From Komagataeibacter saccharivorans (GTDB lineage Bacteria; Pseudomonadota; Alphaproteobacteria; Acetobacterales; Acetobacteraceae), in the NCBI RefSeq assembly GCF_003207825.1, contig NZ_NKTY01000008.1, positions 1 to 64,000 of the forward strand: a stretch of 64,000 nt of DNA, read 5' to 3'. The stretch's first letter is position 1. Each line of letters opens with the position of its first letter. The notes under the pieces were generated by a model. That model was not told the origin of the DNA and did no database searches. It worked only from the letters and a program-made list of their open reading frames with translations. The translations under genes were made by a program, and so were the position numbers. Shown one piece after another: positions 1 through 64,000 of this stretch.

Positions 1-22
1 CAGATGGCCAACAGCAACGCCG

Positions 23-439
23 TCAGAAGGGCGGCATAACAACAACCAGGTATAGCTTATCAAGCCCGCAAAACTGTCCGAACGGACGGGTCCACCTCTT
101 GATATCGTCGCGCCGATGGTCGGCATAGACGAACGTCAAATAGTAAGACCGGGCGTCGTTCGAAGGATCGCCATTAAACATTTTGTCCCATTCCAGCAGG
201 TCGCGCCGCAGCGGCGATCCGACATCGCCGCTGCGGGTCCAGACCGCCGACACACAGGTCGAAACACGCTCAACGCGCACAATCAACCGCCCATTGAGAA
301 ACGCCTTTCCATCGAGCTCCTCGTTGAACATCGTATTACCGTTGTAAGACTGCTCTTCTAAAGACTCCGGTTTGGCGCCCGCGTGTGCGGTGCCGCCGAT
401 ACAGACAGCGCAAATCAGGCTCAGGATAGCGCGGATCAT
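23..439 (-). CDS. small secreted protein, possible periplasmic immunity protein
   Basis: I do not recognise a family. The product is about 138 residues and starts with a typical Sec signal peptide: charged MIR start, hydrophobic core and an AHA-like cleavage site near residue 20. The mature part is about 118 residues, has two cysteines that could form a disulfide, and is rich in charged and aromatic residues. The ATG at 439 overlaps the stop of the lysozyme fragment upstream (TGATG), so the two were probably translationally coupled. A TTG one codon earlier is also possible. Inference: a periplasmic partner coupled to a peptidoglycan hydrolase would fit an immunity protein, but nothing in the sequence proves it. 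It could equally be a prophage lysis accessory protein. I am confident that it is a secreted protein and unsure of its role. Confidence 0.55.
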   Translation of the reverse strand: MIRAILSLICAVCIGGTAHAGAKPESLEEQSYNGNTMFNEELDGKAFLNGRLIVRVERVSTCVSAVWTRSGDVGSPLRRDLLEWDKMFNGDPSNDARSYYLTFVYADHRRDDIKRWTRPFGQFCGLDKLYLVVVMPPF

Positions 440-681
440 CAATATCGTTCTTCCAGCATAAGTGTAGCCTCGTCGTGGCGTCTCTTGACCAGACCGTTCA
501 TCATCTTGCCTTTCGAGCGCACCTGCTCCTCGATGATCCTGACGGCCTTGCGTTTGTCGCCGGTGTTAATAGCAGCACGGACACCCGGCCAACCTCTTCC
601 TGGATTGTAGACGAACGAAACGAAGGCGTCGAACTCGTTTTGTGTCAGGTAGACATGGGTACCCCGACGAACGATCGCCTC
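439..681 (-). pseudogene. C-terminal fragment of a GH24 (T4-type) lysozyme
   Basis: Eighty in-frame codons run from just after a TGA at 682-684 to the TGA at 439-441. They read like the C-terminal half of phage-type GH24 lysozymes: an LTQNEFDAFVSFVYNPG block, then an INTGD helix, then GLVKRRHDEA followed by a short tail. In the family this corresponds to the conserved LTQNEFDALVSF and GLVRRRxxE motifs. The N-terminal half, which carries the catalytic Glu and the TIGYGH motif, is absent in this frame. No start codon is well placed. The fragment is therefore broken and probably inactive. It sits directly upstream of, and overlaps, the small secreted gene. It may derive from a prophage endolysin or from a secreted antibacterial lysozyme effector. 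Confidence 0.6.
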
Positions 682-898
682 TCATAACCAGACCCACGCG
701 TTACGCCGGAGACCAAAGTCCGATATCAGGCAAATAAGAGCGACATAAATCGTCCGCCATGAAGGCGATCACCGCCTGTCTGCTTGATGTTCACTGAACA
801 GACAGGCAGGTAAGGGGGGTAAGCGGATGGTCTGTTTCTGGAACGCCAACACATGGAAACAGACATTTCTGTATTCCATGTTGGTGAATTCCCGGCTC
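682..898. other. intergenic, no gene seen
   Basis: About 215 bases separate the immunity-like gene from the lysozyme fragment. This is where the missing N-terminal part of the lysozyme would be expected. In one minus-strand frame a short GVTRGSGY-like stretch could be a decayed remnant of it, but this is too weak to call. I see no promoter or terminator that I can support. Confidence 0.3.
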
Positions 899-1282
899 CT
901 ACCCGTCGCGGTCAATCTCTCTTCCCGCCCGCACCTCGGGGTCATTTTCAAAGGTATGCAGAACGGCTGACCAAAATGCCCGCAGGCTTGGAAAGCTGCC
1001 CCAGTTAGGTGGTTCTTCAATATCCGCCGTGGGGTCCATACCGAGCACAGCCCAACTGACGCGATCGAGGTCCATATCGCTATAGGCCAGTAACGTCCTT
1101 AATTCGTTGACTGTCTGCTGCTTGAACGGCAGGCGATGCATGCGCGGCGCATCTTCAATGACCTCGAACAGTGTATCGCCAAAGAGCTCAGGATCCTCGC
1201 CAAACGAGCTCGCGCCCAGATTAGAGAGACGCGGAAACAGGTCGAGAATATCATATTTAGTCAAGTTTAACAGTTTGGACAT
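899..1282 (-). CDS. probable cytoplasmic immunity protein for the adjacent RNase toxin
   Basis: This is a 127-residue soluble protein, clearly acidic in its first 110 residues, with no signal peptide or membrane segment. Its ATG at 1282 lies 26 bases inside the end of the RNase A-like toxin frame, which is the usual compact order of toxin then immunity gene. It resembles the general character of contact-dependent inhibition immunity proteins: small, acidic, with tryptophans near the C-terminus (PPNWGSF, LRAFWSAV). I do not recognise a specific motif, so the assignment rests on position, size and charge. A cytoplasmic location would suit a toxin that acts on RNA. A decayed unrelated gene is the main alternative. 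Confidence 0.55.
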   Translation of the reverse strand: MSKLLNLTKYDILDLFPRLSNLGASSFGEDPELFGDTLFEVIEDAPRMHRLPFKQQTVNELRTLLAYSDMDLDRVSWAVLGMDPTADIEEPPNWGSFPSLRAFWSAVLHTFENDPEVRAGREIDRDG

Positions 1283-1703
1283 AGTAGATCATTCCATTGT
1301 GTTCTTTTTTGACAATTGTAACTTGAATGCGCCGCGCAGTCTTGCGCTGCCGATTGGCCCTCTCGATGACGACAGTTCCTCCCCCTGAGGTGTGTCCTTC
1401 AAGGAGGATTGCATTCCCATCTCTGGCGTTTTTGAGCCAGCCATCAATCCTGGAGCTGTTATCCTTGAGCACTTTGTGAATAGCACGTTCGGCTTCTTCC
1501 TTCGACGTGAAGAATGAAACAACAGGACGTTTATCCTTTGTGAACCGGCGGTCGATATATGCCTCTGTCGGGTCGACGTGCTTGAGCAAGACATGGCCGC
1601 CTCCCTTTTTACGGTCATGTAACGGCGCTTCATGATGGTCGAGATTGAGCCGCTTCTGTCGATGGGATGGAAATGGTTTGACCTGACGCTTTTGAACGAC
1701 AAT
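1257..1703 (-). pseudogene. orphan CdiA-CT-type RNase A-like toxin domain, N-terminus missing
   Basis: The frame is open from just below a TGA at 1704-1706 to the TAA at 1257-1259. From about position 1615 it matches the bacterial RNase A-like toxin domain at the C-terminus of CdiA and other polymorphic toxins: a GGGHVLLKHV start with the paired histidines, a SFFTSKEEAERAI helix, a RIDGWL motif, a central Gly-rich turn and a final YYVQTVKLD strand. The only usable start, a TTG at 1589, lies inside the conserved GGHxxxKH segment. The large secreted N-terminal part is absent. The piece is therefore an orphan cassette, as found downstream of CDI or other toxin genes, where such cassettes serve as a store of alternative tips. 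The immunity-like gene follows directly. It is probably not exported as it stands. Confidence 0.6.
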
Positions 1704-1706
1704 TCA

Positions 1707-2007
1707 TCAAAAGCATTTTCGGGCTACCACATGGTGATAAACCTTGCGTGATAATAACGCGGCACGTTGATCTTCACACCACCTATTGCGCCCCGAATGC
1801 CTGCACATGGGCACCGCTATCCCTTTGGGCGAGCCCCTGCCCTGTTCCCACCGCGCATTGACACAATACGGACAAATATAGTCACGATAGGGAGAGCGTC
1901 CCAAACAGGTCGCCCCCGCCAGGAGCATACCTGACCTGAGAACAGTTCCCAATCCTTCGGTCGCCAACAACGATGACTGGCGCAGCAGCCATAAAGGACA
2001 TGACGAT
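1707..2007. other. intergenic between toxin remnant and dehydrogenase
   Basis: About 300 bases without a supportable gene. It must hold the plus-strand promoter of the dehydrogenase, but I cannot point to clear -35/-10 boxes. The expected upstream part of the toxin gene is not here, so the break point of the truncation lies at or near 1704. Confidence 0.4.
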
Positions 2008-3378
2008 ATGAGCCCCTATCGCACCATCAACCCGGCTACCGGCAAGACGGAAAAGGTCTTTGACCTTCATGACGACAAGACGATGCACGCGAAACTGTCC
2101 ACCGCCCATCAGTTGTGGGAAAGCGACTGGCGGCACCGTTCCATCGCGCAGCGCAAGGCAGTCATGCTCAAAGCTGCGGAAATCCTGCGCAAGGACAAGG
2201 AGAAGCACGCCCGCCTGATTTCCATCGAAATGGGTAAGATTCTGCCCGAAGCCATCGGGGAAATCGAGCTTTCGGCTGATATCCTCGCCTACTACGCGCA
2301 AAAGGCTGAAACCTTCCTGGCACCACGTGAACTGCCGGTATCCCGGGGACACGCCATCGTCACTAACGAACCGCTGGGCATCATCTATTGCGTGGAACCC
2401 TGGAACTTCCCCTATTATCAGTTAGCCCGCGTCGCGGCCCCCAACCTGATGGCGGGTAATGTCGTAATGGTCAAACACGCGCCCAGCGTGCCACAATGCG
2501 CGGTGGCGTTTGAAGAACTGTTCCGTGAAGCAGGCGCACCCGAAGGTGCCTATACCAATCTGTTCATTACCAATGACCAGTCGGAAAAGCTGATCGACTG
2601 CCCCGAGGTACGCGGCGTCGCCCTGACCGGAAGTGAACGCGCCGGTAGCGCCGTTGCATCTCAGGCGGGCCGTGCGCTGAAGAAAAGTACGATGGAATTG
2701 GGCGGATCGGACGCGTTCATCGTGCTGGATGATGCCGATCTGGATAAAGTCGTGCCGCTGGCCATCAGTGGGCGCATGTCCAATAACGGTCAGGTCTGCA
2801 CCGCCGCCAAGCGGATGATCGTACATAAGTCGCTGGTTGAGGAATTCACGTCACGTCTGAAAACGGCTGTGAACGAATTCGAGTATGGCGACCCGCTGGA
2901 ACAGGGTGTCAGCCATGGACCGATGAGCAGTCAGGCCGCCATGGAACGGGCCATTTCACAGGTGGAAAAAGCCGTATCCCACGGGGCCGAACTGGTTGTG
3001 GGCGGCAAGAAGATCGACCGCGAAGGTTTTTTCATGAAGGCCGCGATCCTGACCAGCATCACCAGAGACAACCCCATTTTCTATGAGGAAATATTTGGGC
3101 CTGTCGCCATCATCCATTCCGTCGGGAGTGACGATGAGGCTGTCGCTCTGGCCAATGATTCACCATATGGCCTGGGTGGTTCCATCCAGACCAGCGATGT
3201 AGAGCGTGGCCGCCGCGTTGCGGCACGGATCGACACGGGCATGGTGTTCATCAACAACATTACCGGCACTGCGCCCGACCTGCCATTTGGCGGGATCAAG
3301 AACTCCGGTTATGGCCGTGAACTTTCCGAATTTGGTATTGAGGAATTCCTGAACCGCAAGCTGGTTCATACTCCCTGA
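2008..3378 (+). CDS. NAD(P)-dependent succinate-semialdehyde dehydrogenase (Sad/YneI type)
   Basis: This is a 456-residue aldehyde dehydrogenase of the short Sad (YneI) type (E. coli Sad is 462 residues). It oxidises succinate semialdehyde or a related aldehyde to the acid in the cytoplasm. The family marks are all present: EPWNFPYYQ and KHAPSVPQ in the cofactor-binding half, the general base Glu230 in MELGGSD, the nucleophile Cys264 in NNGQVCTAAKR, EEIFGPVA and the C-terminal FGGIKNSGYGRE. The start ATG opens directly into the conserved YRTINPATG beginning. It is monocistronic and followed by a good terminator. A paralogue of similar length lies at 15435-16826. The exact aldehyde used cannot be told from the sequence. 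Confidence 0.92.
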   Translation: MSPYRTINPATGKTEKVFDLHDDKTMHAKLSTAHQLWESDWRHRSIAQRKAVMLKAAEILRKDKEKHARLISIEMGKILPEAIGEIELSADILAYYAQKAETFLAPRELPVSRGHAIVTNEPLGIIYCVEPWNFPYYQLARVAAPNLMAGNVVMVKHAPSVPQCAVAFEELFREAGAPEGAYTNLFITNDQSEKLIDCPEVRGVALTGSERAGSAVASQAGRALKKSTMELGGSDAFIVLDDADLDKVVPLAISGRMSNNGQVCTAAKRMIVHKSLVEEFTSRLKTAVNEFEYGDPLEQGVSHGPMSSQAAMERAISQVEKAVSHGAELVVGGKKIDREGFFMKAAILTSITRDNPIFYEEIFGPVAIIHSVGSDDEAVALANDSPYGLGGSIQTSDVERGRRVAARIDTGMVFINNITGTAPDLPFGGIKNSGYGRELSEFGIEEFLNRKLVHTP

Positions 3379-3393
3379 TCCTGCGTGAGGATT

Positions 3394-3424
3394 CCGCCCC
3401 CTGTCGCATGTCGGGGGCGGTTTT
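3394..3424 (+). terminator. Rho-independent terminator of the SSADH gene
   Basis: An 8-bp GC stem (CCGCCCCC with GGGGGCGG) with an 11-base loop is followed directly by TTTT. It lies 15 bases after the dehydrogenase stop codon. Confidence 0.8.
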
Positions 3425-3483
3425 CCATATACCACTTTTATGTCGGACACATGCGACACCGCTGGAGTGGAGGGCATGCACCG

Positions 3484-4374
3484 CTACGGCGTTGACTGAA
3501 ACGTCTTTCGTCCTTCTGAATCCAGTGCGGCAAAGTCTTCGTCGGATAGAGTGATGTCAGCGGCGGCGACGTTCTGCTCCAGATGTGCAACCTTCGATGT
3601 GCCGGGAATTGGCAGCATTACCGGACTGCGTTTCAGAACCCATGCCAGTGCGATCTGGCTGGGATGGGCACCGTATTTCCCTGCCATGGTGTCCAGAACT
3701 GAGCCCGGCTTCGCAAGGTCACCAGCCGCGAGCGGAAACCACGGAATGAACCCGATGTTCCGGGCGGCGCAATAATCGAGCACGTCCTCGCTGGTACGAT
3801 CAACGAGATTATAACGGTTCTGGACGGTTGCTACGTTAAAGAATTTCGATGCAGCCTTGATGTCCTCAATGGATACTTCGCTCAATCCCGCATGACGGAT
3901 CAGTTTCTGGTCAATAAAGGATCTGATCGCATCGAACTGCTCGTCCGCCGGGACCTTGGGATCAATCCGATGTAACTGCCACAGATCGATCTGCTCGACG
4001 CCGAGGTTGCGCAGGCTTTTATGCACCTGCTGAAGCAGATATTCCGGCCGCCCGACCGGCTTCCAGATATCCGGCCCCGAGCGGGTCAGGCCGCCTTTCG
4101 TGGCGATCACGATGCCCTTGGGATAAGGATGCAGCGCCTCCCTGATCAGCCATTCCGAGACATCCGGCCCATAGGCGTCCGCCGTATCGATAAAATTGAC
4201 GCCAAGTTCGGGAAGGCGCTTCAGCGTGCGGATGGCCTCGTCATGATCGGCTGGCGGCCCCCATATGCCTGATCCGGTGATGCGCATTGCGCCGAAACCG
4301 AGCCGGTGAATGGTAAGATCGCCGCCGATCGCAAAATTACCAGATCTGGTGGCGTTGCCGGATGAATGGGTCAT
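3484..4374 (-). CDS. aldo/keto reductase
   Basis: NADPH-dependent oxidoreductase with a TIM-barrel fold, 296 residues from the chosen start. The catalytic tetrad is visible: Asp63 and Tyr68 in FIDTADAYG, Lys93 in IATKGG and His135 in LWQLHRID. A phosphate-binding IPGTSK motif lies near the C-terminus. The ATG at 4374 is preferred over an upstream frame extension because an AGGAACGAGG ribosome-binding stretch precedes it and the conserved barrel begins soon after. It is the last gene of a four-gene minus-strand operon and lies 48 bases after the bdcA-like gene. The closest general relatives are YdbC/pyridoxal-reductase-like AKRs. The substrate is unknown, though an aldehyde or ketone made or used by the SDRs of the operon is likely. 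Confidence 0.88.
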
Positions 4375-4422
4375 GGCCCTCGTTCCTTTTTTCCAGCAGA
4401 TGGTTTGCAATCGGTTATTCGG

Positions 4423-5136
4423 TCAGGCCGCAAAGCCGCCATCGATGTTGTATGCGGCACCAGTGATGATGCCTGCTTCTGGTCCAGCAAGATAGGCGAC
4501 CAGCCCCGCAATTTCCGCCCCCGTAGCATGGCGTTTGATTGCCATGAAGTCGTGCATCACGTCCTTCAGCGGACCATCGGCGGGGTTCATGTCGGTATCG
4601 GTGGGGCCGGGCTGAACGACATTGACGGTAATGTCACGCGCCCCGAAATCGCGCGCCAGTCCCTTGACCATACCTTTCAGTGCCGCCTTGCTGGCGCTGT
4701 AGGCTGCAAGACCAGTCATCGGCATACGGTCGGCATTGGCCGAGCCGATGAAGATGATGCGGCCGCCGTCCGGCATATTCCGTGCGGCAGCAACCGCCGC
4801 GTGGTATGCGGCATGGGTATTGATGCGGAAAAGCCGGTCGATGTCATCTGGCGGCATTTTCAGTGGGTCGCCCGCACCAAGAATTCCGGAATTGACAACC
4901 AGCACATCCAGAGGACCAAGCGAGACGATCAGCGCGATGAGAGCATCGCGCTCGCCGCTATCGGCGCGCAGGGCCCTGCTCCCGGTCTCGGCCGCCAATG
5001 TCTGGGCATCGTCAGGGGAGGAGAAATACGTGAAAACGACTTTCGCGCCATCCGCTGCGAAGCGACGGACAATGGCAGCGCCAATCCCGCGGCTGCCGCC
5101 AAGCACGAGGACGGATTTGCCATGAAAACTGCTCAT
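4423..5136 (-). CDS. bdcA: BdcA-like short-chain dehydrogenase
   Basis: A 237-residue SDR, the same length as E. coli BdcA (YjgI), and similar along its whole length in my recollection. Shared blocks include the LGGSRGIGAAIVRRF nucleotide loop (Gly residues 13-19), DILVVN-like and DDIDRLFRIN segments, an AAYSASKAALKGM active-site helix and NVVQPGPTDTD. BdcA in E. coli is described as a c-di-GMP-binding protein promoting biofilm dispersal, but it retains the SDR active-site Tyr and Lys. Its ATG overlaps the stop of the SRPBCC gene (ATGA). Whether it senses c-di-GMP here, in a genus known for cellulose pellicles, is inference. It could simply be a reductase. Confidence 0.8.
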   Translation of the reverse strand: MSSFHGKSVLVLGGSRGIGAAIVRRFAADGAKVVFTYFSSPDDAQTLAAETGSRALRADSGERDALIALIVSLGPLDVLVVNSGILGAGDPLKMPPDDIDRLFRINTHAAYHAAVAAARNMPDGGRIIFIGSANADRMPMTGLAAYSASKAALKGMVKGLARDFGARDITVNVVQPGPTDTDMNPADGPLKDVMHDFMAIKRHATGAEIAGLVAYLAGPEAGIITGAAYNIDGGFAA

Positions 5137-5621
5137 GACCGTGTTCCTGCCGCTGTCATTATGTCCGTCAGTCTATTGAATGCCGACTGATAGATGTGTG
5201 TTGGCATTCTGGCCTCCATCCCGGCTGCATGCCCGGCAGCCGCTTCAAACTGACCGCACCACCGGATAAAGGTACGGTTGCCGTCGGTTACGGGCAAAAG
5301 CGCGATTGTCGAGCGGTAGTTTCGGATCGGCAAAGCCGATTCAATGATCGAGAACGTCACCGCATGATCCACGTCGGACAGCGCCAGAAGCTGTTCACGA
5401 ATGACGCCGACATCGCCCATTTCAAGGCGACGGACCGCGCCGACACGGTCGCCGGGATCATCGCCTTCGATCACGCAGCTTTTCACGCCTGGCAACCAGC
5501 GACCAAGGGCACCGAAATCACGGATCAGTCCCCAGACGGATGAAACGGATGCAGGAATGACGCTGCTGGCCATAACATGGATCATGGAGTAGCCCCCTCT
5601 AATATCTGTCGGGTCGCTCAT
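5133..5621 (-). CDS. SRPBCC (START/polyketide cyclase-like) family protein
   Basis: A 162-residue single-domain protein with the helix-grip pattern of the polyketide cyclase/PYR-PYL-like branch: an SSVIPASVSSVWGLIRDF N-terminal strand and helix, WLPGVKSC, a central GDRVGAVRRLE hairpin and a long C-terminal helix. Such proteins bind hydrophobic small molecules in a deep cavity, and the ligand here is unknown. The gene is sandwiched between two SDR genes with ATGA overlaps on both sides, so all three are surely co-translated. The start at 5621 has a strong AGGAGG nine bases upstream, inside the preceding gene. A second ATG at 5585 with its own AGGGGG is a possible alternative. Confidence 0.82.
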   Translation of the reverse strand: MSDPTDIRGGYSMIHVMASSVIPASVSSVWGLIRDFGALGRWLPGVKSCVIEGDDPGDRVGAVRRLEMGDVGVIREQLLALSDVDHAVTFSIIESALPIRNYRSTIALLPVTDGNRTFIRWCGQFEAAAGHAAGMEARMPTHIYQSAFNRLTDIMTAAGTRS

Positions 5622-6379
5622 AACGACTGGCCTCCTGTCACCTCGATACGTTGACCATTCACCCAGCGCATGTCGTCAGACAGAAGCGCGCGGACCGCCG
5701 CCCCGATGTCATCGGGCTGACCGACGCGTCCCAGGGGCGTGATCTCTGCGAGGCTCCTGTTGATCCCGGCATCGTCACGGACCAGACCGCCGCCGAAGTC
5801 CGATGCGACCGCGCCGGGGGCGACGGCATTGACGGTAATGCCGCGTTCGCCCAACTCTTTCGCCATATAAAGGGAGATGACTTCAGTTGCGGCTTTCATG
5901 GCCGCGTAAGGACCATGATCGGGCAGATAGAAGCGCGTCGCGGCAGAGGTGATGTTGAGAATGCGGCCACCATCGCGGATCAGCGGAAGGAGCGCTACCG
6001 TCAGCAGGTATGGCCCCTTGAAGTGGATGTTGTACTGGTTGTCGAGCTGTTCGGATGTCGCGGCGTCGAAGCGTGTGTGAATGATGTTGCCTGCGTTCTG
6101 GACGACATAATTCAGTTCCCGCTGCCCGAACTCGTTTGCGAGAAGGGCTTTGACCTGCCCTGCAAAATCCGTGAACGACGCGTGGTTCGCAATGTCCAGT
6201 TGCAGCATGTGCAGCTTTGCATCCTCCTGACTGAGGGCGGCTTCCGCTGCTTTCGCCTCGCCTTCATTGGCATGCCAGGTGCCGATCACGCTGATGCCGG
6301 CGGCGGTCAGATGCTTCGCGATGCTGTAGCCGATGCCGCGATTGGCGCCCGTGACGAGTGCGATTTTTGAGGTGCTCAT
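5618..6379 (-). CDS. short-chain dehydrogenase/reductase
   Basis: A 253-residue classical SDR. It shows the TGANRGIG dinucleotide motif near the N-terminus, a VVQNAGN segment (NNAG variant), the catalytic Ser in NITSAATRF, Tyr-x3-Lys in PYAAMKAA and a C-terminal WVNGQRIEVTGGQ. The ATG at 6379 was chosen because AAGGAA precedes it by a proper distance and MSTSKIALVTG is a normal SDR beginning. In-frame codons further upstream look like leader sequence. It is the first gene of the operon with the SRPBCC protein, BdcA-like SDR and aldo/keto reductase, and overlaps the next gene by four bases. The adjacent TetR gene upstream is the likely regulator. The substrate is unknown. Confidence 0.88.
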   Translation of the reverse strand: MSTSKIALVTGANRGIGYSIAKHLTAAGISVIGTWHANEGEAKAAEAALSQEDAKLHMLQLDIANHASFTDFAGQVKALLANEFGQRELNYVVQNAGNIIHTRFDAATSEQLDNQYNIHFKGPYLLTVALLPLIRDGGRILNITSAATRFYLPDHGPYAAMKAATEVISLYMAKELGERGITVNAVAPGAVASDFGGGLVRDDAGINRSLAEITPLGRVGQPDDIGAAVRALLSDDMRWVNGQRIEVTGGQSL

Positions 6380-6474
6380 GATCGGATTCCTTGAGGAGGC
6401 ATGGCGTTGTGTTCCGAAAAACACTATTTCCATACCGACCGATCCATAAAAGAAGCGCGACGTAGGGTCAAGAA

Positions 6475-6498
6475 ATTATGGATTGTTCGATACATAAT
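6475..6498. promoter_or_regulatory. inverted repeat in the TetR-SDR gap, candidate operator
   Basis: ATTATG and CATAAT arms are separated by 12 bases between the TetR stop and the SDR start. The spacing suits binding by a dimeric repressor near the operon promoter. A related CCATA element recurs close to the TetR start (7266-7276). The link to the TetR protein is inference. Confidence 0.35.
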
Positions 6499-6538
6499 TT
6501 AGGCGCCGTAGCCACCCAGCCTTGCTTCCGCCAGTTCG

Positions 6539-7177
6539 TCAGCGCTTTTGGGACCGTTTTCCTGCTCCCGGCTTCACCGCGTTGACATCCCACAATGTCA
6601 GGAGAGACGTGATGGCCGCATCCAGTTTTTTTGACGTCATCCCGTCCCTGGCTTCGCATGTCATGCCGTGAAAGAAGATTGTGAGAATATCAGGCAGAAT
6701 ATCGGTCGCCGCAGACGCTTTTAATTCGCCAATGGCGATGGCACGTTCCACGCAGGCTCTGATTCCTGCACGCGTGCGCTGTCGTTCCGCAGCGAGCAGA
6801 GTCTGAACGGGTTCGTTTTCGGGTGAGCAGTTGCTGGCACCAGACACGACCAGACACCCGGCCGGATGTGCGCGGGCAGACTGCATACGTGCCGAACCGC
6901 GCAACGTCCGTTCGATGGCTTCGCGCGGTGACAGGCTTTCATCCCATAAAGGCGCCATGACCTGCCCATACGTCGCCAGATAATGCTGCACGACTTCCCG
7001 GAACAGGGCTTCCTTTGAGCCGAACGCGGCATAGAAACTGGCAGGCGAAATATTGCCCATGCTGGCCTTGAGCTGGGTCAGGGAGGTTGGTTCGTAGCCC
7101 TGCGCCCAGAAGAGCGCCGTGGCGGCTTCAATCGCCCTGTCGCGGTCAAATTCACGGGGACGCCCGGTCCGCGCCAT
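6539..7177 (-). CDS. TetR/AcrR-family transcriptional regulator
   Basis: A 212-residue repressor-like protein. The N-terminal helix-turn-helix is clear: RDRAIEAATALFWAQGYEPTS, then LTQLKASMG and the SPASFYAAFGSKEALF recognition part. The C-terminal ligand-binding domain starts near residue 80 and contains a PAGCLVVSGAS block typical of the TetR group that responds to aldehydes or other electrophiles (compare NemR/YcdC relatives). It is encoded just upstream of, and in the same direction as, the SDR operon, with a 159-base gap holding an inverted repeat. It probably controls that operon and itself. The inducer is unknown. Confidence 0.88.
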   Translation of the reverse strand: MARTGRPREFDRDRAIEAATALFWAQGYEPTSLTQLKASMGNISPASFYAAFGSKEALFREVVQHYLATYGQVMAPLWDESLSPREAIERTLRGSARMQSARAHPAGCLVVSGASNCSPENEPVQTLLAAERQRTRAGIRACVERAIAIGELKASAATDILPDILTIFFHGMTCEARDGMTSKKLDAAITSLLTLWDVNAVKPGAGKRSQKR

Positions 7178-7200
7178 GTTATCGCTCCTGTGGAAAGACT

Positions 7201-7283
7201 TCCATATTAATTGGTCCAGAAATTATTGCCAAGACTACTGTCTCCCTATATGCGTATCGTCCGGTCCATAATATGGGTGGTCC
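7201..7283. promoter_or_regulatory. promoter/operator region upstream of the TetR gene
   Basis: AT-rich DNA directly upstream of the TetR start. It contains a near-perfect short palindrome CCATA-A-TATGG at 7266-7276 and three GGTCC/GGTCCA repeats (around 7213, 7263 and 7279). The repeated pattern suggests a repressor site, but I cannot define the exact operator. Confidence 0.3.
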
Positions 7284-7436
7284 ATGACCCCGACCATCCC
7301 GATACCCACGCAAAAAAACCGATGAGCGACTGCCGGTCTGCCCGCACTGGCCATAACCGGCTTCATCTGCATCATGACCGAAACCCTGCAGGCGGGCCTG
7401 TTGACTGAAATTGGCGCTGATCTTCCAGATCAGGCC

Positions 7437-7536
7437 GAACCTTGTCTATCAGAGGGAAAATGCCTGCCTTCCAACGCACCTCGGCGACTTTCAAAACAAA
7501 CGTGACCTCTGCCGCAGTGAACTTCGACGCCTTCAT
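7437..7536 (-). pseudogene. scrap of an IS3-family OrfA (IS407-like)
   Basis: The minus-strand frame from the ATG at 7536 begins MKASKFTAAEVTFVLKVAE, then reads VRWKAGI. This resembles the start of IS407-group IS3 OrfA proteins (MKASKF-x2-AQKAFxLKQ, then AEICRKAGIS), with an internal deletion. It degenerates after about 30 codons and no OrfB or terminal repeats are visible. Only a fossil is left. Confidence 0.4.
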
Positions 7537-7863
7537 GAAACTCTCCCCCCCGATACGGGACCATAAGTGGAAAATTTCAACTCAAAATGGCCGTGTTTCA
7601 GGACGTGAGGCACGACAACACCAATCAACGGCGCTTCAATCCCGCGGCCTGTAGCACATATTGTGCAATGCACAATTTATGAAAATCCTACTGTTACATT
7701 TCGTGTATATTTTAGCTTCGATGTCTGTTTTTATTGCAGATACCGCTACAAAAACTGGAACAGTTACAGATGGGAGTTCTTTTATAACATTTTCTTTATG
7801 GCCTGACCTTCCCGTCAGCCACAGGCGTTAGGCCGTGTGTCAAACCATGGGAGTATTTATGGG
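7537..7863. other. upstream region of the GntP permease gene
   Basis: No gene is seen. From about 7660 the DNA is markedly AT-rich and surely contains the permease promoter, although I cannot choose one set of boxes. A TTTTATAACATTTTC stretch near 7780-7795 is the most promoter-like part. Confidence 0.35.
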
Positions 7864-9207
7864 ATGAGCGCGGCATTTGCCATCTCTCTTGCGCTAACGG
7901 CAATTCTGGCCGTTATTGTTCTGATCGCCCGGTTCCGTCTGAACCCCTTCATTGTTCTTTTCATCGTATCCATCGCCCTTGCCCTTTTTGCAGGCATGCC
8001 GGCAGATCATGTCGTTGCGTCCTTTGAAAATGGCGCGGGCCATGTGCTGGGCCATGTTGGCACCGTCATCGCGCTTGGCACCATGCTGGGCAAGATGCTG
8101 GCGGAATCTGGCGGGGCAGACCGTATTGCACTGACCATATCCGGGTTTGCAGGGCGCGAACGCGTGGACTGGGCCATGATGGTGATTGGCCTGCTGATCG
8201 GCCTGCCGGTGTTTTTTGAGGTAGGCTTCGTGCTGCTCATTCCGCTGGTGTTCGTGCTGGCTGACCGCACCAATATGCCCCTGCTGCGGGTGGCGTTACC
8301 TATGGGGGCGGCGCTGTCGGTCACGCATGCGCTTATTCCGCCGCATCCGGCGGCGTTGCTGGCCCTTAGCGCGTATCACGCCAATATCGGCCATACGATC
8401 ATGCTGGGTATCGTGATCGGCACGCCCATCGCGGTGATTGCCGGGCCGGTCTTTGGCCGCTTTGCCTCCGCCCGCGTGCCGCTGACCGGGGTAAACCCAC
8501 TGGCGGAACAGTTCGTGAAACACGAACCGGCAGCCAATATGCCGAGCTTTTTCCTGACGGTGTTTACCATCCTTTCGCCTGTTGTCCTGATGCTGGTCGG
8601 ATCGCTGGCCGACCGGATCACGACGGTACACGGCACGGCCAATACCGTGCTGCATTTCGTGGGCAATACGGACATAGCGCTTGCGCTGGCAACACTGCTG
8701 TCCTTTTACGTGCTGGGGGTGGCGCAGGGATTTTCCGCCGCCACCATCCTGCGCTTCACTAACGAATGCCTTGGTCCCACGGCGCTCATCATGCTGCTGA
8801 TCGGCGCAGGCGGCGGCTTTGGCCGGGTGCTGATCGACAGCGGGGTATCGCGCGCCATTACCGATGCAGCTCTTGGCGCGCATATGCCACTGCTGGTGCT
8901 GGCGTGGGTTCTGGCGGCCATCGTGCGTGTGGCGTGCGGGTCGTCCACCGTGGCGATGGCGACGGCGTCCGGTATTGTCGCCCCCATTCTGGAACACAGC
9001 ACCGGGGTTTCACCCGAACTCATGGTGCTGGTGACCGGGGCGGGATCGGTTGCCTTCGGCCCGATGAATGATGCCGGTTTCTGGCAGATCAAGGAATATC
9101 TGGGCCTGACCGTACCGCAGACCATCAAGACATGGTCAGTCCTGGAAACGCTGATTGCCGTATGTGGACTGGTCTTCTGCCTTATTGCGTCGATTTTCAT
9201 ACATTAA
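7864..9207 (+). CDS. GntP-family gluconate/organic acid permease
   Basis: An inner-membrane permease of about 447 residues with 12 or more hydrophobic segments spread evenly, typical of the GntP family (gluconate:H+ symporters and related carriers for hydroxy acids). Family-like blocks include LNPFIVLFIVS at the N-terminus, GTMLGKMLAESGGADRIA, FFEVGFVLLIPLVF, HALIPPHPAAL and MATASGIVAPIL near the C-terminus. The ATG at 7864 with GGGAG upstream is preferred. A GTG at 7837 in frame is possible. The stop overlaps the next ATG (TAATG), so an outer-membrane OprB porin is co-expressed. Together they suggest uptake of gluconate or another sugar acid, relevant to an acetic acid bacterium that oxidises sugars in the periplasm. 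Confidence 0.9.
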   Translation: MSAAFAISLALTAILAVIVLIARFRLNPFIVLFIVSIALALFAGMPADHVVASFENGAGHVLGHVGTVIALGTMLGKMLAESGGADRIALTISGFAGRERVDWAMMVIGLLIGLPVFFEVGFVLLIPLVFVLADRTNMPLLRVALPMGAALSVTHALIPPHPAALLALSAYHANIGHTIMLGIVIGTPIAVIAGPVFGRFASARVPLTGVNPLAEQFVKHEPAANMPSFFLTVFTILSPVVLMLVGSLADRITTVHGTANTVLHFVGNTDIALALATLLSFYVLGVAQGFSAATILRFTNECLGPTALIMLLIGAGGGFGRVLIDSGVSRAITDAALGAHMPLLVLAWVLAAIVRVACGSSTVAMATASGIVAPILEHSTGVSPELMVLVTGAGSVAFGPMNDAGFWQIKEYLGLTVPQTIKTWSVLETLIAVCGLVFCLIASIFIH

Positions 9208-10739
9208 TGGGGCGCATCCTCATGTTTCCTGCTACCGCAATTCCAGTGCGTGCCCGTTTGGCGCGCCTGCTGGCCGGTCACGTGCGTCACGTTGCGCGCA
9301 CGGCCCTGTATACACTGCCACTTGCGCTGGGCTGCATGTTGTATGGTACCCCACGCGCCGGGGCACAGGTCATGGACCGCGATATCGGTTCGGCCCCCAG
9401 CCTGCTGGTGTCACGCCCACTGCCCAGCCATGCCACGCGCAAGACTACCGTACCGCCGTTTTCCGAACCGGAAGCGGTGGCGCCTAACCCCGTGTCAAAA
9501 TGGCTGCGCCGTCGGGGAATCAACTTCCTTGTGGACAACACCAACGAATTCGCGGGCGCCATAACCCCGCCCACGCGCGGCAGTACGCCGGGGTTCAGCA
9601 ATTACAAACAGGGCGCAAGCAATGCCGGGCAGTACGCCATGCAGCTTGACATGGACTGGGACAAACTGGCGGGCTGGCACGGGTTCGCCACCCATATGGT
9701 AACCGTTGGCCGTTATGGTACGACGGCCAACCGCATGTTTGGCGACTGGCTGAACCATGCGTCCGAAGATTATGGCGGCGGCGGTAACGTGGTGGTCCAC
9801 CTTGTCTATGCCTATGGTGAGGAAACGCTTCTGGGCGGGCGACTGGCGATTGCAGCGGGCCGCATGGCCGAAATATCGGATTTTGCGGCCAGTCCCCTGT
9901 TCTGCAACTTCCAGAACGGCAGTATCTGTGGTCGCCCCAAGGGCATTACCGACACCAATTTCGCCGCCGGCTACCCCGCATCCACATGGGGATTCCGCGT
10001 GCGCGGCCGTCCCGCGCGGTCCGTCTATGTGCAGACCGGGCTGTACCCGATTGAAAACGGGATTTATCAGGTGTTCCAGCACCGGACGGGATTCAAGTTC
10101 AACGGCGCGAACATCATCGGTTATGCCGCGCCGATAGAAACCGCATGGGAACCTGTTTTCCGTCACGGCACGCTGCCGGGGCATTATAAATTCGGTGCAC
10201 AACTGTTCAGCACGCCACAGAGTGACAATTACCTTGATGTAAATGACGCGCCTTACGGACTGACGGGCCGCAAGCAGAAACAGCATGGCGCGTCATGGTC
10301 CACATGGGTAATGTTTGACCAGCGCCTGCTGCATTACCATGACAAGGATTCCGGCCTGACCGCGCTGTCCGGCGTGATCTATAACGATCCGCGCACGTCA
10401 CTGCGCAAATACCTTGTTTACGCGGCGCTGCTCAATCGCGGTGCCTTCCGCGCACGTCCGTATGACACGATGGGCTTTGCCCTGACCTATACACGGATTG
10501 CCGATGGCGTGACGCTGGCGGAACAGGACATGATTGATAGCGGCAAAAGAAGCAGCCTGCCCAACCATGCAACCGGCGTGCAGCGCGACACCGTCGTCAT
10601 GGAAGCGAACTATGCCATACATGTCATGCCGGGTGTTATCTTCACCCCGTTGTTCGAATACTATATTCACCCCAACGCCCAGTCCAACCTGCGCGACGCT
10701 GCATTGCTCGGTTTTAAAAGTCATATCCAGTTGATGTAA
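9207..10739 (+). CDS. OprB-family carbohydrate-selective porin
   Basis: An outer-membrane beta-barrel of about 510 residues. A long basic N-terminus and hydrophobic core end at a GTPRAGAQ cleavage-like site. The mature protein begins with the OprB-type helix (WLRRRGINFLVDNTNEFAG) and continues with alternating strands such as YAMQLDMDWDKLAGW and LAIAAGRMAEISDFA, then PASTWGFRVRGRP, the usual OprB porin pattern. Its ATG overlaps the permease stop. A second ATG at 9222 is an alternative start. Role: diffusion of sugars or sugar acids across the outer membrane for the GntP permease. The exact substrate is unknown. Confidence 0.87.
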   Translation: MGRILMFPATAIPVRARLARLLAGHVRHVARTALYTLPLALGCMLYGTPRAGAQVMDRDIGSAPSLLVSRPLPSHATRKTTVPPFSEPEAVAPNPVSKWLRRRGINFLVDNTNEFAGAITPPTRGSTPGFSNYKQGASNAGQYAMQLDMDWDKLAGWHGFATHMVTVGRYGTTANRMFGDWLNHASEDYGGGGNVVVHLVYAYGEETLLGGRLAIAAGRMAEISDFAASPLFCNFQNGSICGRPKGITDTNFAAGYPASTWGFRVRGRPARSVYVQTGLYPIENGIYQVFQHRTGFKFNGANIIGYAAPIETAWEPVFRHGTLPGHYKFGAQLFSTPQSDNYLDVNDAPYGLTGRKQKQHGASWSTWVMFDQRLLHYHDKDSGLTALSGVIYNDPRTSLRKYLVYAALLNRGAFRARPYDTMGFALTYTRIADGVTLAEQDMIDSGKRSSLPNHATGVQRDTVVMEANYAIHVMPGVIFTPLFEYYIHPNAQSNLRDAALLGFKSHIQLM

Positions 10740-11166
10740 ATAATAATATCTATTTTATTTCGGAAGTCCGATGCGATTGTCATCCATGCGGTGAGAAGTA
10801 GCGACCACCACCTGAAGCGGAAACGGATCTGGGTTTCAGCGCATGACCATACAGAACCGTATATGACAAAAATATTGAAATAACAGCCCCCATACCGCCA
10901 ATGAACGATGGAAACACGCTGTTCAAACTGGGCGAAAATATAATACTGATAAAATTAGGCGGGTATTTTTATATGCAGGATTCTCTGGCCAGATGTGTTC
11001 CTGGGCAATGGAATCCTTCATATATCTTTCTCATATGATTCCGATAAATAATTATTATTGAATTTCCTGAAATCCGTACACCCCGTCATCTGACTGCATG
11101 ACCGCCGATGCCCGAAATGGGATTTGCCCCGTTTCCATTCGCGGACTTGCTTTTCATCATCAATCC
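10740..11166. other. intergenic, no gene seen
   Basis: About 430 bases, mostly AT-rich after 10900. There is no convincing coding frame and no terminator with a T-run after the porin. A GGAATC...GATTCC pair (11010-11015 and 11037-11042) is the only symmetrical element noted, and it is weak. Confidence 0.4.
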
Positions 11167-11182
11167 TGTACCGGTTGGTACA
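11167..11182. promoter_or_regulatory. palindromic TetR-type operator
   Basis: A perfect 16-bp inverted repeat TGTACC-GGTT-GGTACA lies 28 bases before the DUF1348 start. A second half-site, TTTGGTAC, follows at about 11193-11200. The symmetry and size are typical of TetR-family operators, and a TetR gene is the second gene of the operon, so autoregulation is likely. The link itself is inference. Confidence 0.6.
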
Positions 11183-11210
11183 CACACAACCATTTGGTAC
11201 GGAGTCGCCC

Positions 11211-11675
11211 ATGCCTACACCGCCCCTTCCTCCCTTCACCGCTGAAACTGCTGCCGAAAAGGTCCGGGCAGCCGAAAACGCCTGGAACAGCCAGGACCCT
11301 GCCCGCGTGGCGCTGGCCTATACGCCAGACAGTAACTGGCGGAACCGCACCGAGTTTTTACAGGGACGTGACGCAATCACCGCTTTTCTTACCCGCAAAT
11401 GGTCGCGGGAACATGAATACCGTCTGGTCAAGGAATTATGGGGATTCAGGGTTAACCGGATGGCGGTCCGCTTTGCGTATGAATGGCATGATGATGCGGG
11501 GCAGTGGTTCCGCTCCTACGGGAACGAGTTGTGGGAGTTCGATGACGATGGCCTGATGCGCCGCCGGGTGGCGTCAATCAACGACCTTCCCATTGCCGAA
11601 ACGGACCGCAAACTGCTCTGGTCTGGCACGCAGCGCCCGCTTGATTACCCCTCACTGAGCGAACTGGGGCTGTAA
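11211..11675 (+). CDS. DUF1348 (SnoaL/NTF2-like) protein
   Basis: A 154-residue NTF2-fold protein of the DUF1348 group. It carries the family blocks [58 protein letters not shown] and [15 protein letters not shown], with near family length. Function in this family is not established. The fold usually makes a small cup that binds or isomerises a ligand. In many proteobacteria it is paired with a TetR gene, as here, where the regulator starts 2 bases after its stop. It was given the ATG at 11211 because that matches the usual short N-terminus and lies just after the palindromic operator. Confidence 0.85.
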
Positions 11676-11677
11676 CC

Positions 11678-12238
11678 ATGGCCCGTCTGGTCAGTGAAAA
11701 GGCCGACATCATTCCCCAACTGGGGGAAGTGTTCCGTGAACATGGGTATGAAGGGGCAAGCCTTGCCCTGATTTCGCGTGCAACCGGTCTGGGGAAAGGA
11801 AGCCTGTATCATTTCTTTCCCGGCGGAAAGGAGGAGATGGCGGCAACCGTTCTGGCGGAGATTGATGGCTGGTTTGAACGGCATATCTTCGCCCCGCTGC
11901 GGGCGACCGACCAGCCCCGCGATGTGATCGAGGGCATGTTTGGCGCGGTCAGTGACTATTTCCGCTCGGGCCAGCGGATCTGTCTGGTTGGTCTTCTGGG
12001 ACTGGGTGACAGCCGTGACCGCTTCGCGGTCGTGATCGAAGGCTATTTCGTCCGCTGGATCACAGCACTTGAAACCGCGCTGGTCCGGCTGGGACACTCC
12101 GCACCCAGGGCACGCGAACAGGCGGAAGAAGTGGTGGCGGGGATTCAGGGGGCCATCGTACTGGCGCGGGCGCTCGGGTCCCCCGCCACTTTCAGCCGTA
12201 CCCTCGCCCGACTGAAGGCGCGCATGCTGGCCGGATGA
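11678..12238 (+). CDS. TetR-family regulator (LmrA/YxaF-like C-terminus)
   Basis: A 186-residue regulator. The helix-turn-helix covers about residues 8-50 (IIPQLGEVFREHGYEGASLALIS, then TGLGKGSLYHFFPGGKEEM). The C-terminal domain, with CLVGLLGLGDSRDRF and a helix ending EEVVAGIQGAIVLARAL, matches the LmrA/YxaF-type TetR branch. It is transcribed with the DUF1348 gene, with a 2-base gap, behind the TGTACC/GGTACA palindrome. The inducer is unknown. It converges on the bd-oxidase operon with only about 25 bases between them. Confidence 0.88.
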   Translation: MARLVSEKADIIPQLGEVFREHGYEGASLALISRATGLGKGSLYHFFPGGKEEMAATVLAEIDGWFERHIFAPLRATDQPRDVIEGMFGAVSDYFRSGQRICLVGLLGLGDSRDRFAVVIEGYFVRWITALETALVRLGHSAPRAREQAEEVVAGIQGAIVLARALGSPATFSRTLARLKARMLAG

Positions 12239-12262
12239 TACACTGCGCCATGTCGCGGCAAT

Positions 12263-12397
12263 TCAGGGATGGATCAGCAGTCGCAGTACTCCCGCCACCA
12301 CGGCCAGCGCGCTGACACCCCCCACCCACAGGGCGACAAACCACAGTAACCGGGTCCCCAGCGACCCAAGGGGGCGATGCCTGAACGCCCCCTTCAA
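12263..12397 (-). CDS. cydX: DUF2474 (CydX-like) small subunit of the bd oxidase
   Basis: A 44-residue single-span membrane protein, too small for most gene finders. The start is a TTG at 12397 that overlaps the cioB stop (ATTGA arrangement). After a basic N-terminus the segment LLWFVALWVGGVSALAVVAGVLRLLI forms one transmembrane helix (residues about 17-42) with the W-x5-W and RLL ending typical of DUF2474 proteins next to cyanide-insensitive oxidases. CydX-type subunits sit beside CydA and stabilise the haem groups. No other start in this frame is better placed. The symbol is given by analogy. Confidence 0.72.
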   Translation of the reverse strand: MKGAFRHRPLGSLGTRLLWFVALWVGGVSALAVVAGVLRLLIHP

Positions 12398-13431
12398 TGG
12401 TAAGTCTCGCCATGCACGCTCACCGGCCCGCGGAATACATGATAGGCATAGGCCGTGTAGGTCAGGATCAGCGGCAGCAGCACCAGCGCACCCACCAGCA
12501 GGAAAGCCTGACTGGTCGGCGGTGCCGATGCATCCCAGATCGTCATGCCGGGTGGGACGATGTAGGGCCATATATTGATGCCCAGCCCCGTAAAGGACAG
12601 GAAAAACCACCCAAGGGCACACAGGAACGGAATGCGGCGTGACGTCCTGCCACGCAGGGCACGGAACATCGTAATGGCCAGCGCCACAACCGCTACGGGA
12701 ACCGGGGCGACAAACAGGATGCGCGGCCAGTCCGTCCAGTGCTGCATGTAAGTCGCGTGCAGCGCCGGGGTCCACAGGGACACAACGCCGATCATCAGCA
12801 GCATGAGGACGGACAGGATACCCGCCCATTTACGCATGGTGGTCTGCAGGTCGCTTTCCGTACGCCAGACAAGCCAGGTTGCCCCCAGCAATGTATAACC
12901 GCAGGCAACCGCCACGCCGCAGAACAGGGGAAAAGGGGCAAGCCAGTCAAGGCTTCCGCCGACAAAGGCATTGTTCTCGACCCTGATCCCCCCGACAAGT
13001 GTGCCCAGAATCACGCCCTGCATGATTGCGGCGATCAGTGACCCCACGAAAAACCCCGTATCCCACAGGTCCCGGTTGCGCTCCGTATGCATTCTGGAAC
13101 GGAATTCAAACGCGACACCCCGGATGATAAGCGCGAACAGCATGACCAGAACCGGCAGATAGAGCGCAGGCAGGATGGTGGCATAGGCATTGGGAAAAAC
13201 GCCATACAGGGCCGCCCCGCCGAATATCATCCACGTCTCGTTCCCGTCCCATACCGGGGCGACCGTCTGGACCATGAGGTTGCGATGTGTCCTGTCGGGT
13301 TCGGCAAGGAACAGGATGCCAAGCCCGAGGTCGAAACCGTCAAGGACCACGTAAATGAAGATCGCCATGGCCGCCAGAACGGCCCACACGATAGGCAGCC
13401 AGTACGTCGCACCGGTCGGGTCCATGGTCAT
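12394..13431 (-). CDS. cioB: cytochrome bd-type (cyanide-insensitive) ubiquinol oxidase subunit II
   Basis: A 345-residue inner-membrane protein with about eight helices, the normal size for CydB/CioB. Typical blocks are the GFDLGLGILF segment in the first helix, the following NLMVQTVAPVWDGNETWMIFGG stretch, GALYGVFPNAYATILPALYLP-like sequence and RGVAFEFR. It forms the heterodimer with CioA that oxidises ubiquinol and reduces oxygen without pumping protons. Its ATG overlaps the cioA stop (ATGA), and its stop overlaps the TTG start of the small subunit, so all three subunits are tightly coupled. Acetic acid bacteria commonly have this CIO-type oxidase beside bo3. Confidence 0.93.
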   Translation of the reverse strand: MTMDPTGATYWLPIVWAVLAAMAIFIYVVLDGFDLGLGILFLAEPDRTHRNLMVQTVAPVWDGNETWMIFGGAALYGVFPNAYATILPALYLPVLVMLFALIIRGVAFEFRSRMHTERNRDLWDTGFFVGSLIAAIMQGVILGTLVGGIRVENNAFVGGSLDWLAPFPLFCGVAVACGYTLLGATWLVWRTESDLQTTMRKWAGILSVLMLLMIGVVSLWTPALHATYMQHWTDWPRILFVAPVPVAVVALAITMFRALRGRTSRRIPFLCALGWFFLSFTGLGINIWPYIVPPGMTIWDASAPPTSQAFLLVGALVLLPLILTYTAYAYHVFRGPVSVHGETYH

Positions 13432-14864
13432 TCTCCTTCACGGGTGGGACGGGATGGCGGAATCGTATCGGAAATGGGGGCCGCCATCGCGGCCGCGCGC
13501 TGGGGCTGATGACGGTCCGGGGCAGCTTCATTGACGTGGGGTTCTTTCATGAAGCCCCGCAGCAGGATGCTGATGCCGGATGCAAAGACAATGAAATAGA
13601 CGATGACAAAACTGACCAGCGTGCCCGCCACCGCACCGCCCGGAACGGGGGAAACACTGTCCGCCGTCCGCAGCAGGCCATAAACGGTGAAGGGCTGTCG
13701 CCCCACCTCGGTCGTGACCCAGCCGCACAGCAGGGCGATAAACCCGGCGGGCGCCATGATCAGGGCCGCACGCTGGAGCAGGACATCCGACCACAACCGC
13801 CCCCGCCAGCGCAGCCAGACGGAATAGAAACCAAGGACCGCCATAAGCATGCCCAGCAGGACCATGATGCGGAAACTGAAAAACACCACATAGGACGGCG
13901 CGCGCTGGTCGCGGGGGTAGTCCTTCATCCCCGGCACCTTGCCCGAAAGGCTGTGGGTCAGGATCAGTGAACCGGCATAGGGAATGGCGATGCGGTAGCG
14001 CGTGACCTCATTCTGCATGTCCGGAATGCCGAACAGCAGTTCCGGCGCGTAGCTTTCGGACTCCCAGTCCCCTTCCATCGCGGCAATCTTGGCAGGCTGG
14101 TATTTCAGCGTATTCAGCCCCTGCGTATCGCCCGCAAGGATCTGTACGGGGGCGACGATCGCAGCCATCCACATGGCCATGGAAAACATGATCCTGACTG
14201 CTTCCGTTGGCTGCTGCCCCGCCCTGCGCGCGCGCAGCAGGTGCCACGCGCCCACACCCCCCACCAGCAGCGCGACGGACAGGAAGGCCGCCAGCGCCAT
14301 ATGAACCAGCCGGAAGGGGAAAGATGGATTGAAGATGATCGCCCACCAGTCATGCGGGATAAAACGCCCTGTCCCCGCTTCCATCGTATAGCCCTGCGGG
14401 GTCTGCATCCACGAGTTGGAGGCGAGTATCCAGCTCATGGAAATCAGGGTGCCGAGCGACACCACGCAAGTAGCGAAGAAATGCAGTTTCGGGCCGACCC
14501 GGTTCATGCCGAACAGCATGATCCCCAGAAAACCGGCTTCCAGAAAGAAGGCGGTCATGACTTCATAGCCCAGCAGGGGACCAAGAATGGGGCCGACCTT
14601 TTGTGAAAACCGCGCCCAGTTGGTGCCGAATTCGTAAGACATGACCAGGCCGGACACCACACCCATGCCAAAGACGATGGAAAAGGTGTGCAGCCAGTAG
14701 CGGAACAGGTCCAGATAGACCTGCCTGCCGGTTTTCAGCCACAGCCCCTCCAGCACCGCCAGAAAGGCGGCGAGGCCAATGGAAAAGGCCGGGAAGACGA
14801 TATGAAATCCGACAGTAAATGCGAACTGCAGTCGCGCCAGAAAAAGGGAATCCAGTCCGGCCAC
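13428..14864 (-). CDS. cioA: cytochrome bd-type (cyanide-insensitive) ubiquinol oxidase subunit I
   Basis: 478 residues from a GTG at 14864, chosen because GGAG lies 7 bases upstream and the protein then opens with GLDSLFLARLQFAFTVGFH, the canonical first helix. His21 corresponds to E. coli CydA His19, a haem ligand. Further marks are MSYEFGTNWARF, GYEVMTAFFLEAGFLGIMLFG and SNSWMQTPQG. The Q-loop between about residues 230 and 330 is short, with the later GWVTTEVGRQPF motif, which places it in the CIO branch rather than the long-loop E. coli branch. In-frame sequence upstream of the GTG is not CydA-like. It is the first gene of cioA-cioB-cydX and uses a 570-base shared upstream region with the divergent dehydrogenase. 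Confidence 0.93.
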   Translation of the reverse strand: MAGLDSLFLARLQFAFTVGFHIVFPAFSIGLAAFLAVLEGLWLKTGRQVYLDLFRYWLHTFSIVFGMGVVSGLVMSYEFGTNWARFSQKVGPILGPLLGYEVMTAFFLEAGFLGIMLFGMNRVGPKLHFFATCVVSLGTLISMSWILASNSWMQTPQGYTMEAGTGRFIPHDWWAIIFNPSFPFRLVHMALAAFLSVALLVGGVGAWHLLRARRAGQQPTEAVRIMFSMAMWMAAIVAPVQILAGDTQGLNTLKYQPAKIAAMEGDWESESYAPELLFGIPDMQNEVTRYRIAIPYAGSLILTHSLSGKVPGMKDYPRDQRAPSYVVFFSFRIMVLLGMLMAVLGFYSVWLRWRGRLWSDVLLQRAALIMAPAGFIALLCGWVTTEVGRQPFTVYGLLRTADSVSPVPGGAVAGTLVSFVIVYFIVFASGISILLRGFMKEPHVNEAAPDRHQPQRAAAMAAPISDTIPPSRPTREGE

Positions 14865-15434
14865 GGAAAATCTCCATTCTGCTGGGAACGGGCCTGCTTT
14901 CCGCCCGCAGGCGCAGATAACGCATGCAGCCGCAAACATGGGGCCAGAGAAAAAGGCCGCTTCCCCTGCAACGGGTTCCGTTACGCATAGTTGCGTTTTT
15001 TCAGGGGCAGCATGTCGGTCGACGTACGCCATCTGATTGTTTACGAAGCCAGCCCGCCCCCATGCGTTCAACAAGACGTGGCTGGCGTGCATGCTGCATT
15101 TATGACAGCGTTTTTTCCTGTCGCCCCATCACAGCCGACAGGATCAGCCCTTCACCGGGACGTTCCCGATTCCGGTTTCCGGCAGGCTCATGACCGAAAT
15201 ACCCTTACCGGAACCCGGCTGGACATGATCGCAGGGCCGTCCTTCTTTCGGTGTGGAAAGACCGGCTCCGGTGTGAAGGCTGACAGACGGGAGAACATCA
15301 ACCGGGATGCGGCAACCGGCGCAATGCCGGTGTCATGCCACAGTATTGCGACCGACCTGCGCAACCGCGCGCGCCACGCGCCGTTATGGCGCGCAATACC
15401 TGACCACCCCGGATTATCAGAAGGACCACGTTCA
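14865..15434. other. divergent upstream region between cioA and the second SSADH
   Basis: No gene that I can support. The plus-strand frame of the dehydrogenase stays open back to about 14991, but its composition is not protein-like and it lacks a ribosome-binding site. Two GC-rich hairpins are present: CCGGC-gcaat-GCCGG near 15310-15335 and GCGCGC...GCGCGC near 15366-15395. They lie in what would be the dehydrogenase leader. Promoters for both directions must lie here. Confidence 0.4.
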
Positions 15435-16826
15435 ATGGCTTATGCGACGATCAATCCGTTTACGAATGAACAGATCAGGATCTATCCCAATTCCACGGAT
15501 GCCGAAGTTGATACGGCGCTGGATCAGGCCCACGCGGCATTCCTGTCATGGCGCGGAACATCCTTTGCCCAGCGCGCGCAGGTCATGCAGAAGGCCGCCG
15601 ACATCCTGCGCCGCGATATCGAAAAATATGCCGAAATCCTGACGCGGGAAATGGGAAAGCTCATTTCGGAAGCCAGGGCCGAAACCGAGCTTTCCGCCGC
15701 GATTTTCGAATATTACGCCAAAAATGCCGAAAGCCTGCTACAACCGCAGGACCTGCCGGTCGCCAGCCGCGATGAAGGCCGCGCCAAGATCGTATTCCAG
15801 CCGCTGGGCATCCTGCTGGCGGTTGAGCCATGGAATTTCCCCTATTATCAGGTCGCCCGCATTATCGCGCCGCAGCTTTCGGCGGGTAATACGGTGGTGC
15901 TGAAACATGCGTCCAACGTGCCGCAATCCGCCGCCGCCATGGACCAGTTGATGATCGAGGCCGGACTGCCCAAGGGCGGGTTCCGCAACCTGTACCCCAC
16001 GCATGATCAGGTGGCCCGCATCGTGGCCGACCACCGCGTGCGCGGCGTGGCGCTGACGGGGTCCGAGGGGGCAGGTGCGAAGATCGCCGCCGCCGCCGGT
16101 TCGGCGCTGAAGAAATCCACCATGGAACTGGGCGGGTCCGATGCCTTCATCGTCCTTGAGGATGCGGACCTTGAGAAAACCATCAAATGGGCCGTATTCG
16201 GGCGGCACTGGAATGCCGGTCAGGTCTGCGTATCCGCCAAGCGGCTTATCGTTGTCGATCAGGTCTATGACCGGTTCGTGCAGGGATATCGGGATGGCGT
16301 TGCGAAACTGAAGATGGGCGATCCCATGGACCCGGCGACAACACTGGCCCCGCTGTCATCGCAGGGCGCGGTGGATAACCTGAAAAAACAGGTGGAAGGC
16401 GCCATTGCAGGCGGTGCGAAGGCAGAAGAAATCCCGCTGCCCATGCCCAATACCGGCGCATTCTTCCGCCCCGTGATCCTGTCCGACATCGCGGAAGACA
16501 ACCCCGCGCGACGGGAGGAGTTTTTCGGCCCGGTAACATTGCTGTTCCGCGCGAAGAATGAAGAAGACGCGATCAACATCGCCAATGATTCACCCTACGG
16601 TCTGGGCGGTTCCGTCTTTACGAAAGACGAGGCGCGGGGCGAAGCCGTGGCGGCGAAGATTGAAACCGGCATGGTGTACGTCAACCATCCTACCATGGTG
16701 AAGGCCGACCTGCCCTTCGGGGGCGTGCTGCGTTCGGGTTACGGGCGCGAACTGATCGGCCTTGGCATCAAGGAATTCGTCAATGCCAAGCTGATTGACG
16801 TGGTGGATATCGACGCGCCGTTCTGA
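15435..16826 (+). CDS. NAD(P)-dependent succinate-semialdehyde dehydrogenase, second copy
   Basis: A 463-residue Sad-type aldehyde dehydrogenase, paralogous to the gene at 2008-3378. It has EPWNFPYYQ, KHASNVPQ, Glu231 in MELGGSD, Cys265 in NAGQVCVSAKR and the C-terminal FGGVLRSGYGRE. The ATG at 15435 follows AAGGA by nine bases and opens into AYATINPFTNEQ, the family beginning. The two copies share length and nearly all motifs but differ at many positions, so they are old paralogues. One may serve another aldehyde, such as an oxidised sugar or amine product. It is monocistronic and followed by a strong terminator. Confidence 0.92.
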   Translation: MAYATINPFTNEQIRIYPNSTDAEVDTALDQAHAAFLSWRGTSFAQRAQVMQKAADILRRDIEKYAEILTREMGKLISEARAETELSAAIFEYYAKNAESLLQPQDLPVASRDEGRAKIVFQPLGILLAVEPWNFPYYQVARIIAPQLSAGNTVVLKHASNVPQSAAAMDQLMIEAGLPKGGFRNLYPTHDQVARIVADHRVRGVALTGSEGAGAKIAAAAGSALKKSTMELGGSDAFIVLEDADLEKTIKWAVFGRHWNAGQVCVSAKRLIVVDQVYDRFVQGYRDGVAKLKMGDPMDPATTLAPLSSQGAVDNLKKQVEGAIAGGAKAEEIPLPMPNTGAFFRPVILSDIAEDNPARREEFFGPVTLLFRAKNEEDAINIANDSPYGLGGSVFTKDEARGEAVAAKIETGMVYVNHPTMVKADLPFGGVLRSGYGRELIGLGIKEFVNAKLIDVVDIDAPF

Positions 16827-16913
16827 GATACCGTGGCACCTCCTTCCATGACCACAGGAAAATAAGTCCGGATTACGGATAGAAAACTCTGCTTCGGAAT
16901 GACCGAACGCATG

Positions 16914-16942
16914 GCGTCTGCCGAAAGGCAGGCGCTTTTTTT
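16914..16942 (+). terminator. Rho-independent terminator of the second SSADH gene
   Basis: A 9-bp stem (GCGTCTGCC with GGCAGGCGC, one G-T pair) with a GAAA loop is followed by seven T residues. It lies about 90 bases after the stop codon. Confidence 0.85.
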
Positions 16943-17422
16943 ATGGGCTGACCGCAGCAGGCATATTCCACGATGATCGGGGGATAATGTTCCCTCGCCG
17001 CTGGCAATCAGGCCCACTCCCCCCACCCCGATCGCATGCCCGTCTTCCGTTACAGGGGAACGGACCCGCAGGCGTGTACCCTCTATCCCACCCTTGTCCA
17101 TCAGGGGACATAATCACGATCAGGGCGTGTATTTTCATCCCGAAGGTCGAAACCGGGTTCATAGGCCCGCGCTCCCCTTCACCGCCCGGCCTGTCCACGT
17201 TTCGATGCCGCCACAACAAACAACGTGAAGTTACGTGGATAGCAGGATGGCATTCCGGCTTATTTCACGCGGAGATATGAACGTACCAACCCGTTAATAT
17301 ATATAGATATTATGATCGGTTTTGGCCGATTTCCACCCCTGATCCGCTTTAAACGAGCCCGTTCGTGCTATGTGACATATCTGCATCGTACCGTGCATAT
17401 CGATATTTAACATGTAATAACG
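16943..17422. other. intergenic, no supportable gene
   Basis: About 480 bases. Two overlapping minus-strand frames (near 16941-17219 and 16739-17101) are open, but neither shows a recognisable motif and one runs through the terminator. I left them out. The right half (17280-17420) is AT-rich and includes a short ATCGG...CCGAT repeat near 17315. It is the far upstream region of the porin operon. Confidence 0.4.
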
Positions 17423-17434
17423 TTGTTTAAACAA
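17423..17434. promoter_or_regulatory. perfect 12-bp palindrome upstream of the porin-sulfate operon
   Basis: TTGTTTAAACAA ends 10 bases before the candidate -35 box. The position suits an activator or a repressor of the porin-sbp-cysTWA operon. Which protein binds is unknown. A sulfur-starvation regulator is a reasonable guess from the downstream genes. Confidence 0.4.
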
Positions 17435-17444
17435 AGTTCCACGC

Positions 17445-17473
17445 TTGACACGGTCCTTTGTCGTGAATTAACT
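17445..17473 (+). promoter_or_regulatory. candidate sigma-70 promoter of the porin-sulfate transport operon
   Basis: TTGACA at 17445-17450, a 17-base spacer and TTAACT at 17468-17473. The -35 box is perfect and the -10 box is weak, which is usual for a promoter that needs an activator. It lies 80 bases before the porin start. Confidence 0.5.
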
Positions 17474-17552
17474 CGCCATCAGATGTGGTTTTTATCGGTT
17501 TAACTATCTGCTTCGTGTTTTTATGCGCGATCGTAGGCGAGGAATTAAAAAA

Positions 17553-19325
17553 ATGGGCGTGCAACTTGGACGTCGTTATCTTCTTACGTTCAGCACCGTG
17601 ATTTCAGTCGTAGCCTGCCCGTCCCTGGCCGCGGCAGCCACCTCGCAAGACGATTCCGTACTCGCGCTCCGCCGCGAAATGCTGGAAATGCGCCGCCAGA
17701 TGTCGGCTGAAATCCAGCAGCTCCGCGCGCGTGTCGTCCGTGACGAAGGGCCGGGCGCCCTGCGCCCCGCAACGCTGGCGAAACGTCAGACACAGGTGGC
17801 CCGCGCGGCCGCGCAACCCGTGCCATGGTCGGGACCGCTGCCGGTCATCGGCGATGTCGAAGGGGGAGACCGCCCGCCCAGACCCCGAACCGATGCGGAG
17901 ACACGCACCGCCCTGTCCGAAGGGCCGATCCCGTCATGGGCTGAATTCAAGGCGGCCACGACGCGCGATGAAAACGTGCATATCGGCGGCATGAGCATCG
18001 GCTTCCCGTCGGGACGCCCGACCATCGCATCCGATGACAAGGCCTATGCCTTTTCCGTGGGGCTGCTGGCGCAGGAAGATATCGGCGGGTTCATGGGGGC
18101 TGGTCCCCGTGGAAGCGAGGCTAAGGGCAATTTCAGCAACCTGACCGAAAACGCCCGCCGCCTGCGCCTGTATTTTGCGTGGCGGTACAAGGACTGGGTC
18201 GTAAACCTGACGCCGGATTTCGGTTCAAGTTCGGTCGATGGCTCCGTTTCACTGTTTGAAGCCAACCTGAACTATACCGGCATCAAGCATACGACGCTGA
18301 CGGTAGGGTATTTCCAGCCCCGGTCGGAAGAAGAAAGCGCCGAACGTTCGGGCGCGTTCGAGTTCCTGGAGCGCCCGACCATTGTGGATCTGGTGCGTAA
18401 CCTTGCCGGTGGTGTCGCACGCTTCAGCGTCGGTGGTGAACATTACGAGGATCGCTGGCTGGTCGCCGCCTATTTCACGGGCCAGAAATTCGGTGATCGC
18501 AACAAGGACACAACAATCGTCGACAGCCAGACCGGCGGTGTCTTCCGTATTGCGGGACGGCCGTATGTCAGCAAGGACGTGGATGTCTATCTCGGCGCGG
18601 GTGCCACCAGCGCATTCAAGGTCAACCAGAACAGCAAGGGCCGCACCTATACCTTCAGCGACAATGTGGAAGTCCCGCTGGGGGAGACAAGCCTGCTGAC
18701 ATCGGGGGCGTTAAGCGACGTGGCCCAGATCTGGGCGGCGGGGCCGGAACTGGCGCTACGCTGGCGGCGGTTCCTGCTGAAGGGGCAATATTACCATGTC
18801 GGTGTGCAGCGCGGGCATGAAACCAATGCCGAACAGCTCCCCTCCCTCGGCTTTGATGGGTGGTATGTCGCCGCCAACTATACCCTGCTGGGCAAGGGAC
18901 GCGCGTTTAACGCCAAGACCGCAGCGTTTACCACGCCGGGCGTGGTGGAGGATTTCGACCCGTTCCGCAACCACTGGGGCGCGCTTGAAATTTCCGGGCG
19001 GTGGAGCGTGACCGATCTGGATGGCGTGGCCAGTCAGGGTGGCGCAGGCATCAACGGTGACCAGCAGACCGTGTGGGAAGCCGGGCTGAACTGGTACCCG
19101 ACCCGGCATGTGAAGTTCATGGTGGATTACGACCACTTCATCGTCAGCCGTTCCAAGGGTGTTTCGGGCGGATACAACGTGCTGGGCCGTGATGGCAACG
19201 CACTGGTGGGCCGTGTTCAGGCATCCTTCTGCCCCCTTGCGCGGTTACTGCGTGAATACTTGCGAAACCCGGTCACTACCAACAATAACAGGGAGATATT
19301 CCAATGGTTACCAAAACGCGCCTGA
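17553..19325 (+). CDS. OprO/OprP-like outer-membrane porin with a run-on C-terminus
   Basis: 590 residues from an ATG preceded by GAGGAA. A signal peptide ends at an SLAAAA site. Next comes a short coiled coil (about residues 35-62, LRREMLEMRRQMSAEIQQL), then a Pro-rich linker and a beta-barrel of the phosphate-selective OprO/P family (DNVHIGG-like start, LRLYFAWRYKDWVVNLTPDFG, GFDGWYVAANYTLLG). The natural barrel end is at Phe559 (GRVQASF), where such proteins usually stop with the terminal Phe read by the BAM machinery. Here the next codon is TGC, and the frame continues 31 residues into the start of the sbp gene. It is the first gene of the sulfate transport operon, so it may pass sulfate or other anions. 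Anion choice is inference. Confidence 0.85.
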   Translation: MGVQLGRRYLLTFSTVISVVACPSLAAAATSQDDSVLALRREMLEMRRQMSAEIQQLRARVVRDEGPGALRPATLAKRQTQVARAAAQPVPWSGPLPVIGDVEGGDRPPRPRTDAETRTALSEGPIPSWAEFKAATTRDENVHIGGMSIGFPSGRPTIASDDKAYAFSVGLLAQEDIGGFMGAGPRGSEAKGNFSNLTENARRLRLYFAWRYKDWVVNLTPDFGSSSVDGSVSLFEANLNYTGIKHTTLTVGYFQPRSEEESAERSGAFEFLERPTIVDLVRNLAGGVARFSVGGEHYEDRWLVAAYFTGQKFGDRNKDTTIVDSQTGGVFRIAGRPYVSKDVDVYLGAGATSAFKVNQNSKGRTYTFSDNVEVPLGETSLLTSGALSDVAQIWAAGPELALRWRRFLLKGQYYHVGVQRGHETNAEQLPSLGFDGWYVAANYTLLGKGRAFNAKTAAFTTPGVVEDFDPFRNHWGALEISGRWSVTDLDGVASQGGAGINGDQQTVWEAGLNWYPTRHVKFMVDYDHFIVSRSKGVSGGYNVLGRDGNALVGRVQASFCPLARLLREYLRNPVTTNNNREIFQWLPKRA

Positions 19326-20329
19326 CACGCCGTGGCCTGTTGCAGGCAACCCTTGCGGGTGGGGCGGCACTGGCGCTGCGCCCGACGCGGGCATGGGCTG
19401 CGACCGGCCTGCTCAATGTATCCTATGACCCGACACGCGAACTCTATCAGGACATCGACCGCAGCTTCTCGCGCTTCTGGGCGGAAGGGCATGGTGGCGC
19501 CCCGGTCCAGATCCGCACGTCGCATGGTGGATCGGGCGCGCAGGCCCGTTCCGTGCTGGAAGGTGCGCCCGCCGATATCGTGACCCTTGGCCTGGCCTAC
19601 GATATCGATATCCTTGCGCAGAATGGCCTGCTGGCCACCAACTGGCAGACACGCCTGCCCCATAATTCAACACCGTTCACCAGCACCATCGTTTTCCTTG
19701 TGCGCAAGGGAAACCCCAAAAACATCCATGACTGGCCCGACCTGATCCGCGATGGCGTGCAGGTCATCACCCCCAACCCCAAGACATCGGGCGGCGCGCG
19801 GTGGAACTATCTGGCGGCATGGGGCTGGGCGCTGAACCAGCCCGGCGGTTCGGCGGACAGTGCGCGTGCGTACCTCAAGAAGCTGTTTACGCATGTGCCG
19901 GTTCTGGATACCGGGGCGCGCGGCGCGACCAACAGCTTCGTCCAGCGCGGTCTGGGTGACGTGCTGCTGGCATGGGAGGACGAAGCCCTGCTTGCCACGC
20001 GCGAAATCGGGCCGGACCAGTTCGATATCGTGGTGCCGCCCGTCACCATCCTTGCCGAACCCCCCGTCGCGGTGGTGGACCGCAATGCGCAGGCGCATGG
20101 CACGACGGAAATCGCACAGGCCTATGTGCAATACCTGTTCAGCGACGCGGGGCAGAAAATCGGCGCGAAACATTATTTCCGCCCCGTCACCCCGGCCATA
20201 CTGGCTGAAAACCGCGACAGGTTTCCCGCCGTGCATACATTCGACATCGCAAGCCTGGGCGGGTGGACGAAGGTGCAGAAGGAACACTTCGCTGATGGCG
20301 GCATCTTTGACAGCATCTATACAAAATGA
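19304..20329 (+). CDS. sbp: sulfate/thiosulfate ABC transporter substrate-binding protein
   Basis: A 341-residue periplasmic binding protein of the Sbp/CysP family. It begins with a twin-arginine signal (TRRGLLQATLAGGAALAL and an AWAA cleavage site). The family motif NVSYDPTRELY follows directly, then SHGGSGAQARSV, VTPNPKTSGGARWNYLAAWG and a C-terminal YLFSDAGQKIGAKHYFRPV. A good AGGGAGAT ribosome-binding site lies 8 bases upstream, and 22 bases of the gene overlap the run-on end of the porin frame. It delivers sulfate or thiosulfate to CysTWA. It overlaps cysT by four bases. The twin-arginine pair suggests, but does not prove, Tat export. Confidence 0.94.
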   Translation: MVTKTRLTRRGLLQATLAGGAALALRPTRAWAATGLLNVSYDPTRELYQDIDRSFSRFWAEGHGGAPVQIRTSHGGSGAQARSVLEGAPADIVTLGLAYDIDILAQNGLLATNWQTRLPHNSTPFTSTIVFLVRKGNPKNIHDWPDLIRDGVQVITPNPKTSGGARWNYLAAWGWALNQPGGSADSARAYLKKLFTHVPVLDTGARGATNSFVQRGLGDVLLAWEDEALLATREIGPDQFDIVVPPVTILAEPPVAVVDRNAQAHGTTEIAQAYVQYLFSDAGQKIGAKHYFRPVTPAILAENRDRFPAVHTFDIASLGGWTKVQKEHFADGGIFDSIYTK

Positions 20330-21192
20330 CCGGCGCGCGCGCATTCCCGCTATGGCTTCCGCGTCGGCAGCATGATGCGCTGCCAGGGTTCGGGCCGGGA
20401 CTTGCCCTGACCCTGTTCTGGCTGGGCACGATGGTTGTCCTGCCCCTTGCCGCCCTGATCGTGCGGCCATGGGGTGAAGGACTGCATAGCGGCATGCAAG
20501 CCTTCGGGCATGCCGCGCATGACGGGCGCATGCTATCCGCGCTGGGCACAAGTTTCGGCTCGGCCCTGATGGGGGCGCTGGCCGATCTGGTGCCGGGCCT
20601 GCTGATCGCATGGGCGCTGGTGCGCAGCGACATTCCGGGGCGGGGGCTGATCGATATGGTGATCGAACTGCCCTTCGCCCTGCCAACCGCCGTGGTCGGC
20701 ATCACGCTGGCGACGCTGTATGGCCCGAACGGGTGGATCGGCGGCCCGCTGGCGCATCTGGGGGTGCATGTCGCCTTTACGCAGTCGGGCATCGTTCTGG
20801 CCCTTATGTTCGTGGGCCTGCCCTTTGTTGTCCGCACGGTTGCCCCGGTCCTGCGCAACCTGCCACGCGATGTGGAGGAAGCAGCCGAAATACTGGGGGC
20901 CAGCCGCGTGCAGATCGTGACGCGCGTGGTCCTGCCCGCGCTCTATCCCGCACTGGTCACGGCCTTCGGCATGGCGTTCGCACGCGGGATCGGGGAATAC
21001 GGGTCGGTCATCTTCATTGCGGGGAACCAGCCGTTCCATACCGAAATCGCCCCATTGCTGATTGTCATCCGCCTTCAGGAATATGACACGCAGGGCGCCA
21101 CGCTGATCGGGCTTGTACTGGTGGCGATATCGCTTGTTTCACTGGCCGCGATACGCCTGCTGCAACGCCACCTGTCCCATGGCGCGGGCTGA
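20326..21192 (+). CDS. cysT: sulfate ABC transporter permease CysT
   Basis: A 288-residue inner-membrane permease with six or so helices and the binding-protein-dependent transport (BPD) fold. Typical blocks include PFALPTAVVGITLATLYGPNGWIG in the middle, and an EEAAEILGASRVQIVTRVVLPALYP stretch, which is the EAA loop that contacts the ATPase. FARGIGEYGSVIFIAGN follows, characteristic of sulfate permeases. The start overlaps the sbp stop (ATGA), and translation probably depends on coupling because no separate Shine-Dalgarno is seen. It pairs with CysW as the membrane channel. Confidence 0.94.
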   Translation: MTGARAFPLWLPRRQHDALPGFGPGLALTLFWLGTMVVLPLAALIVRPWGEGLHSGMQAFGHAAHDGRMLSALGTSFGSALMGALADLVPGLLIAWALVRSDIPGRGLIDMVIELPFALPTAVVGITLATLYGPNGWIGGPLAHLGVHVAFTQSGIVLALMFVGLPFVVRTVAPVLRNLPRDVEEAAEILGASRVQIVTRVVLPALYPALVTAFGMAFARGIGEYGSVIFIAGNQPFHTEIAPLLIVIRLQEYDTQGATLIGLVLVAISLVSLAAIRLLQRHLSHGAG

Positions 21193-21206
21193 AAAAGGAA
21201 AATCCG

Positions 21207-22010
21207 ATGGCGCGCTTCATATTCGCATCCGCCGTGTACCTGCTGATCGGGCTGATCGTGATCCTGCCGGTGGTACTGGTGTTCGTGATGGCGTTTTCCC
21301 ACGGTCTGGCCACCGCGCTGGCGACATTTGCCGATCCTGATGCGCTGTCGGCCATACGGCTTACGGTCATCATGACGGTGCTGACGGTCGCCATCAACAC
21401 CGTGTTTGGCGTCATGGCGGCGTGGACCCTGTCACGCTTCCGCTTTCCCGGCCGGGGGGCGCTGATCGTGCTGATTGAACTGCCGCTCAGTGTATCACCC
21501 GTCGTGGGGGGGCTTGTCTGGCTGCTGGTATTCGGCACGCAGGGGTGGTGGGGGGCGGCGCTGGAACGCTGGGGCTATCCCGTCATGTTCGCCCCACCCG
21601 GTATCCTGCTGGCTACGGTATTCGTCACCTTCCCGTATGTTACGCGCACCCTCATGCCCGTGATGATCCATAACGGACGCGAGGGCGAGGACGCGGCCGT
21701 GCTGCTGGGGGCGGGATTATGGCAGATCCTGTGGCATGTCACCCTGCCCGGCGCGCGCCTTGCGCTGCTGTCGGGCGTGCTGCTGACAACAGCGCGGGCA
21801 ATGGGCGAATTCGGCGCGGTTTCAGTGGTGTCGGGCCATATTCCCGGCCTGACGGAAACCATCCCGCTGCATATCGAAACCCTGTATAACGGTTACCAGA
21901 CGGTGGCCGCCTTCACCATGGCGGGACTGCTGGCGATCATGGCCATGCTGGTCGTCACCGCCCGCACCCTGATCGAACGCCGCGCAGGCGCAAGGGGACT
22001 CATCGCATGA
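21207..22010 (+). CDS. cysW: sulfate ABC transporter permease CysW
   Basis: A 267-residue inner-membrane permease, the second channel half. Marks: LVFVMAFSHGL near the N-terminus, LPLSVSPVVGGLVWLLVFGTQGWWG, an EDAAVLLGAGLWQILWHVTLPGAR EAA loop, and RAMGEFGAVSVVSGHIPGLTETIPLHIETLYN, which is diagnostic for CysW. AAGGAAA lies 7 bases before the ATG. The stop overlaps cysA by four bases. Confidence 0.94.
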   Translation: MARFIFASAVYLLIGLIVILPVVLVFVMAFSHGLATALATFADPDALSAIRLTVIMTVLTVAINTVFGVMAAWTLSRFRFPGRGALIVLIELPLSVSPVVGGLVWLLVFGTQGWWGAALERWGYPVMFAPPGILLATVFVTFPYVTRTLMPVMIHNGREGEDAAVLLGAGLWQILWHVTLPGARLALLSGVLLTTARAMGEFGAVSVVSGHIPGLTETIPLHIETLYNGYQTVAAFTMAGLLAIMAMLVVTARTLIERRAGARGLIA

Positions 22011-23104
22011 GCGTACATCTCGATCACATCATCCGTGTCAGCCCGCAGAACGGGCGGCCAATCGTCAACGACGTTTCCCTTACGGTGGAAGATGGCAGCT
22101 TTACCGCGCTGGTCGGGCCATCGGGGGCGGGCAAGACATCGCTGCTGCGCGTGATTGCGGGGCTGGACGGCCATCAGGGCGGCACGGTTTCCATTGATGG
22201 CGCGCGCGTGGACAACGTGAACGCACGCGACCGCAATATCGGCTTTGTCTTTCAGCATTATGCCCTGTTCGCGCATATGACCGTGGCGGCCAATATCGGT
22301 TTCGGGCTGAGCATACGCCCGCGCCGCAGCAGGCCCGGCAGGGCTGAAATCGAACGCCGGGTTGCGGAACTGCTGGAGCTTATGCAGCTATCGGGCATGG
22401 GATCGCGCTATCCGCATGAACTGTCCGGCGGGCAGCGCCAGCGGGTGGCGCTTGCCCGCGCGCTGGCAACTGAACCGCGTGTCCTGCTGCTCGATGAGCC
22501 TTTTGGCGCGCTGGACCCGGTTGTGCGCAGGCAGATACGCGGCTGGCTGCGCGACCTGCATGAACGGCTGGGGCTTACGACCATCCTTGTCACGCATGAC
22601 CGGCAGGAAGCCACCGAACTGGCGGACACCATAGCCCTGATGCGCCACGGCCGCGTGGTGCAGACCGGCACCGCCCAGCAGCTTGAAGATACGCCCGCCG
22701 ATCCATTCGTGATGGAGTTCACCGGCGATGTCATCCGCATACCGGGCCGGATCGACAGGGGACTGTTCGTAGCCGACATGCCCGATATCCGTGCATTCGC
22801 CGCCAATGCGGCGGACGGGCGCGGCGAAGTCCTGATCCGCCCCGCGGATATCCGCCTGCTGCCCGATGCGGGCAGCGCCATGGCATGGCTGCGCCAGACG
22901 CGCGGCATGATCGGGACATATGATTTCACCACCGGCACGCAGACGCTGCGTTTTGAAACCGTGATACCCGCTGGCGCGGCGCCGATCATCGTCAACTGCG
23001 CGCTGGATATATCGGCAGGCCGCATCGCGCAGGGTGATGGGTGGATCGAACGGCAGGAAACCGGCGTGGCGCAGCCCGCAACGCCCCAGTCCACCGGACC
23101 GTAA
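22007..23104 (+). CDS. cysA: sulfate/thiosulfate ABC transporter ATP-binding protein
   Basis: A 365-residue ATPase. Walker A GPSGAGKTS is at residues 37-45. The Q-loop FVFQHYALF, the signature LSGGQRQRVALARAL, Walker B VLLLDEPFGALD and the H-loop LVTHD all follow in order. After about residue 235 a TOBE-like C-terminal domain with EVLIRPADIRLLP is present. It energises CysT/CysW on the cytoplasmic face. It overlaps cysW by four bases, and 54 bases later the nitroreductase gene follows with its own strong ribosome-binding site. Confidence 0.94.
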   Translation: MSVHLDHIIRVSPQNGRPIVNDVSLTVEDGSFTALVGPSGAGKTSLLRVIAGLDGHQGGTVSIDGARVDNVNARDRNIGFVFQHYALFAHMTVAANIGFGLSIRPRRSRPGRAEIERRVAELLELMQLSGMGSRYPHELSGGQRQRVALARALATEPRVLLLDEPFGALDPVVRRQIRGWLRDLHERLGLTTILVTHDRQEATELADTIALMRHGRVVQTGTAQQLEDTPADPFVMEFTGDVIRIPGRIDRGLFVADMPDIRAFAANAADGRGEVLIRPADIRLLPDAGSAMAWLRQTRGMIGTYDFTTGTQTLRFETVIPAGAAPIIVNCALDISAGRIAQGDGWIERQETGVAQPATPQSTGP

Positions 23105-23158
23105 GAATAGCCATCGCGCGGACTGAAAACACCCATTCCATAATGAAAGGAGACCCGG

Positions 23159-23788
23159 ATGAACCGGACAGCCACAACCAGTAGCGCATCACGCCGCAAG
23201 ACCCGCACGGGCACGCATGACCTTTTCCTTGCACGGTGGTCGCCGCGCGCGTTCGAACCGGTGGAAATCGAACGCGATACGCTCCTTTCCTTTCTGGAAG
23301 CGGGGCGCTGGGCGCCATCCGCCTATAATTTCCAGCCCTGGCGTTTCATCCATGCCCGCCGCGATACGCCGCAATGGGAAACGTTCGGGCAGTGGCTGCT
23401 GCCATTCAACCGGGCATGGGCGCAGAATGCGTCTGCCCTTGTCTATGTCGTCTCCCGCACGACCATCGTGCCACCGGGCAAGACGGAAGCCGTGCCGTCC
23501 CCCTCCCATGCTTTCGATGCGGGTGCGGCGGCCCTGCTGATCCAGCTACAGGCCGCGCATGAAGGATGGGCCAGCCATGTCATGGGCGGGATCAACCGCG
23601 ACGCCGCGCATGCGGGGCTGGGACTACCTGATGATTATACCGTGGAAGCCGCCATCGCCATCGGGCGGCGCGCGCACCCTGATGGACTGCCCGCCCATCT
23701 GGCGGACCGGGAATTCCCATCGGACCGGCTGCCACTTGATGAAATAGCATTTGAAGGACGGTTCCCGGCTGCTTCGGAACCCGTTTGA
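23159..23788 (+). CDS. nitroreductase-family flavoprotein
   Basis: A 209-residue FMN-dependent oxidoreductase of the nitroreductase fold. The FMN phosphate-binding RWSPRAFE at the N-terminus, RWAPSAYNFQPWRFI near residue 55, a DAGAAALLIQLQA helix in the middle and a C-terminal AIAIGRRAHPDGLP block are seen. AAAGGAGA precedes the ATG. It is probably the last gene of the sulfate transport operon (54-base gap). The substrate is unknown. A flavin-dependent step linked to sulfur starvation would fit the context but is only inference. Confidence 0.85.
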   Translation: MNRTATTSSASRRKTRTGTHDLFLARWSPRAFEPVEIERDTLLSFLEAGRWAPSAYNFQPWRFIHARRDTPQWETFGQWLLPFNRAWAQNASALVYVVSRTTIVPPGKTEAVPSPSHAFDAGAAALLIQLQAAHEGWASHVMGGINRDAAHAGLGLPDDYTVEAAIAIGRRAHPDGLPAHLADREFPSDRLPLDEIAFEGRFPAASEPV

Positions 23789-23813
23789 CGGGCACGGGAC
23801 CATATGCAGCCAT

Positions 23814-23842
23814 GCCGCAGCGGTAAAGATACCCGCTGCGGC
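23814..23842. terminator. hairpin between convergent nitroreductase and metI genes
   Basis: A 10-bp arm pair (GCCGCAGCGG with CCGCTGCGGC) around a 9-base loop lies 26 bases after the nitroreductase stop and 64 bases from the metI stop. There is no clear T-run on either strand, so the terminator role is only probable. Confidence 0.5.
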
Positions 23843-23905
23843 GTAATGGTCACTATTCCACCGGAATACGTCAGTCGGCCTTGCTGCCGGTAGGCCCGTC
23901 AGGTT

Positions 23906-24559
23906 TCAGTCATGCGCAAGACGGGCGGCAATACGGTTGCCTATTGTCTGCACCCCGATGACAAGGACAATCAGGACAGCGACGACCAGAAGCATCACCT
24001 GCGTATTGAACCGCTGGTATCCGTACCGGATGGCAAGATCGCCCAGTCCCCCTGCCCCCACGGCTCCCGCCATGGCCGACGCGCCAACCAGCGTGATGAG
24101 TGTGACCGTCAGTCCGGCGACAAGACCGGGCATGGCTTCAGGCAGCAGCACGTAACGCACGACCATCCAGCGCGTGCCCCCCATGATCTGCACGGCATCG
24201 ACCAGGTTGCGGTCCACTTCCCGCAGGGACACTTCCGCAATCCGGCCGAAATATGGAATGGCAGCGATCGACAGGGGAATGATCGCGGCTTCCGTGCCCA
24301 GCGCCGTCCCGGCGATCAGGCGCGTAAGCGGGATCAGCAGCACCAGCAGGATGATGAAGGGAATGGCGCGCAGCATGTCCATCGCCACCCCCAGCACGCG
24401 GGCCACCAGTGGCAGCGGATACAGCCCGCCCCGCCGCGTGATGACAAGCAGAAGCGCAAGCGGCAGGCCACCCACAACGGCTGCAAGCCCGGATGCCGCC
24501 ACCATTTCCAGTGTCTGCAACGTGGCGCGGGCAATCAGTTCAAGAATCAGCCGGGACAT
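23906..24559 (-). CDS. metI: methionine ABC transporter permease
   Basis: A 217-residue inner-membrane permease with five helices, the normal MetI length. Family blocks are TLEMVAASGLAAVVGGLPLALLLV at the N-terminus, MLRAIPFIILLVLLIPLTRLI, an EVSLREVDRNLVDAVQIMGGTRWMVVRYVLLPEA EAA loop and GAVGAGGLGDLAIRYGYQRF near the end. Its start overlaps the metN stop by 20 bases. Last gene of metQ-metN-metI on the minus strand. Confidence 0.94.
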   Translation of the reverse strand: MSRLILELIARATLQTLEMVAASGLAAVVGGLPLALLLVITRRGGLYPLPLVARVLGVAMDMLRAIPFIILLVLLIPLTRLIAGTALGTEAAIIPLSIAAIPYFGRIAEVSLREVDRNLVDAVQIMGGTRWMVVRYVLLPEAMPGLVAGLTVTLITLVGASAMAGAVGAGGLGDLAIRYGYQRFNTQVMLLVVAVLIVLVIGVQTIGNRIAARLAHD

Positions 24560-25568
24560 AGCCGGTAACCTCCATCGACCGTCCTGACTGTGACAGGAAA
24601 TCCAGAACCCCCTGTGTCCCGTTGGAAAGGGACAGGATCAGGTCCGCAAACGGCGCGCCGCCCACTTCCACCATACTGCCCTGCAACAGGGCGATATCCG
24701 TGCCGAAACGCTGGCTGGCGGCGGACAGGAACGGCTCCCACGCCGCATCCCCTTCCACCCGCAGCCTTATGATGGTGCGCGCGTCAGGGATTTTTTCACC
24801 GGTAAGCCGCGCTTCGATGGCTGGGGGCAGTTGTGGGCGACTATCGGACAGCAGCGCATGGGTGACGGCGTGGGTGGTGCCCCATATCTGCCGGGTGGGG
24901 CCATTTTCGATAATGCGCCCGTGATCCAGCACGATCACCTGCGTTGCGATGCGCCGTATCACGTCCATCTCATGTGTAATCAGCACAATGGTCAGGCCCA
25001 GCCTTGCATTGATTTCCCGCAGGAGTTGCAGGATCGATGCCGTGGTTTCGGGGTCCAGCGCGGATGTCGCCTCGTCACACAGCAGCAGGGCGGGATCGTT
25101 GGCCAGCGCGCGGGCTATGCCCACGCGCTGTTTCTGGCCACCCGACAGTTGCGACGGCCATTTATCGCCCTGCCCCGCAAGGCCCACGAGATGGAGAAGT
25201 TCCTCCACCCGTTCGTGCCGCACATCCTTTTTCACCCCGGCAATTTCCAGTGGCAGGGCGATATTCCCCGCCACCGTGCGGGCATTGAGCAGGTTGAAAT
25301 GCTGGAACACATAACCGATGCGCCGCCGCGCCTGCACCAGTTGCGCCTGCGTCAGCTCGGTCAGGTTTTCACCCTGCAGCACGATATGGCCCTCATCAGG
25401 CCGGTCCAGCGCGCCAAGACAGCGCAGGAGGGAGGACTTCCCCGCCCCCGAACGCCCGATTACACCAAGGATTTCCCCCTTCGGGACCGAAAAGCTGACA
25501 TCATCCAGCGCCAGATGCGAACCGAACCGGCGGGTAATCCCGACGACCTGCAACAGATCTACGACCAT
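24540..25568 (-). CDS. metN: methionine ABC transporter ATP-binding protein
   Basis: 342 residues from the ATG at 25568. Walker A GRSGAGKSS at 38-46, the LNARTVAGNIALPLEIAG segment typical of MetN after the Q-loop, signature LSGGQKQRVGIARAL, Walker B LLLCDEATSALDPETT and ITHEMDVIRRI H-loop. The C-terminal third (from about residue 260) is the NIL/ACT-like domain that binds methionine for trans-inhibition in this family. It overlaps the metQ end by 10 bases, and metI overlaps its own end. In-frame sequence upstream of 25568 lies inside metQ and is not part of the protein. Confidence 0.94.
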   Translation of the reverse strand: MVVDLLQVVGITRRFGSHLALDDVSFSVPKGEILGVIGRSGAGKSSLLRCLGALDRPDEGHIVLQGENLTELTQAQLVQARRRIGYVFQHFNLLNARTVAGNIALPLEIAGVKKDVRHERVEELLHLVGLAGQGDKWPSQLSGGQKQRVGIARALANDPALLLCDEATSALDPETTASILQLLREINARLGLTIVLITHEMDVIRRIATQVIVLDHGRIIENGPTRQIWGTTHAVTHALLSDSRPQLPPAIEARLTGEKIPDARTIIRLRVEGDAAWEPFLSAASQRFGTDIALLQGSMVEVGGAPFADLILSLSNGTQGVLDFLSQSGRSMEVTGYVPADS

Positions 25569-26377
25569 GCCGGTACCACGGCCCCATGGTAGATGGACAG
25601 GATCGCCTGACGGACATCGGGCTGATGCACCGCGTTTACCAGCGTCGCCACCCATGGCGCGTGGGCATCACTTTCATTGACGGCGATGAAATTGACATAC
25701 GGATTGTTATCAAGGGATTCCTCCCCGATCCGCTGCTTTTCAATATCAATCCCCGCCTTGAACGCCCAGTTTGTGTTGACGATGGCCGCATCGAGATCAG
25801 CAAGGGTGCGGCCCACGATCCCGGCATCGAGTTCACGGAAGTTCAGGTCATGCGGGTTTTCCGTCACATCCAGCGCCGTGGGCAGCAGTCCCGCATCGGG
25901 TGACAGGCTGACAAGACCCAGATGCTGCAACAGATGCAGGGCGCGGCCTTCGTTGCTGGGATCGTTGGGCAGGCCGATCACCGCCCCCTTCGGCAGGTCG
26001 GACACGGCATGCCAGCGCGACGAATACAGCCCGATGGGGGAGAAATAGGTATTGCCAGCCGCCACGATCCGGTATCCGCGCGCTTCTATCTGGGCCTGAA
26101 GGAAGGGACCATGCTGGAACGCATTGGCGTCTATATCATGTTCGGACAGGGCTTCGTTGGGCGTGTTGTAGTCGGAAAAGGTCACGATCTCCAGCGTCAG
26201 GCCGTCTTTTGCAGCGTTTGCGGCGACCTTGCGCCAGATGTCCTCATCCTCTCCCGCCATGATCCCTATGCGCAGGCGTCGGGCATCGGCCGCACGGGCC
26301 CGCGGGATGGCACAGGCCAGCGCACCGCCCCCCAGAACATGGAGCAGTGTCCGACGATTCATACTTAACACGCGCAT
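25559..26377 (-). CDS. metQ: NlpA/MetQ-family methionine-binding protein
   Basis: A 272-residue periplasmic binding protein. The N-terminus has a twin-arginine-like NRRTLLHVLGGGALA stretch, then either a lipobox-like ALAC or a signal-peptidase-I site ARA before residue 30. The NlpA fold is shown by RIGIMAGEDEDIWRKVAANA, TFSDYNTPNEALSEHDIDANAFQHGPFL, AVIGLPNDPSNEGRALHLLQ and NPYVNFIAV. In this family the ligand is usually methionine, but close relatives bind other small sulfur compounds. GGAAAG lies 7 bases before the ATG. It follows the alpha/beta hydrolase gene by 86 bases on the same strand, with no riboswitch-like structure that I can see in that gap. Confidence 0.9.
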   Translation of the reverse strand: MRVLSMNRRTLLHVLGGGALACAIPRARAADARRLRIGIMAGEDEDIWRKVAANAAKDGLTLEIVTFSDYNTPNEALSEHDIDANAFQHGPFLQAQIEARGYRIVAAGNTYFSPIGLYSSRWHAVSDLPKGAVIGLPNDPSNEGRALHLLQHLGLVSLSPDAGLLPTALDVTENPHDLNFRELDAGIVGRTLADLDAAIVNTNWAFKAGIDIEKQRIGEESLDNNPYVNFIAVNESDAHAPWVATLVNAVHQPDVRQAILSIYHGAVVPAWS

Positions 26378-26463
26378 CTTCTTCTTTCCGTTGACTGATC
26401 CGTAGGGTGATACCCGAACCGCTCAGGCGGGCAAACCTGTTGCCCGCATGCAGGACCATACCG

Positions 26464-27186
26464 TCATGATGCGCGGTGACCATCCATGGGGGCATGCCCG
26501 GCCGGAATGGCGCGGACCAGATCGGCCAGCCATGCCAGCCCCTGCGGCCAGATACCCAGCGGCGCGTCATTGCCGATATGGCCGCGCTGTCCCGCATCCA
26601 GCAGGGGCACATGCCATTTTGTGGCAAGATACCGCGCCCGCGCGGGTGACAGCCATTCATCATCGCCACTGGCGACGATGCGGGCGGGAAAGGGCAGTGG
26701 CTGTTCCGGCAGGGGCAGGAAGCCCTGCATCCCTTCCACCGCCATCGCGCGGGGGGATTCAATATCGGCAGGGGCAACCAGAAACGCCCCGGCAACATTC
26801 GTGCGCCCGGCCTGCGCCGCCGCCCAGCGGGCCACCAGAATGGAACCAAGGCTATGGGCGATCAGGATCACCGGTCGCGTGCAGGTGGAAAGCGTATGCT
26901 CCAGCCCCCGGAGCCAGCTTTCATAACCGGGATGGTCCCAGTCATCCTGCGCCACGCGCCGCGCGTCCAGCAGGTCCTGCCACCGCGACTGCCAGTGCCG
27001 CGCCGCCGAATTATGCAGCCCCGGCACGATCACCACATCATACGGGGCCAGCAGGGTACGAAGCTGCCCGATCAGCCGCCCCGTGTCGGGACCCTCATGC
27101 GCCACCGCTGTCGCATCCCACCGGGCATCTGACGGTGGCGGATGTGCGATGAAGGGCCCGTCATGACGGAAAGAAGAAAGTTCCAT
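26464..27186 (-). CDS. RBBP9/YdeN-type alpha/beta hydrolase
   Basis: A 240-residue serine hydrolase-like protein. After a variable 50-residue start the fold begins with VVIVPGLHNSAARHWQSRW, the usual RBBP9/YdeN opening. The nucleophile elbow is GHSLGS-like (ILIAHSLGSILVARWAA), Asp is in VASGDDEWLSPARA and the catalytic His is in GQRGHIG near residue 206, so the triad looks complete. It lies 14 bases after the peroxiredoxin-like gene and 86 bases before metQ, all on one strand. The substrate is unknown. A thioester or small ester linked to sulfur metabolism is possible from context only. Confidence 0.85.
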   Translation of the reverse strand: MELSSFRHDGPFIAHPPPSDARWDATAVAHEGPDTGRLIGQLRTLLAPYDVVIVPGLHNSAARHWQSRWQDLLDARRVAQDDWDHPGYESWLRGLEHTLSTCTRPVILIAHSLGSILVARWAAAQAGRTNVAGAFLVAPADIESPRAMAVEGMQGFLPLPEQPLPFPARIVASGDDEWLSPARARYLATKWHVPLLDAGQRGHIGNDAPLGIWPQGLAWLADLVRAIPAGHAPMDGHRAS

Positions 27187-27200
27187 GGCGCGATCCCTGC

Positions 27201-27695
27201 CTAAGCCGCCGCCATGCGGGCGTCATTGCCCATGGCGGACACCTTACCGGTGCGGAATACATCAAGCAGCCCGATGATCTCCCCCAGATCCTGTCCGGTC
27301 GAAGGCGGATAGGAAACGCGGGATCGGACTGTCCTGTCCGGCGCGATGAAGAACACGGCATGTTCTTGCACCGGCGCATCCCATTCGTCGCCGGTGTCGC
27401 CCGCATACAGCGCACGGATGGCCTGCGCTTCATCGGGCAGGCAGACGGTGGCCCCGGTATGGAACTGTCCGGCGGCGATGGAGTGGACATGTTCGGAAAT
27501 GGGCGTGGATGAAAGAAACAGCAGCTTCACTGCCCCGTCAGGCAGACCCGCCAGGGGTGTAACTGTGGGACGGAAATCTTCCGGGTGGGTGACCAGCACG
27601 CCCCACGCAGGGCCAAGCCAGTCATGAAAACCGATGCGACCCGCCGTGGTTGTGGCTTCGAAATCCGGCGCTCTCTGACCTGAAAATAACGGCAT
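27201..27695 (-). CDS. peroxiredoxin-like protein lacking the peroxidatic cysteine
   Basis: 164 residues from the ATG at 27695, which opens as MPLFSGQRAPDFEA in the usual way for the 1-Cys (Prx6) branch. GGGGA lies upstream. An in-frame ATG at 27710 is possible. The active-site segment reads LGPAWGVLVTHPEDFRPTVTP. In true enzymes this is WGILFSHPxDFTPVCTTE, so the Cys position (residue 45) is Val here. The late RSRVSYPPSTGQD segment replaces the conserved YPxxxGRN. The only cysteine is Cys85, in the middle of the protein. The fold is intact, so a non-peroxidase role such as sensing or binding is likely. It probably heads the operon with the hydrolase and metQNI. Confidence 0.8.
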   Translation of the reverse strand: MPLFSGQRAPDFEATTTAGRIGFHDWLGPAWGVLVTHPEDFRPTVTPLAGLPDGAVKLLFLSSTPISEHVHSIAAGQFHTGATVCLPDEAQAIRALYAGDTGDEWDAPVQEHAVFFIAPDRTVRSRVSYPPSTGQDLGEIIGLLDVFRTGKVSAMGNDARMAAA

Positions 27696-27975
27696 TCCCT
27701 TATTCCCCATATGGCTGGCGTCAGCCGGACCGATGGCGGAAGGGACGGCTTCGCGTTCCTTCCGCCTGCCCGATGATAAAACCACACAGAACGTGCGCAG
27801 TCAACAAAAGCACTATTAATAATTGTTGATAAAATGGTATGTTACGTTTTCAATCGTTAATTAGATGACTTTCTACCCCGGACCAGCAGGGGTGGCGCAC
27901 CAACCGTTTGACAGACAGCGCCCGGCAATGGAGTATCCGCGCGGGAATAATGCACAAGGACCATGGTCTGACCTG

Positions 27976-28440
27976 ATGGCGCGCGCGATCCATCCTGTGG
28001 CACGGTCGGCAACGGCACGCTGGCTTGTCATCGCCATCGCGCTGATTGGCCTGATGGGGCAGATGCTGGTCCAGAACCAGGCCCTGCCCGGTGAAGCGCC
28101 ACGTCTTACCATCCAGCGGCTGACCGGTATCGACATTGCGCCCGGCGCACCAGTGGCCGCATGCGACACGACGCGACAGACCATGTCCCACACCATGGCC
28201 CATATGCGCCACGGAGTGCATGATGCGGGCTGCCGCGCAACCCATCATCATCACGACGGCACCTGCCCGCTCTGTCCGCTGCTGCATGTGGCGGCCATTC
28301 TGCAGGCCGTCATCCCGTTCGTGCCAATTGCGTCCATGCGGTGGGTGCAGCCGCTACGGCATTGCGTGCAACCCCGCGCGCCGCCCGGTCGTGCCTGCCG
28401 TATCCTGCCGCCATTGCGCGGCCCGCCCATGCCTGCCTGA
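27976..28440 (+). CDS. DUF2946 family protein, His-rich
   Basis: A small membrane-anchored or exported protein with one hydrophobic segment near the N-terminus (WLVIAIALIGLMGQML), then a stretch rich in His, Cys and Met (HTMAHMRHG, CRATHHHH), then CPLCPLLHVAAI and a Pro-rich tail ending RGPP. This CPxC plus terminal RGPP layout is typical of DUF2946. The His/Met/Cys content suggests metal binding, often copper in this family, but that is inference. The start is uncertain. The ATG at 27976 gives about 154 residues, and the frame is open upstream to 27865. It lies about 200 bases before a TonB receptor on the same strand. Confidence 0.7.
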   Translation: MARAIHPVARSATARWLVIAIALIGLMGQMLVQNQALPGEAPRLTIQRLTGIDIAPGAPVAACDTTRQTMSHTMAHMRHGVHDAGCRATHHHHDGTCPLCPLLHVAAILQAVIPFVPIASMRWVQPLRHCVQPRAPPGRACRILPPLRGPPMPA

Positions 28441-28639
28441 ACCTTCGCGCCGCGCCCGACCGGGGAAACCCCGGCCGGACCGCGTGGCTTGCAGGCCAGC
28501 GGGCATGACCCGGTTCCCTACGGATTTTCACGCAGTCAGATGGTGCATTCGCACCGGTCCGACAGGGTGCGTGTCAAAACCGGCGGAACCGCGCAATCAG
28601 ATCCTGCTGGCTTTTCCCGGTCAGTTCAGGACAGAAATC

Positions 28640-31012
28640 ATGTCAGGTCACACGGCATCCCCGCGTCATACGCGCGGGGCGGGCGGGCGTTCGATAACGC
28701 TGGCCCTTCTGATGCTTTCCCCACACGCCATTGCGGCATACGCTACACCTGTCGCGCCTTCACCCGATCCGCAGCCCGCGATACGGACCGGAGCGGACCA
28801 CCCACAGCACCCTGCCGGAACGCCTGCCGTCATGGCGGGCAAGGCGGAAACCGTCGTAGTCATAGGACACAAAGGCGCGCCGGACATAAGGCGCTTCGCC
28901 CTGCCCCAGACCACGGCAGGCATCGACCGGCAGAAGATCTCGGCCACCATAAACATTGTCGATACCGAGGATGCGCTGCGCTACATGCCCAGCCTGTTCC
29001 TGCGCAAACGCAGCAATGGCGACACGCAGGCCACGCTGGAAACACGCACATGGGGCGTCAATTCCAGCGCCCGCAGTCTGGTCTATGTGGACGATGCGCC
29101 GATTTCAGCGCTGATTTCCAATAACAATACGAACGGCGCACCGCGCTGGGGCATGGTGGCCCCCGAACAGATCGAACGGGTCGATATGCTCTATGGCCCC
29201 TTTGCCGCGCAATATCCGGGCAATTCCATGGGCGGCGTGGTGCTGATCACCACGCGCATGCCGGACCATTTTACCGCGACACTGAAGCAGACCGGCAGCG
29301 TGCAGACCTATGGCGCCTATAAAACCCACGGGAATTACGGTTCATCCAACAGCGCAGTCACTCTGGGTGACAGGCTTGGCCGCCTGTCATGGCTGTTCAG
29401 CGCAAACCGGGAAGAAAGCCTGAGCGAACCGCTATTCTATGTCACCGCGTCCTCCATGCCCACGGGCACGACAGGCGGCATCGCATCGCAAAGCAAGACC
29501 GGCTCGACCGCCGATGTGATGGGCGCAGGCGGCCTGCAACACAGCACGATGGATAACCTGACCCTGCGGCTGAACTATGATTTCACGGACTGGCTGCACC
29601 TGAACTACATGGTGGGGTTATGGAATAACCAGACCCGCGCACGTGCCCAAACCTATCTGACCACGCAGGCCGGCACACCCACATTCGGGGGCGTGTCAGG
29701 TTTCGCCAATGATACCTACACCTATAATGAAGAACACCTTATGAACACGGTCGCGCTGAAAACCAGTACGAAAGGCCATTGGGACGGCGAAGCCATCTTT
29801 ACGGATTACGACTACCTGCAGGACATGCAGCGCAATCCGGCGGGCGTGACGGGCAATACAGGGTTTACGCCCGGTGGCTATATCACGCGCATGGACGGTT
29901 CGGGCTGGACCACGGCGGATATCAAGGGCATCTGGCGGCCAACAGGCGCAGGTGGTGCGCATGAACTCAGCTTTGGCGCGCATCGTGACCAGTACGACCT
30001 GCGAAACCCGACCTACAATACCGATAACTGGCGCTCCTCCCCCGCCACGGGCAATGGTACGCTTTACGCCAGCGGCCGGGGGCGGACGACGACCTATGCG
30101 CTATGGGCGCAGGAAGCATGGAAATTCGCGCCACGGCTGAGCCTGACCATTGGCGGCAGGCTTGAGTTCTGGCGTGCATCCGACGGGTTCAACCTGGCTG
30201 GTAAGGTCGCCACCCGCCAGCCACCGGAACACGCGACCAATTTTTCGCCCAAGGCCACGCTGGCATGGCAGATCAACCGCAGATGGGATGCCAAAATTTC
30301 ATTCGGGGAGGCATGGCGCTACCCCACGGTTGCAGAACTGTACCAGATCGTCGCCACCGGCGGCACCTACGCCGTGCCGAACGCCAATCTAAAGCCCGAG
30401 CAGGTCTTTTCGGGCGAGGTCATGATCGAACGCCACACCCGCAATGGCAGCCTGCGCCTGTCGCTGTTTCAGGAAAACACGCGCAACGCCCTTATTTCGC
30501 AAAGCACCCTGATCAACAGCATCTACACAACCACGGTCCAGAACGTGACCGCCATACGCAACCGCGGCGTGGAATTCGTGGCCGAACGGCATAATGTGCT
30601 GTTTCCGGGGTTTGATCTGTCGAACAGCGTTACCTATGTGGACTCCCGCATCCTGTCCGATCCTGGTTTTGACAGTGCGACCGGCACGGTTGCGACAGGA
30701 AAGCATGTGCCCTACGTGCCGGACTGGCGCGATACGTTTCAGGCCACATGGCATGCGACGCCGCGCCTCGATCTGTCGGCGGCACTGCGCTATCAGGGCA
30801 GGATGTATTCCACGCTGGATAACACCGACCGGGTCGGGCATGTTTTTGGCGCTTTTGACAAATTTCTGGTGGTGGATGTCCATGCCCACTGGCGGGTGCA
30901 TGGTCCGCTTACGCTGGATGCGGGCATAGATAACATCAATAACGCCCGTTATTACGAATATCATCCCTTTCCCATGCGCAGCTATGTGGCCGATCTGAAG
31001 GCCAGTTTCTGA
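28640..31012 (+). CDS. TonB-dependent outer-membrane receptor
   Basis: 790 residues from the ATG at 28640 (AGGACAG upstream), starting with a signal peptide that ends at HAIAA. A plug domain follows (VDTEDALRYMPSLFLRKRS, RSLVYVDDAPI, IERVDMLYGPFAAQYPGNSMGGVVLITTR), then a 22-strand barrel that ends in a terminal Phe (LKASF). The in-frame region before this ATG covers the DUF2946 gene and is not part of it. A TonB box is not obvious. The pairing with a His-rich DUF2946 protein suggests a metal or metal-chelate ligand. The exact ligand cannot be told. Confidence 0.9.
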   Translation: MSGHTASPRHTRGAGGRSITLALLMLSPHAIAAYATPVAPSPDPQPAIRTGADHPQHPAGTPAVMAGKAETVVVIGHKGAPDIRRFALPQTTAGIDRQKISATINIVDTEDALRYMPSLFLRKRSNGDTQATLETRTWGVNSSARSLVYVDDAPISALISNNNTNGAPRWGMVAPEQIERVDMLYGPFAAQYPGNSMGGVVLITTRMPDHFTATLKQTGSVQTYGAYKTHGNYGSSNSAVTLGDRLGRLSWLFSANREESLSEPLFYVTASSMPTGTTGGIASQSKTGSTADVMGAGGLQHSTMDNLTLRLNYDFTDWLHLNYMVGLWNNQTRARAQTYLTTQAGTPTFGGVSGFANDTYTYNEEHLMNTVALKTSTKGHWDGEAIFTDYDYLQDMQRNPAGVTGNTGFTPGGYITRMDGSGWTTADIKGIWRPTGAGGAHELSFGAHRDQYDLRNPTYNTDNWRSSPATGNGTLYASGRGRTTTYALWAQEAWKFAPRLSLTIGGRLEFWRASDGFNLAGKVATRQPPEHATNFSPKATLAWQINRRWDAKISFGEAWRYPTVAELYQIVATGGTYAVPNANLKPEQVFSGEVMIERHTRNGSLRLSLFQENTRNALISQSTLINSIYTTTVQNVTAIRNRGVEFVAERHNVLFPGFDLSNSVTYVDSRILSDPGFDSATGTVATGKHVPYVPDWRDTFQATWHATPRLDLSAALRYQGRMYSTLDNTDRVGHVFGAFDKFLVVDVHAHWRVHGPLTLDAGIDNINNARYYEYHPFPMRSYVADLKASF

Positions 31013-31044
31013 ACCGGAAAAGCCAGCATTATATCGGGCGGGGC

Positions 31045-31063
31045 ACGGGGCGATCCGCCCCGT
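31045..31063 (+). terminator. hairpin after the TonB receptor gene
   Basis: A perfect 8-bp stem (ACGGGGCG with CGCCCCGT) with a 3-base loop lies 33 bases after the stop. The T-run is poor, so termination is probable but not certain. Confidence 0.5.
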
Positions 31064-31280
31064 TATTCAGGTGGTTACGCCAGGCGCGGGGTCAGGACAG
31101 GCGACGCGCCCCCTTCCGTCCACTGATAGGGCGGGTGACATAAAACTTTAACATTTTTCCGCTATGCCAGACCCCACGATACTACATAGTATGCGCAGTA
31201 ACTTTTACCTATCCACCTGAATTACATGACGCACGCATGTTTTATGGAATAATAATACCCCGCAAGGCCAAAGGTGATAT

Positions 31281-33197
31281 TTGAAATCCTTCAGTATTAA
31301 ATTTTCCATAGGTCTTGTGCAGATCTGTGTCGCAGCCGCCTGCATTACAGCGGGTATCTGCTCAATCCGGGGCCTTACCAGCGTCAACAGCCACATAGAC
31401 CAGATCAACCATAAATCACTGGCCAGTATCCGCGCCATTGGCACGATAGGCGAGCAGCTCCGGGCATTCCGTTCCACCGAAAGCGACCAGCTTGCCGCCA
31501 CCAGCCCCGAAGCCGTTGCCGGGCTTGAAGCCATGATCGGGCCGATCGCACAGGGCGAAACGGATGCGATCGAAGCCTATGCGCCGCTGGTCAGCTCCCG
31601 TCAGGAAGAAACGCTTTTCCATAACCTGCGCACACAATGGCAGAATTACCGCGCAAGCCATGCTGAAACCTTCGCACACCCGAACCCGACCACCGACAGC
31701 AGCACTACGGCAACCACCAATGCGCGGCTTCTGGATGAACAGCAGGCCATGTCCGCCACGCTGTCATCCCTGACAACCATCAATACGGTACGTGCCGGGT
31801 CATACGCGCGCGAAGCGGAAAAAACCTACGGCCTTACGCTGCAACGCGTTTACGGGGCATATCTGGTGCTGTTCCTGGTGCTGGCGGCGTCCTTACTGGT
31901 CGTTTATTATAACATCCTGCGCCCGCTGAAGAAAATCAACGCCGCCATCAAGCAGCTTGCGGCGGGTGACACCACGCTTGCCTTCCCCTATGGCAGCAGG
32001 GGAGACGAGATCGGCGATATCTCACGCTCGCTGGAAGTCTTCCGCAGTGCCACGATCCGTGCTGAAACCCTGCAGAAAGAAGCCGAACACCAACGCGAAC
32101 AGGCCGAAGTCAACCGCCGCGCCATTCACGAAAAGGCCGAAGCGGATGCCCGCGCCCGCCTGAAACAGGCGACGGGCGGCATGGCCGATGCGCTCAAACG
32201 CATGGTGGGTGGCGATCTTTCCTTCCAGATCGAAACCCCGTTTTCCCCGGAATTCGAGCCGCTTCGCCGCGATTTCAATGAAGCACTGGCGCAACTGGCC
32301 AATACCTTTTCCGCCATGTCCAGTTCCGTCCACACGGTGGATGACGGCATACAGGAAATGGCGTCAGGGGCCGAACATCTCGCCCGGCGAACGGCGCAGG
32401 AAGCGGCGTCGCTGGAACAGACGGCAGCAGCCGTGGCGGGCATTGCCAAAAGTGTCGCGCAGTCGGCGCAGCGTTCGGACACCGCACGCCAGATCGGTAT
32501 CAAGGCACGCGAAACCGCATCGGATTCCGCACGGATCACCGATGAGACCGCCAGCGCCATGCAGCGTATCGAGGAAGGGTCCGAACGGATCGTCTCCATC
32601 CTGGAAATGATCGACAACATCGCATTCCACACCACCATACTGGCCCTGAACGCCAGTGTAGAGGCCGCACGCGCGGGCGAAGTCGGGCGGGGTTTTGCGG
32701 TGGTGGCAAGTGAAGTCCGCTCCCTTGCCGAAAAAAGCACGGAAGCCGCCCGCGACATCCGCGCGCTGGTCCTCAGCACCGCATCCGACATTCAGGAAGG
32801 TTCCAGCCGCGTCCGCGACAGCAGCGAAGCCCTGCGTGTCATCGTGAAATTCATTGCCGACATGGGCGGGAACCTCGATGCGATCGCCCTTGCATCGCGC
32901 GAGCAGTCCGTAAGTCTGGATGAGATCAATACCGCCATCGCATCGCTGGACGGGGCAACGCAGCAGAATGCCGCCGTGGCCGAACAGTTCAGCGCCACAT
33001 CCAGAAGCATCGTGGATGAAAGCCATAAACTGAACGCGCTGGTCGGGCAGTTCGTGCTGCCTGATCCCGACCGGTCGGAGCCCGATGACATGCTGATGGC
33101 GCATGCCATGGAAGATGAAACGCCCGCTGCACAATGGATGGCGGATCTGAAGGCCGGCGCATGGTCATCGCGTGCGGGGAGTGAGCAACGGTTCTGA
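31281..33197 (+). CDS. methyl-accepting chemotaxis protein
   Basis: A 638-residue transmembrane chemoreceptor starting at a TTG with AAGGTG upstream. TM1 lies at about residues 7-28. A periplasmic four-helix-bundle sensor with many Ala/Thr/Ser residues fills about 29-190, and TM2 (YLVLFLVLAASLLVVYY) is near 190-210. A HAMP domain and a second HAMP-like segment (MADALKRMVGGDLSFQ) come next, then the cytoplasmic signalling hairpin whose tip is ARAGEVGRGFAVVASEVRSLAEKS. This tip matches that of other receptors and contacts CheA/CheW. No che or flagellar gene is in the window, so partners must lie elsewhere. The ligand is unknown. Confidence 0.9.
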   Translation: MKSFSIKFSIGLVQICVAAACITAGICSIRGLTSVNSHIDQINHKSLASIRAIGTIGEQLRAFRSTESDQLAATSPEAVAGLEAMIGPIAQGETDAIEAYAPLVSSRQEETLFHNLRTQWQNYRASHAETFAHPNPTTDSSTTATTNARLLDEQQAMSATLSSLTTINTVRAGSYAREAEKTYGLTLQRVYGAYLVLFLVLAASLLVVYYNILRPLKKINAAIKQLAAGDTTLAFPYGSRGDEIGDISRSLEVFRSATIRAETLQKEAEHQREQAEVNRRAIHEKAEADARARLKQATGGMADALKRMVGGDLSFQIETPFSPEFEPLRRDFNEALAQLANTFSAMSSSVHTVDDGIQEMASGAEHLARRTAQEAASLEQTAAAVAGIAKSVAQSAQRSDTARQIGIKARETASDSARITDETASAMQRIEEGSERIVSILEMIDNIAFHTTILALNASVEAARAGEVGRGFAVVASEVRSLAEKSTEAARDIRALVLSTASDIQEGSSRVRDSSEALRVIVKFIADMGGNLDAIALASREQSVSLDEINTAIASLDGATQQNAAVAEQFSATSRSIVDESHKLNALVGQFVLPDPDRSEPDDMLMAHAMEDETPAAQWMADLKAGAWSSRAGSEQRF

Positions 33198-33366
33198 TGA
33201 CATGGGACATCTTCGCGTTGCAACGGGATTGCCTGAACAGGCAGGGCACGATGGGCGACATAAACGCCGCGCCCCTGTCCCATATCGACCAGCACGCTTC
33301 ATGCCCAACGGGTTCCATCGTCCCGGCCCCTTTATAGCCTGAACAGTAACAAGGATAGGTTGCGCC

Positions 33367-34278
33367 ATGACCGTCAGCCCTGACACCACACGATCAGCAT
33401 GGGAAAGAAACCGCCTGCGGGAGGAGGTTCTTGACGATATTGACGAAGAAATCGAACTGGAACTCGACGATGCGCGTCTGGGTTCGGAAAAGGATTCCGA
33501 TACGCTCGATTTCCGCAAAACCTACTTCCGTGACCTGCTTTCCCTGCAGGGTGAACTGGTCAAGCTGCAGGACTGGATCAAGGATACCGGCCACCGTCTG
33601 GTCGTGATCTGTGAAGGCAGGGACGCGGCGGGCAAGGGCGGTGTCATCAAGCGCATAACCCAGCGCCTGAACCCCCGCATCTGTCGCGTCGCCGCCCTGC
33701 CCGCCCCCAATGACCGGGAACGGACCCAGTGGTATTTCCAGCGTTATGTCAGCCATCTTCCCGCCGCCGGTGAAATCGTGCTTTTCGACCGGAGCTGGTA
33801 TAATCGTGCGGGCGTTGAACGGGTCATGAATTTCTGCACGGATGAGGAATATGAAGAGTTTTTCCGTGCCGTCCCCGAATTTGAACGCATGCTGGTGCGC
33901 AGCGGCATCCAGATCATAAAATACTGGTTCTCCATTTCCGATGATGAACAGGAACTGCGTTTCTGTGCCCGTATGGAAGACCCGCTGAAGCAGTGGAAGC
34001 TCAGCCCCATGGATCTGGAAAGCAGGCGTCGGTGGGAGTCCTATACCCTCGCCAAGGAAATCATGCTGGAACGGTCCAATATCGACGAAGCCCCCTGGTG
34101 GATCGTGCCTGCCGATAACAAGAAGAAAGCCCGCCTCAACTGCATAAGCCACCTTCTGTCTCAGGTTCCCTATCAGGAAATCGAGAAGCCTGAAGTGCGG
34201 TTGCCCGAACGGGTATTCAGCCCGGATTACATCCGCCAGCCGGTGCCGGACAGCATGATCGTTCCCGAAAAATATTGA
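33367..34278 (+). CDS. ppk2: polyphosphate kinase 2
   Basis: A 303-residue single-domain PPK2, which transfers phosphate between polyphosphate and nucleotides. Walker A is GRDAAGKGG at residues 84-92, followed by VIKRITQRLNPR. Walker B FDRSWYNRAGVERVMNFC lies near 140, and a lid region with RFCARMEDPLKQWKLSPMDL follows, all typical. The acidic N-terminus (DDIDEEIELELDD) is variable. Length and motif set suggest class I (ADP to ATP or GDP to GTP) but the class cannot be proved here. It is monocistronic. The PiT phosphate transporter gene lies 2 kb downstream beyond the transferred-looking island. Confidence 0.92.
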   Translation: MTVSPDTTRSAWERNRLREEVLDDIDEEIELELDDARLGSEKDSDTLDFRKTYFRDLLSLQGELVKLQDWIKDTGHRLVVICEGRDAAGKGGVIKRITQRLNPRICRVAALPAPNDRERTQWYFQRYVSHLPAAGEIVLFDRSWYNRAGVERVMNFCTDEEYEEFFRAVPEFERMLVRSGIQIIKYWFSISDDEQELRFCARMEDPLKQWKLSPMDLESRRRWESYTLAKEIMLERSNIDEAPWWIVPADNKKKARLNCISHLLSQVPYQEIEKPEVRLPERVFSPDYIRQPVPDSMIVPEKY

Positions 34279-34308
34279 AATAACGGGCCGATTTCAGAAA
34301 CCATAAGG

Positions 34309-34354
34309 AAGTTTTTGGTGAAGCTTTTTGAAAAAAGGCGACACCAAAGAACTT
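34309..34354. repeat. imperfect palindrome after ppk2
   Basis: A 12-base arm (AAGTTTTTGGTG) is matched by CACCAAAGAACTT with one extra base, around a 21-base AT-rich centre that can itself pair in part (GCTTTTT with AAAAAGGC-like). It starts about 30 bases after the ppk2 stop and could act as its terminator. The transposase fragment stops exactly at its right edge, which suggests that the element was involved in, or marks, the truncation. Confidence 0.5.
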
Positions 34355-34355
34355 T

Positions 34356-34686
34356 GTCCGTTTTGACGCTTTGGCTGTCAATTACGAGCAATGAGGGCTG
34401 CTCATCCCTACCGGCTGCTTTTCTCACCATGCCATAAAGGTCATAGTGGATGTGTCGCCATCGCCCCCGCTTTTTGCAGGTCGGCAAAATAACCGTACAC
34501 CGTTCGCCAAGGTGGGAAGTCCGTGGGCAACCCACGCCATTTGCAACCATGTGTCACCACATACATGATGGCATCGACTACCCGGCGCATGTTTGCTTCC
34601 CTCGGACGGCCACCTTGCTTTGCCCTTGGGATGTGGCTCCTGATTAACCTCCACTGTTCGTCAGTGAGGTCCGTGCCGTAGCTCAT
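34356..34686 (-). pseudogene. broken IS5-family transposase
   Basis: The ATG at 34686 opens MSYGTDLTDEQWRLIRSHIP, then KQGGRPREANMRRVVDAIMYVV, CKWRGLPTDFPPWRTVYGYFADLQ. This is the N-terminal half of IS5-family (IS427-like) transposases. Near 34470 the frame shifts by one base and continues in the next frame as WRHIHYDLYGMVRKAAGRDEQP and VIDSQSVKT, the first catalytic Asp segment of the DDE domain. The match ends at about 34356, directly at the palindrome. The rest of the DDE domain and the right end are missing, so the element is dead. Confidence 0.75.
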
Positions 34687-34831
34687 TGGTATGAATACAA
34701 CCCGGAAGTAGTTTCGATATATTAACAATAATTGTCGAAGCTCAAGTTTCATTTTTATAATATCGTTATAAATCAGCCTGTTAGCTTTTATATAGTATGG
34801 CGATTTATCATGTGCTATTGTGTATGTGCGC

Positions 34832-35015
34832 TTGGTCGCGCACGAAAAAACGAAGTGCCTCCCCTTGTCGGGTGGCCTGCGAATACAACACCCGGCTTCG
34901 GCCAATTGTGGTGGATGGCGACGGCTGTTCATTGCGATGGGAATAAGCAGGGCAGCGTTTACTTCGTTTATCGTTGCGACCAACCACCTGACGCCAGGAG
35001 GCGTCAGCGTTTTTT
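34832..35015 (+). ncRNA. candidate structured RNA (or long palindromic element) with terminator
   Basis: The ends of the segment pair over about 20 bp: TTGGTCGC, ACGA and AAACGAAG on the left (34832-34855) with CTTCGTTT, TCGT and GCGACCAA on the right (34962-34983), with two tiny bulges. Inside, TGCCTCCC can pair with GGGA and GGCA, and GTCGGGTG with CACCCGGC as a hairpin (34867-34874 with 34889-34896). Four bases after the closing helix there is a textbook Rho-independent terminator. Paired arms in several blocks plus a terminator in the same direction suggest a stable RNA transcribed to the right. A MITE-like transposon with long terminal repeats is the main alternative. I do not recognise a known RNA family, and no coding frame here is convincing. 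Confidence 0.45.
34988..35015 (+). terminator. strong Rho-independent terminator
   Basis: An 8-bp stem CTGACGCC/GGCGTCAG with an AGGA loop is followed by CG and six T residues. It has no protein-coding gene directly upstream on the plus strand, which supports the idea that the structured segment before it is transcribed. Confidence 0.8.
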
Positions 35016-35197
35016 AACGTCCTTGGTCGGACACCAAAAACGAGGTTACAATAGATGCTTCAAAAAGTGGCGGAATCACCGCCATTCGTTGTGCCTATTC
35101 AGGAACATAACGTAAACATAAACCCTTTGGAACTTATCCTCCAACCAGAACACAGCAACAGATACGCAAGGTATTTTTCAATACCCCGTTTGGATAT

Positions 35198-35899
35198 ATG
35201 CGTTTTCGACGCCCCTTCGTCGAAAGGTTCAAGCAGGAATGTAAAGGCCCTGTAGATTCATATCTGTTTGGGTTGAAGGTTCGGTTTTATCCGCAGGACA
35301 ATCAGACTGATGCCAAGTCAGCAGTCTGCGGAAACTGCTACAACGCCAAGGAATGGAGGTGGCTGGACAAGTGCCTGCCTGCTGGTGGCACCTTCCTTGA
35401 TATAGGAGCGAACATGGGGTTCTTTTCGCTGTTTGCTGCTACCAAAAGGGCCAGGATCATCGCCATTGAACCACAGCCTACGCTCTTTGATCGGCTTTTC
35501 ACCAACATGGCTCTCAATGATATTGAGGCATATCTGGTCAAAGCTGCCGTAGGTGAAAGAGATGAAACTGGCACCCTGATCCAAACCAATATGGATTACG
35601 GTGGTGGCACCATTGGTCAGGGTCATGGAGAAACCGTTCGTATCCGGCCTTTGCTGGATATCCTGACCGATGCCAGAGTCAACAAGGTTGATGTGTTGAA
35701 GATCGACATTGAAGGATATGAGGACCGGGCTTTAATGCCCTTTTTCAGGGATGCACCCTCAACCTTATTTCCCTCACACATCATCATGGAATACAGCGAG
35801 AGTGATCGCTGGCAATCAGACCTGATGGGCAAACTGGCTCAGGCTGGATACCGTCAAACGGCACGTAGCAGAGGTAACGCCCTGCTATCACGCAAATAG
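35198..35899 (+). CDS. FkbM-family methyltransferase
   Basis: A 233-residue SAM-dependent methyltransferase of the FkbM family. Motif I is GGTFLDIGANMGFFSLFAA (near residues 63-81). AIEPQPTLFDRLFTNMALND follows as motif II, then a KAAVGERDETG-like strand and DVLKIDIEGYEDRALMPFF, the family's late motif. Such enzymes O-methylate sugars or small metabolites, often in polysaccharide or glycan loci. Base composition is visibly more AT-rich than the surrounding genes, and the gene sits in an island with a dead IS5 copy, so transfer is likely. The first 35 residues are less typical, and an upstream part may have been lost. No neighbour shows its substrate. Confidence 0.82.
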   Translation: MRFRRPFVERFKQECKGPVDSYLFGLKVRFYPQDNQTDAKSAVCGNCYNAKEWRWLDKCLPAGGTFLDIGANMGFFSLFAATKRARIIAIEPQPTLFDRLFTNMALNDIEAYLVKAAVGERDETGTLIQTNMDYGGGTIGQGHGETVRIRPLLDILTDARVNKVDVLKIDIEGYEDRALMPFFRDAPSTLFPSHIIMEYSESDRWQSDLMGKLAQAGYRQTARSRGNALLSRK

Positions 35900-35919
35900 G
35901 GGAGAACAGGTAAAATTAG

Positions 35920-35952
35920 CGGGTAGGTGGTTACGACCACCGACCCGTTTTT
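35920..35952 (+). terminator. Rho-independent terminator of the FkbM gene
   Basis: A 12-base stem (CGGGTAGGTGGT with ACCACCGACCCG, one mismatch) with a TACG loop is followed by five T residues, 21 bases after the stop. Confidence 0.85.
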
Positions 35953-36380
35953 GTGTGTTTGTTCGTTGGTATATCAGCGATAAATGCTACGTTCCGGGAC
36001 ATTTCAAACAGTCACTTACCCTGCTTCTGGCATCAGGATTCCGGGGTTCTCCTGGGCCGTTATGACATTACATGCGCTGCGTTCAACACACGCATTGCGG
36101 CTTTGGGGTAACAGTAATGCCGGAACAACAGCGACCCCTTGCAGGACGCAACCGTTCATCAGTTATCGGAACCGACAGAAGCGGGAACAGGCAAAACCGT
36201 TTCCTCAAGGGTTATCTATCCCTGACCGGTAAAGTCGGAAATATTGATATCTTCCCTCCATACGCATCGGCGCCGTGGCGTCCATTTTTGGACATCACAG
36301 CGCCGGATACCGTGCAGGAAAGAAGAACCTTGACGATGGTCCGCCGGGGCAGCCTGTAATGCAGCCCCGGCAGCGGGATT
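35953..36380. other. intergenic, no gene seen
   Basis: About 430 bases between the FkbM terminator and the end of the phosphate transporter gene. Short open frames exist, but none has a family motif or a good ribosome-binding site. It probably contains the right edge of the island, as composition returns to GC-rich around 36250. Confidence 0.4.
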
Positions 36381-37736
36381 CTATCGGTTGAGCAGGTAGA
36401 ATAGTCCCGCAGCGATCGTAATGGTGACAGGCAGCGTGCAGACCCATGCCAGCGCGATCTTGACCAGCATGCCCCGGTTGATGCCCGAACCGGAACCAAG
36501 CATGGTGCCCGCGATACCCGCCGTAATGATGTGTGTCGTGCTGACAGGCAGGCCGGTATAACCAGCCGTGGCGATCAGCCCCGCGCCCACCAGTTCCGCC
36601 GATGCACCCTGCGCCGGGGTCAGGTGCGTATTACCGATTTTTTCGCCCAGCGTATGCACGATGCGCTTGTAGCCGATCATGGTGCCGATACCCAGACACA
36701 GGGCGCTGAGCAGCCGCACCCACCACGGCGCGTATTCCACCACCGGGCGCATCTGGTTGCCCAGCGTCTTGGCCATCGCGCGTTCCTGCGCGGATGCCTG
36801 CGGGTTCGCGGCAACGGTTTTCAGCCCGGCCACGACTTCATACAGGTCGGCACGCAGTTCGGAAGGCACGACCTCATCCGGCGCGGTTCTGGACAGGCGG
36901 GTAACGGAAGCAACCGCTTCGTCACGCAGGCCATCATGGTCATACTGCTGGATCAGCGGGGTGGCGTTTGTCGCATATTCCGCGATGTGGACAATATGCG
37001 GCGCGCTGTTGGGCGCCAGCGCGAAGGTTGCGGGCAGGATACCAATGATGGTCAGCATGATCAGGCCAATGCTTTTCTGCCCGTCATTGCTACCGTGGGA
37101 GAAGCTGACACCGGTGCAGGTCAGGATCAGCAGTCCGCGCACCCAGCCACGCGTCGGCCTGTCACCCTGCGGGGGCTGGTACAGTTCCGGGTCGCGCACA
37201 AGATGGCGGATTATGAAATACAGCCCACCCGCGCCAATCAGGCCCAGCAGCGGCGAGATGGCAAGGGCGCGCAGGATCTTCCATATCTGCGACCAGTCCA
37301 CGCTGTTGCCCAGATCGCGGGTATGCAGCAGCGCATCCCCGATCGCTATGCCGATCAGCGCGCCAATCACGCAATGCGAACTGGAGTTCGGAATCCCGAA
37401 CCACCATGTAAACAGGTTCCATGCCAGCGCCGTGCCGAACAGGGATATCAGCATCGGCACCGCCGGATCGCCATTGGGTGGGGACAGCACGTCGGCGGGC
37501 AGCAGTTCGACCAGACCGTACGCAACACTGATCCCGCCCAGGATAACCCCTACGAAATTCATGCACCCCGACCAGATCACAGCCGTGCGGGGTTTAAGCG
37601 ATCTGGTATAGATAACGGTGGCGACCGCATTTGCCGTGTCGTGAAATCCGTTTACGAATTCAAACACACAGACAAGCGCGAAGCACACGACAAGCGCGAT
37701 TATGGAAAATGTGGAATAGGGTGCAAAGTGAAGCAT
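36381..37736 (-). CDS. pitA: PiT-family inorganic phosphate transporter
   Basis: A 451-residue inner-membrane carrier with about ten helices. Both PiT signature repeats are visible: FVNGFHDTANAVATVIYTRSL near the N-terminus and a later SFSHGSNDGQKSIGLIMLTI. Also seen is GIPNSSSHCVIGALIG, and its second-half copy GLPVSTTHIITAGIAG. A hydrophilic cytoplasmic loop of about 110 residues lies between the halves. It imports phosphate with protons, probably as a metal-phosphate. The ATG at 37736 is preferred to an in-frame GTG four codons upstream, though no strong Shine-Dalgarno is seen. Confidence 0.92.
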   Translation of the reverse strand: MLHFAPYSTFSIIALVVCFALVCVFEFVNGFHDTANAVATVIYTRSLKPRTAVIWSGCMNFVGVILGGISVAYGLVELLPADVLSPPNGDPAVPMLISLFGTALAWNLFTWWFGIPNSSSHCVIGALIGIAIGDALLHTRDLGNSVDWSQIWKILRALAISPLLGLIGAGGLYFIIRHLVRDPELYQPPQGDRPTRGWVRGLLILTCTGVSFSHGSNDGQKSIGLIMLTIIGILPATFALAPNSAPHIVHIAEYATNATPLIQQYDHDGLRDEAVASVTRLSRTAPDEVVPSELRADLYEVVAGLKTVAANPQASAQERAMAKTLGNQMRPVVEYAPWWVRLLSALCLGIGTMIGYKRIVHTLGEKIGNTHLTPAQGASAELVGAGLIATAGYTGLPVSTTHIITAGIAGTMLGSGSGINRGMLVKIALAWVCTLPVTITIAAGLFYLLNR

Positions 37737-37949
37737 ATAACTACACACAGAAAGTTATTGTTATTTGCTTTATAAATAATTTTAAGGACGAATTTAAGTC
37801 ACCGCACCTGATCTTCATATAATATTCATATTTACATAATCATGCGCTTTATTACGTGATCGCACCTGTTCAGAAGGGGGCGGGACATTACTTCCGGCCC
37901 GCTGCGTGACTGGAGATAATGCCCCATAAAAACATCCGTAGAAAATGGC

Positions 37950-39290
37950 CTACCGGTTCAGTCGCGTCACCAGTAACTGATTGATGCGGAAACCTTCCAC
38001 ATCGACCACTTCAAAACGGAAACTGACCGTGTCCACCCGGTCCGCCTTACGCGCCATGCGCCGCAGGCGGTGCAGGACAAAACCGCCAATGGTGTCAAAA
38101 GGCGCGCTTTCATCCAGATCGAACGCATCCAGCGCGCGCCGCACATCCCCGATCGTGGCGGCACCGTCAATCAGCCACGATGTCGCATCGCGGCGCACGA
38201 TCAACTGCTCCTCAAACGGATTGGCAAGCCCGCCCATCAGCGCGCCAAGAATGTCCTTGAAGGTGATAAGCCCCATCACCAGCCCGTATTCATTCACCAC
38301 CAGCGCGAAACCCACGCCATGGGTATCGAACTGCGCCAGCGTGTCCCACAGGTTGATGGTCTCGGGCACCGACAGGACATCACGGCGCATCTGCACGATC
38401 GGGTTTTCCCGTGGCGCAGGGGCGTCCTGATCGTCCGGCGTGGACAGGACGCCGGGCCTGCGGTCCACCACGGCGGCCAGCACGTCTTCCGCCCGGATGG
38501 AGCCTATGACGTTATCCAGTCCCCCATCACACAGGGGATAGCGTGAATAGGGCTTGGCGCGGACCTTGTCCTTCTGCATCTCGATGCTTTCCTGCAGATC
38601 GAGAAACACGATTTCATCACGCGGCGTCATGGCGGATGTGATGGAACGGTCCTGAAGCCCCAGAACGTTCTGGATCATCTGGTGTTCCTGTTCCAGCAGG
38701 ACACCCGAAGCCGTGCCGGCGGCCAGAATGGCGCGCAGGTCTTCCGGCGTGACCGGCTCGACACCGGATGCTGCGGGAATTTTCAGGGCGCGCAGGATCG
38801 TATCGGATGTGCGCGAAAATACCCATACAATGGGATAAAGCAGTTTCAGCGCCGCCGCCGGGAACCAGCCCACCGCCAGCGCGATCTTGTCGGGCGCGTT
38901 CATGGCTACGCGCTTGGGCAGCAGGTCGGCAAACAGGACGAACATGCCCGTTACCAGCACGAAGCCGAACGCCGAGGCCAGCGTCTGCGCCGTTGCGATG
39001 CTCAGGCCCCAGTGGACCAGATACTGGTACAGCGGCGGAGCGATCATTCCGGAACTGATGATACCGCCCAGAACCCCGACCGCGTTAAGACATATCTGCA
39101 GGACGGTAATGACCTGCCCGCTGTTGCGCCGCAGTTTCAGGAACGCGACCGCCCGTTCATCACCCGCTTCCGCGCGGGACTGGAGCCGCACATCGCGGGC
39201 TGCGGCAAAAGAGACTTCGGAAAGCGAAATAAAAATATTAAGCGCGACCAGCATAACAAGCGATACCAGCCCCGACAGAAACAAAATCAC
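37950..39290 (-). CDS. CNNM/CorC (HlyC family) membrane protein
   Basis: A 446-residue protein with the domain order CNNM transmembrane domain (about residues 1-200, with VALNIFISLSEVSFAAARDVRLQSRAE and an LFADLLPKRVAMNAPD segment), a CBS pair (about 215-345, with DVLAAVVD and VVNEYGLVMGLITFKDIL) and a C-terminal CorC_HlyC domain (about 360-446, with a GFVLHRLRRM core). Members are linked with magnesium or cobalt efflux, and older annotations as haemolysin are not supported by biochemistry. The start at 39290 is an ATG followed by a hydrophobic helix. It is transcribed alone. Confidence 0.9.
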   Translation of the reverse strand: MILFLSGLVSLVMLVALNIFISLSEVSFAAARDVRLQSRAEAGDERAVAFLKLRRNSGQVITVLQICLNAVGVLGGIISSGMIAPPLYQYLVHWGLSIATAQTLASAFGFVLVTGMFVLFADLLPKRVAMNAPDKIALAVGWFPAAALKLLYPIVWVFSRTSDTILRALKIPAASGVEPVTPEDLRAILAAGTASGVLLEQEHQMIQNVLGLQDRSITSAMTPRDEIVFLDLQESIEMQKDKVRAKPYSRYPLCDGGLDNVIGSIRAEDVLAAVVDRRPGVLSTPDDQDAPAPRENPIVQMRRDVLSVPETINLWDTLAQFDTHGVGFALVVNEYGLVMGLITFKDILGALMGGLANPFEEQLIVRRDATSWLIDGAATIGDVRRALDAFDLDESAPFDTIGGFVLHRLRRMARKADRVDTVSFRFEVVDVEGFRINQLLVTRLNR

Positions 39291-39501
39291 ACAGCACCTA
39301 TGGAAGAATATTTAATTCATCATATCATGAACTGGCGATTACCTAACAGGATAAAGGTTTTTGGTCCGGGAATTTTTTGTTAAGATTTCAGGCATGTTTA
39401 CCGTAACCCGACCACGCCTGTTCCCGGCCATGGCCTGCAACGCGGACACATCCCCACTGTTTCCATAAATCCCGATGCCAGCAGGCGCATTTTACTAAAC
39501 C

Positions 39502-39541
39502 GTGCCCGGTGTCCGGGCGGACCGGAACCCGGACCGGGCAC
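39502..39541. terminator. strong hairpin downstream of the fRMsr gene
   Basis: GTGCCCGG-TG-TCCGGG pairs with CCCGGA-CCGGGCAC around a 10-base loop. It lies 30 bases after the minus-strand stop at 39573. The T-run on the minus strand is short, so efficiency is uncertain. Confidence 0.55.
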
Positions 39542-39572
39542 ACAAGCCCACAAAAGCGCAGACAACAGGCCG

Positions 39573-40049
39573 TTACTGCCGGGGTGAGAGGGCCTGCACC
39601 AGTTGCGCCACCACTGCTTCCAGCAGCGCGCGATCCCTGTCGGTGAACCTGTCACGGCGCGGACTGTCGATGTCGAGCACGCCCAGCAGTTCCTTGCCCA
39701 TCACGACCGGCACCACGATTTCCGAAGCCGATGCCGCGTCGCAGGCAATATGACCGGGGAAAGCATGCACGTCCGGCACCACCACTGTCTGCCGGTCCCG
39801 CGCAACCGTGCCGCACACGCCCTTGCCAAACGGGATGCGGGTGCAGGCCACGCGCCCCTGAAACGGCCCAAGCACAAGCTGGCCATCCTTTACCAGATAG
39901 AAACCCGCCCAGTTCAGATCCGGCAGGGCTTCAAATATCAGGGCGGCGATATTGGCCATGTTCGCGATCATGTCGCCCTCACCCGCAACCACGGCGGATA
40001 CGGTTTCAGGCAGGGTATCGGGCGTTACGCGCCGGTCGGGTGCGGTCAT
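39573..40049 (-). CDS. msrC: free methionine-(R)-sulfoxide reductase (GAF domain)
   Basis: 158 residues from the ATG at 40049, with AGAGGAA upstream. A single GAF domain with the fRMsr pattern NWAGFYLVKDGQLVLGPFQG, three catalytic-site cysteines (Cys69 in ACTRIPFGKG, Cys79 in GVCGTVA and Cys103 in GHIACD) and SEIVVPV. It reduces free methionine-R-sulfoxide in the cytoplasm with thioredoxin as electron source. It stands 96 bases downstream of the cyclic glucan synthase gene on the same strand and may be expressed alone. Together with metNIQ it gives methionine uptake and repair. Confidence 0.92.
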   Translation of the reverse strand: MTAPDRRVTPDTLPETVSAVVAGEGDMIANMANIAALIFEALPDLNWAGFYLVKDGQLVLGPFQGRVACTRIPFGKGVCGTVARDRQTVVVPDVHAFPGHIACDAASASEIVVPVVMGKELLGVLDIDSPRRDRFTDRDRALLEAVVAQLVQALSPRQ

Positions 40050-40145
40050 GACTGTGTTCCTCTGGACAATGGGCGGACAGGGGACACTACTGTAATGCAC
40101 CGGTCAATCACCCGGCCACATGGGGGGAAGCCGGACGGAATGCTT

Positions 40146-43100
40146 CTATCCCATCGATACCTCCACCGCATGGGTATTGCCGTCATCGAGCATGTCGATA
40201 CTGCCGGTGGCCGGTATGCTGACCCCATCCACGCTGACAGTGCCGATCCCCCGGCACAGATGGGCGGGGTTGAGCACGGTAATGTTGTAAACCGCACTGC
40301 GCCAGCGCAGCGTGACTTCAAAACGCGGCCAGTCATGGGGAATGCACGGGTCAACCCGCAACTGCGTGCCATGCACCCGTATGCCAAGGATGGTCTCGAT
40401 CCCCACACGCTGCATCCATCCCGCCGATCCTGTGTACCACGACCACCCGCCCCGCCCGACATGCGGTGGCTGGGAATAGACATCGGCGGCGATTACGTAG
40501 GGCTCCAGCCGGTAACGCGCGGCTTCCGTGGTATTCAGCGCATGGTTGATCGGGGTAAGGGTGTGAAACAGCGACTGCGCGCGGTCCCCGTCGCCCAATG
40601 CCGCCACGGCCATGACCGTCCACAGCGCGGCATGGGTATACTGGCCACCATTTTCACGGATGCCGGGCGGATAACCGCGGATATAGCCCGGATCAGGCCC
40701 CGTGGTATCGAAGGGCGGCGCAAGGACAAGGATCAGCCCTTCATGCTGGCGGACAAGACGCGACAGCACGGACCCCATGGCGTGTTCGGCACGTTCGGGT
40801 GACGCAACGCCTGACAGCACCGCCCATGACTGCGAAATCGCATCAATCTGGCATTCCGCGCTGATATGCGACCCAAGCGGCGTGCCATCGTCAAAATAGG
40901 CACGCAGGTACCAGTCGCCATCCCATGTCTTTTCCAGCGCCACGGCAAGGGACCGCGCATGGTCCTCCCACGCGCGGGCGCGGACCAGATCGCCGCGCGC
41001 GCGGGCCAGCGGGATAAAGGCGTTCAGCGTGGCATGCAGGAACCAGCCCAGCCAGACACTCTCCCCCTTTCCGTGCTCGCCCACACGGTTCATCCCGTCA
41101 TTCCAGTCGCCCGTGCCCATAAGCGGCAGGCCATGCGCGCCAACAACCAGACTGTGATCCAGCGCACGGGCACAGTGTTCGAACAATGACCCGCTTTCAT
41201 CCGATATGGTCGGAACCGTGAAACGGTCATGTTCGGTAATGGGAAGGGGCGGGGCCACCAGGAAGGGGAGGCTTTCATCCAGCACACCCGTATCGCCCGA
41301 TGTCGCGACGTAATGCGCCACGGTATAGGCGAGCCATGCCCGGTCATCGGAAATATGGGTGCGCACGCCCGCCCCGGTCTGGGGCAGCCACCAGTGTTGC
41401 ACGTCGCCTTCCACAAACTGGCGCGAAGCGGCGCGCAGCAGGTGCGCGCGGACCAGATCGGGCCGTGACAGCACAAGGGCCATGCCATCTTGCAACTGGT
41501 CGCGGAAGCCATAGGCCCCACTGGCCTGATAGAAACCCGCACGGGCCTGCACGCGGCTGGCCAGTGTCTGGTAAAGCAGCCAGCCATTGAGCATGATGTC
41601 CATGCTCCGGTCGGGCGTGCGGACCTGCACGGATTGCGTAATCCGGTCCCAATGCTGGCGGACATCGCGCAGCACACCATCCAGATCCACGGTGCGGTAC
41701 CGGGCCACGAGGTCACGGGCCTGATTGATGTCCGCCCCCTCGCCCAGCAGGAAGACGATTTCCGCTTTCCCACCCGGCGGCAGGATCACCACCGTCTGCA
41801 CCACCCCGCACGGGTCCAGTCCGGCACCCGTGCGCCCCTGCACGCCATCGGCATGGGCGAAGGCCGCCGGGTGTTCGACGGTGCCATTACGCCCGACAAA
41901 GGCCGTGCGGTCGCCGGAACTGGCGGTCAGATAGCCGCCAATATCGGCAAAGGCCACGCGGTTTCCGTAATCCGCGCTCCACGGGTTGCGGGCAAACAGT
42001 GTGCCGGTTTCCTCATCCAGTTCTGTGGAAACAAAGGCCGCCGACGTGCTGCGCGCCCGCCCCAGCACCCATTCGACATAGGCGGTGATGGACAGCGTGC
42101 GGGAATGATCGGACAGGTTGCGCAACTGGATGCGCGTAATCTTGACCGGGTCCGCCACGGGCACGTACTGCAGCAGCGTGCTGGCCACCCCATGGGCAAT
42201 GCGTTCCTGCCGCGTATAGCCGCGCCCATGCGTGGTAACGTAGGTCGCCGCGCGGTCGCGCCGGGTGGCGGCAGCGGGGCACCACAGCATGCCGGTGCTT
42301 TCATCGCGGATATAGAAAATCTCGCCCGCGTGGTTGCTGACCGGATCGTTGGACCATGGCGTGATCTGGTGTTCGCGGCTGCTGCCCGACCATGTATAGC
42401 CACTCCCCTCCCCCGATACCTGAAAACCGAAGGTGTCGTTGGTGATGACATTGATCCACGGCGCAGGCGTGGTCTGTCCCGGCGCCAGCACGATCACGTA
42501 TTCCTGCCCATTGCGGGCAAAGCCGCCATGGCCGTTGAAGAATTCAAGTTCCGGCACCGGCGGGGCGGCAAAGGCCGAAGCGGGCGACGGCGTGGGCGCA
42601 AGGGTGGGCAGGAACGTACGCTTTGCGGGAACCCTTGCATAATCAAGCTGTTCCGCCAGACCCCGATCGGCCACCAGCACCACGCGGGCGACCGACAGGA
42701 TCAGGTCACGCATGGCGGGGGTAAGCAGGTCGGCGCGCAGCACACGCACGGCGCCCGCATTCCCCCCGCTCTGTGTTACGGAATGGACAAGCTGGTCCAG
42801 TGCCGCCTGAAGTTCCTGAAGGTAGGAGGATGGATGTTCGTTCAGCACGACAAAATCCACCGCCACCTGCTTGAGACGGAAATATTCATGCGCGAGCAGC
42901 AGCAGGCGCACGATGGCGGTATTCGACGCCTCGCGTATGCGCAGCACAAGAATGGGCAGGTCGCCCGAAATGCCCTGTTCCCACAAAAGCGGCTGTGCCC
43001 CTGCCCCCTTCGCGATCGCGGGCGGACTGGCCCGCAGCGCCGGCCCGGCAAACAGGATATGTCCCGCCAGGCGCTGGAACAGATCCGCCGTGGCGGGTGT

Positions 43101-46100
43101 GATGTCCAGATGGCGCAACTGCACCTGCGCCTGTGTCCAGGCAAGGGTGCGCACACGCTCGAATGCGGCATGGTCGCGGTGCGTGTCGATCAGGTCCAGC
43201 AGTGCTTCGCGCGATGGCGCGGCCATGGTCCAGAACGCGATGCGGCCCATGGTGCCCGGACGGATGGAAAGGGGAACGCGGATGGAAAAGATCGGGTCCA
43301 GCACGTTGCCCGTATGACCGGACAGCGCCCCGTCACCCATCACGGCCACGGGCCGGTGCACCGTGCGCTCGCGGCCAAGGAAACAGGCGCGGTCGGTTTC
43401 CACCTCTATGGCAGTACTGCATACCACCAGATGGGCGACCCATATTTCCGCCTCGTCCGGTGTGCGGCGGCGGCGGGTGGCGATCAGGGCGCGCGCGGCA
43501 TGCAGGTATTCGGTATGGACGAAAAGCTTGGTAAAGGCCGGATGGGCCAGATCGCCAGCCTGCGCCAGCAGCGCCAGTTCCATATAGGATGTCACATCGA
43601 TATCCAGCGGATCGCTGCCCGCGTTGAACAGGGAAAGCTGGCGGACTTCGGCATCGTTCTCGGCCGAGACAAGGACTTCCAGCCGCGTCGTAAGCGTCCC
43701 GTCACGACGGGCGAATTCGGCGCGGTCTTCATGGAAGGCCACGGCATATTCTTCGGGCGACGGGCCACAGGGCTGCACGCCCGCCGACCAGACCTGTCCC
43801 GTCCTGCGGTTTTTCAGGTACAGGTACGAACCGTAATCATCGCATGTCGTATCTTCGCGCCAGCGCGTGATGGCCTGACCGTTCCAGCGGCTGTAACCCG
43901 ATCCCGCCGCCGTCAGCATGACCGTATAGCGGCCATTGGACAGCAGATGGGTGACAGGCTGGGGCGTATCGGCGCGTTCCAGATACCGCCCCGCCGGGGT
44001 GGAGACGGCGTGGACGGTGGGATGCGTATCCTCCTCGAACGGTAGCGGGCGGGCGACCGCGCCGGTACGGGGCGCGCGTTCCTGCAGCAGCAGTTCGGCG
44101 GACGCCACGACCGGGTCGGAATGAAAGCGCGTGCGCATGACGCCATTCATGATGGCGTCCGCCACCGCAAGGATGGACATGCCCTGATGATGCGCCATAT
44201 ACGCGCGCACGATTGCCACCCTGCCCTGATCGGGAACACGATCGGGGGTGAAGTCGAGTGATTCGTAAAATCCGTACTGCCCCAGCGCCCCGGTCTTTTC
44301 CAGCACGTACAGATTGGCCACCGCCTTCTGCGGGTCAACCATGGCCGCCAGCATGGTGGCGTATGGGGCCACCACCCGGTCCAGCCCCAGCCCGCGCTTG
44401 AACCCCAGCCCCGGCACGCCGAAATTGGAATACTGGTACGTATAGTCCAGATCCCGCACGTTATAGGCGGATTCCGAAACCCCCCACGGAATGTCATGCG
44501 TCTGGCCATAGGCGATCTGGCGCTGCACGATCAGGCCGTTGGTCTGTTCCAGCAGGCTGCCCACCGGCGCGCGCATGACGAGCGAGGGCATGAGGTATTC
44601 GAACATCGACCCCGACCACGAAACCAGCGCCGCGCCATTGCGCACCGGCGTAATCGAACGGCCCAGCCGGAACCAGTCATGCGCGGGCATGTCGCCCTTG
44701 GCGATGGCGAAGAACACCGCCAGACGCGCTTCGGACGCCAGCAGGTCATAACAGTTGGTGTCCTGCGTATCCTCGGCCACCAGATATCCGATGGACAGCA
44801 GCTTGCGCGACGGATTGCACAGGAAATGGAAATCCATCTCCTGCGCCATGGTCCGGGCCTTCTGCGCGATGGTTTCCAGCCTGCTGGCCAGCGTGGCATG
44901 CAGGTCCGTATCAAGGTCGCGCATATGGCTTTCCAGCGCGCGCAGCGGGGCCGTGACCCAGAATACGCGGTCGGTAATACGGTCGGTGCCCCCGGCGGCC
45001 ACGTCGGGGTGCATGCGCGCCACATGTTCCGCAGCCCCCGCGGCATGACGGTGCAGGACCGCCAGTTCGGCGGTTGATTTGCCGGGGGTGGACAGGACCG
45101 CGTTTTTCAGTCCTGTCAGCAGGCGCAGCAACTGCCGCTCCGCCGCCGTGTGGCTCTGCCGGACGCCACGATCGAATGTCAGGTCGGCAATGGCGATGTT
45201 CAGCGCATCGGCAATCCCTTCACGCCATGTATCGGTTTCAGGCCCCGCATGCTGCCAGCCCTGACACGCACTGGCCAGCGCGATCAGGTGGCCCGCCATG
45301 TTGCCGCTGTCCACGCTGGAAACATAGATCGGTTCCAGCGGGCGCAGATCGTCGGTTGCATACCAGTTATAGAAATGCCCCCGGTAGCGCGGCATGGTTT
45401 CCAGCGTGCTGAACGTCGCTTCCAGCCGGCTGACGGTATCGGCCAGACCGGTCCAGCCAAAATCATGCGCGCTGGCGGTACACAGCAGGTAAAGGCCGAT
45501 ATTGGTGGGGGAAGTACGGCGGGCCAGAACGGGGGATGGATCTTCCTGAAAATTATCCGGCGGCAGCATATGGTCCGCCGGGGTGGTGAAGGTTTCAAAA
45601 AAGCGCCACGTCCGCCGCGCGGTCATGCGCAGGGTGCGGATATCGGTGCGGGACGGACGCGAGCGGGCCGCGATGACATGCGTGCGGCTGGCCCACATGG
45701 CCACGGCGGGCGAAAAACTCCACAAAACCGCCACCGGCACCGCCAGAAACAGGCTCCACGGCGCCCATATGGCCACACACAGCGTAATCCCCCCCGCCAG
45801 CAGGGGGGCGACGGACATGCGGCCATAATAACCCGCCAGACCCGACCGCAGCAGCCCCGCGATCTGGGCTGCGGGCACCCATTGCAGCATATGGCGGCGC
45901 GTAATGAACACACGCACCAGCGTACGCGAAATCGCATCCCCCATAAGACAGGCCTGATGGGCCAGAAAGGTGACGTTCAGGAACGTCATTACGGCGGACT
46001 CAGCACTTTTTGCGCCAATAACGCTAAGATAGCCGCGCAGCGTAATCCATTCCCGCCGCGGGATGATGTCCGGCAGGACCGGCAGGAACGCAGGCAGGGC

Positions 46101-48710
46101 CATGCCCAGCAGCACGAACGCCGTCCACACCACCGCCGCGTGCAGCGGCAGGAACCACCCCGCGACAAGGGCCACCAGCGCCAGTGGCGTAACCAGCGTG
46201 CGGCGCAGGTTATCGAGCATCTTCCATAACGCGATGCCCGAAAACCGGTCGCGCACCGGCGCGTTGCGCCGCGCGATGCCGGACATGATCCATGGCAGCA
46301 ACTGCCAGTCACCGCGTGTCCAGCGGTGCATCCGCTGGGCCGCGACAAGGTAGTCGGTGGGGAAATCCTCCACCACCTCCACATCCGTCGCAAGTCCGGC
46401 GCGGGCGAATATGCCTTCAAACAGATCATGGCTCAGCAGGGTGGATTCCGGCACACGCCCGGCAAGGGCCGCCTCGAACGCATCAATGTCGTATATGCCC
46501 TTGCCCGCGTACGACCCTTCGCCAAACATGTCCTGATACAGGTCGGACACGGCGGCGGAATAGGCGTCAATGCCGCTGGCGCTGGCGAATATGCGCTGGA
46601 ACAGGGTGCTGTGATGCCCCACCGGCAGGGACGGCGTGACGCGTGGTTGCAAGATGGCGTAGCCTTCACGCACACGGCCCGCCACGGGGTCGAAGGCGGG
46701 GGCGTTGAGCGGGTGGGCCATCTTGCCGATCAGGCGGCACACCGTTTCCAGCGGCAGGCGGGTATCGGCATCCAGCGTGATGATATACCGGACATTGGCG
46801 GGCAGCGGGGCGGCAGGCGCAAGGTAGGTGGTATCCGTCGCGCCGCGCAGCAGGCGGTTGAGTTCATGCAGCTTGCCGCGTTTACGCTCCCAGCCCATCC
46901 AGACCTGTTCACTCTCGCTCCATGTCCGCCTGCGGTGCAGCACGTAAAAACGCATCCCGCCGGGTGCGGGCCCATATTTGCGATTAAGGCCGGCCACCCT
47001 GTCCAGCGCCAGATCCAGCAGGCGCTGGTCATCGGGGGCATCGGGACTGTGGAAATCGGTCCAGTCGGTCAGGAGGGCGAAGTGAACGGAGTCATCGCGC
47101 GTGGCGAGGTAATGGACCTCAAGCCGCGCCAGCAGGGCGGTGAGCGTTTCTTCCGTGGTCATAAGGGCGGGCACGACGACCATGCTGCGCAGGGTGGCGG
47201 GAACACCATCACGGAATTCCAGCCCCGGCAGGGCGGTGGCGTGGATTGCTTCCAGCGCCAGCCGGTTTACACAGGCCACCGCAGCTTCCGAAACCGGCAC
47301 GAAGGCGAGCACCGCCAGCAGCCACGTCATGCCGCTTGCACCATCCGATGTCAGCCACAGGGGCACGGCAAGGAAAAGCAGCGTCAGCAGGGTCACGACA
47401 ATGCTGTAGGCCGCGATGCCACGCGCGCAGAACAGCCGCACCATCTGGCTTGACAGGGGCGGACGGAAGCCAATTGCCGCTTCCAGTTCCCTGCGCCCCG
47501 CCATAAGCAGAAGGTAATAGCCGGGATCGGCCCGGCGCGGGTCATGACCGTCCATGGCTGCCGCCCGGCGGGCCATGCTGACGGACAGTTCGGCTATCGC
47601 CATCTCGCTATGGTCACTGCCACGGGCCAGATCCTCGATGGCCTTGCGGTACAGATCACGGCTGGCGAAATCAGCCTGGGTGAAGCTGGGGTAGCTGTCA
47701 AAGATCCTGTTGACCAGGCAGACATGGTCGAAGGCTTCGGTCCAGTCGAAACCTGCGATCAGGCGCAGGCTGGTGATGATGTTGCGGATGGTGGCGTTGA
47801 AGGTGCCCTGTTCCTGCAGGTCGTCGCGCACGGCGTCTTCAATGCTGGTGCCCCTGTCCGCCAGCCGCTGTCCAAGCCAGACAAGGGCGGGGTCCTTTTC
47901 GGGGTCCAGCCCGCGCGAACGATGGGCAAGCTGGGCGATGAAGGCACCGTTCAGCACGCCGGGGTCAACCGTGGCGAGGAAGGCGGCCATCGCCGATGGC
48001 GTATCCTTGCGATAGCCATCCAGACTGTCGGCCAGCATGTCGGCTTCGCGCCTGCTGGCGTTGTTGGCCATGATCGCGCTGACCACGCGGCGCAGGTTTT
48101 CAATCAGCACGATCCGCAGCGTGATCGGCACCGCCCAGAGTTCACCAATCGTCAGTGGCGTCACGTCCTGATACGCCAGCAGGTAGTTGTACAGGGTTTC
48201 GGGCTGGATATTGCTGTCCGTATGGGCCACCAGCGCCCATGTCACGCCAAACACACGGGGCAGTCCGGCAAAGGGACCGCTGGCCAGCTTGGGCAGGCGG
48301 GCATAATAGCGCGGCGGCAGGTCCAGTGCGATTTCACGGATCTGCATGTCAACCAGCGCGTAGTTATCCGCCAGCCATTGTGCGGCGGGCGTCAACTGCT
48401 TGCCCGCCTGCAGGGCTTCGGCAATCCTTTCATCCGCGGCCCGCAGGAATGCACCATTGTCCGCAAGGCGGCGGGCCAGTGAATGACCCTGCCCCCGCAT
48501 ATGGGTGCGGGGCGTTATGGTCTGCGCGGCGGCAAGGCTTCTGGCATGGGCTTCCAGCCGTTCCATGCCGAAAATTTCGCTTTTGACCGGCGCGAAATCA
48601 TCCTGCCACGTAAGCTGGGTAGGCTGACCAGACAGGCGTTCGAGCCACGAGCGGGGCATGGCCCGGAACGCGCGATCGGCCTGATGGGGTAACGCGGGAT
48701 TTCCGTCCAT
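40146..48710 (-). CDS. ndvB: cyclic beta-1,2-glucan synthase
   Basis: A giant inner-membrane enzyme of 2854 residues, the usual size for NdvB/ChvB (about 2800-2870). Order: an N-terminal region of about 420 residues, two helices near 430-490, a GT84 glycosyltransferase domain with the DADTRLP motif near residue 643, further helices near 840-885 and 985-1005, a glycoamylase-like cyclisation part, then repeated GH94 glycan-phosphorylase-type domains with GDWNDGMN near residue 2531 that control chain length. It makes periplasmic cyclic glucan used for osmotic adaptation and host or surface interaction. GGAGCAGAGC precedes the ATG. A small frame (48759-48989) lies directly upstream on the same strand. 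No ndvA-like exporter is seen nearby. Confidence 0.95.
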   Translation of the reverse strand: MDGNPALPHQADRAFRAMPRSWLERLSGQPTQLTWQDDFAPVKSEIFGMERLEAHARSLAAAQTITPRTHMRGQGHSLARRLADNGAFLRAADERIAEALQAGKQLTPAAQWLADNYALVDMQIREIALDLPPRYYARLPKLASGPFAGLPRVFGVTWALVAHTDSNIQPETLYNYLLAYQDVTPLTIGELWAVPITLRIVLIENLRRVVSAIMANNASRREADMLADSLDGYRKDTPSAMAAFLATVDPGVLNGAFIAQLAHRSRGLDPEKDPALVWLGQRLADRGTSIEDAVRDDLQEQGTFNATIRNIITSLRLIAGFDWTEAFDHVCLVNRIFDSYPSFTQADFASRDLYRKAIEDLARGSDHSEMAIAELSVSMARRAAAMDGHDPRRADPGYYLLLMAGRRELEAAIGFRPPLSSQMVRLFCARGIAAYSIVVTLLTLLFLAVPLWLTSDGASGMTWLLAVLAFVPVSEAAVACVNRLALEAIHATALPGLEFRDGVPATLRSMVVVPALMTTEETLTALLARLEVHYLATRDDSVHFALLTDWTDFHSPDAPDDQRLLDLALDRVAGLNRKYGPAPGGMRFYVLHRRRTWSESEQVWMGWERKRGKLHELNRLLRGATDTTYLAPAAPLPANVRYIITLDADTRLPLETVCRLIGKMAHPLNAPAFDPVAGRVREGYAILQPRVTPSLPVGHHSTLFQRIFASASGIDAYSAAVSDLYQDMFGEGSYAGKGIYDIDAFEAALAGRVPESTLLSHDLFEGIFARAGLATDVEVVEDFPTDYLVAAQRMHRWTRGDWQLLPWIMSGIARRNAPVRDRFSGIALWKMLDNLRRTLVTPLALVALVAGWFLPLHAAVVWTAFVLLGMALPAFLPVLPDIIPRREWITLRGYLSVIGAKSAESAVMTFLNVTFLAHQACLMGDAISRTLVRVFITRRHMLQWVPAAQIAGLLRSGLAGYYGRMSVAPLLAGGITLCVAIWAPWSLFLAVPVAVLWSFSPAVAMWASRTHVIAARSRPSRTDIRTLRMTARRTWRFFETFTTPADHMLPPDNFQEDPSPVLARRTSPTNIGLYLLCTASAHDFGWTGLADTVSRLEATFSTLETMPRYRGHFYNWYATDDLRPLEPIYVSSVDSGNMAGHLIALASACQGWQHAGPETDTWREGIADALNIAIADLTFDRGVRQSHTAAERQLLRLLTGLKNAVLSTPGKSTAELAVLHRHAAGAAEHVARMHPDVAAGGTDRITDRVFWVTAPLRALESHMRDLDTDLHATLASRLETIAQKARTMAQEMDFHFLCNPSRKLLSIGYLVAEDTQDTNCYDLLASEARLAVFFAIAKGDMPAHDWFRLGRSITPVRNGAALVSWSGSMFEYLMPSLVMRAPVGSLLEQTNGLIVQRQIAYGQTHDIPWGVSESAYNVRDLDYTYQYSNFGVPGLGFKRGLGLDRVVAPYATMLAAMVDPQKAVANLYVLEKTGALGQYGFYESLDFTPDRVPDQGRVAIVRAYMAHHQGMSILAVADAIMNGVMRTRFHSDPVVASAELLLQERAPRTGAVARPLPFEEDTHPTVHAVSTPAGRYLERADTPQPVTHLLSNGRYTVMLTAAGSGYSRWNGQAITRWREDTTCDDYGSYLYLKNRRTGQVWSAGVQPCGPSPEEYAVAFHEDRAEFARRDGTLTTRLEVLVSAENDAEVRQLSLFNAGSDPLDIDVTSYMELALLAQAGDLAHPAFTKLFVHTEYLHAARALIATRRRRTPDEAEIWVAHLVVCSTAIEVETDRACFLGRERTVHRPVAVMGDGALSGHTGNVLDPIFSIRVPLSIRPGTMGRIAFWTMAAPSREALLDLIDTHRDHAAFERVRTLAWTQAQVQLRHLDITPATADLFQRLAGHILFAGPALRASPPAIAKGAGAQPLLWEQGISGDLPILVLRIREASNTAIVRLLLLAHEYFRLKQVAVDFVVLNEHPSSYLQELQAALDQLVHSVTQSGGNAGAVRVLRADLLTPAMRDLILSVARVVLVADRGLAEQLDYARVPAKRTFLPTLAPTPSPASAFAAPPVPELEFFNGHGGFARNGQEYVIVLAPGQTTPAPWINVITNDTFGFQVSGEGSGYTWSGSSREHQITPWSNDPVSNHAGEIFYIRDESTGMLWCPAAATRRDRAATYVTTHGRGYTRQERIAHGVASTLLQYVPVADPVKITRIQLRNLSDHSRTLSITAYVEWVLGRARSTSAAFVSTELDEETGTLFARNPWSADYGNRVAFADIGGYLTASSGDRTAFVGRNGTVEHPAAFAHADGVQGRTGAGLDPCGVVQTVVILPPGGKAEIVFLLGEGADINQARDLVARYRTVDLDGVLRDVRQHWDRITQSVQVRTPDRSMDIMLNGWLLYQTLASRVQARAGFYQASGAYGFRDQLQDGMALVLSRPDLVRAHLLRAASRQFVEGDVQHWWLPQTGAGVRTHISDDRAWLAYTVAHYVATSGDTGVLDESLPFLVAPPLPITEHDRFTVPTISDESGSLFEHCARALDHSLVVGAHGLPLMGTGDWNDGMNRVGEHGKGESVWLGWFLHATLNAFIPLARARGDLVRARAWEDHARSLAVALEKTWDGDWYLRAYFDDGTPLGSHISAECQIDAISQSWAVLSGVASPERAEHAMGSVLSRLVRQHEGLILVLAPPFDTTGPDPGYIRGYPPGIRENGGQYTHAALWTVMAVAALGDGDRAQSLFHTLTPINHALNTTEAARYRLEPYVIAADVYSQPPHVGRGGWSWYTGSAGWMQRVGIETILGIRVHGTQLRVDPCIPHDWPRFEVTLRWRSAVYNITVLNPAHLCRGIGTVSVDGVSIPATGSIDMLDDGNTHAVEVSMG

Positions 48711-48758
48711 GCTCTGCTCCAGTTATATCCGTGGCGGAACACCCACACCCGCGTTCCC

Positions 48759-48989
48759 CTATCTGCGAAACAGGCTCATCCGTGGCTGGGACGCATGGTG
48801 GGCACGCTGGCGCAACAGGGGTGGCACCGCATGGTCGCCTTCCCGCGTCATGGATTGTGTTGTGTATTCATCCGGCCCATCACCATCAGGCGGGAATTTT
48901 CCTGCCCTCCCCGCCACGGGGCGCGCAGCAGCGACGGCGCGGGAAGGCGCGTACTGGCCAGACGTGGCCGGTTTGAAGGATGTATCCAT
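48759..48989 (-). CDS. possible small protein upstream of the glucan synthase
   Basis: A 76-codon frame whose ATG at 48989 follows AGGAGAGTGGAGG, a very good ribosome-binding stretch. It ends 48 bases before the ndvB start on the same strand. The product is basic and rich in Pro, Arg and Ala, with no hydrophobic segment and no family that I recognise. The upstream signals and placement speak for translation, perhaps as a leader of ndvB. The low complexity speaks for caution. Confidence 0.4.
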   Translation of the reverse strand: MDTSFKPATSGQYAPSRAVAAARPVAGRAGKFPPDGDGPDEYTTQSMTREGDHAVPPLLRQRAHHASQPRMSLFRR

Positions 48990-49431
48990 CCTCCACTCTC
49001 CTCTATCCGGGATATGGAAATAATGCGAAGGGCCTGACTGGATCGGTCGCCGGCAGGGCCGGGGGCAGGATACAGTCGCCCATAGTGTAACGCCGGTATC
49101 GAGACTGCGTTCCCTGAATATCTTTTGTCCGTGCCATCTGCCGGGCCAGCACGGCGGGGGCGGGCGATCTGGTTTTTCCGCCTGCCTGCGGGGCAAAAAA
49201 GCGCGGTCCGCTCCGTCACGGGGCCGGTCACTGATTGTTAACGCCTGCGCTCCTATCCTGAAATTCATGACCCTGCACCGGACCGCCTGATCGGGCGGGC
49301 AGGCCGCAGGCCAGCCATGCGACCGGCAACATCTTCCGGCCGGGGGCGTTTGGTTGCCGAAGACGGGGGCGCACGCAGTAGCCCCATAACGGCCCGCGCC
49401 GCCCCTTGTGCCACCTGCTGAAGGAAAATCC
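48990..49431. other. divergent upstream region (ndvB and YghA-like SDR)
   Basis: About 440 bases between divergent genes. No clear gene or inverted repeat was found. Promoters for both sides must lie here, but I cannot name boxes with confidence. Confidence 0.4.
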
Positions 49432-50292
49432 ATGACCCAGAGCATTCCCCCCCAGAGCCAGGACCACCAGCCCGGCGTCGAACGCCTGCTCAAGCCCAGG
49501 GCTGAACATATCCGCCCCGATTATCGCGGCAGCGACAAGCTGAAGGGACGCCGCGCGCTGATTACCGGCGGTGACAGCGGCATAGGCCGCGCCGTCGCCC
49601 TGCATTTCGCGCGGGAAGGGGCGGATGTCGCCATCCTTTATCTTGAGGAGGAAGAGGATGCGCGCGAGACCATCCGTCTGGCGGAAGCCGAAGGTGTCAG
49701 GGCCCTCGCCATCGAAGGCGATGTGGCCAACAGCATGGTCTGCAATGACGCGGTAGCCCATGTGGTCGAGGTCTTTGGCGGGCTTGATATCGTCGTGAAC
49801 AATGCGGGCGTGCAGTATGTCAGCACGGACCTGACCGATATTTCCGATGAGACATGGCAGCGTCACATGGACGTCAACATCAACGGCTATTTCTACATTA
49901 CCCGTGCCGCCCTGCCGCATCTGAACAGGGGCAGCGCAATCATCAATACATCGTCGATCAATGCTTTCGCGGGCAACAAGGCGCTGGTCGCCTATACCAC
50001 CACCAAGGCCGCCGAGATGGGCTTCACCCGCGCCCTTGCCCTCCAGCTTGCGGAAAAGGGCATCCGGGTCAACGCGGTCGCCCCTGGCCCGATCTGGACG
50101 CCGCTGCAGCCCGCAAGCTGGGGGCCGGTCGATCCGCAGGCAGTGGCCGACATGGGCAAGAGCACGCCCATGGGCCGCATCGGCCAGCCCAGCGAGATGG
50201 GTCCGGCCTATGTCTATCTGGCGGCGGAAGATTCATCTTACGTCACGGGGCAGACAGTGCATGTAAACGGGGGCATGATCATCAATGGCTGA
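49432..50292 (+). CDS. YghA-like SDR oxidoreductase
   Basis: A 286-residue short-chain dehydrogenase with a typical 40-residue N-terminal extension (QSQDHQPGVERLLKPRAEH, then YRGSDKLKGRRALITGGDSGIGRAVA), like E. coli YghA and Bacillus general-stress SDRs. NAG motif in IVVNNAGVQYV, catalytic Ser in NTSSINAF, Tyr and Lys in AYTTTKAAE, and a C-terminal VTGQTVHVNGG are seen. AAGGAAAATCC precedes the ATG. It shares eight bases with the sugar isomerase gene downstream, so the two are co-translated. The reaction is probably a reduction or oxidation of a sugar or aldehyde. Confidence 0.9.
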   Translation: MTQSIPPQSQDHQPGVERLLKPRAEHIRPDYRGSDKLKGRRALITGGDSGIGRAVALHFAREGADVAILYLEEEEDARETIRLAEAEGVRALAIEGDVANSMVCNDAVAHVVEVFGGLDIVVNNAGVQYVSTDLTDISDETWQRHMDVNINGYFYITRAALPHLNRGSAIINTSSINAFAGNKALVAYTTTKAAEMGFTRALALQLAEKGIRVNAVAPGPIWTPLQPASWGPVDPQAVADMGKSTPMGRIGQPSEMGPAYVYLAAEDSSYVTGQTVHVNGGMIING

Positions 50293-51553
50293 GGCGCTCC
50301 CCTCGCTCATGCTTCCTGCATCGAGCTGGCTTCGCGCGGCGGCCCATCGTCGCTGGCTTGATGCGCAGGGGCAGCGCCTGCTTGATTTTTCAAAACCTGC
50401 CCGCGTGCCCGACGGCTTTGCCCCGCTGGATGACGACGGGCGGCTTTCCGCCGATGCCGGGGCGGATGCGATCCTGACCGCGCGCGTGACCCATGTCTAC
50501 GCGGTGGCGGCAGGGCGCGGCCTGCCGGGATGTTTCCCGCTGGCCACCCACGGTGTTGCGGCCCTGCTGGGGCCATTGCGCGACGAAAGGCATGGCGGGT
50601 GGTTCACCGGGCCGCCCGCCGATGGCGTGCCACCCGATGGGGGCCGCAAGCAGTGTTACCTGCATGCCTTCGTAGCCCTTGCGGCATCATCGGCGGTGGT
50701 AGCAGGCGTGGATGGCGCACGCCCCCTGCTGGAGGAGGCGCTGGCGGTATGGGAACACCATTTCTGGAGCGAGGAAGAAGGCGTTTTTCGTGAAAGCTTC
50801 GCGGCCGACTGGTCGGATGAGGAAAATTACCGTGGCGCCAACGCGAACATGCACGCAGTGGAAACCTGCATGGCAGTGGCGGATGTGACTGGCAGGCCGG
50901 TCTGGCGACAGCGCGCGCTGAGGATTGTGGAGCGGATCATCCACGACCTTGCCCGGCGCAACAATTACGACGTGGCTGAACATTTTGATCGCAACTGGAC
51001 GCTGCTGAAGGATTTCAACCGCGACAAACCCACGGATGACCTGCGTCCCTTCGGCATGACGCCGGGGCATTTCGTGGAATGGTCACACCTGCTCCTGAAA
51101 CTGGAGGCCGCCCTCCTGCGCGAAAGCGGTCGCGCGCCTGCATGGCTTCTGGATGATGCGACCGGCCTGTTCCAGCGGGGCATGGCGGCAGGCTGGGCGC
51201 GCGATGGCCAGCCGGGCCTGCTGTATACCGTGGACTGGAACCTTGAACCGGTGGTGCATAACCGCCCCCACTGGTGTCAGGCGGAAGCCATGACATCCGC
51301 CGCTGCCCTGCTCAAGCGGACCGGCCACAGGGAATATGAACACTGGTACCGCACGATATGGGATTATATCGACCTGTACATGATCGACCGCAGGCGCGGT
51401 GGCTGGATTCAGGAACTGGACCGCGATAACCACCCGTCCGAAGTTGTCTATGCGGGCAAGGCGGATCTGTACCATGCCTGGCAGGCGACGCTTACGCCGC
51501 TCCTCCCGCTGGCACCGAGTTTCGCCACCGCCGTAGCCAGCCTGGACCAGTAA
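50285..51553 (+). CDS. AGE-family sugar isomerase/epimerase (YihS-like)
   Basis: A 422-residue enzyme of the N-acylglucosamine 2-epimerase superfamily with an (alpha/alpha)6 barrel. Family positions include THVYAVAAGRG and HGVAALLG early, YLHAFVALAASSAVVAG, NANMHAVETCMAVAD (with the conserved His), PGHFVEWSHLLLKLE and a C-terminal KADLYHAWQATLTPLLPL. This set is closest to mannose isomerase/YihS-type aldose-ketose isomerases. Length is normal. It overlaps the SDR gene by eight bases. The pair suggests a small sugar-conversion route (isomerase plus dehydrogenase). The sugar is not known. Confidence 0.88.
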   Translation: MAEALPSLMLPASSWLRAAAHRRWLDAQGQRLLDFSKPARVPDGFAPLDDDGRLSADAGADAILTARVTHVYAVAAGRGLPGCFPLATHGVAALLGPLRDERHGGWFTGPPADGVPPDGGRKQCYLHAFVALAASSAVVAGVDGARPLLEEALAVWEHHFWSEEEGVFRESFAADWSDEENYRGANANMHAVETCMAVADVTGRPVWRQRALRIVERIIHDLARRNNYDVAEHFDRNWTLLKDFNRDKPTDDLRPFGMTPGHFVEWSHLLLKLEAALLRESGRAPAWLLDDATGLFQRGMAAGWARDGQPGLLYTVDWNLEPVVHNRPHWCQAEAMTSAAALLKRTGHREYEHWYRTIWDYIDLYMIDRRRGGWIQELDRDNHPSEVVYAGKADLYHAWQATLTPLLPLAPSFATAVASLDQ

Positions 51554-51563
51554 GCCTGCGAAC

Positions 51564-51591
51564 ATGGCCGGTCTGCGCTGCATCCGGCCAT
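51564..51591. terminator. bidirectional terminator between isomerase and TonB receptor genes
   Basis: A perfect 8-bp inverted repeat (ATGGCCGG/CCGGCCAT) with a 12-base loop lies between two convergent genes and is followed on the plus strand by a pyrimidine- and T-rich stretch. Confidence 0.55.
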
Positions 51592-51617
51592 ATCCTCCTT
51601 TTCGCCATCAGGACGCT

Positions 51618-53897
51618 TCAGTTGAACCCGATTGATGCCCCCACAAACACGCCAAACCCGTCACCCGGCTGCATGACCGCCAGTTGCTTGCCCGCCGCCT
51701 GATACCCCGGCACCACAATGGCCGCGTAATGGGTGTTGGCAAGGTTATTGAAGCTTATGAAGACTTCACGGTGTTTATGCGGCCATGAATACCCGATATT
51801 GGCGTTATAGATATGATAGGAGGGTGCGAAATACGTCATGTCATAGGACGCGCCCACCTTGGATGAAACCTGCGCGCTGAAGCCTGCGTAAAACCCGTTG
51901 CGCATGTCCAGATGCACTTCACCCTGATAGAAATGCTCAGGAATGCCCGGCAGGTGATTGTTGCCGAAAACCGCGTCATGTCTGTAGCGGAAATCCTGAT
52001 ACGTATAGGCCTGCCGGAGTGACAGCGTATTGCCCGCCCATTTCAGCAGTTCGGTTTCCAGCGAAACCTCGACACCCTGATGGGTTGTTGGGGATGCGTT
52101 GCCATAAATCGACGTGCCCGCCGCAAGGGATGCGGGCGTAGTGATCGTAAGCAGTTCGTTATGCACGGATGAATGATAGTATGTCAGGCTCCATTTATTG
52201 TGGAAGTAATGGCCGGTCGTGCCGATCTCGAACGTGGTTGCGGTCTGGTTGCGCAGCCTGCCCGATGTGGAGTTTTCCCCCGCCGTCGCCTGTAGCGGAT
52301 AACTGGCGGCATTATAGTAATTCCCGGCATAGTTGTAGTTCCAGTCATTGGGGGGCTGGATACTGCGGCTGACGTTGCCATAAATCTCGATATGCGGGTC
52401 AGGTATGTAGCGAAAGCCGCCACGCGGCACGAAGTTGACCGATGCCGTGTGCAGGTCGCTCCGGTTGGGATAGGTGACATCGGACGTACGCTTGATGAAC
52501 GCCAGCGCCCCCGCCGCCGTCAGCCACAGGTTATGCACGACCTCGGTATTGTTGCGCAGATGGAAATAGTTTTCCGTGCCGCCATATTTCACGTTACGCA
52601 GCAACGTGCCATCCGGCACCCCGCCAAATACGCTACTGACGCGGATGCGGTTGCGCTGCCATGCCTCGATATCGCTATAGCTCAGGATACCGACCTGCGT
52701 ATCGCTTTTATGGCCACGCAGCACATCATGGCGGTCGTAATTCAGCACGCCCGCGATCGTCTTGTAGCCCCATATCTGCGATGATGCGGTATTCTGGATG
52801 TCGATTGGCGCATCCTGATAATTGCCGCCGAACTCGATCTTCGAGTGATCGTCGATACGGATGGTCGTCATGGACCCGTAATACTTGGTTCCAGGCTGGA
52901 TACGGTGTGATCCCCATGAATAATAGGGGGACTGCGCCTGCTTGGGATCGGACAGGATCTGGTCGCGCGTCAGATAACCGGGATAGCCGTTATCGGTCTG
53001 CCGGTAGCGAAAGAAGGCCCGCGTCGAGACGCGATCGTTGAATCGGTAGCCGAAATTGGCGTTAAGCCCGAAGCTGGTCGCCTTGGTATTGTCCTGATAC
53101 CCGCCACGATAGGAATTGGTGGCGCTGAGGTAATAATCGAATTTGCCAAAGACCCCGCCGGAACTGAGCTGTTCCTTGACATAGCCAAAGCTGCCCGCTT
53201 CCACCCGTGCCTGGTACCGCTGCGCGTCATATCCGGTCTGGCTGACATAATTGATCCCGCCGCCAAGCTGCATTCCCCCATAATCGAACGCGTTGGCCCC
53301 GCGCAGCACCTCGGTATAACGCAGGCCCAGCGGTTCAAACAGTTCATAGGGCGTGCCCGCCGGTGTCGTAACCGGCAGTCCGTCAAACATCATCAGCATG
53401 CCGGAACGGAAATAATTGGTGCCGGTGGCAATGCCGGACCCACGGACGGACAGGCGGATGCCATCGCCCCCGCCCGATGACTGCGCAAAAACGCCGGGCT
53501 GGAACGCAAGGGCGTCGGCGCTGGTGAAATTACGGCCCTTGAGCACTTTCTGCGCATCAATCACGCTGGTGGCGCCGGGGATGGAGGCCAGCCTTGTCTC
53601 TGCCCGGCTGACGGGCGTTGCGCGGTGGCGGGAGACGGAAATCAGTTCCGGTCGCGGCGGCGTGGGCGCGGTGGCAGTGGACGATGTGGACGCCGCCGCG
53701 GGTTTTGCGTGCTGCGTGGCGGCAGCATGCCCGGTACGGGGGGAAAGTGCTTTTTCAGCCGCAAACGCATGGGGGGCGAACCCTATCCAGCAGGAACTGA
53801 CAACCAGCGTGGTGTGACGGGACAGGATGCGCGAACTGGTGGAATATCGGTTACGTATGGTGGTTACGGGTATCCGGGGCATAGGGGGCTGTTCCAT
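51618..53897 (-). CDS. TonB-dependent outer-membrane receptor linked to organosulfur genes
   Basis: A 759-residue receptor. Signal segment (LVVSSCWIGFAPHAFAA), an Ala/Thr-rich linker of about 50 residues, a plug (FTSADALAFQPGVFAQSS, SVRGSGIATGTNYFRSGMLMMFDGLPV, YTEVLRGANAFDYGGMQLGGGINYV), then a long beta-barrel. The C-terminus ends FVGASIGFN, so the last residue is Asn instead of the usual aromatic. The gene lies in the same direction as and 116 bases after the flavin reductase gene of the organosulfur cluster. In such clusters TonB receptors bring sulfate esters or sulfonates across the outer membrane, which is the best guess here. A siderophore receptor is the alternative. Confidence 0.87.
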   Translation of the reverse strand: MEQPPMPRIPVTTIRNRYSTSSRILSRHTTLVVSSCWIGFAPHAFAAEKALSPRTGHAAATQHAKPAAASTSSTATAPTPPRPELISVSRHRATPVSRAETRLASIPGATSVIDAQKVLKGRNFTSADALAFQPGVFAQSSGGGDGIRLSVRGSGIATGTNYFRSGMLMMFDGLPVTTPAGTPYELFEPLGLRYTEVLRGANAFDYGGMQLGGGINYVSQTGYDAQRYQARVEAGSFGYVKEQLSSGGVFGKFDYYLSATNSYRGGYQDNTKATSFGLNANFGYRFNDRVSTRAFFRYRQTDNGYPGYLTRDQILSDPKQAQSPYYSWGSHRIQPGTKYYGSMTTIRIDDHSKIEFGGNYQDAPIDIQNTASSQIWGYKTIAGVLNYDRHDVLRGHKSDTQVGILSYSDIEAWQRNRIRVSSVFGGVPDGTLLRNVKYGGTENYFHLRNNTEVVHNLWLTAAGALAFIKRTSDVTYPNRSDLHTASVNFVPRGGFRYIPDPHIEIYGNVSRSIQPPNDWNYNYAGNYYNAASYPLQATAGENSTSGRLRNQTATTFEIGTTGHYFHNKWSLTYYHSSVHNELLTITTPASLAAGTSIYGNASPTTHQGVEVSLETELLKWAGNTLSLRQAYTYQDFRYRHDAVFGNNHLPGIPEHFYQGEVHLDMRNGFYAGFSAQVSSKVGASYDMTYFAPSYHIYNANIGYSWPHKHREVFISFNNLANTHYAAIVVPGYQAAGKQLAVMQPGDGFGVFVGASIGFN

Positions 53898-54013
53898 AAC
53901 TGTATCTGTATTGATTGTTTTCTTTGTTTTTCTTCGTAATCATTGTACGCACGCCTCGGTTCTACACATTCCACTGTTCCATTCATGAATGACTGAATAC
54001 GACCGCCCGTTCT

Positions 54014-54553
54014 TCATCGGGTGACCGCATGGCTGTACTGCCGGTTGAACCAGACAAGGCCCGGCTGGCCATCATTTTCACCGGTGATGACATCCACCAC
54101 ATGGGCAATGACCACCGTATGGGTGCCAACATCGCGGATTTCCCTGACACGGCAGTCAAAGTTCACCAGCGCCCCGTCAAGGAGCGGCGCGCCCGTCCGG
54201 CCCCTGTGCCATCGTGCGGCGGCAAAGCGTTCGGCCATGAGGCGTGAACGGCTGCTGAAAATATCCGACAGCGGCTGCTGCCCGCCATGCAGGACGTTGA
54301 TGGCCAGCACCCCATGTTCCAGCACATGCGGATGCGCGCTGGTGGAGCGGTTTATGCACACCAGCAGGGTCGGCGGCGTATCGGATACGCTGCACACGGC
54401 GGATGCGGTAAATCCGTGCGGTCCCTGCGAACCATCGGTCGTCACGATCGTCACCGCACTGGCCAGCGCCGCCATGCCATTGCGGAAATCCGCGACCGGC
54501 ACCGCGTCCTCTTCCAGGGCGGTATAGCCAAACGGCGTGATTACATTTGTCAT
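54014..54553 (-). CDS. flavin reductase (FMN reductase, RutF/HpaC-like)
   Basis: A 179-residue NAD(P)H:flavin oxidoreductase. The flavin-binding fold is shown by FRNGMAALASAVTIVTTDGSQGPHGFTASAVCSVSDTPPTLLVCINRSTSAH, then FAINVL-like sequence, and a final VWFNRQYSH. It gives reduced FMN to the two-component monooxygenases encoded just upstream (SsuD, NtaA-like and SfnB-like), none of which can reduce flavin alone. The gap to the MFS gene is only 6 bases. GGGAGC precedes the ATG. Confidence 0.9.
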   Translation of the reverse strand: MTNVITPFGYTALEEDAVPVADFRNGMAALASAVTIVTTDGSQGPHGFTASAVCSVSDTPPTLLVCINRSTSAHPHVLEHGVLAINVLHGGQQPLSDIFSSRSRLMAERFAAARWHRGRTGAPLLDGALVNFDCRVREIRDVGTHTVVIAHVVDVITGENDGQPGLVWFNRQYSHAVTR

Positions 54554-54559
54554 GAAGGA

Positions 54560-56059
54560 TCAGCTCCCACTTTCAGAAGAAACCAGCATTTCAGGGGTGG
54601 CGACGACATAGGACGCCCGCGCGGGGACAGCGGCCCGGTGCCGCCGCAGGGCGGGGTCCATATCGGGGTCGTAGCCAAATACATCCCACCGGGAGAGGAA
54701 GGACATGGTGATCCCGGCCACCGGGGCCAGCAGCACTAGCCAGAACAGGCGCGGGCCAAGATGTGCGTTCAGCCACGGCAGGAACAGCAGCGCCAGCGTG
54801 CCCCCCATGCCCGAAACCAGCCGCGCCAGACCAATCCCCATCCCGCGCAGTTCCGTGGGGTAGCTAAGGGTGGGATAGGCCATGAGCTGGCACCCCGGCC
54901 CGAACCCCTGCGCGAACAGGAAGGCGGCAAACCCGCCAAGGGCGACAATGACGCCCGGCGTCCCGTGTGGCGTGCCGGTCAGCGCAAGGGCGGCGATACC
55001 CGCAATCTGCACCGCGTAACCCGCCAGCACGATGGGACGGGAATGGAAGCTGCGGGTCAGCCGCACGCCCAGCAGGCCGCCGGGAAACGCCACGGCAAGG
55101 TTGAGGACGATGGAAATGACCAGCACCTGTCCCGCGCTGGCATGCACGATGGTTGTCAGCAATCCGGGCAGGCCGAATATGATGGCGCTGTAGGAAAGCG
55201 CGCTGACCAGTGTCATGCCGCAAATCAGCAGTCCGCGCTGCAACAGCGGCGGCCGCAGCAGTTGCAGCGGATCGGGATGGACGATAACGGGCGCATGTGT
55301 CGCGGTCGGACGCACGATGGGATCGACGCCATAAGACCGGCGCACGATTTCCGCCGCCCGCGCCAGATCGCCACGGCGGGCGATCCAGACGGGGGATTCA
55401 TTCATGTAACGCCCGCGCACCATGATGATGATGATGGCCGGTACCGCGCCAAAAGCCAGCGATGCCCGCCACAGCCAGTCGGGGTGCCCCGCTGGCAGCA
55501 CATGCGCGAGCACAAATACCAGCACGAAGCACAGGGATGACGCGGCATACCATGTCGGGCACCATGCCGCCGCCCGGGCGGCCTTGCTGCCCCGCCCCTC
55601 AAGGCGCGAGAATTCCGACAGGAACGCCATGGCCACCGGCAGGTCCATCCCCACCCCGAACCCCATGGCGAACCGCGCCGCGATCAGGATACCCACGCTT
55701 GGCGCGAACCCCGCGACCAGTGCGGCAATGACGAAGCACACCATATCCGCCATGAATACGGCGTACCGCCCGATGCGGTCCGTCAGCCACCCGCCCGCCA
55801 GACTGCCAATGATCGTGCCTGCATTCAGGGCGGCGGCGACAAGGCCGGTCTGGAACGCCGACAGCCCGAAATGGGCCTGCACGTCCGATATGCCCCATGA
55901 CAGGGTCGTCAGGTCATAGGCATCAAGAAACACGCCACCCAGCGCAAGTGCTACGACAATGCGGGCATGGCTTCCCGCGCGCGGACCGGCATTGATGATG
56001 GCGGAAATATCGTCCGCGTCCCGCACAATGGGGCGATCGGACGTGGTCTGTTCTGTCAT
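54560..56059 (-). CDS. MFS transporter (sugar/aromatic acid porter type)
   Basis: A 499-residue 12-helix major facilitator. Helix 1 has LGGVFLDAYDLTTLSWG, and the A-motif GGWLTDRIGRYAVF follows helix 2. PVAMAFLSEF and WLWRASLAFGAVPAIIIIMVRGRYMNESPVWIARRG are typical of the SP/AAHS-like branch. It probably moves an organosulfur substrate or product across the inner membrane, standing in for the usual SsuABC importer, which is absent. That role is inference from the cluster. Its start overlaps the FAD gene stop (ATGA). Confidence 0.88.
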   Translation of the reverse strand: MTEQTTSDRPIVRDADDISAIINAGPRAGSHARIVVALALGGVFLDAYDLTTLSWGISDVQAHFGLSAFQTGLVAAALNAGTIIGSLAGGWLTDRIGRYAVFMADMVCFVIAALVAGFAPSVGILIAARFAMGFGVGMDLPVAMAFLSEFSRLEGRGSKAARAAAWCPTWYAASSLCFVLVFVLAHVLPAGHPDWLWRASLAFGAVPAIIIIMVRGRYMNESPVWIARRGDLARAAEIVRRSYGVDPIVRPTATHAPVIVHPDPLQLLRPPLLQRGLLICGMTLVSALSYSAIIFGLPGLLTTIVHASAGQVLVISIVLNLAVAFPGGLLGVRLTRSFHSRPIVLAGYAVQIAGIAALALTGTPHGTPGVIVALGGFAAFLFAQGFGPGCQLMAYPTLSYPTELRGMGIGLARLVSGMGGTLALLFLPWLNAHLGPRLFWLVLLAPVAGITMSFLSRWDVFGYDPDMDPALRRHRAAVPARASYVVATPEMLVSSESGS

Positions 56060-57495
56060 GTCGTCACCTGTTCCTTGTGGGAATGATGGCCCGTAGCGTG
56101 CAGCGTGGTCAGGGCGGACAGGGTTATCGCCAGCTTTTCGGCATAGCGGGTGACTTCGGGCAGACCCATGAGTTCACCAAAGCGCCCACGCGCCAGCGGC
56201 CCGGCGACAAACAGGTTGCCCGCATGCGCCGTCCCGACACAGGCGCGGCCCAGCGCATCCACATGCAGGCCAAGCCCCGTCGCATCCATTTCCACCCACC
56301 CGGCGGCGGCCAGTTCCGACAGGAACGGCACGGTCTTCAGGATGGCGTCGTGCGCGGGGCCGGTTGTGGTGATGATGGCGTCATACGTCCCCTGCCGCGC
56401 CGGGTTCGCGCCATGGCGGATGGTTGCCACAAACGCGCCGCGCCGGCTGTCCACCTCCACCACGCGGCCCGCGCGGATCTCCAGCGTGCCGTCACGTTCG
56501 CGCTGGCGCAGGATGTCATCGGCCTGCGGCGCGATGCGGAAGCGGTGCGTATCCCAGAACGGACGCAGGTGCCGGATCAGCCGCCTGCGTTCGACAACCG
56601 GCAGGGCGGCCCAGATATCAGGCCCCTGTTCGCGGATGCGGTCAAACACCGCCTGCCATGGCTGACCGGCGGCATCCGCCACGGCATGACGTATTGTGCG
56701 CAGCAGGTGTCGCGCCGTACGCGACGGGGGCGATGCGAACTGCCCGGTTGGCGTCACCGCGCCATCATGATGCCCGCGCGGGCGTTGACCCCGGCGGGAA
56801 ATGGCGGTGATGGGGCCATGATGCCCCCGATCGGTCAGGGTTGCGACCACATCCGCCATGCTCAGGCCGGTCCCGATGATCAGGACACGATCCGCCTCCC
56901 CTATCGCATGCAGCGCCGTGCCGTCCCATGGATTGGTGATGAGCCTGGGGGCGCCATCCCCGCCGGGCGGCAGGTCACGCAGCACGGCAGGGGCCTGCGG
57001 GGCCGGATGGCTGGTGGCGATGACCACGATATCGGCGGTCGTGGACTGGCCGCGCGCATCGGTCAGCACCCATCCATCCCCCCGCCCCCGGTGGACCGAC
57101 ACCACCCGGCGGCGCAGATGCGTGACCACCCCGCCATGCAGCAGCGGGGCCAGACGGTCGGCCATGTAGCGGCCGAATACGGAACGGGCGGGAAAATGAC
57201 TGCCATCGGGCCGGATGGCGTCCGGGTCATCCGCCAGCGCACCGGTCTGCCTGATCCAGTTGGCGAAATCATCCGGGTTGGCGGTATCGATGCTCATGCG
57301 CCTAGCGGGCACGTTGACCCGGTGCTGCGGGTCGGTCGCGCCATAGGCCAGACCCGCCCCAAGGAAGGGGCGCGGTTCAAACACGGTAATACGCTGCGGG
57401 CCGCTGGCGCCGCGTGCAAGGTGCCACGCCAGCGCCGCGCCGCTGAACCCGCCACCGATAATGGCGATATGCGGTATGGAAGAAAAAACCGGCAT
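56056..57495 (-). CDS. FAD/NAD(P)-binding oxidoreductase (YdhS-like)
   Basis: 479 residues from the ATG at 57495 (a G-rich run precedes it; a GTG five codons upstream is possible). An FAD-binding GGGFSGAALAWHL is at the N-terminus and a second dinucleotide motif IIGTGLSMADVVATL lies near the middle. PARRMSID and THLRRRVVSV are like members of the NAD_binding_9 group (YdhS). No function is known for the group. Lying between SsuD and the MFS gene, it may process a substrate or act as a flavin-linked partner. It has four-base overlap with the MFS gene. Confidence 0.82.
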   Translation of the reverse strand: MPVFSSIPHIAIIGGGFSGAALAWHLARGASGPQRITVFEPRPFLGAGLAYGATDPQHRVNVPARRMSIDTANPDDFANWIRQTGALADDPDAIRPDGSHFPARSVFGRYMADRLAPLLHGGVVTHLRRRVVSVHRGRGDGWVLTDARGQSTTADIVVIATSHPAPQAPAVLRDLPPGGDGAPRLITNPWDGTALHAIGEADRVLIIGTGLSMADVVATLTDRGHHGPITAISRRGQRPRGHHDGAVTPTGQFASPPSRTARHLLRTIRHAVADAAGQPWQAVFDRIREQGPDIWAALPVVERRRLIRHLRPFWDTHRFRIAPQADDILRQRERDGTLEIRAGRVVEVDSRRGAFVATIRHGANPARQGTYDAIITTTGPAHDAILKTVPFLSELAAAGWVEMDATGLGLHVDALGRACVGTAHAGNLFVAGPLARGRFGELMGLPEVTRYAEKLAITLSALTTLHATGHHSHKEQVTT

Positions 57496-57512
57496 GGCGG
57501 ACCCCCCCACGA

Positions 57513-58676
57513 TCAGGCCGCGCGGGTCGGGCGGTGATCGCCTGCGATGGTCTCGCCAAACGGCCCCATGTTGTTCAGCGACGCGGCGCCACGCACCGGA
57601 TGCGCGGTGGGCAGGTGGGGCAGCACCAGCTCACCGAACCGGTAGGCTTCTTCCAGATGCGGATAACCGGAGAATATGAAGGTATCGATACCCAGGCGGC
57701 GATATTCGTCTATGCGCTCCTGCACCGTTTCCGCGTCACCGACCAGCGCCGTACCCGCCCCGCCACGGACCAGGCCGACGCCCGCCCACAGGTTGGGACT
57801 GATTTCCAGCCTGTCGCGCCGGCCGCCATGCAGCGCGCTCATGCGCGACTGGCCCACGGAATCCATGCGGGCGAAAACCTGCTGGGCCTTTGCAATCGTG
57901 GCGTCATCCAGATGCTGGATCAGGCGGTCCGCGTCATGCCATGCCTCTTCCTGCGTTTCGCGCACGATCACATGCAGGCGGATGCCGAATGAAACCTTGC
58001 GCCCCTGTTCACGGGCCAGTTTACGCACATGGCTGATCTTTTCAGCCACAAGCGCGGGCGGTTCGCCCCATGTCAGGTATTTGTCGACCGACTTCGCCGC
58101 GACATGCACCGCCGCTTCCGACGACCCGCCGAAGAACAGCGGCGGGCCATCCTTCTGGAAAGCGGGGAACAGCAGCCGCCCGTCCTTGATGGTGAAGTGC
58201 CTGCCTTCAAAATTGACATCCTCCCCGCGCAGCAGGGCACGGTAGATATCAAGGAATTCATCGGTAATTTCGTACCGCGTGGCATGATCGGCAAACAGGC
58301 CATCACCGGCGTTTTCCGCCGGGTCGCCCCCGGTTACGATATTGATCAGCAGCCGCCCGTTGGAAAAACGGTCCAGCGTCGCGGTCATGCGCGCGGCAAG
58401 CGTGGGGGAAAGCAGGCCCGGACGCAGCGCGATCAGGTAACGCAGGCGTTCGGTTACCGGCGCCAGGGCGGATGCGACAATCCAGCTATCCTCGCAACTG
58501 CGGCCCGTGGGGATCAGGACGCCGTAATAACCCAGCGTGTCCGCCGCCTTCGCCACCTGTTGCAGATAGGGCAGGTCAACCGGGCGCCCCCCCTTCTGCG
58601 TGCCAAGGTAGCGGCTGTCGCCATGGGTGGGCAGGAACCACAAGGCGTTGATCTTTTCGGGAATTTCGTAGGACAT
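57513..58676 (-). CDS. ssuD: FMNH2-dependent alkanesulfonate monooxygenase
   Basis: 387 residues, close to E. coli SsuD (381). The match runs along the whole length in my recollection: [97 protein letters not shown] and [22 protein letters not shown], then [11 protein letters not shown]. It cleaves alkanesulfonates into aldehyde and sulfite in the cytoplasm, using FMNH2 from the reductase at 54014. It begins 2 bases after the NtaA-like gene ends. It is the surest member of the cluster. Confidence 0.95.
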
Positions 58677-58678
58677 GG

Positions 58679-60109
58679 TTACGAGGCCTTGGAAAATGTT
58701 TCGGTAGGAAAAAGCGGCTCGGCCGGGGCGTGAAGGGCTGCCGGGTTACGGTAGCGACTGCCGAAATGCCGTTCGGGCAGATGGGCGCGCCCCGGCTCGA
58801 ACAGGCGTTCACGCAGGGTTTCACCCGGCGCATAGGCCGTGCGGTAGCGCCCGCGCCGCTGGAGTTCGGGCACGACCAGATCAATGAAATCGCGGGCGGT
58901 TTCGAATGTGTGGTACTGGCGCAGGTTGATGCCGTCGATGCCGTCGATATCCAGCCAGCGCTCGATTTCATCAGCGATACGTCCGGGCGTGCCCACCACG
59001 AAAAAGCGCCCTTCATCAAACGATGCGATCTGGCGCAGGGCGCTGCCAACCGTCTGGTCGGGATGGAAACGCCGCCCCATATTGCCAAACGGCACGCCTT
59101 CACGTTTCAGCACATCGCCGATGCGCGCATCGGGGTCATGACGCCGCAGGTCTATTTCCGCCTGCGCATGGACCAGTGCACCTTCCACACTGTAATACTG
59201 GCGGTATTTCTCCAGCTTCTTTTCCGCCAGTTCCTGCGTCGTATCGGCAATGATCCCGGCCATGACGATAAAGCGGATGTCGTCGCCATTGCGGCCATGG
59301 GCGCGCGCGCGTTCGCGTGTGCGGGCAATGTTGTCGCGCACCGCCTGTGTCGTATTGCCGCCGATAAACACCACTTCCGCATGGCGCGCCGCGAACTCCA
59401 GCCCGGCGGGGGAGCCGGTCGCCTGAAACAGCACGGGCGTACGCTGCCGCCCCGGTGCGACAAGATGCGGCCCCGCCACGCGGAAATGCCGCCCGTCATG
59501 GTTGATCGGCCTTACGGCGTCGGGATTGGTGAAGACGCCTGCGGCCGCATTGTTGACAACGGCGTCGTCATCCCAGCTTCCTTCCCACAGCTTGTACAGC
59601 ACGTCGATATATTCATCGGCTATCGCGTAACGCTGATCATGGGGGATTTCATCTTCCAGCCCGAAATTGCGCGCGGCACTGGGCAGGTAGGACGTGACGA
59701 TATTCCACCCCACCCGCCCCTGGGTCAGCAGGTCCAGCGTCGCCATGCGGCGGGCAAAGGCGAATGGTGGTTCGTACGTGGTGGAGAAAGTCACCCCGAA
59801 ACCAAGATTTTGCGTCACCGCCGCCATGGCGGGCACCAGCATCAGCGGGTCGAGGTTGGGGATCTGCAGTCCTTCCCGCAGGGCCGCCGCCGTACCATCG
59901 CCAAACCGGTCATAGGTGCCGATGACATCCGCAAGGAATACCGCGTCAAACAGCCCTTCTTCCGCCAGTCTGGCGACTTCCAGCCAGTAGGACAGTTCCC
60001 CGTAGCGGTGGCGGCTGTTGCCGGGCGCCCGCCACATCCCGTGCACGATGTGGCTGACGCAGGCCATTTCAAACAGGTTGACGTGCAGTTGTTTGGGCGT
60101 GGTGGTCAT
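58679..60109 (-). CDS. NtaA/SnaA/DszA-type FMN-dependent monooxygenase
   Basis: A luciferase-like monooxygenase of 476 residues. The ATG at 60109 is preferred since it overlaps the stop of the acyl-CoA-dehydrogenase-like gene (ATGA) and opens into [10 protein letters not shown]. Group marks: [79 protein letters not shown], and [32 protein letters not shown]. The group includes dibenzothiophene-sulfone (DszA) and nitrilotriacetate monooxygenases. In a cluster with SsuD and an SfnB-like protein the substrate is probably a sulfone or another organosulfur compound. The exact one is unknown. Confidence 0.9.
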
Positions 60110-61386
60110 GCTGCCTGCTCCCGTCGGGTGGCGTTGGTGGCGCCTTCGCGCGCGACATCGGTGCGTTCGCGCCACCGCGAACCGAATGCCGTGCCGTTCA
60201 GGGCGAAGTCACCCAGTTCGCGCTGACGCTGGATAAGGGGATTGTGGGATGCGAGCGTGCGCGCATTACGCCAGTGCCGGTCCAGTCGCCTGGCTTCGCT
60301 GGTGGCCGATGCGCCGCCCACTTCAAACAGCAGGTTGGCCGCTTCAAGCACCTGCCCCGCCACGATCTGCTGGGCCTGATAGGCCTGCACCTGCGCCACC
60401 TCAAAGGCAGGACCGCCATCAACACCGGCAGCCCACTGGGCGGATGTGTCCTCCAGCGCCCATGCGACCTTTTCCACCAGCGTATCGGCGGAAAATGACA
60501 GGGCGGACAGACGTCCCACCACACCCTGCACCAGCGGGTCATGACGCTGCGCGACCTGACCGGGCACGCCGAAGGTACGGGTGCGGGGCCGGACAAACGC
60601 CACCGCATCGCGCAGGATCGCCCGCCCGATCCCCGCCAGCGTCGCCAGATGGAAAAGCTGGTAATAGGTGGTCAGGTATTCATTGGTGGGAAAGGCGTCG
60701 ATCGGCACGCGGCTGAGGACGTTTTCATCGGGCACGATCACGTTTTCAAAACGGGTCGTACCGCTGCCTGTCAGTCTCTGTCCAAAACCGTCCCAGTCAT
60801 CCACGCGGGTGACGCCATGCGCGGTTACGGGCACGGCGACATGGATGCGGTCCGCCCCATCGGTTGCGACCGCTACGATCCACGATGCGTACAGCGTGCC
60901 GGTGGAATAATATTTCGTCCCGTCCAGTATCCATGACGCTTTCGACGCATCCGGGTGGGGCCGCAGCGTTGTGGTGGTGCCGGTACTGTCCGTCAGTTCG
61001 GCCATGGCCGCGCCAAAAAGTGCGCCACGAGCCACCTGTTCCAGCCACCGCACGGCCTGCGGGCTGTCGCCGCGGTGCAACTGCCCTTCGACAAAGGCGA
61101 AATGGGCGCGGAAAATCTGGGGCAGGTTTGAATCAGCTTCGGCCAGTTCTTCCAGCAGCCGGAAAGTTTCCGGCAGGCTTGCCCCGCTGCCGCCGTAGCG
61201 CACCGGCACCCGCAGCGCGCCAAAACCGGCATCGAGCAGACACCGGACAGCATCATGGGCCAGAACCCGCTCGTGTTCACGGTTGATGGACTCACTGGCG
61301 ATGCGCGCGAAGATCGGTCGCAGCGTCTGGGCAAGCGCCTCAATCCGGGGAGAGAAACCGTGTGAAGGACGTAGCGGATCAGTCAT
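60106..61386 (-). CDS. SfnB/DszC-like acyl-CoA-dehydrogenase-fold monooxygenase
   Basis: A 426-residue protein of the acyl-CoA dehydrogenase fold, in the flavin-dependent monooxygenase branch with DszC and SfnB. LRVPVRYGGSGASLPETFRLLEELAEADSNLPQIFRAHFAFVE, AELTDSTGTTTTLRP, LDGTKYYSTGTLYASWI and FEVGGASATSEARRLDRHWRNARTLASHNP are family-like. Enzymes of this type use FMNH2 and oxygen on sulfur compounds such as dibenzothiophene or dimethyl sulfone. It is the first gene of the cluster, overlapping the NtaA-like gene by four bases, behind a 550-base AT-rich upstream region. Confidence 0.87.
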   Translation of the reverse strand: MTDPLRPSHGFSPRIEALAQTLRPIFARIASESINREHERVLAHDAVRCLLDAGFGALRVPVRYGGSGASLPETFRLLEELAEADSNLPQIFRAHFAFVEGQLHRGDSPQAVRWLEQVARGALFGAAMAELTDSTGTTTTLRPHPDASKASWILDGTKYYSTGTLYASWIVAVATDGADRIHVAVPVTAHGVTRVDDWDGFGQRLTGSGTTRFENVIVPDENVLSRVPIDAFPTNEYLTTYYQLFHLATLAGIGRAILRDAVAFVRPRTRTFGVPGQVAQRHDPLVQGVVGRLSALSFSADTLVEKVAWALEDTSAQWAAGVDGGPAFEVAQVQAYQAQQIVAGQVLEAANLLFEVGGASATSEARRLDRHWRNARTLASHNPLIQRQRELGDFALNGTAFGSRWRERTDVAREGATNATRREQAA

Positions 61387-61937
61387 GACAACCCTGCCGT
61401 ATTTCTATTTAACTATTTTATTGTGTTGTTTATCCTTCAATCACATTAACAACCGTTATATCCGAGTCAATTATAAATTAACGGGTTTTGTCGTTTATAT
61501 CGCCATCCTGGGGTGCACAGGGATATAAATTCGATTGCCTTCCATCGCATTTTTCGGTGCTTAATTCATATATGTAGCTGATATATGGATATATTTTCCA
61601 TTCCGTATTCCACTAGTTTATTTAGTTTTTTATAACGCCAATGTGCGCCTTTAATTTGCACATTTCATATCGTGGTAATCGGTTCAGAACGAAATCCGGA
61701 ACAGTTCATACATTTCCGTTTCGGTATATTTATCAATAAACATACCGATTCGCGCGTTATGAGTGGTTCTCCGTTATTCACGATTATATATCGTTGTTTT
61801 GCGACAGGGAGGCGTTCCGGATGGAGGCATCAAGCCGGGGCGAAAGGACGATGCGGTCAAACGCCTTTAAATCTTCCCATATTTGACATTGCGAACCAGT
61901 CTCACTACTTGGATGACTGTAATCCGATGGACGAACC
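61387..61937. other. AT-rich divergent control region (organosulfur cluster and iron pair)
   Basis: About 550 bases, the AT-richest stretch of the window, between the SfnB-like gene (minus) and the cupredoxin gene (plus). No coding frame that I trust. It should hold both promoters and the sulfur-starvation control site, but no clear palindrome or Fur-like box stands out by eye. Confidence 0.45.
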
Positions 61938-62279
61938 ATGCGACCTGCACTTGCCCTAACAGCCCTCGTCTCCATGATCGTGGCCACAACCGCAACGGCG
62001 CACGCCATGGACCCGGTCCGACTGGAAGTGAAAGACCATCACTTCACACCGGACCATTTCACCGTGCCTGCCGGTCAGCGCTTCGTGATCGAACTGACCA
62101 ACCATGATGACACGGTGGATGAGTTCGAAAGCTACGACCTGAAGTTTGAAAAGATCGTGGTCGCAGGCGGCACCATTTCGGTTCATGCGGGACCGCTTCA
62201 TCCGGGCACCTACAAATTCTTTGATGACTACCACCCCGACAGCGCCACCGGCACCGTTACCGTAACGGAGGCCCCCTGA
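61938..62279 (+). CDS. periplasmic cupredoxin-domain protein (EfeO N-domain-like)
   Basis: A 113-residue exported protein. A signal peptide ends near ATAHA at about residue 22. The rest is one cupredoxin fold of the EfeO type (VRLEVKDHHFTPDHFTVPAGQRFVIELTNHDDTVDEFESYDL and HPGTYKFFDDYHPDSATGTVTV). Residues such as His, Glu and Asp lie where an iron- or copper-binding site is expected, and no classical His-Cys-His-Met blue-copper set is present. It ends one base before the FTR1 gene, so it probably hands iron to, or oxidises iron for, that permease. Confidence 0.85.
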   Translation: MRPALALTALVSMIVATTATAHAMDPVRLEVKDHHFTPDHFTVPAGQRFVIELTNHDDTVDEFESYDLKFEKIVVAGGTISVHAGPLHPGTYKFFDDYHPDSATGTVTVTEAP

Positions 62280-62280
62280 C

Positions 62281-63111
62281 ATGCTGGGCAGTCTTCTGAT
62301 CGTCTTCCGTGAAGTCATGGAAGCCGGGCTGATCGTGGGGATCGTGCTGGCGGCGACGCAGGGCATTCCCCATCGCGGGCGCTGGGTTGCGGGCGGTATC
62401 GGTGCGGGCATTGCCGGGGCCGGTATTGTGGCGATCTTTGCCGGGGCGCTGTCACAGGCGCTGTCCGGCAACGGGCAGGATGTTTTTTCCGCCACCATCC
62501 TGTGCCTCGCGGTGGTGATGCTGGGCTGGCATATCGTGTGGATGGCGCGGCATGGACGCGAAATGGCACGGGACATGAAGGCGGTCGGGGCCGAAGTCGC
62601 CAGCGGCAACCGCTCCCTGCTGGCCATGGCGGTGGTTGTGGCCGTGGCTGTCCTGCGTGAAGGCATGGAAGTGGTGCTGTTCCTGTATGGTATCGCAATT
62701 TCCAGTGGCACGGGGCCGGTGCCGATGCTGATTGGCGGCATACTGGGCGTGTTTGCCGGTGCGGCCCTGTCCTGGGCGCTGTATCGCGGGCTGGTGGTGA
62801 TCCCCCTGAACCGGCTGTTTGCCGTAACCGGCCTGCTGGTCACGTTCCTTGCTGCGGGCATGGCCAGTCAGGCCGCAGCCCTTCTGGCCAATGACGACCT
62901 GCTGCCCGCACTGGGCTATGACATATGGGATTCATCGTGGCTGCTGTCCGATGGCAGCATGCTGGGCCGTGCGGCGAAGGCACTGATCGGTTATTCGGAC
63001 CGGCCCACGGGCATCCAGATACTGGCATGGATCTGTACCTGCGTGGTGCTGACCGTAACCGGCCATCTGGTGCGCCATCGCACGCCCGCAAAGCCCAGAG
63101 GCGCGGCCTGA
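62281..63111 (+). CDS. FTR1-family iron permease
   Basis: A 276-residue inner-membrane protein with seven helices. The two iron-binding REXXE motifs are seen: REVME at residues 10-14 in helix 1 and REGME at residues 126-130 in helix 4. This is the EfeU/FTR1 arrangement. GGAGG lies 9 bases before the ATG, inside the end of the cupredoxin gene. The pair lacks the EfeB peroxidase and the M75 domain of EfeO, so it is a minimal version of the Efe system. Likely role: uptake of ferrous or ferric iron at acid pH, fitting an acid-producing organism. Confidence 0.9.
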   Translation: MLGSLLIVFREVMEAGLIVGIVLAATQGIPHRGRWVAGGIGAGIAGAGIVAIFAGALSQALSGNGQDVFSATILCLAVVMLGWHIVWMARHGREMARDMKAVGAEVASGNRSLLAMAVVVAVAVLREGMEVVLFLYGIAISSGTGPVPMLIGGILGVFAGAALSWALYRGLVVIPLNRLFAVTGLLVTFLAAGMASQAAALLANDDLLPALGYDIWDSSWLLSDGSMLGRAAKALIGYSDRPTGIQILAWICTCVVLTVTGHLVRHRTPAKPRGAA

Positions 63112-63564
63112 CAGGGACCGCGTACCCGGTTTCATCGCCTGACATAATGGTGGCTGGAGCCGGGTTGCCGCGCATTCTTTCCGTGACATCACGACCTTAA
63201 AAGCAGGGACACGAACCGGACCGGGCATCATGACCCGGCCCGGTCGGGCGGCTTTCATCGGGATCACTTTATCCCCTGCTGACATGATCCTGCCGCCGCA
63301 GAGACAGCGGACATCCTGTCCGCCAGATCGCCACGCAGGGGCGGCGGCCTGTGCCGGGGTCAGGTGCCTTTCTGCCGTCCCCCGGTATTACGGTAGTGGA
63401 GTGCAGGTCTGTCCCGTCAGCAGTCCTGCCTGCCGGAACCGGCGGTTTCCTGCAAAACAGGCCGGCCCCCGTCCATGGGGGAGAGGCGCTTGCCAATATC
63501 ATCCGTGCAGACTGGTTCAGCCCTGCGGTAAAGGTTTACTGCAGAACGCGACTGGAGAAGCAGG
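63112..63564. other. intergenic, no gene seen
   Basis: About 450 bases after the iron permease. It contains one strong hairpin (listed separately). Open frames exist on both strands but look like GC-bias shadows. Confidence 0.4.
63215..63244. terminator. hairpin downstream of the iron permease gene
   Basis: An 11-base arm pair (ACCGGACCGGG with CCCGGCCCGGT, one central mismatch) with an 8-base loop lies about 100 bases after the stop. No T-run follows, so it may be a Rho-assisted or pause site. Confidence 0.4.
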
Positions 63565-63969
63565 ATGACCCGGAAACTCGCAGCGATTACCCTTGCCCTT
63601 GTCATCATTCCCCTGATGGGCCGGGCGCAGTCTTTCGGCGTGAATGGCGGCATGGCCACAGGCACGTTTGGCATGTCGGGCGGTGGCGCGGGTTCCGCGC
63701 AGATGCCGTCCACCCGGTACAGTCCCTACGGCGCGTACGGGCCGCCTGCGATGACCGGGGGACAGGGTGGATATGGCGGGGGGATGATGCCCTACATGTT
63801 CGGCGGCTACATGCCCTATGGCTGGGGTGGCATGAATGGCGGGTATCCGCCTTACGGGCCGCGTACCTATGGCCCCGGCAGCCAGACCATAGTGGATGGA
63901 AAACCGGGATTCCCACCGGCGGACTCCCGCCCGGCATGGGGCAGTCATACAACGGTGGACGGGCAGTAG
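63565..63969 (+). CDS. Gly/Tyr/Pro/Met-rich secreted protein
   Basis: A 134-residue exported protein. A signal peptide (LAAITLALVIIPLMGRAQS) is followed by a low-complexity body made of Gly, Tyr, Pro and Met with short repeats such as GGYGGG, PYMFGGYMPYGWGG and YGPRTYGPG, then a TIVDGKP/TTVDGQ pair near the end. There are no cysteines. GGAGAAGCAGG precedes the ATG. It matches no enzyme. Such proteins may coat the surface or bind metals or polysaccharide. The iron pair upstream suggests a metal link, but that is weak. I am sure only that it is exported. Confidence 0.6.
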   Translation: MTRKLAAITLALVIIPLMGRAQSFGVNGGMATGTFGMSGGGAGSAQMPSTRYSPYGAYGPPAMTGGQGGYGGGMMPYMFGGYMPYGWGGMNGGYPPYGPRTYGPGSQTIVDGKPGFPPADSRPAWGSHTTVDGQ

Positions 63970-64000
63970 ACATTCCGCCGGTCAGGAGTGTTTGACAGTG

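Follow-up and report, generated by a model that had tools for sequence, protein, structure and literature searches.

The stretch of Komagataeibacter saccharivorans DNA analysed here, called the window throughout, is 64,000 nucleotides long and contains a structured element at positions 34832-35015. It lies, as the earlier note had stated, between a broken IS5-family transposase gene just upstream (about 34227-34752, minus strand) and an FkbM-family methyltransferase gene downstream. Two K. saccharivorans plasmids are the best named matches, with 98.6% and 98.4% identity over all 511 queried bases. An early break interrupts the FkbM frame in the window's assembly, which might reflect genuine decay or an error in sequencing; two K. 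saccharivorans plasmids have the frame whole. The IS5 frame is longer at the equivalent place in the JH1 plasmid of K. saccharivorans.

The plus strand of 34832-35015 folds at -84.4 kcal/mol, against -61.7 +/- 4.5 kcal/mol for 200 dinucleotide shuffles (z -5.0), none of which folded as well; the description of the element as highly structured is thereby borne out. As the minus strand is likewise structured (z -4.1, 1 of 200 shuffles), the strand is not given by folding alone. In the best fold, 34832-34865 pairs with 34949-34983 in a closing helix of 30 bp with bulges, and a terminator hairpin (34986-35010) starts two bases after this helix. A terminator scan returned 34988-35007 followed by CGTTTTTT, in agreement with an element that had been called terminator-ended. 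The closing helix proposed in the earlier note is thus present, but it is longer than the approximately 20 bp given there and is made of two functional box pairs plus flanks. Its supposed 8-bp inner hairpin is in fact a larger arm of 21 bp with interruptions (34895-34919 with 34924-34948). The limits need a similar correction: structure is contained in 34832-35015, but the functional unit extends past 35015 up to the start codon at 35055. The parts of this unit, in their order along the window, are the following:

34814-34819, plus strand, possible -10 hexamer GCTATT, 8 nt ahead of the a1 hairpin, picked by eye in the upstream alignment
34828-34841, plus strand, a1 hairpin GCGC-TTGGTC-GCGC, read from the sequence, with box a1 TTGGTCG at 34832-34838
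34832-34856, plus strand, target mimic a1/b1, the outer 5' strand of the closing helix
34848-34856, plus strand, box b1 AAACGAAGT, exact complement of b'
34867-34992, plus strand, RNA core with guide boxes b' and a', between mimic and target
34867-34875, plus strand, 5' strand of stem P1, GTCGGGTGG, pairing with 34984-34992
34876-34951, plus strand, P2 arm, CCTGC (34876-34880) pairing with GCAGG (34947-34951), with an extra apical arm
34952-34977, plus strand, P3 hairpin of 6 bp, its loop displaying guide box b' ACTTCGTTT (34961-34969)
34977-34983, plus strand, guide box a' CGACCAA, exactly complementary to both a1 and a2
34984-34992, plus strand, 3' strand of stem P1, CCACCTGAC, overlapping the left arm of the terminator
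34988-35015, plus strand, intrinsic terminator with an 8-bp stem and loop AGGA, then CGTTTTTT
35019-35032, plus strand, leader hairpin GTCC-TTGGTC-GGAC, with box a2 TTGGTCG at 35023-35029
35023-35046, plus strand, target a2/b2, over the FkbM ribosome-binding site
35038-35046, plus strand, box b2 AAACGAGGT, complement of b' if one G-U pair is allowed
35055-35899, plus strand, FkbM-family methyltransferase gene, proposed target, its start matching the annotation in two K. saccharivorans plasmids

One strand of the closing helix, ACTTCGTTT ... CGACCAA, is complementary to two sequences, the upstream TTGGTCG/AAACGAAGT and the leader TTGGTCG/AAACGAGGT. Both strands of the helix are thus guide or target boxes and the 5' strand is repeated in the FkbM leader, which the earlier reading had missed. 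The GAGG of b2, nine bases before the start codon, is likely the Shine-Dalgarno sequence of FkbM. A hexamer of the GCTAT/GATAT type was seen by eye at the same place in most copies of the upstream alignment; a generic sigma-70 scan ignores GCTATT and selects TTGTCG-18-TATAAT at 34732-34761, about 65 nt further upstream.

When 147 genomes, those of relatives and the window's own, were searched at the DNA level, 16 gave matches, the own one included. Once aligned, the copies share a conserved core, GTCGGGTGGCCTGC-AATACAACACCCGG...GGGAATA-GCAGG...CCGCCCGACGCCAGG, and their outer strands are variable. A covariance model of the core built from this acetic-acid-bacterial group (R1) recovered 69 matches, spread over 42 of the 397 family genomes searched. 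In a sample of 289 genomes from the class, 17 had a match, and both genome counts include the window's own. Over the 16 copies and 31 core pairs, 97.2% of the cells are paired, 26 cells are changed on both sides (8.1 +/- 2.1 in shuffles) and the covariation score is 0.348, compared to 0.227 +/- 0.012 in shuffles and 0.05-0.12 when slid. The number of pairs with a double change is less striking, 7 against 5.1 +/- 1.3, a value reached by 58 of 500 shuffles. Both sides have changed at all 5 aligned pairs of the P3 stem, whereas covariation is neutral on stems P1 and P2 because both vary little; its support falls chiefly on the P3 stem and the inner arm. The search in acetic acid bacteria and the test for compensatory changes that the earlier note had called for thus both came out positive, and its proposal of a structured RNA gene on a transferred stretch is upheld by the single copy in the genome, the homologues in the family and the covariation of the core. 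We infer from the sequence that the RNA is expressed.

The covariance-model search, also called for, found no Rfam family reaching its gathering threshold across the whole 64-kb window, and blastn against a phage collection returned no match to the element. The nearest family is sRNA-Xcc1 (RF02221), which aligns to 34867-35000 with 28.4 bits, below its gathering cut-off of 53 (E 0.0097 in 701 bases, E 0.14 in 10 kb). In a phylum search at E 0.001, RF02221 matched 57 of 398 genomes (39 over the cut-off), none of the 14 named control genomes and nothing in the window's genome. Sibling loci were matched in 6 of 10 cases in all. Among the first five, with E up to 0.1, these are L003 (37.2 bits) and L015 (33.9), with no match to L006, L008 and L018. 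Among five more, with E up to 1, these are L127 (36.6), L074 (35.8), L079 (32.5) and L121 (30.3), with no match to L128. Three of nine more distant class relatives were matched too (L148, 43.5; L142, 38.2; L147, 30.9). Conversely, R1 finds 9 of 30 RF02221 loci at the same place with E up to 0.01; homology of the present group and sRNA-Xcc1 is found in both search directions. The two share the P1/P2/P3 plan and, in the P2 arm, the conserved internal loop AATACAA / GGGAATA. They differ in core length (132 positions here versus 87).

To compare guides with leaders, each guide was scored against its own and every other copy's leader, as two ungapped complementary boxes in the right order. From 68 loci we kept 54 distinct copies, dropping 9 identical cores and 5 that were short or without P2, and split them by eye into group I (18 copies, the window included) and group II (36 copies). 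Over the 54 copies, the sum for own leaders is 763.9 against 666.8 +/- 12.0 for swapped leaders, and was reached in none of 20,000 permutations (maximum 723.1), numbers that overstate independence because the copies share ancestry. The own leader ranks first in 11 of 54 copies, one of which is a group II row with a guide of only 3 bases that scores zero and whose tie was counted as first. A single guide thus frequently fails to single out its own leader, and it is the sums that carry the claim. Looser scorings used before gave a weaker separation, and the guide was trimmed to the P2-P1 stretch after these weaker results had been seen. The first scoring placed 7 of 14 own leaders first; in the second, the sum was 826.2 versus 725.3 +/- 13.6, yet the own leader came first for none of 45 guides; in the third, it came first in 5 of 45 (666.5 versus 592.4, maximum 638.1) and in 6 of 14 (218.6 versus 178.2, maximum 207.3).

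The signal separates by group. In group I, own leaders sum to 332.4 versus 248.9 +/- 9.9 (maximum 298.6) and own upstream boxes to 398.0 versus 271.1 +/- 15.4 (maximum 350.4). In group II, the own upstream strand gives 672.6 versus 486.1 +/- 16.8 (maximum 559.7), and the leader directly downstream shows no match (431.5 versus 430.5 +/- 7.7, 36 copies); L009, L011, L015, L077 and L102 are examples in which the upstream mimic is kept and the downstream leader is without a match. The loops upstream and downstream in group I mostly read TTGGTC, TTGGCA, GTCGTA or GTCGCA, with small departures, and the sequences indicate that the three parts (a1/b1, guide and a2/b2) change together among group I copies. 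The genes after the module differ between these copies, yet the boxes follow each leader. A Pfam scan covered 15 of the 18 downstream frames, all but those of L001 (the window's own copy), L121 and L126. It detected Methyltransf_21 (FkbM) in L008 and L085, and elsewhere glycosyltransferase families 8 and 25, TM2, bPH_2 and two SHOCT. Nothing in Pfam was matched by 6 of the 15 scanned frames; L006, a short frame, is an FkbM homologue by eye and only below the Pfam cut-off.

The same layout was found in sRNA-Xcc1 itself, whose founder was established as a discrete 88-nt RNA of Xanthomonas by Northern blot and end mapping (PMC2996969). From a sample of 50 RF02221 loci, 5 could not be parsed, which left 45, and 3 more were dropped, which left 42 for the box tests. 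RF02221 loci too carry a1/b1 and a2/b2 boxes: own downstream leaders sum to 598.6 versus 508.1 +/- 9.8 (maximum 554.2) and own upstream boxes to 719.3 versus 577.1 +/- 10.7 (maximum 619.6), the own leader ranking first in 12 of 42. A terminator-like GCGGTATTTTTGTGCC, with at most 4 changes and within 230 bases upstream of the core, is present in 22 of 42 loci, a count made with no chance control; the present group is without such a hairpin between b1 and the core. Among the 45 mechanically chosen downstream frames, 17 match Pfam: SymE 5, Bro-N 5 (one below cut-off), Rha 4 (one below), and KilA-N, P22_AR_N and Rap1a 1 each. The other 28 gave no Pfam match, some of them probably being wrong frames. 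Three of the Bro-N frames (L025, L034 and L036) begin over 110 nt beyond the RNA, so that the boxes precede a shorter intervening frame. In all, 16 of the 45 loci precede phage antirepressor-type or SymE genes, in contrast to the surface and membrane genes next to the present group. A 2025 integron cassette study likewise reports sRNA-Xcc1 upstream of symE (PMC12444791). The locus L030 also has a sub-threshold c4-2 match (2890-2958, minus strand, 34.8 bits against a cut-off of 41), about 1.3 kb upstream of the sRNA-Xcc1 copy that precedes the P22_AR_N antirepressor gene.

Such an arrangement matches that of the C4 antisense RNA of phages P1 and P7. C4 is described as cut from a longer transcript by RNase P, with a b' loop that partly covers the ribosome-binding site and a specificity that comes from a' (PMC5320573), and the C4 and c4-a1b1 motifs are listed by Weinberg et al. 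2010 (PMC2864571). In the phage P1 record, the order is a1, b1 (putative targets), C4 RNA, a2, b2, icd, ant, and the boxes TTGACAG and GTTAGTG match CTGTCAA and CACTAAC in C4. The present module has the same order of promoter, a1-b1, RNA, a2-b2 and gene. By comparison with the consensus, the fold plan agrees as well, consisting of a closing stem P1, one hairpin arm, a hairpin with b' in its loop, and an a' left unpaired ahead of the 3' strand of P1. In both, b' and a' are complementary to b2, close before the start codon at the ribosome-binding site, and to a2 of the adjacent downstream gene, and a second target pair, a1-b1, lies upstream. Box a1 is in a hairpin loop, and an a2 hairpin can be drawn by eye in phage P1.

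The differences are as clear. No match to the C4 models RF01695, RF02944 (c4-2) and RF03163 (c4-a1b1), which form clan CL00128, was found in 34600-35300 with E up to 5, and R1 does not find the C4 of phage P1. The present core has the AATACAA/GGGAATA internal loop and the extra arm, and its a1-b1 lies directly against the core; phage P1 has between b1 and C4 a terminator-like hairpin GCGGTATTTTTGTGTCC, seen by eye, which is absent here. The target here is an FkbM methyltransferase and not the icd/ant antirepressor operon. The isrK model (RF01394) overlaps, below its cut-off, the a1-b1 part and beyond upstream of C4 in phage P1, and was not found in the window. As for RF02221, boxes, upstream hairpin and downstream genes agree, so that this family has the build and placement of C4. 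RF02221 carries no clan in the Rfam 15 output, and the C4 and RF02221 models do not cross-match, so that the agreement in topology and layout may stem from common descent or from convergence. One report names both "C4 antisense" and "sRNA-Xcc1", listed as separate annotations (PMC12189769). In the literature searched, no paper joins sRNA-Xcc1 with C4 as one kind or pairs C4 RNA with symE and antisense, and no title on antisense or small RNAs of acetic acid bacteria concerns such a module.

Taken as a whole, the element is quite probably a C4-type antisense RNA module. It is best read as a C4-type antisense switch that would repress the translation of its neighbour, in a compacted form and moved onto surface and membrane cargo genes. 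The earlier reading, partly supported overall, had overlooked that the RNA belongs with the sRNA-Xcc1/C4-type antisense systems. We infer transcription, processing and repression from the layout as follows. Transcription would begin near 34826, just before the a1 hairpin, and a single transcript would carry a1-b1, the structured RNA and then the a2-b2 leader of FkbM. In the uncut precursor, the guide boxes would be held by the upstream mimic a1-b1, forming the closing helix. Once the core is cut free or refolded, b' in its hairpin loop and the single-stranded a' would become displayed. The mature RNA (approximately 34867 to 34998) would then pair through b' and a' with b2, over the ribosome-binding site, and a2, blocking FkbM translation. 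The long precursor helix is part of the best computed fold in all 18 copies of group I and in 32 of 35 copies of group II, and it beats the P1 fold by a median of 12.2 kcal/mol in group I and by 3.4 in the window; because it is favoured, release by processing or folding kinetics must be assumed. The modelled gain of core plus leader over their separate folds amounts to no more than about 3.4 kcal/mol, calculated with a program that cannot draw loop-loop pairing.

A terminator follows the RNA in this copy, and therefore most transcripts would stop before FkbM. With the P1 3' strand lying within the terminator left arm, the two folds could in the window also set read-through, P1 pairing speculatively opposing the terminator. 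Such control would be local, because a run of five T after the hairpin is present in only 2 of 18 group I copies. The alternative that the locus is a purely cis-acting attenuator, in which a1b1:b'a' plus terminator versus the P1-P3 fold sets FkbM read-through with no separate antisense RNA, draws on this overlap. It also draws on the closeness of the two folds in the window (-86.3 versus -84.8 kcal/mol, although another computation sets them 3.4 kcal/mol apart, as above) and on the short distance from terminator to start codon, which leaves a separate promoter little space. We consider it unlikely: the scarcity of T-runs and the median difference of 12 kcal/mol, which keeps the folds apart in most copies, argue against it, and attenuation alone needs no a2/b2 repeat over the ribosome-binding site that co-varies with the guide.

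Much less probable still is a free trans-acting sRNA with distant targets, the way in which sRNA-Xcc1, the nearest family, appears in print. The title of Chen et al. 2011 calls it trans-acting. The group II copies, having no leader target next door, would suit this view. However, the guides of group I and of RF02221 fit the adjacent leader better than swapped leaders, and when 4 genomes were searched for exact matches to the paired boxes of one group II guide, no trans target came up; all 4 hits fell within the RNA genes themselves, on the opposite strand. The one weak exception downstream of group II lies at 100-210 nt (z 3.2, one of 19 bins; the 36 copies of this bin test include a duplicate of a group I core and leave out the 3-base guide). 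Finally, a MITE, or some other inverted-repeat relic with no role in regulation, would account for an imperfect inverted repeat of this length next to a dead IS5 copy, and the earlier note already leaned away from it. It is highly improbable: the core is conserved and shows compensatory changes, the repeat arms vary in step with the downstream leader, a third sequence, and the genome has one copy in 3.35 Mb where several dispersed near-identical ones would be expected.

Retaining the C4-type antisense switch, we put forward, tentatively and with rather less than even confidence, a wider proposal. The C4 plan might be a portable, retargetable silencing cassette used beyond phage immunity, and all RF02221 RNAs, including copies treated in the literature as virulence or vesicle RNAs of plant-associated bacteria, might be C4-type modules aimed at their neighbour gene. 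The acetic-acid-bacterial form, compacted by fusion of the mimic to the core, would keep surface and membrane cargo on mobile DNA off, and its target-less sister group would act in trans or as a decoy. The C4-type reading gives the sRNA-Xcc1 family a testable target rule, namely that the next gene's leader is the place to search; recent work predicts 212 targets inside Xylella for such RNAs, with more in plants (PMC12189769). An RNA design known from phage immunity here adjoins surface-sugar and membrane genes of vinegar and cellulose bacteria, beside which a ready-made retargetable repressor would be useful.

Tandem copies of the module occur approximately 390-420 nt apart in three genomes, G733 (C1, C4), G815 (C12, C13) and G633 (C4). 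One Xylella island has five sRNA-Xcc1 copies at intervals of about 380 nt, by their printed coordinates (PMC12189769).
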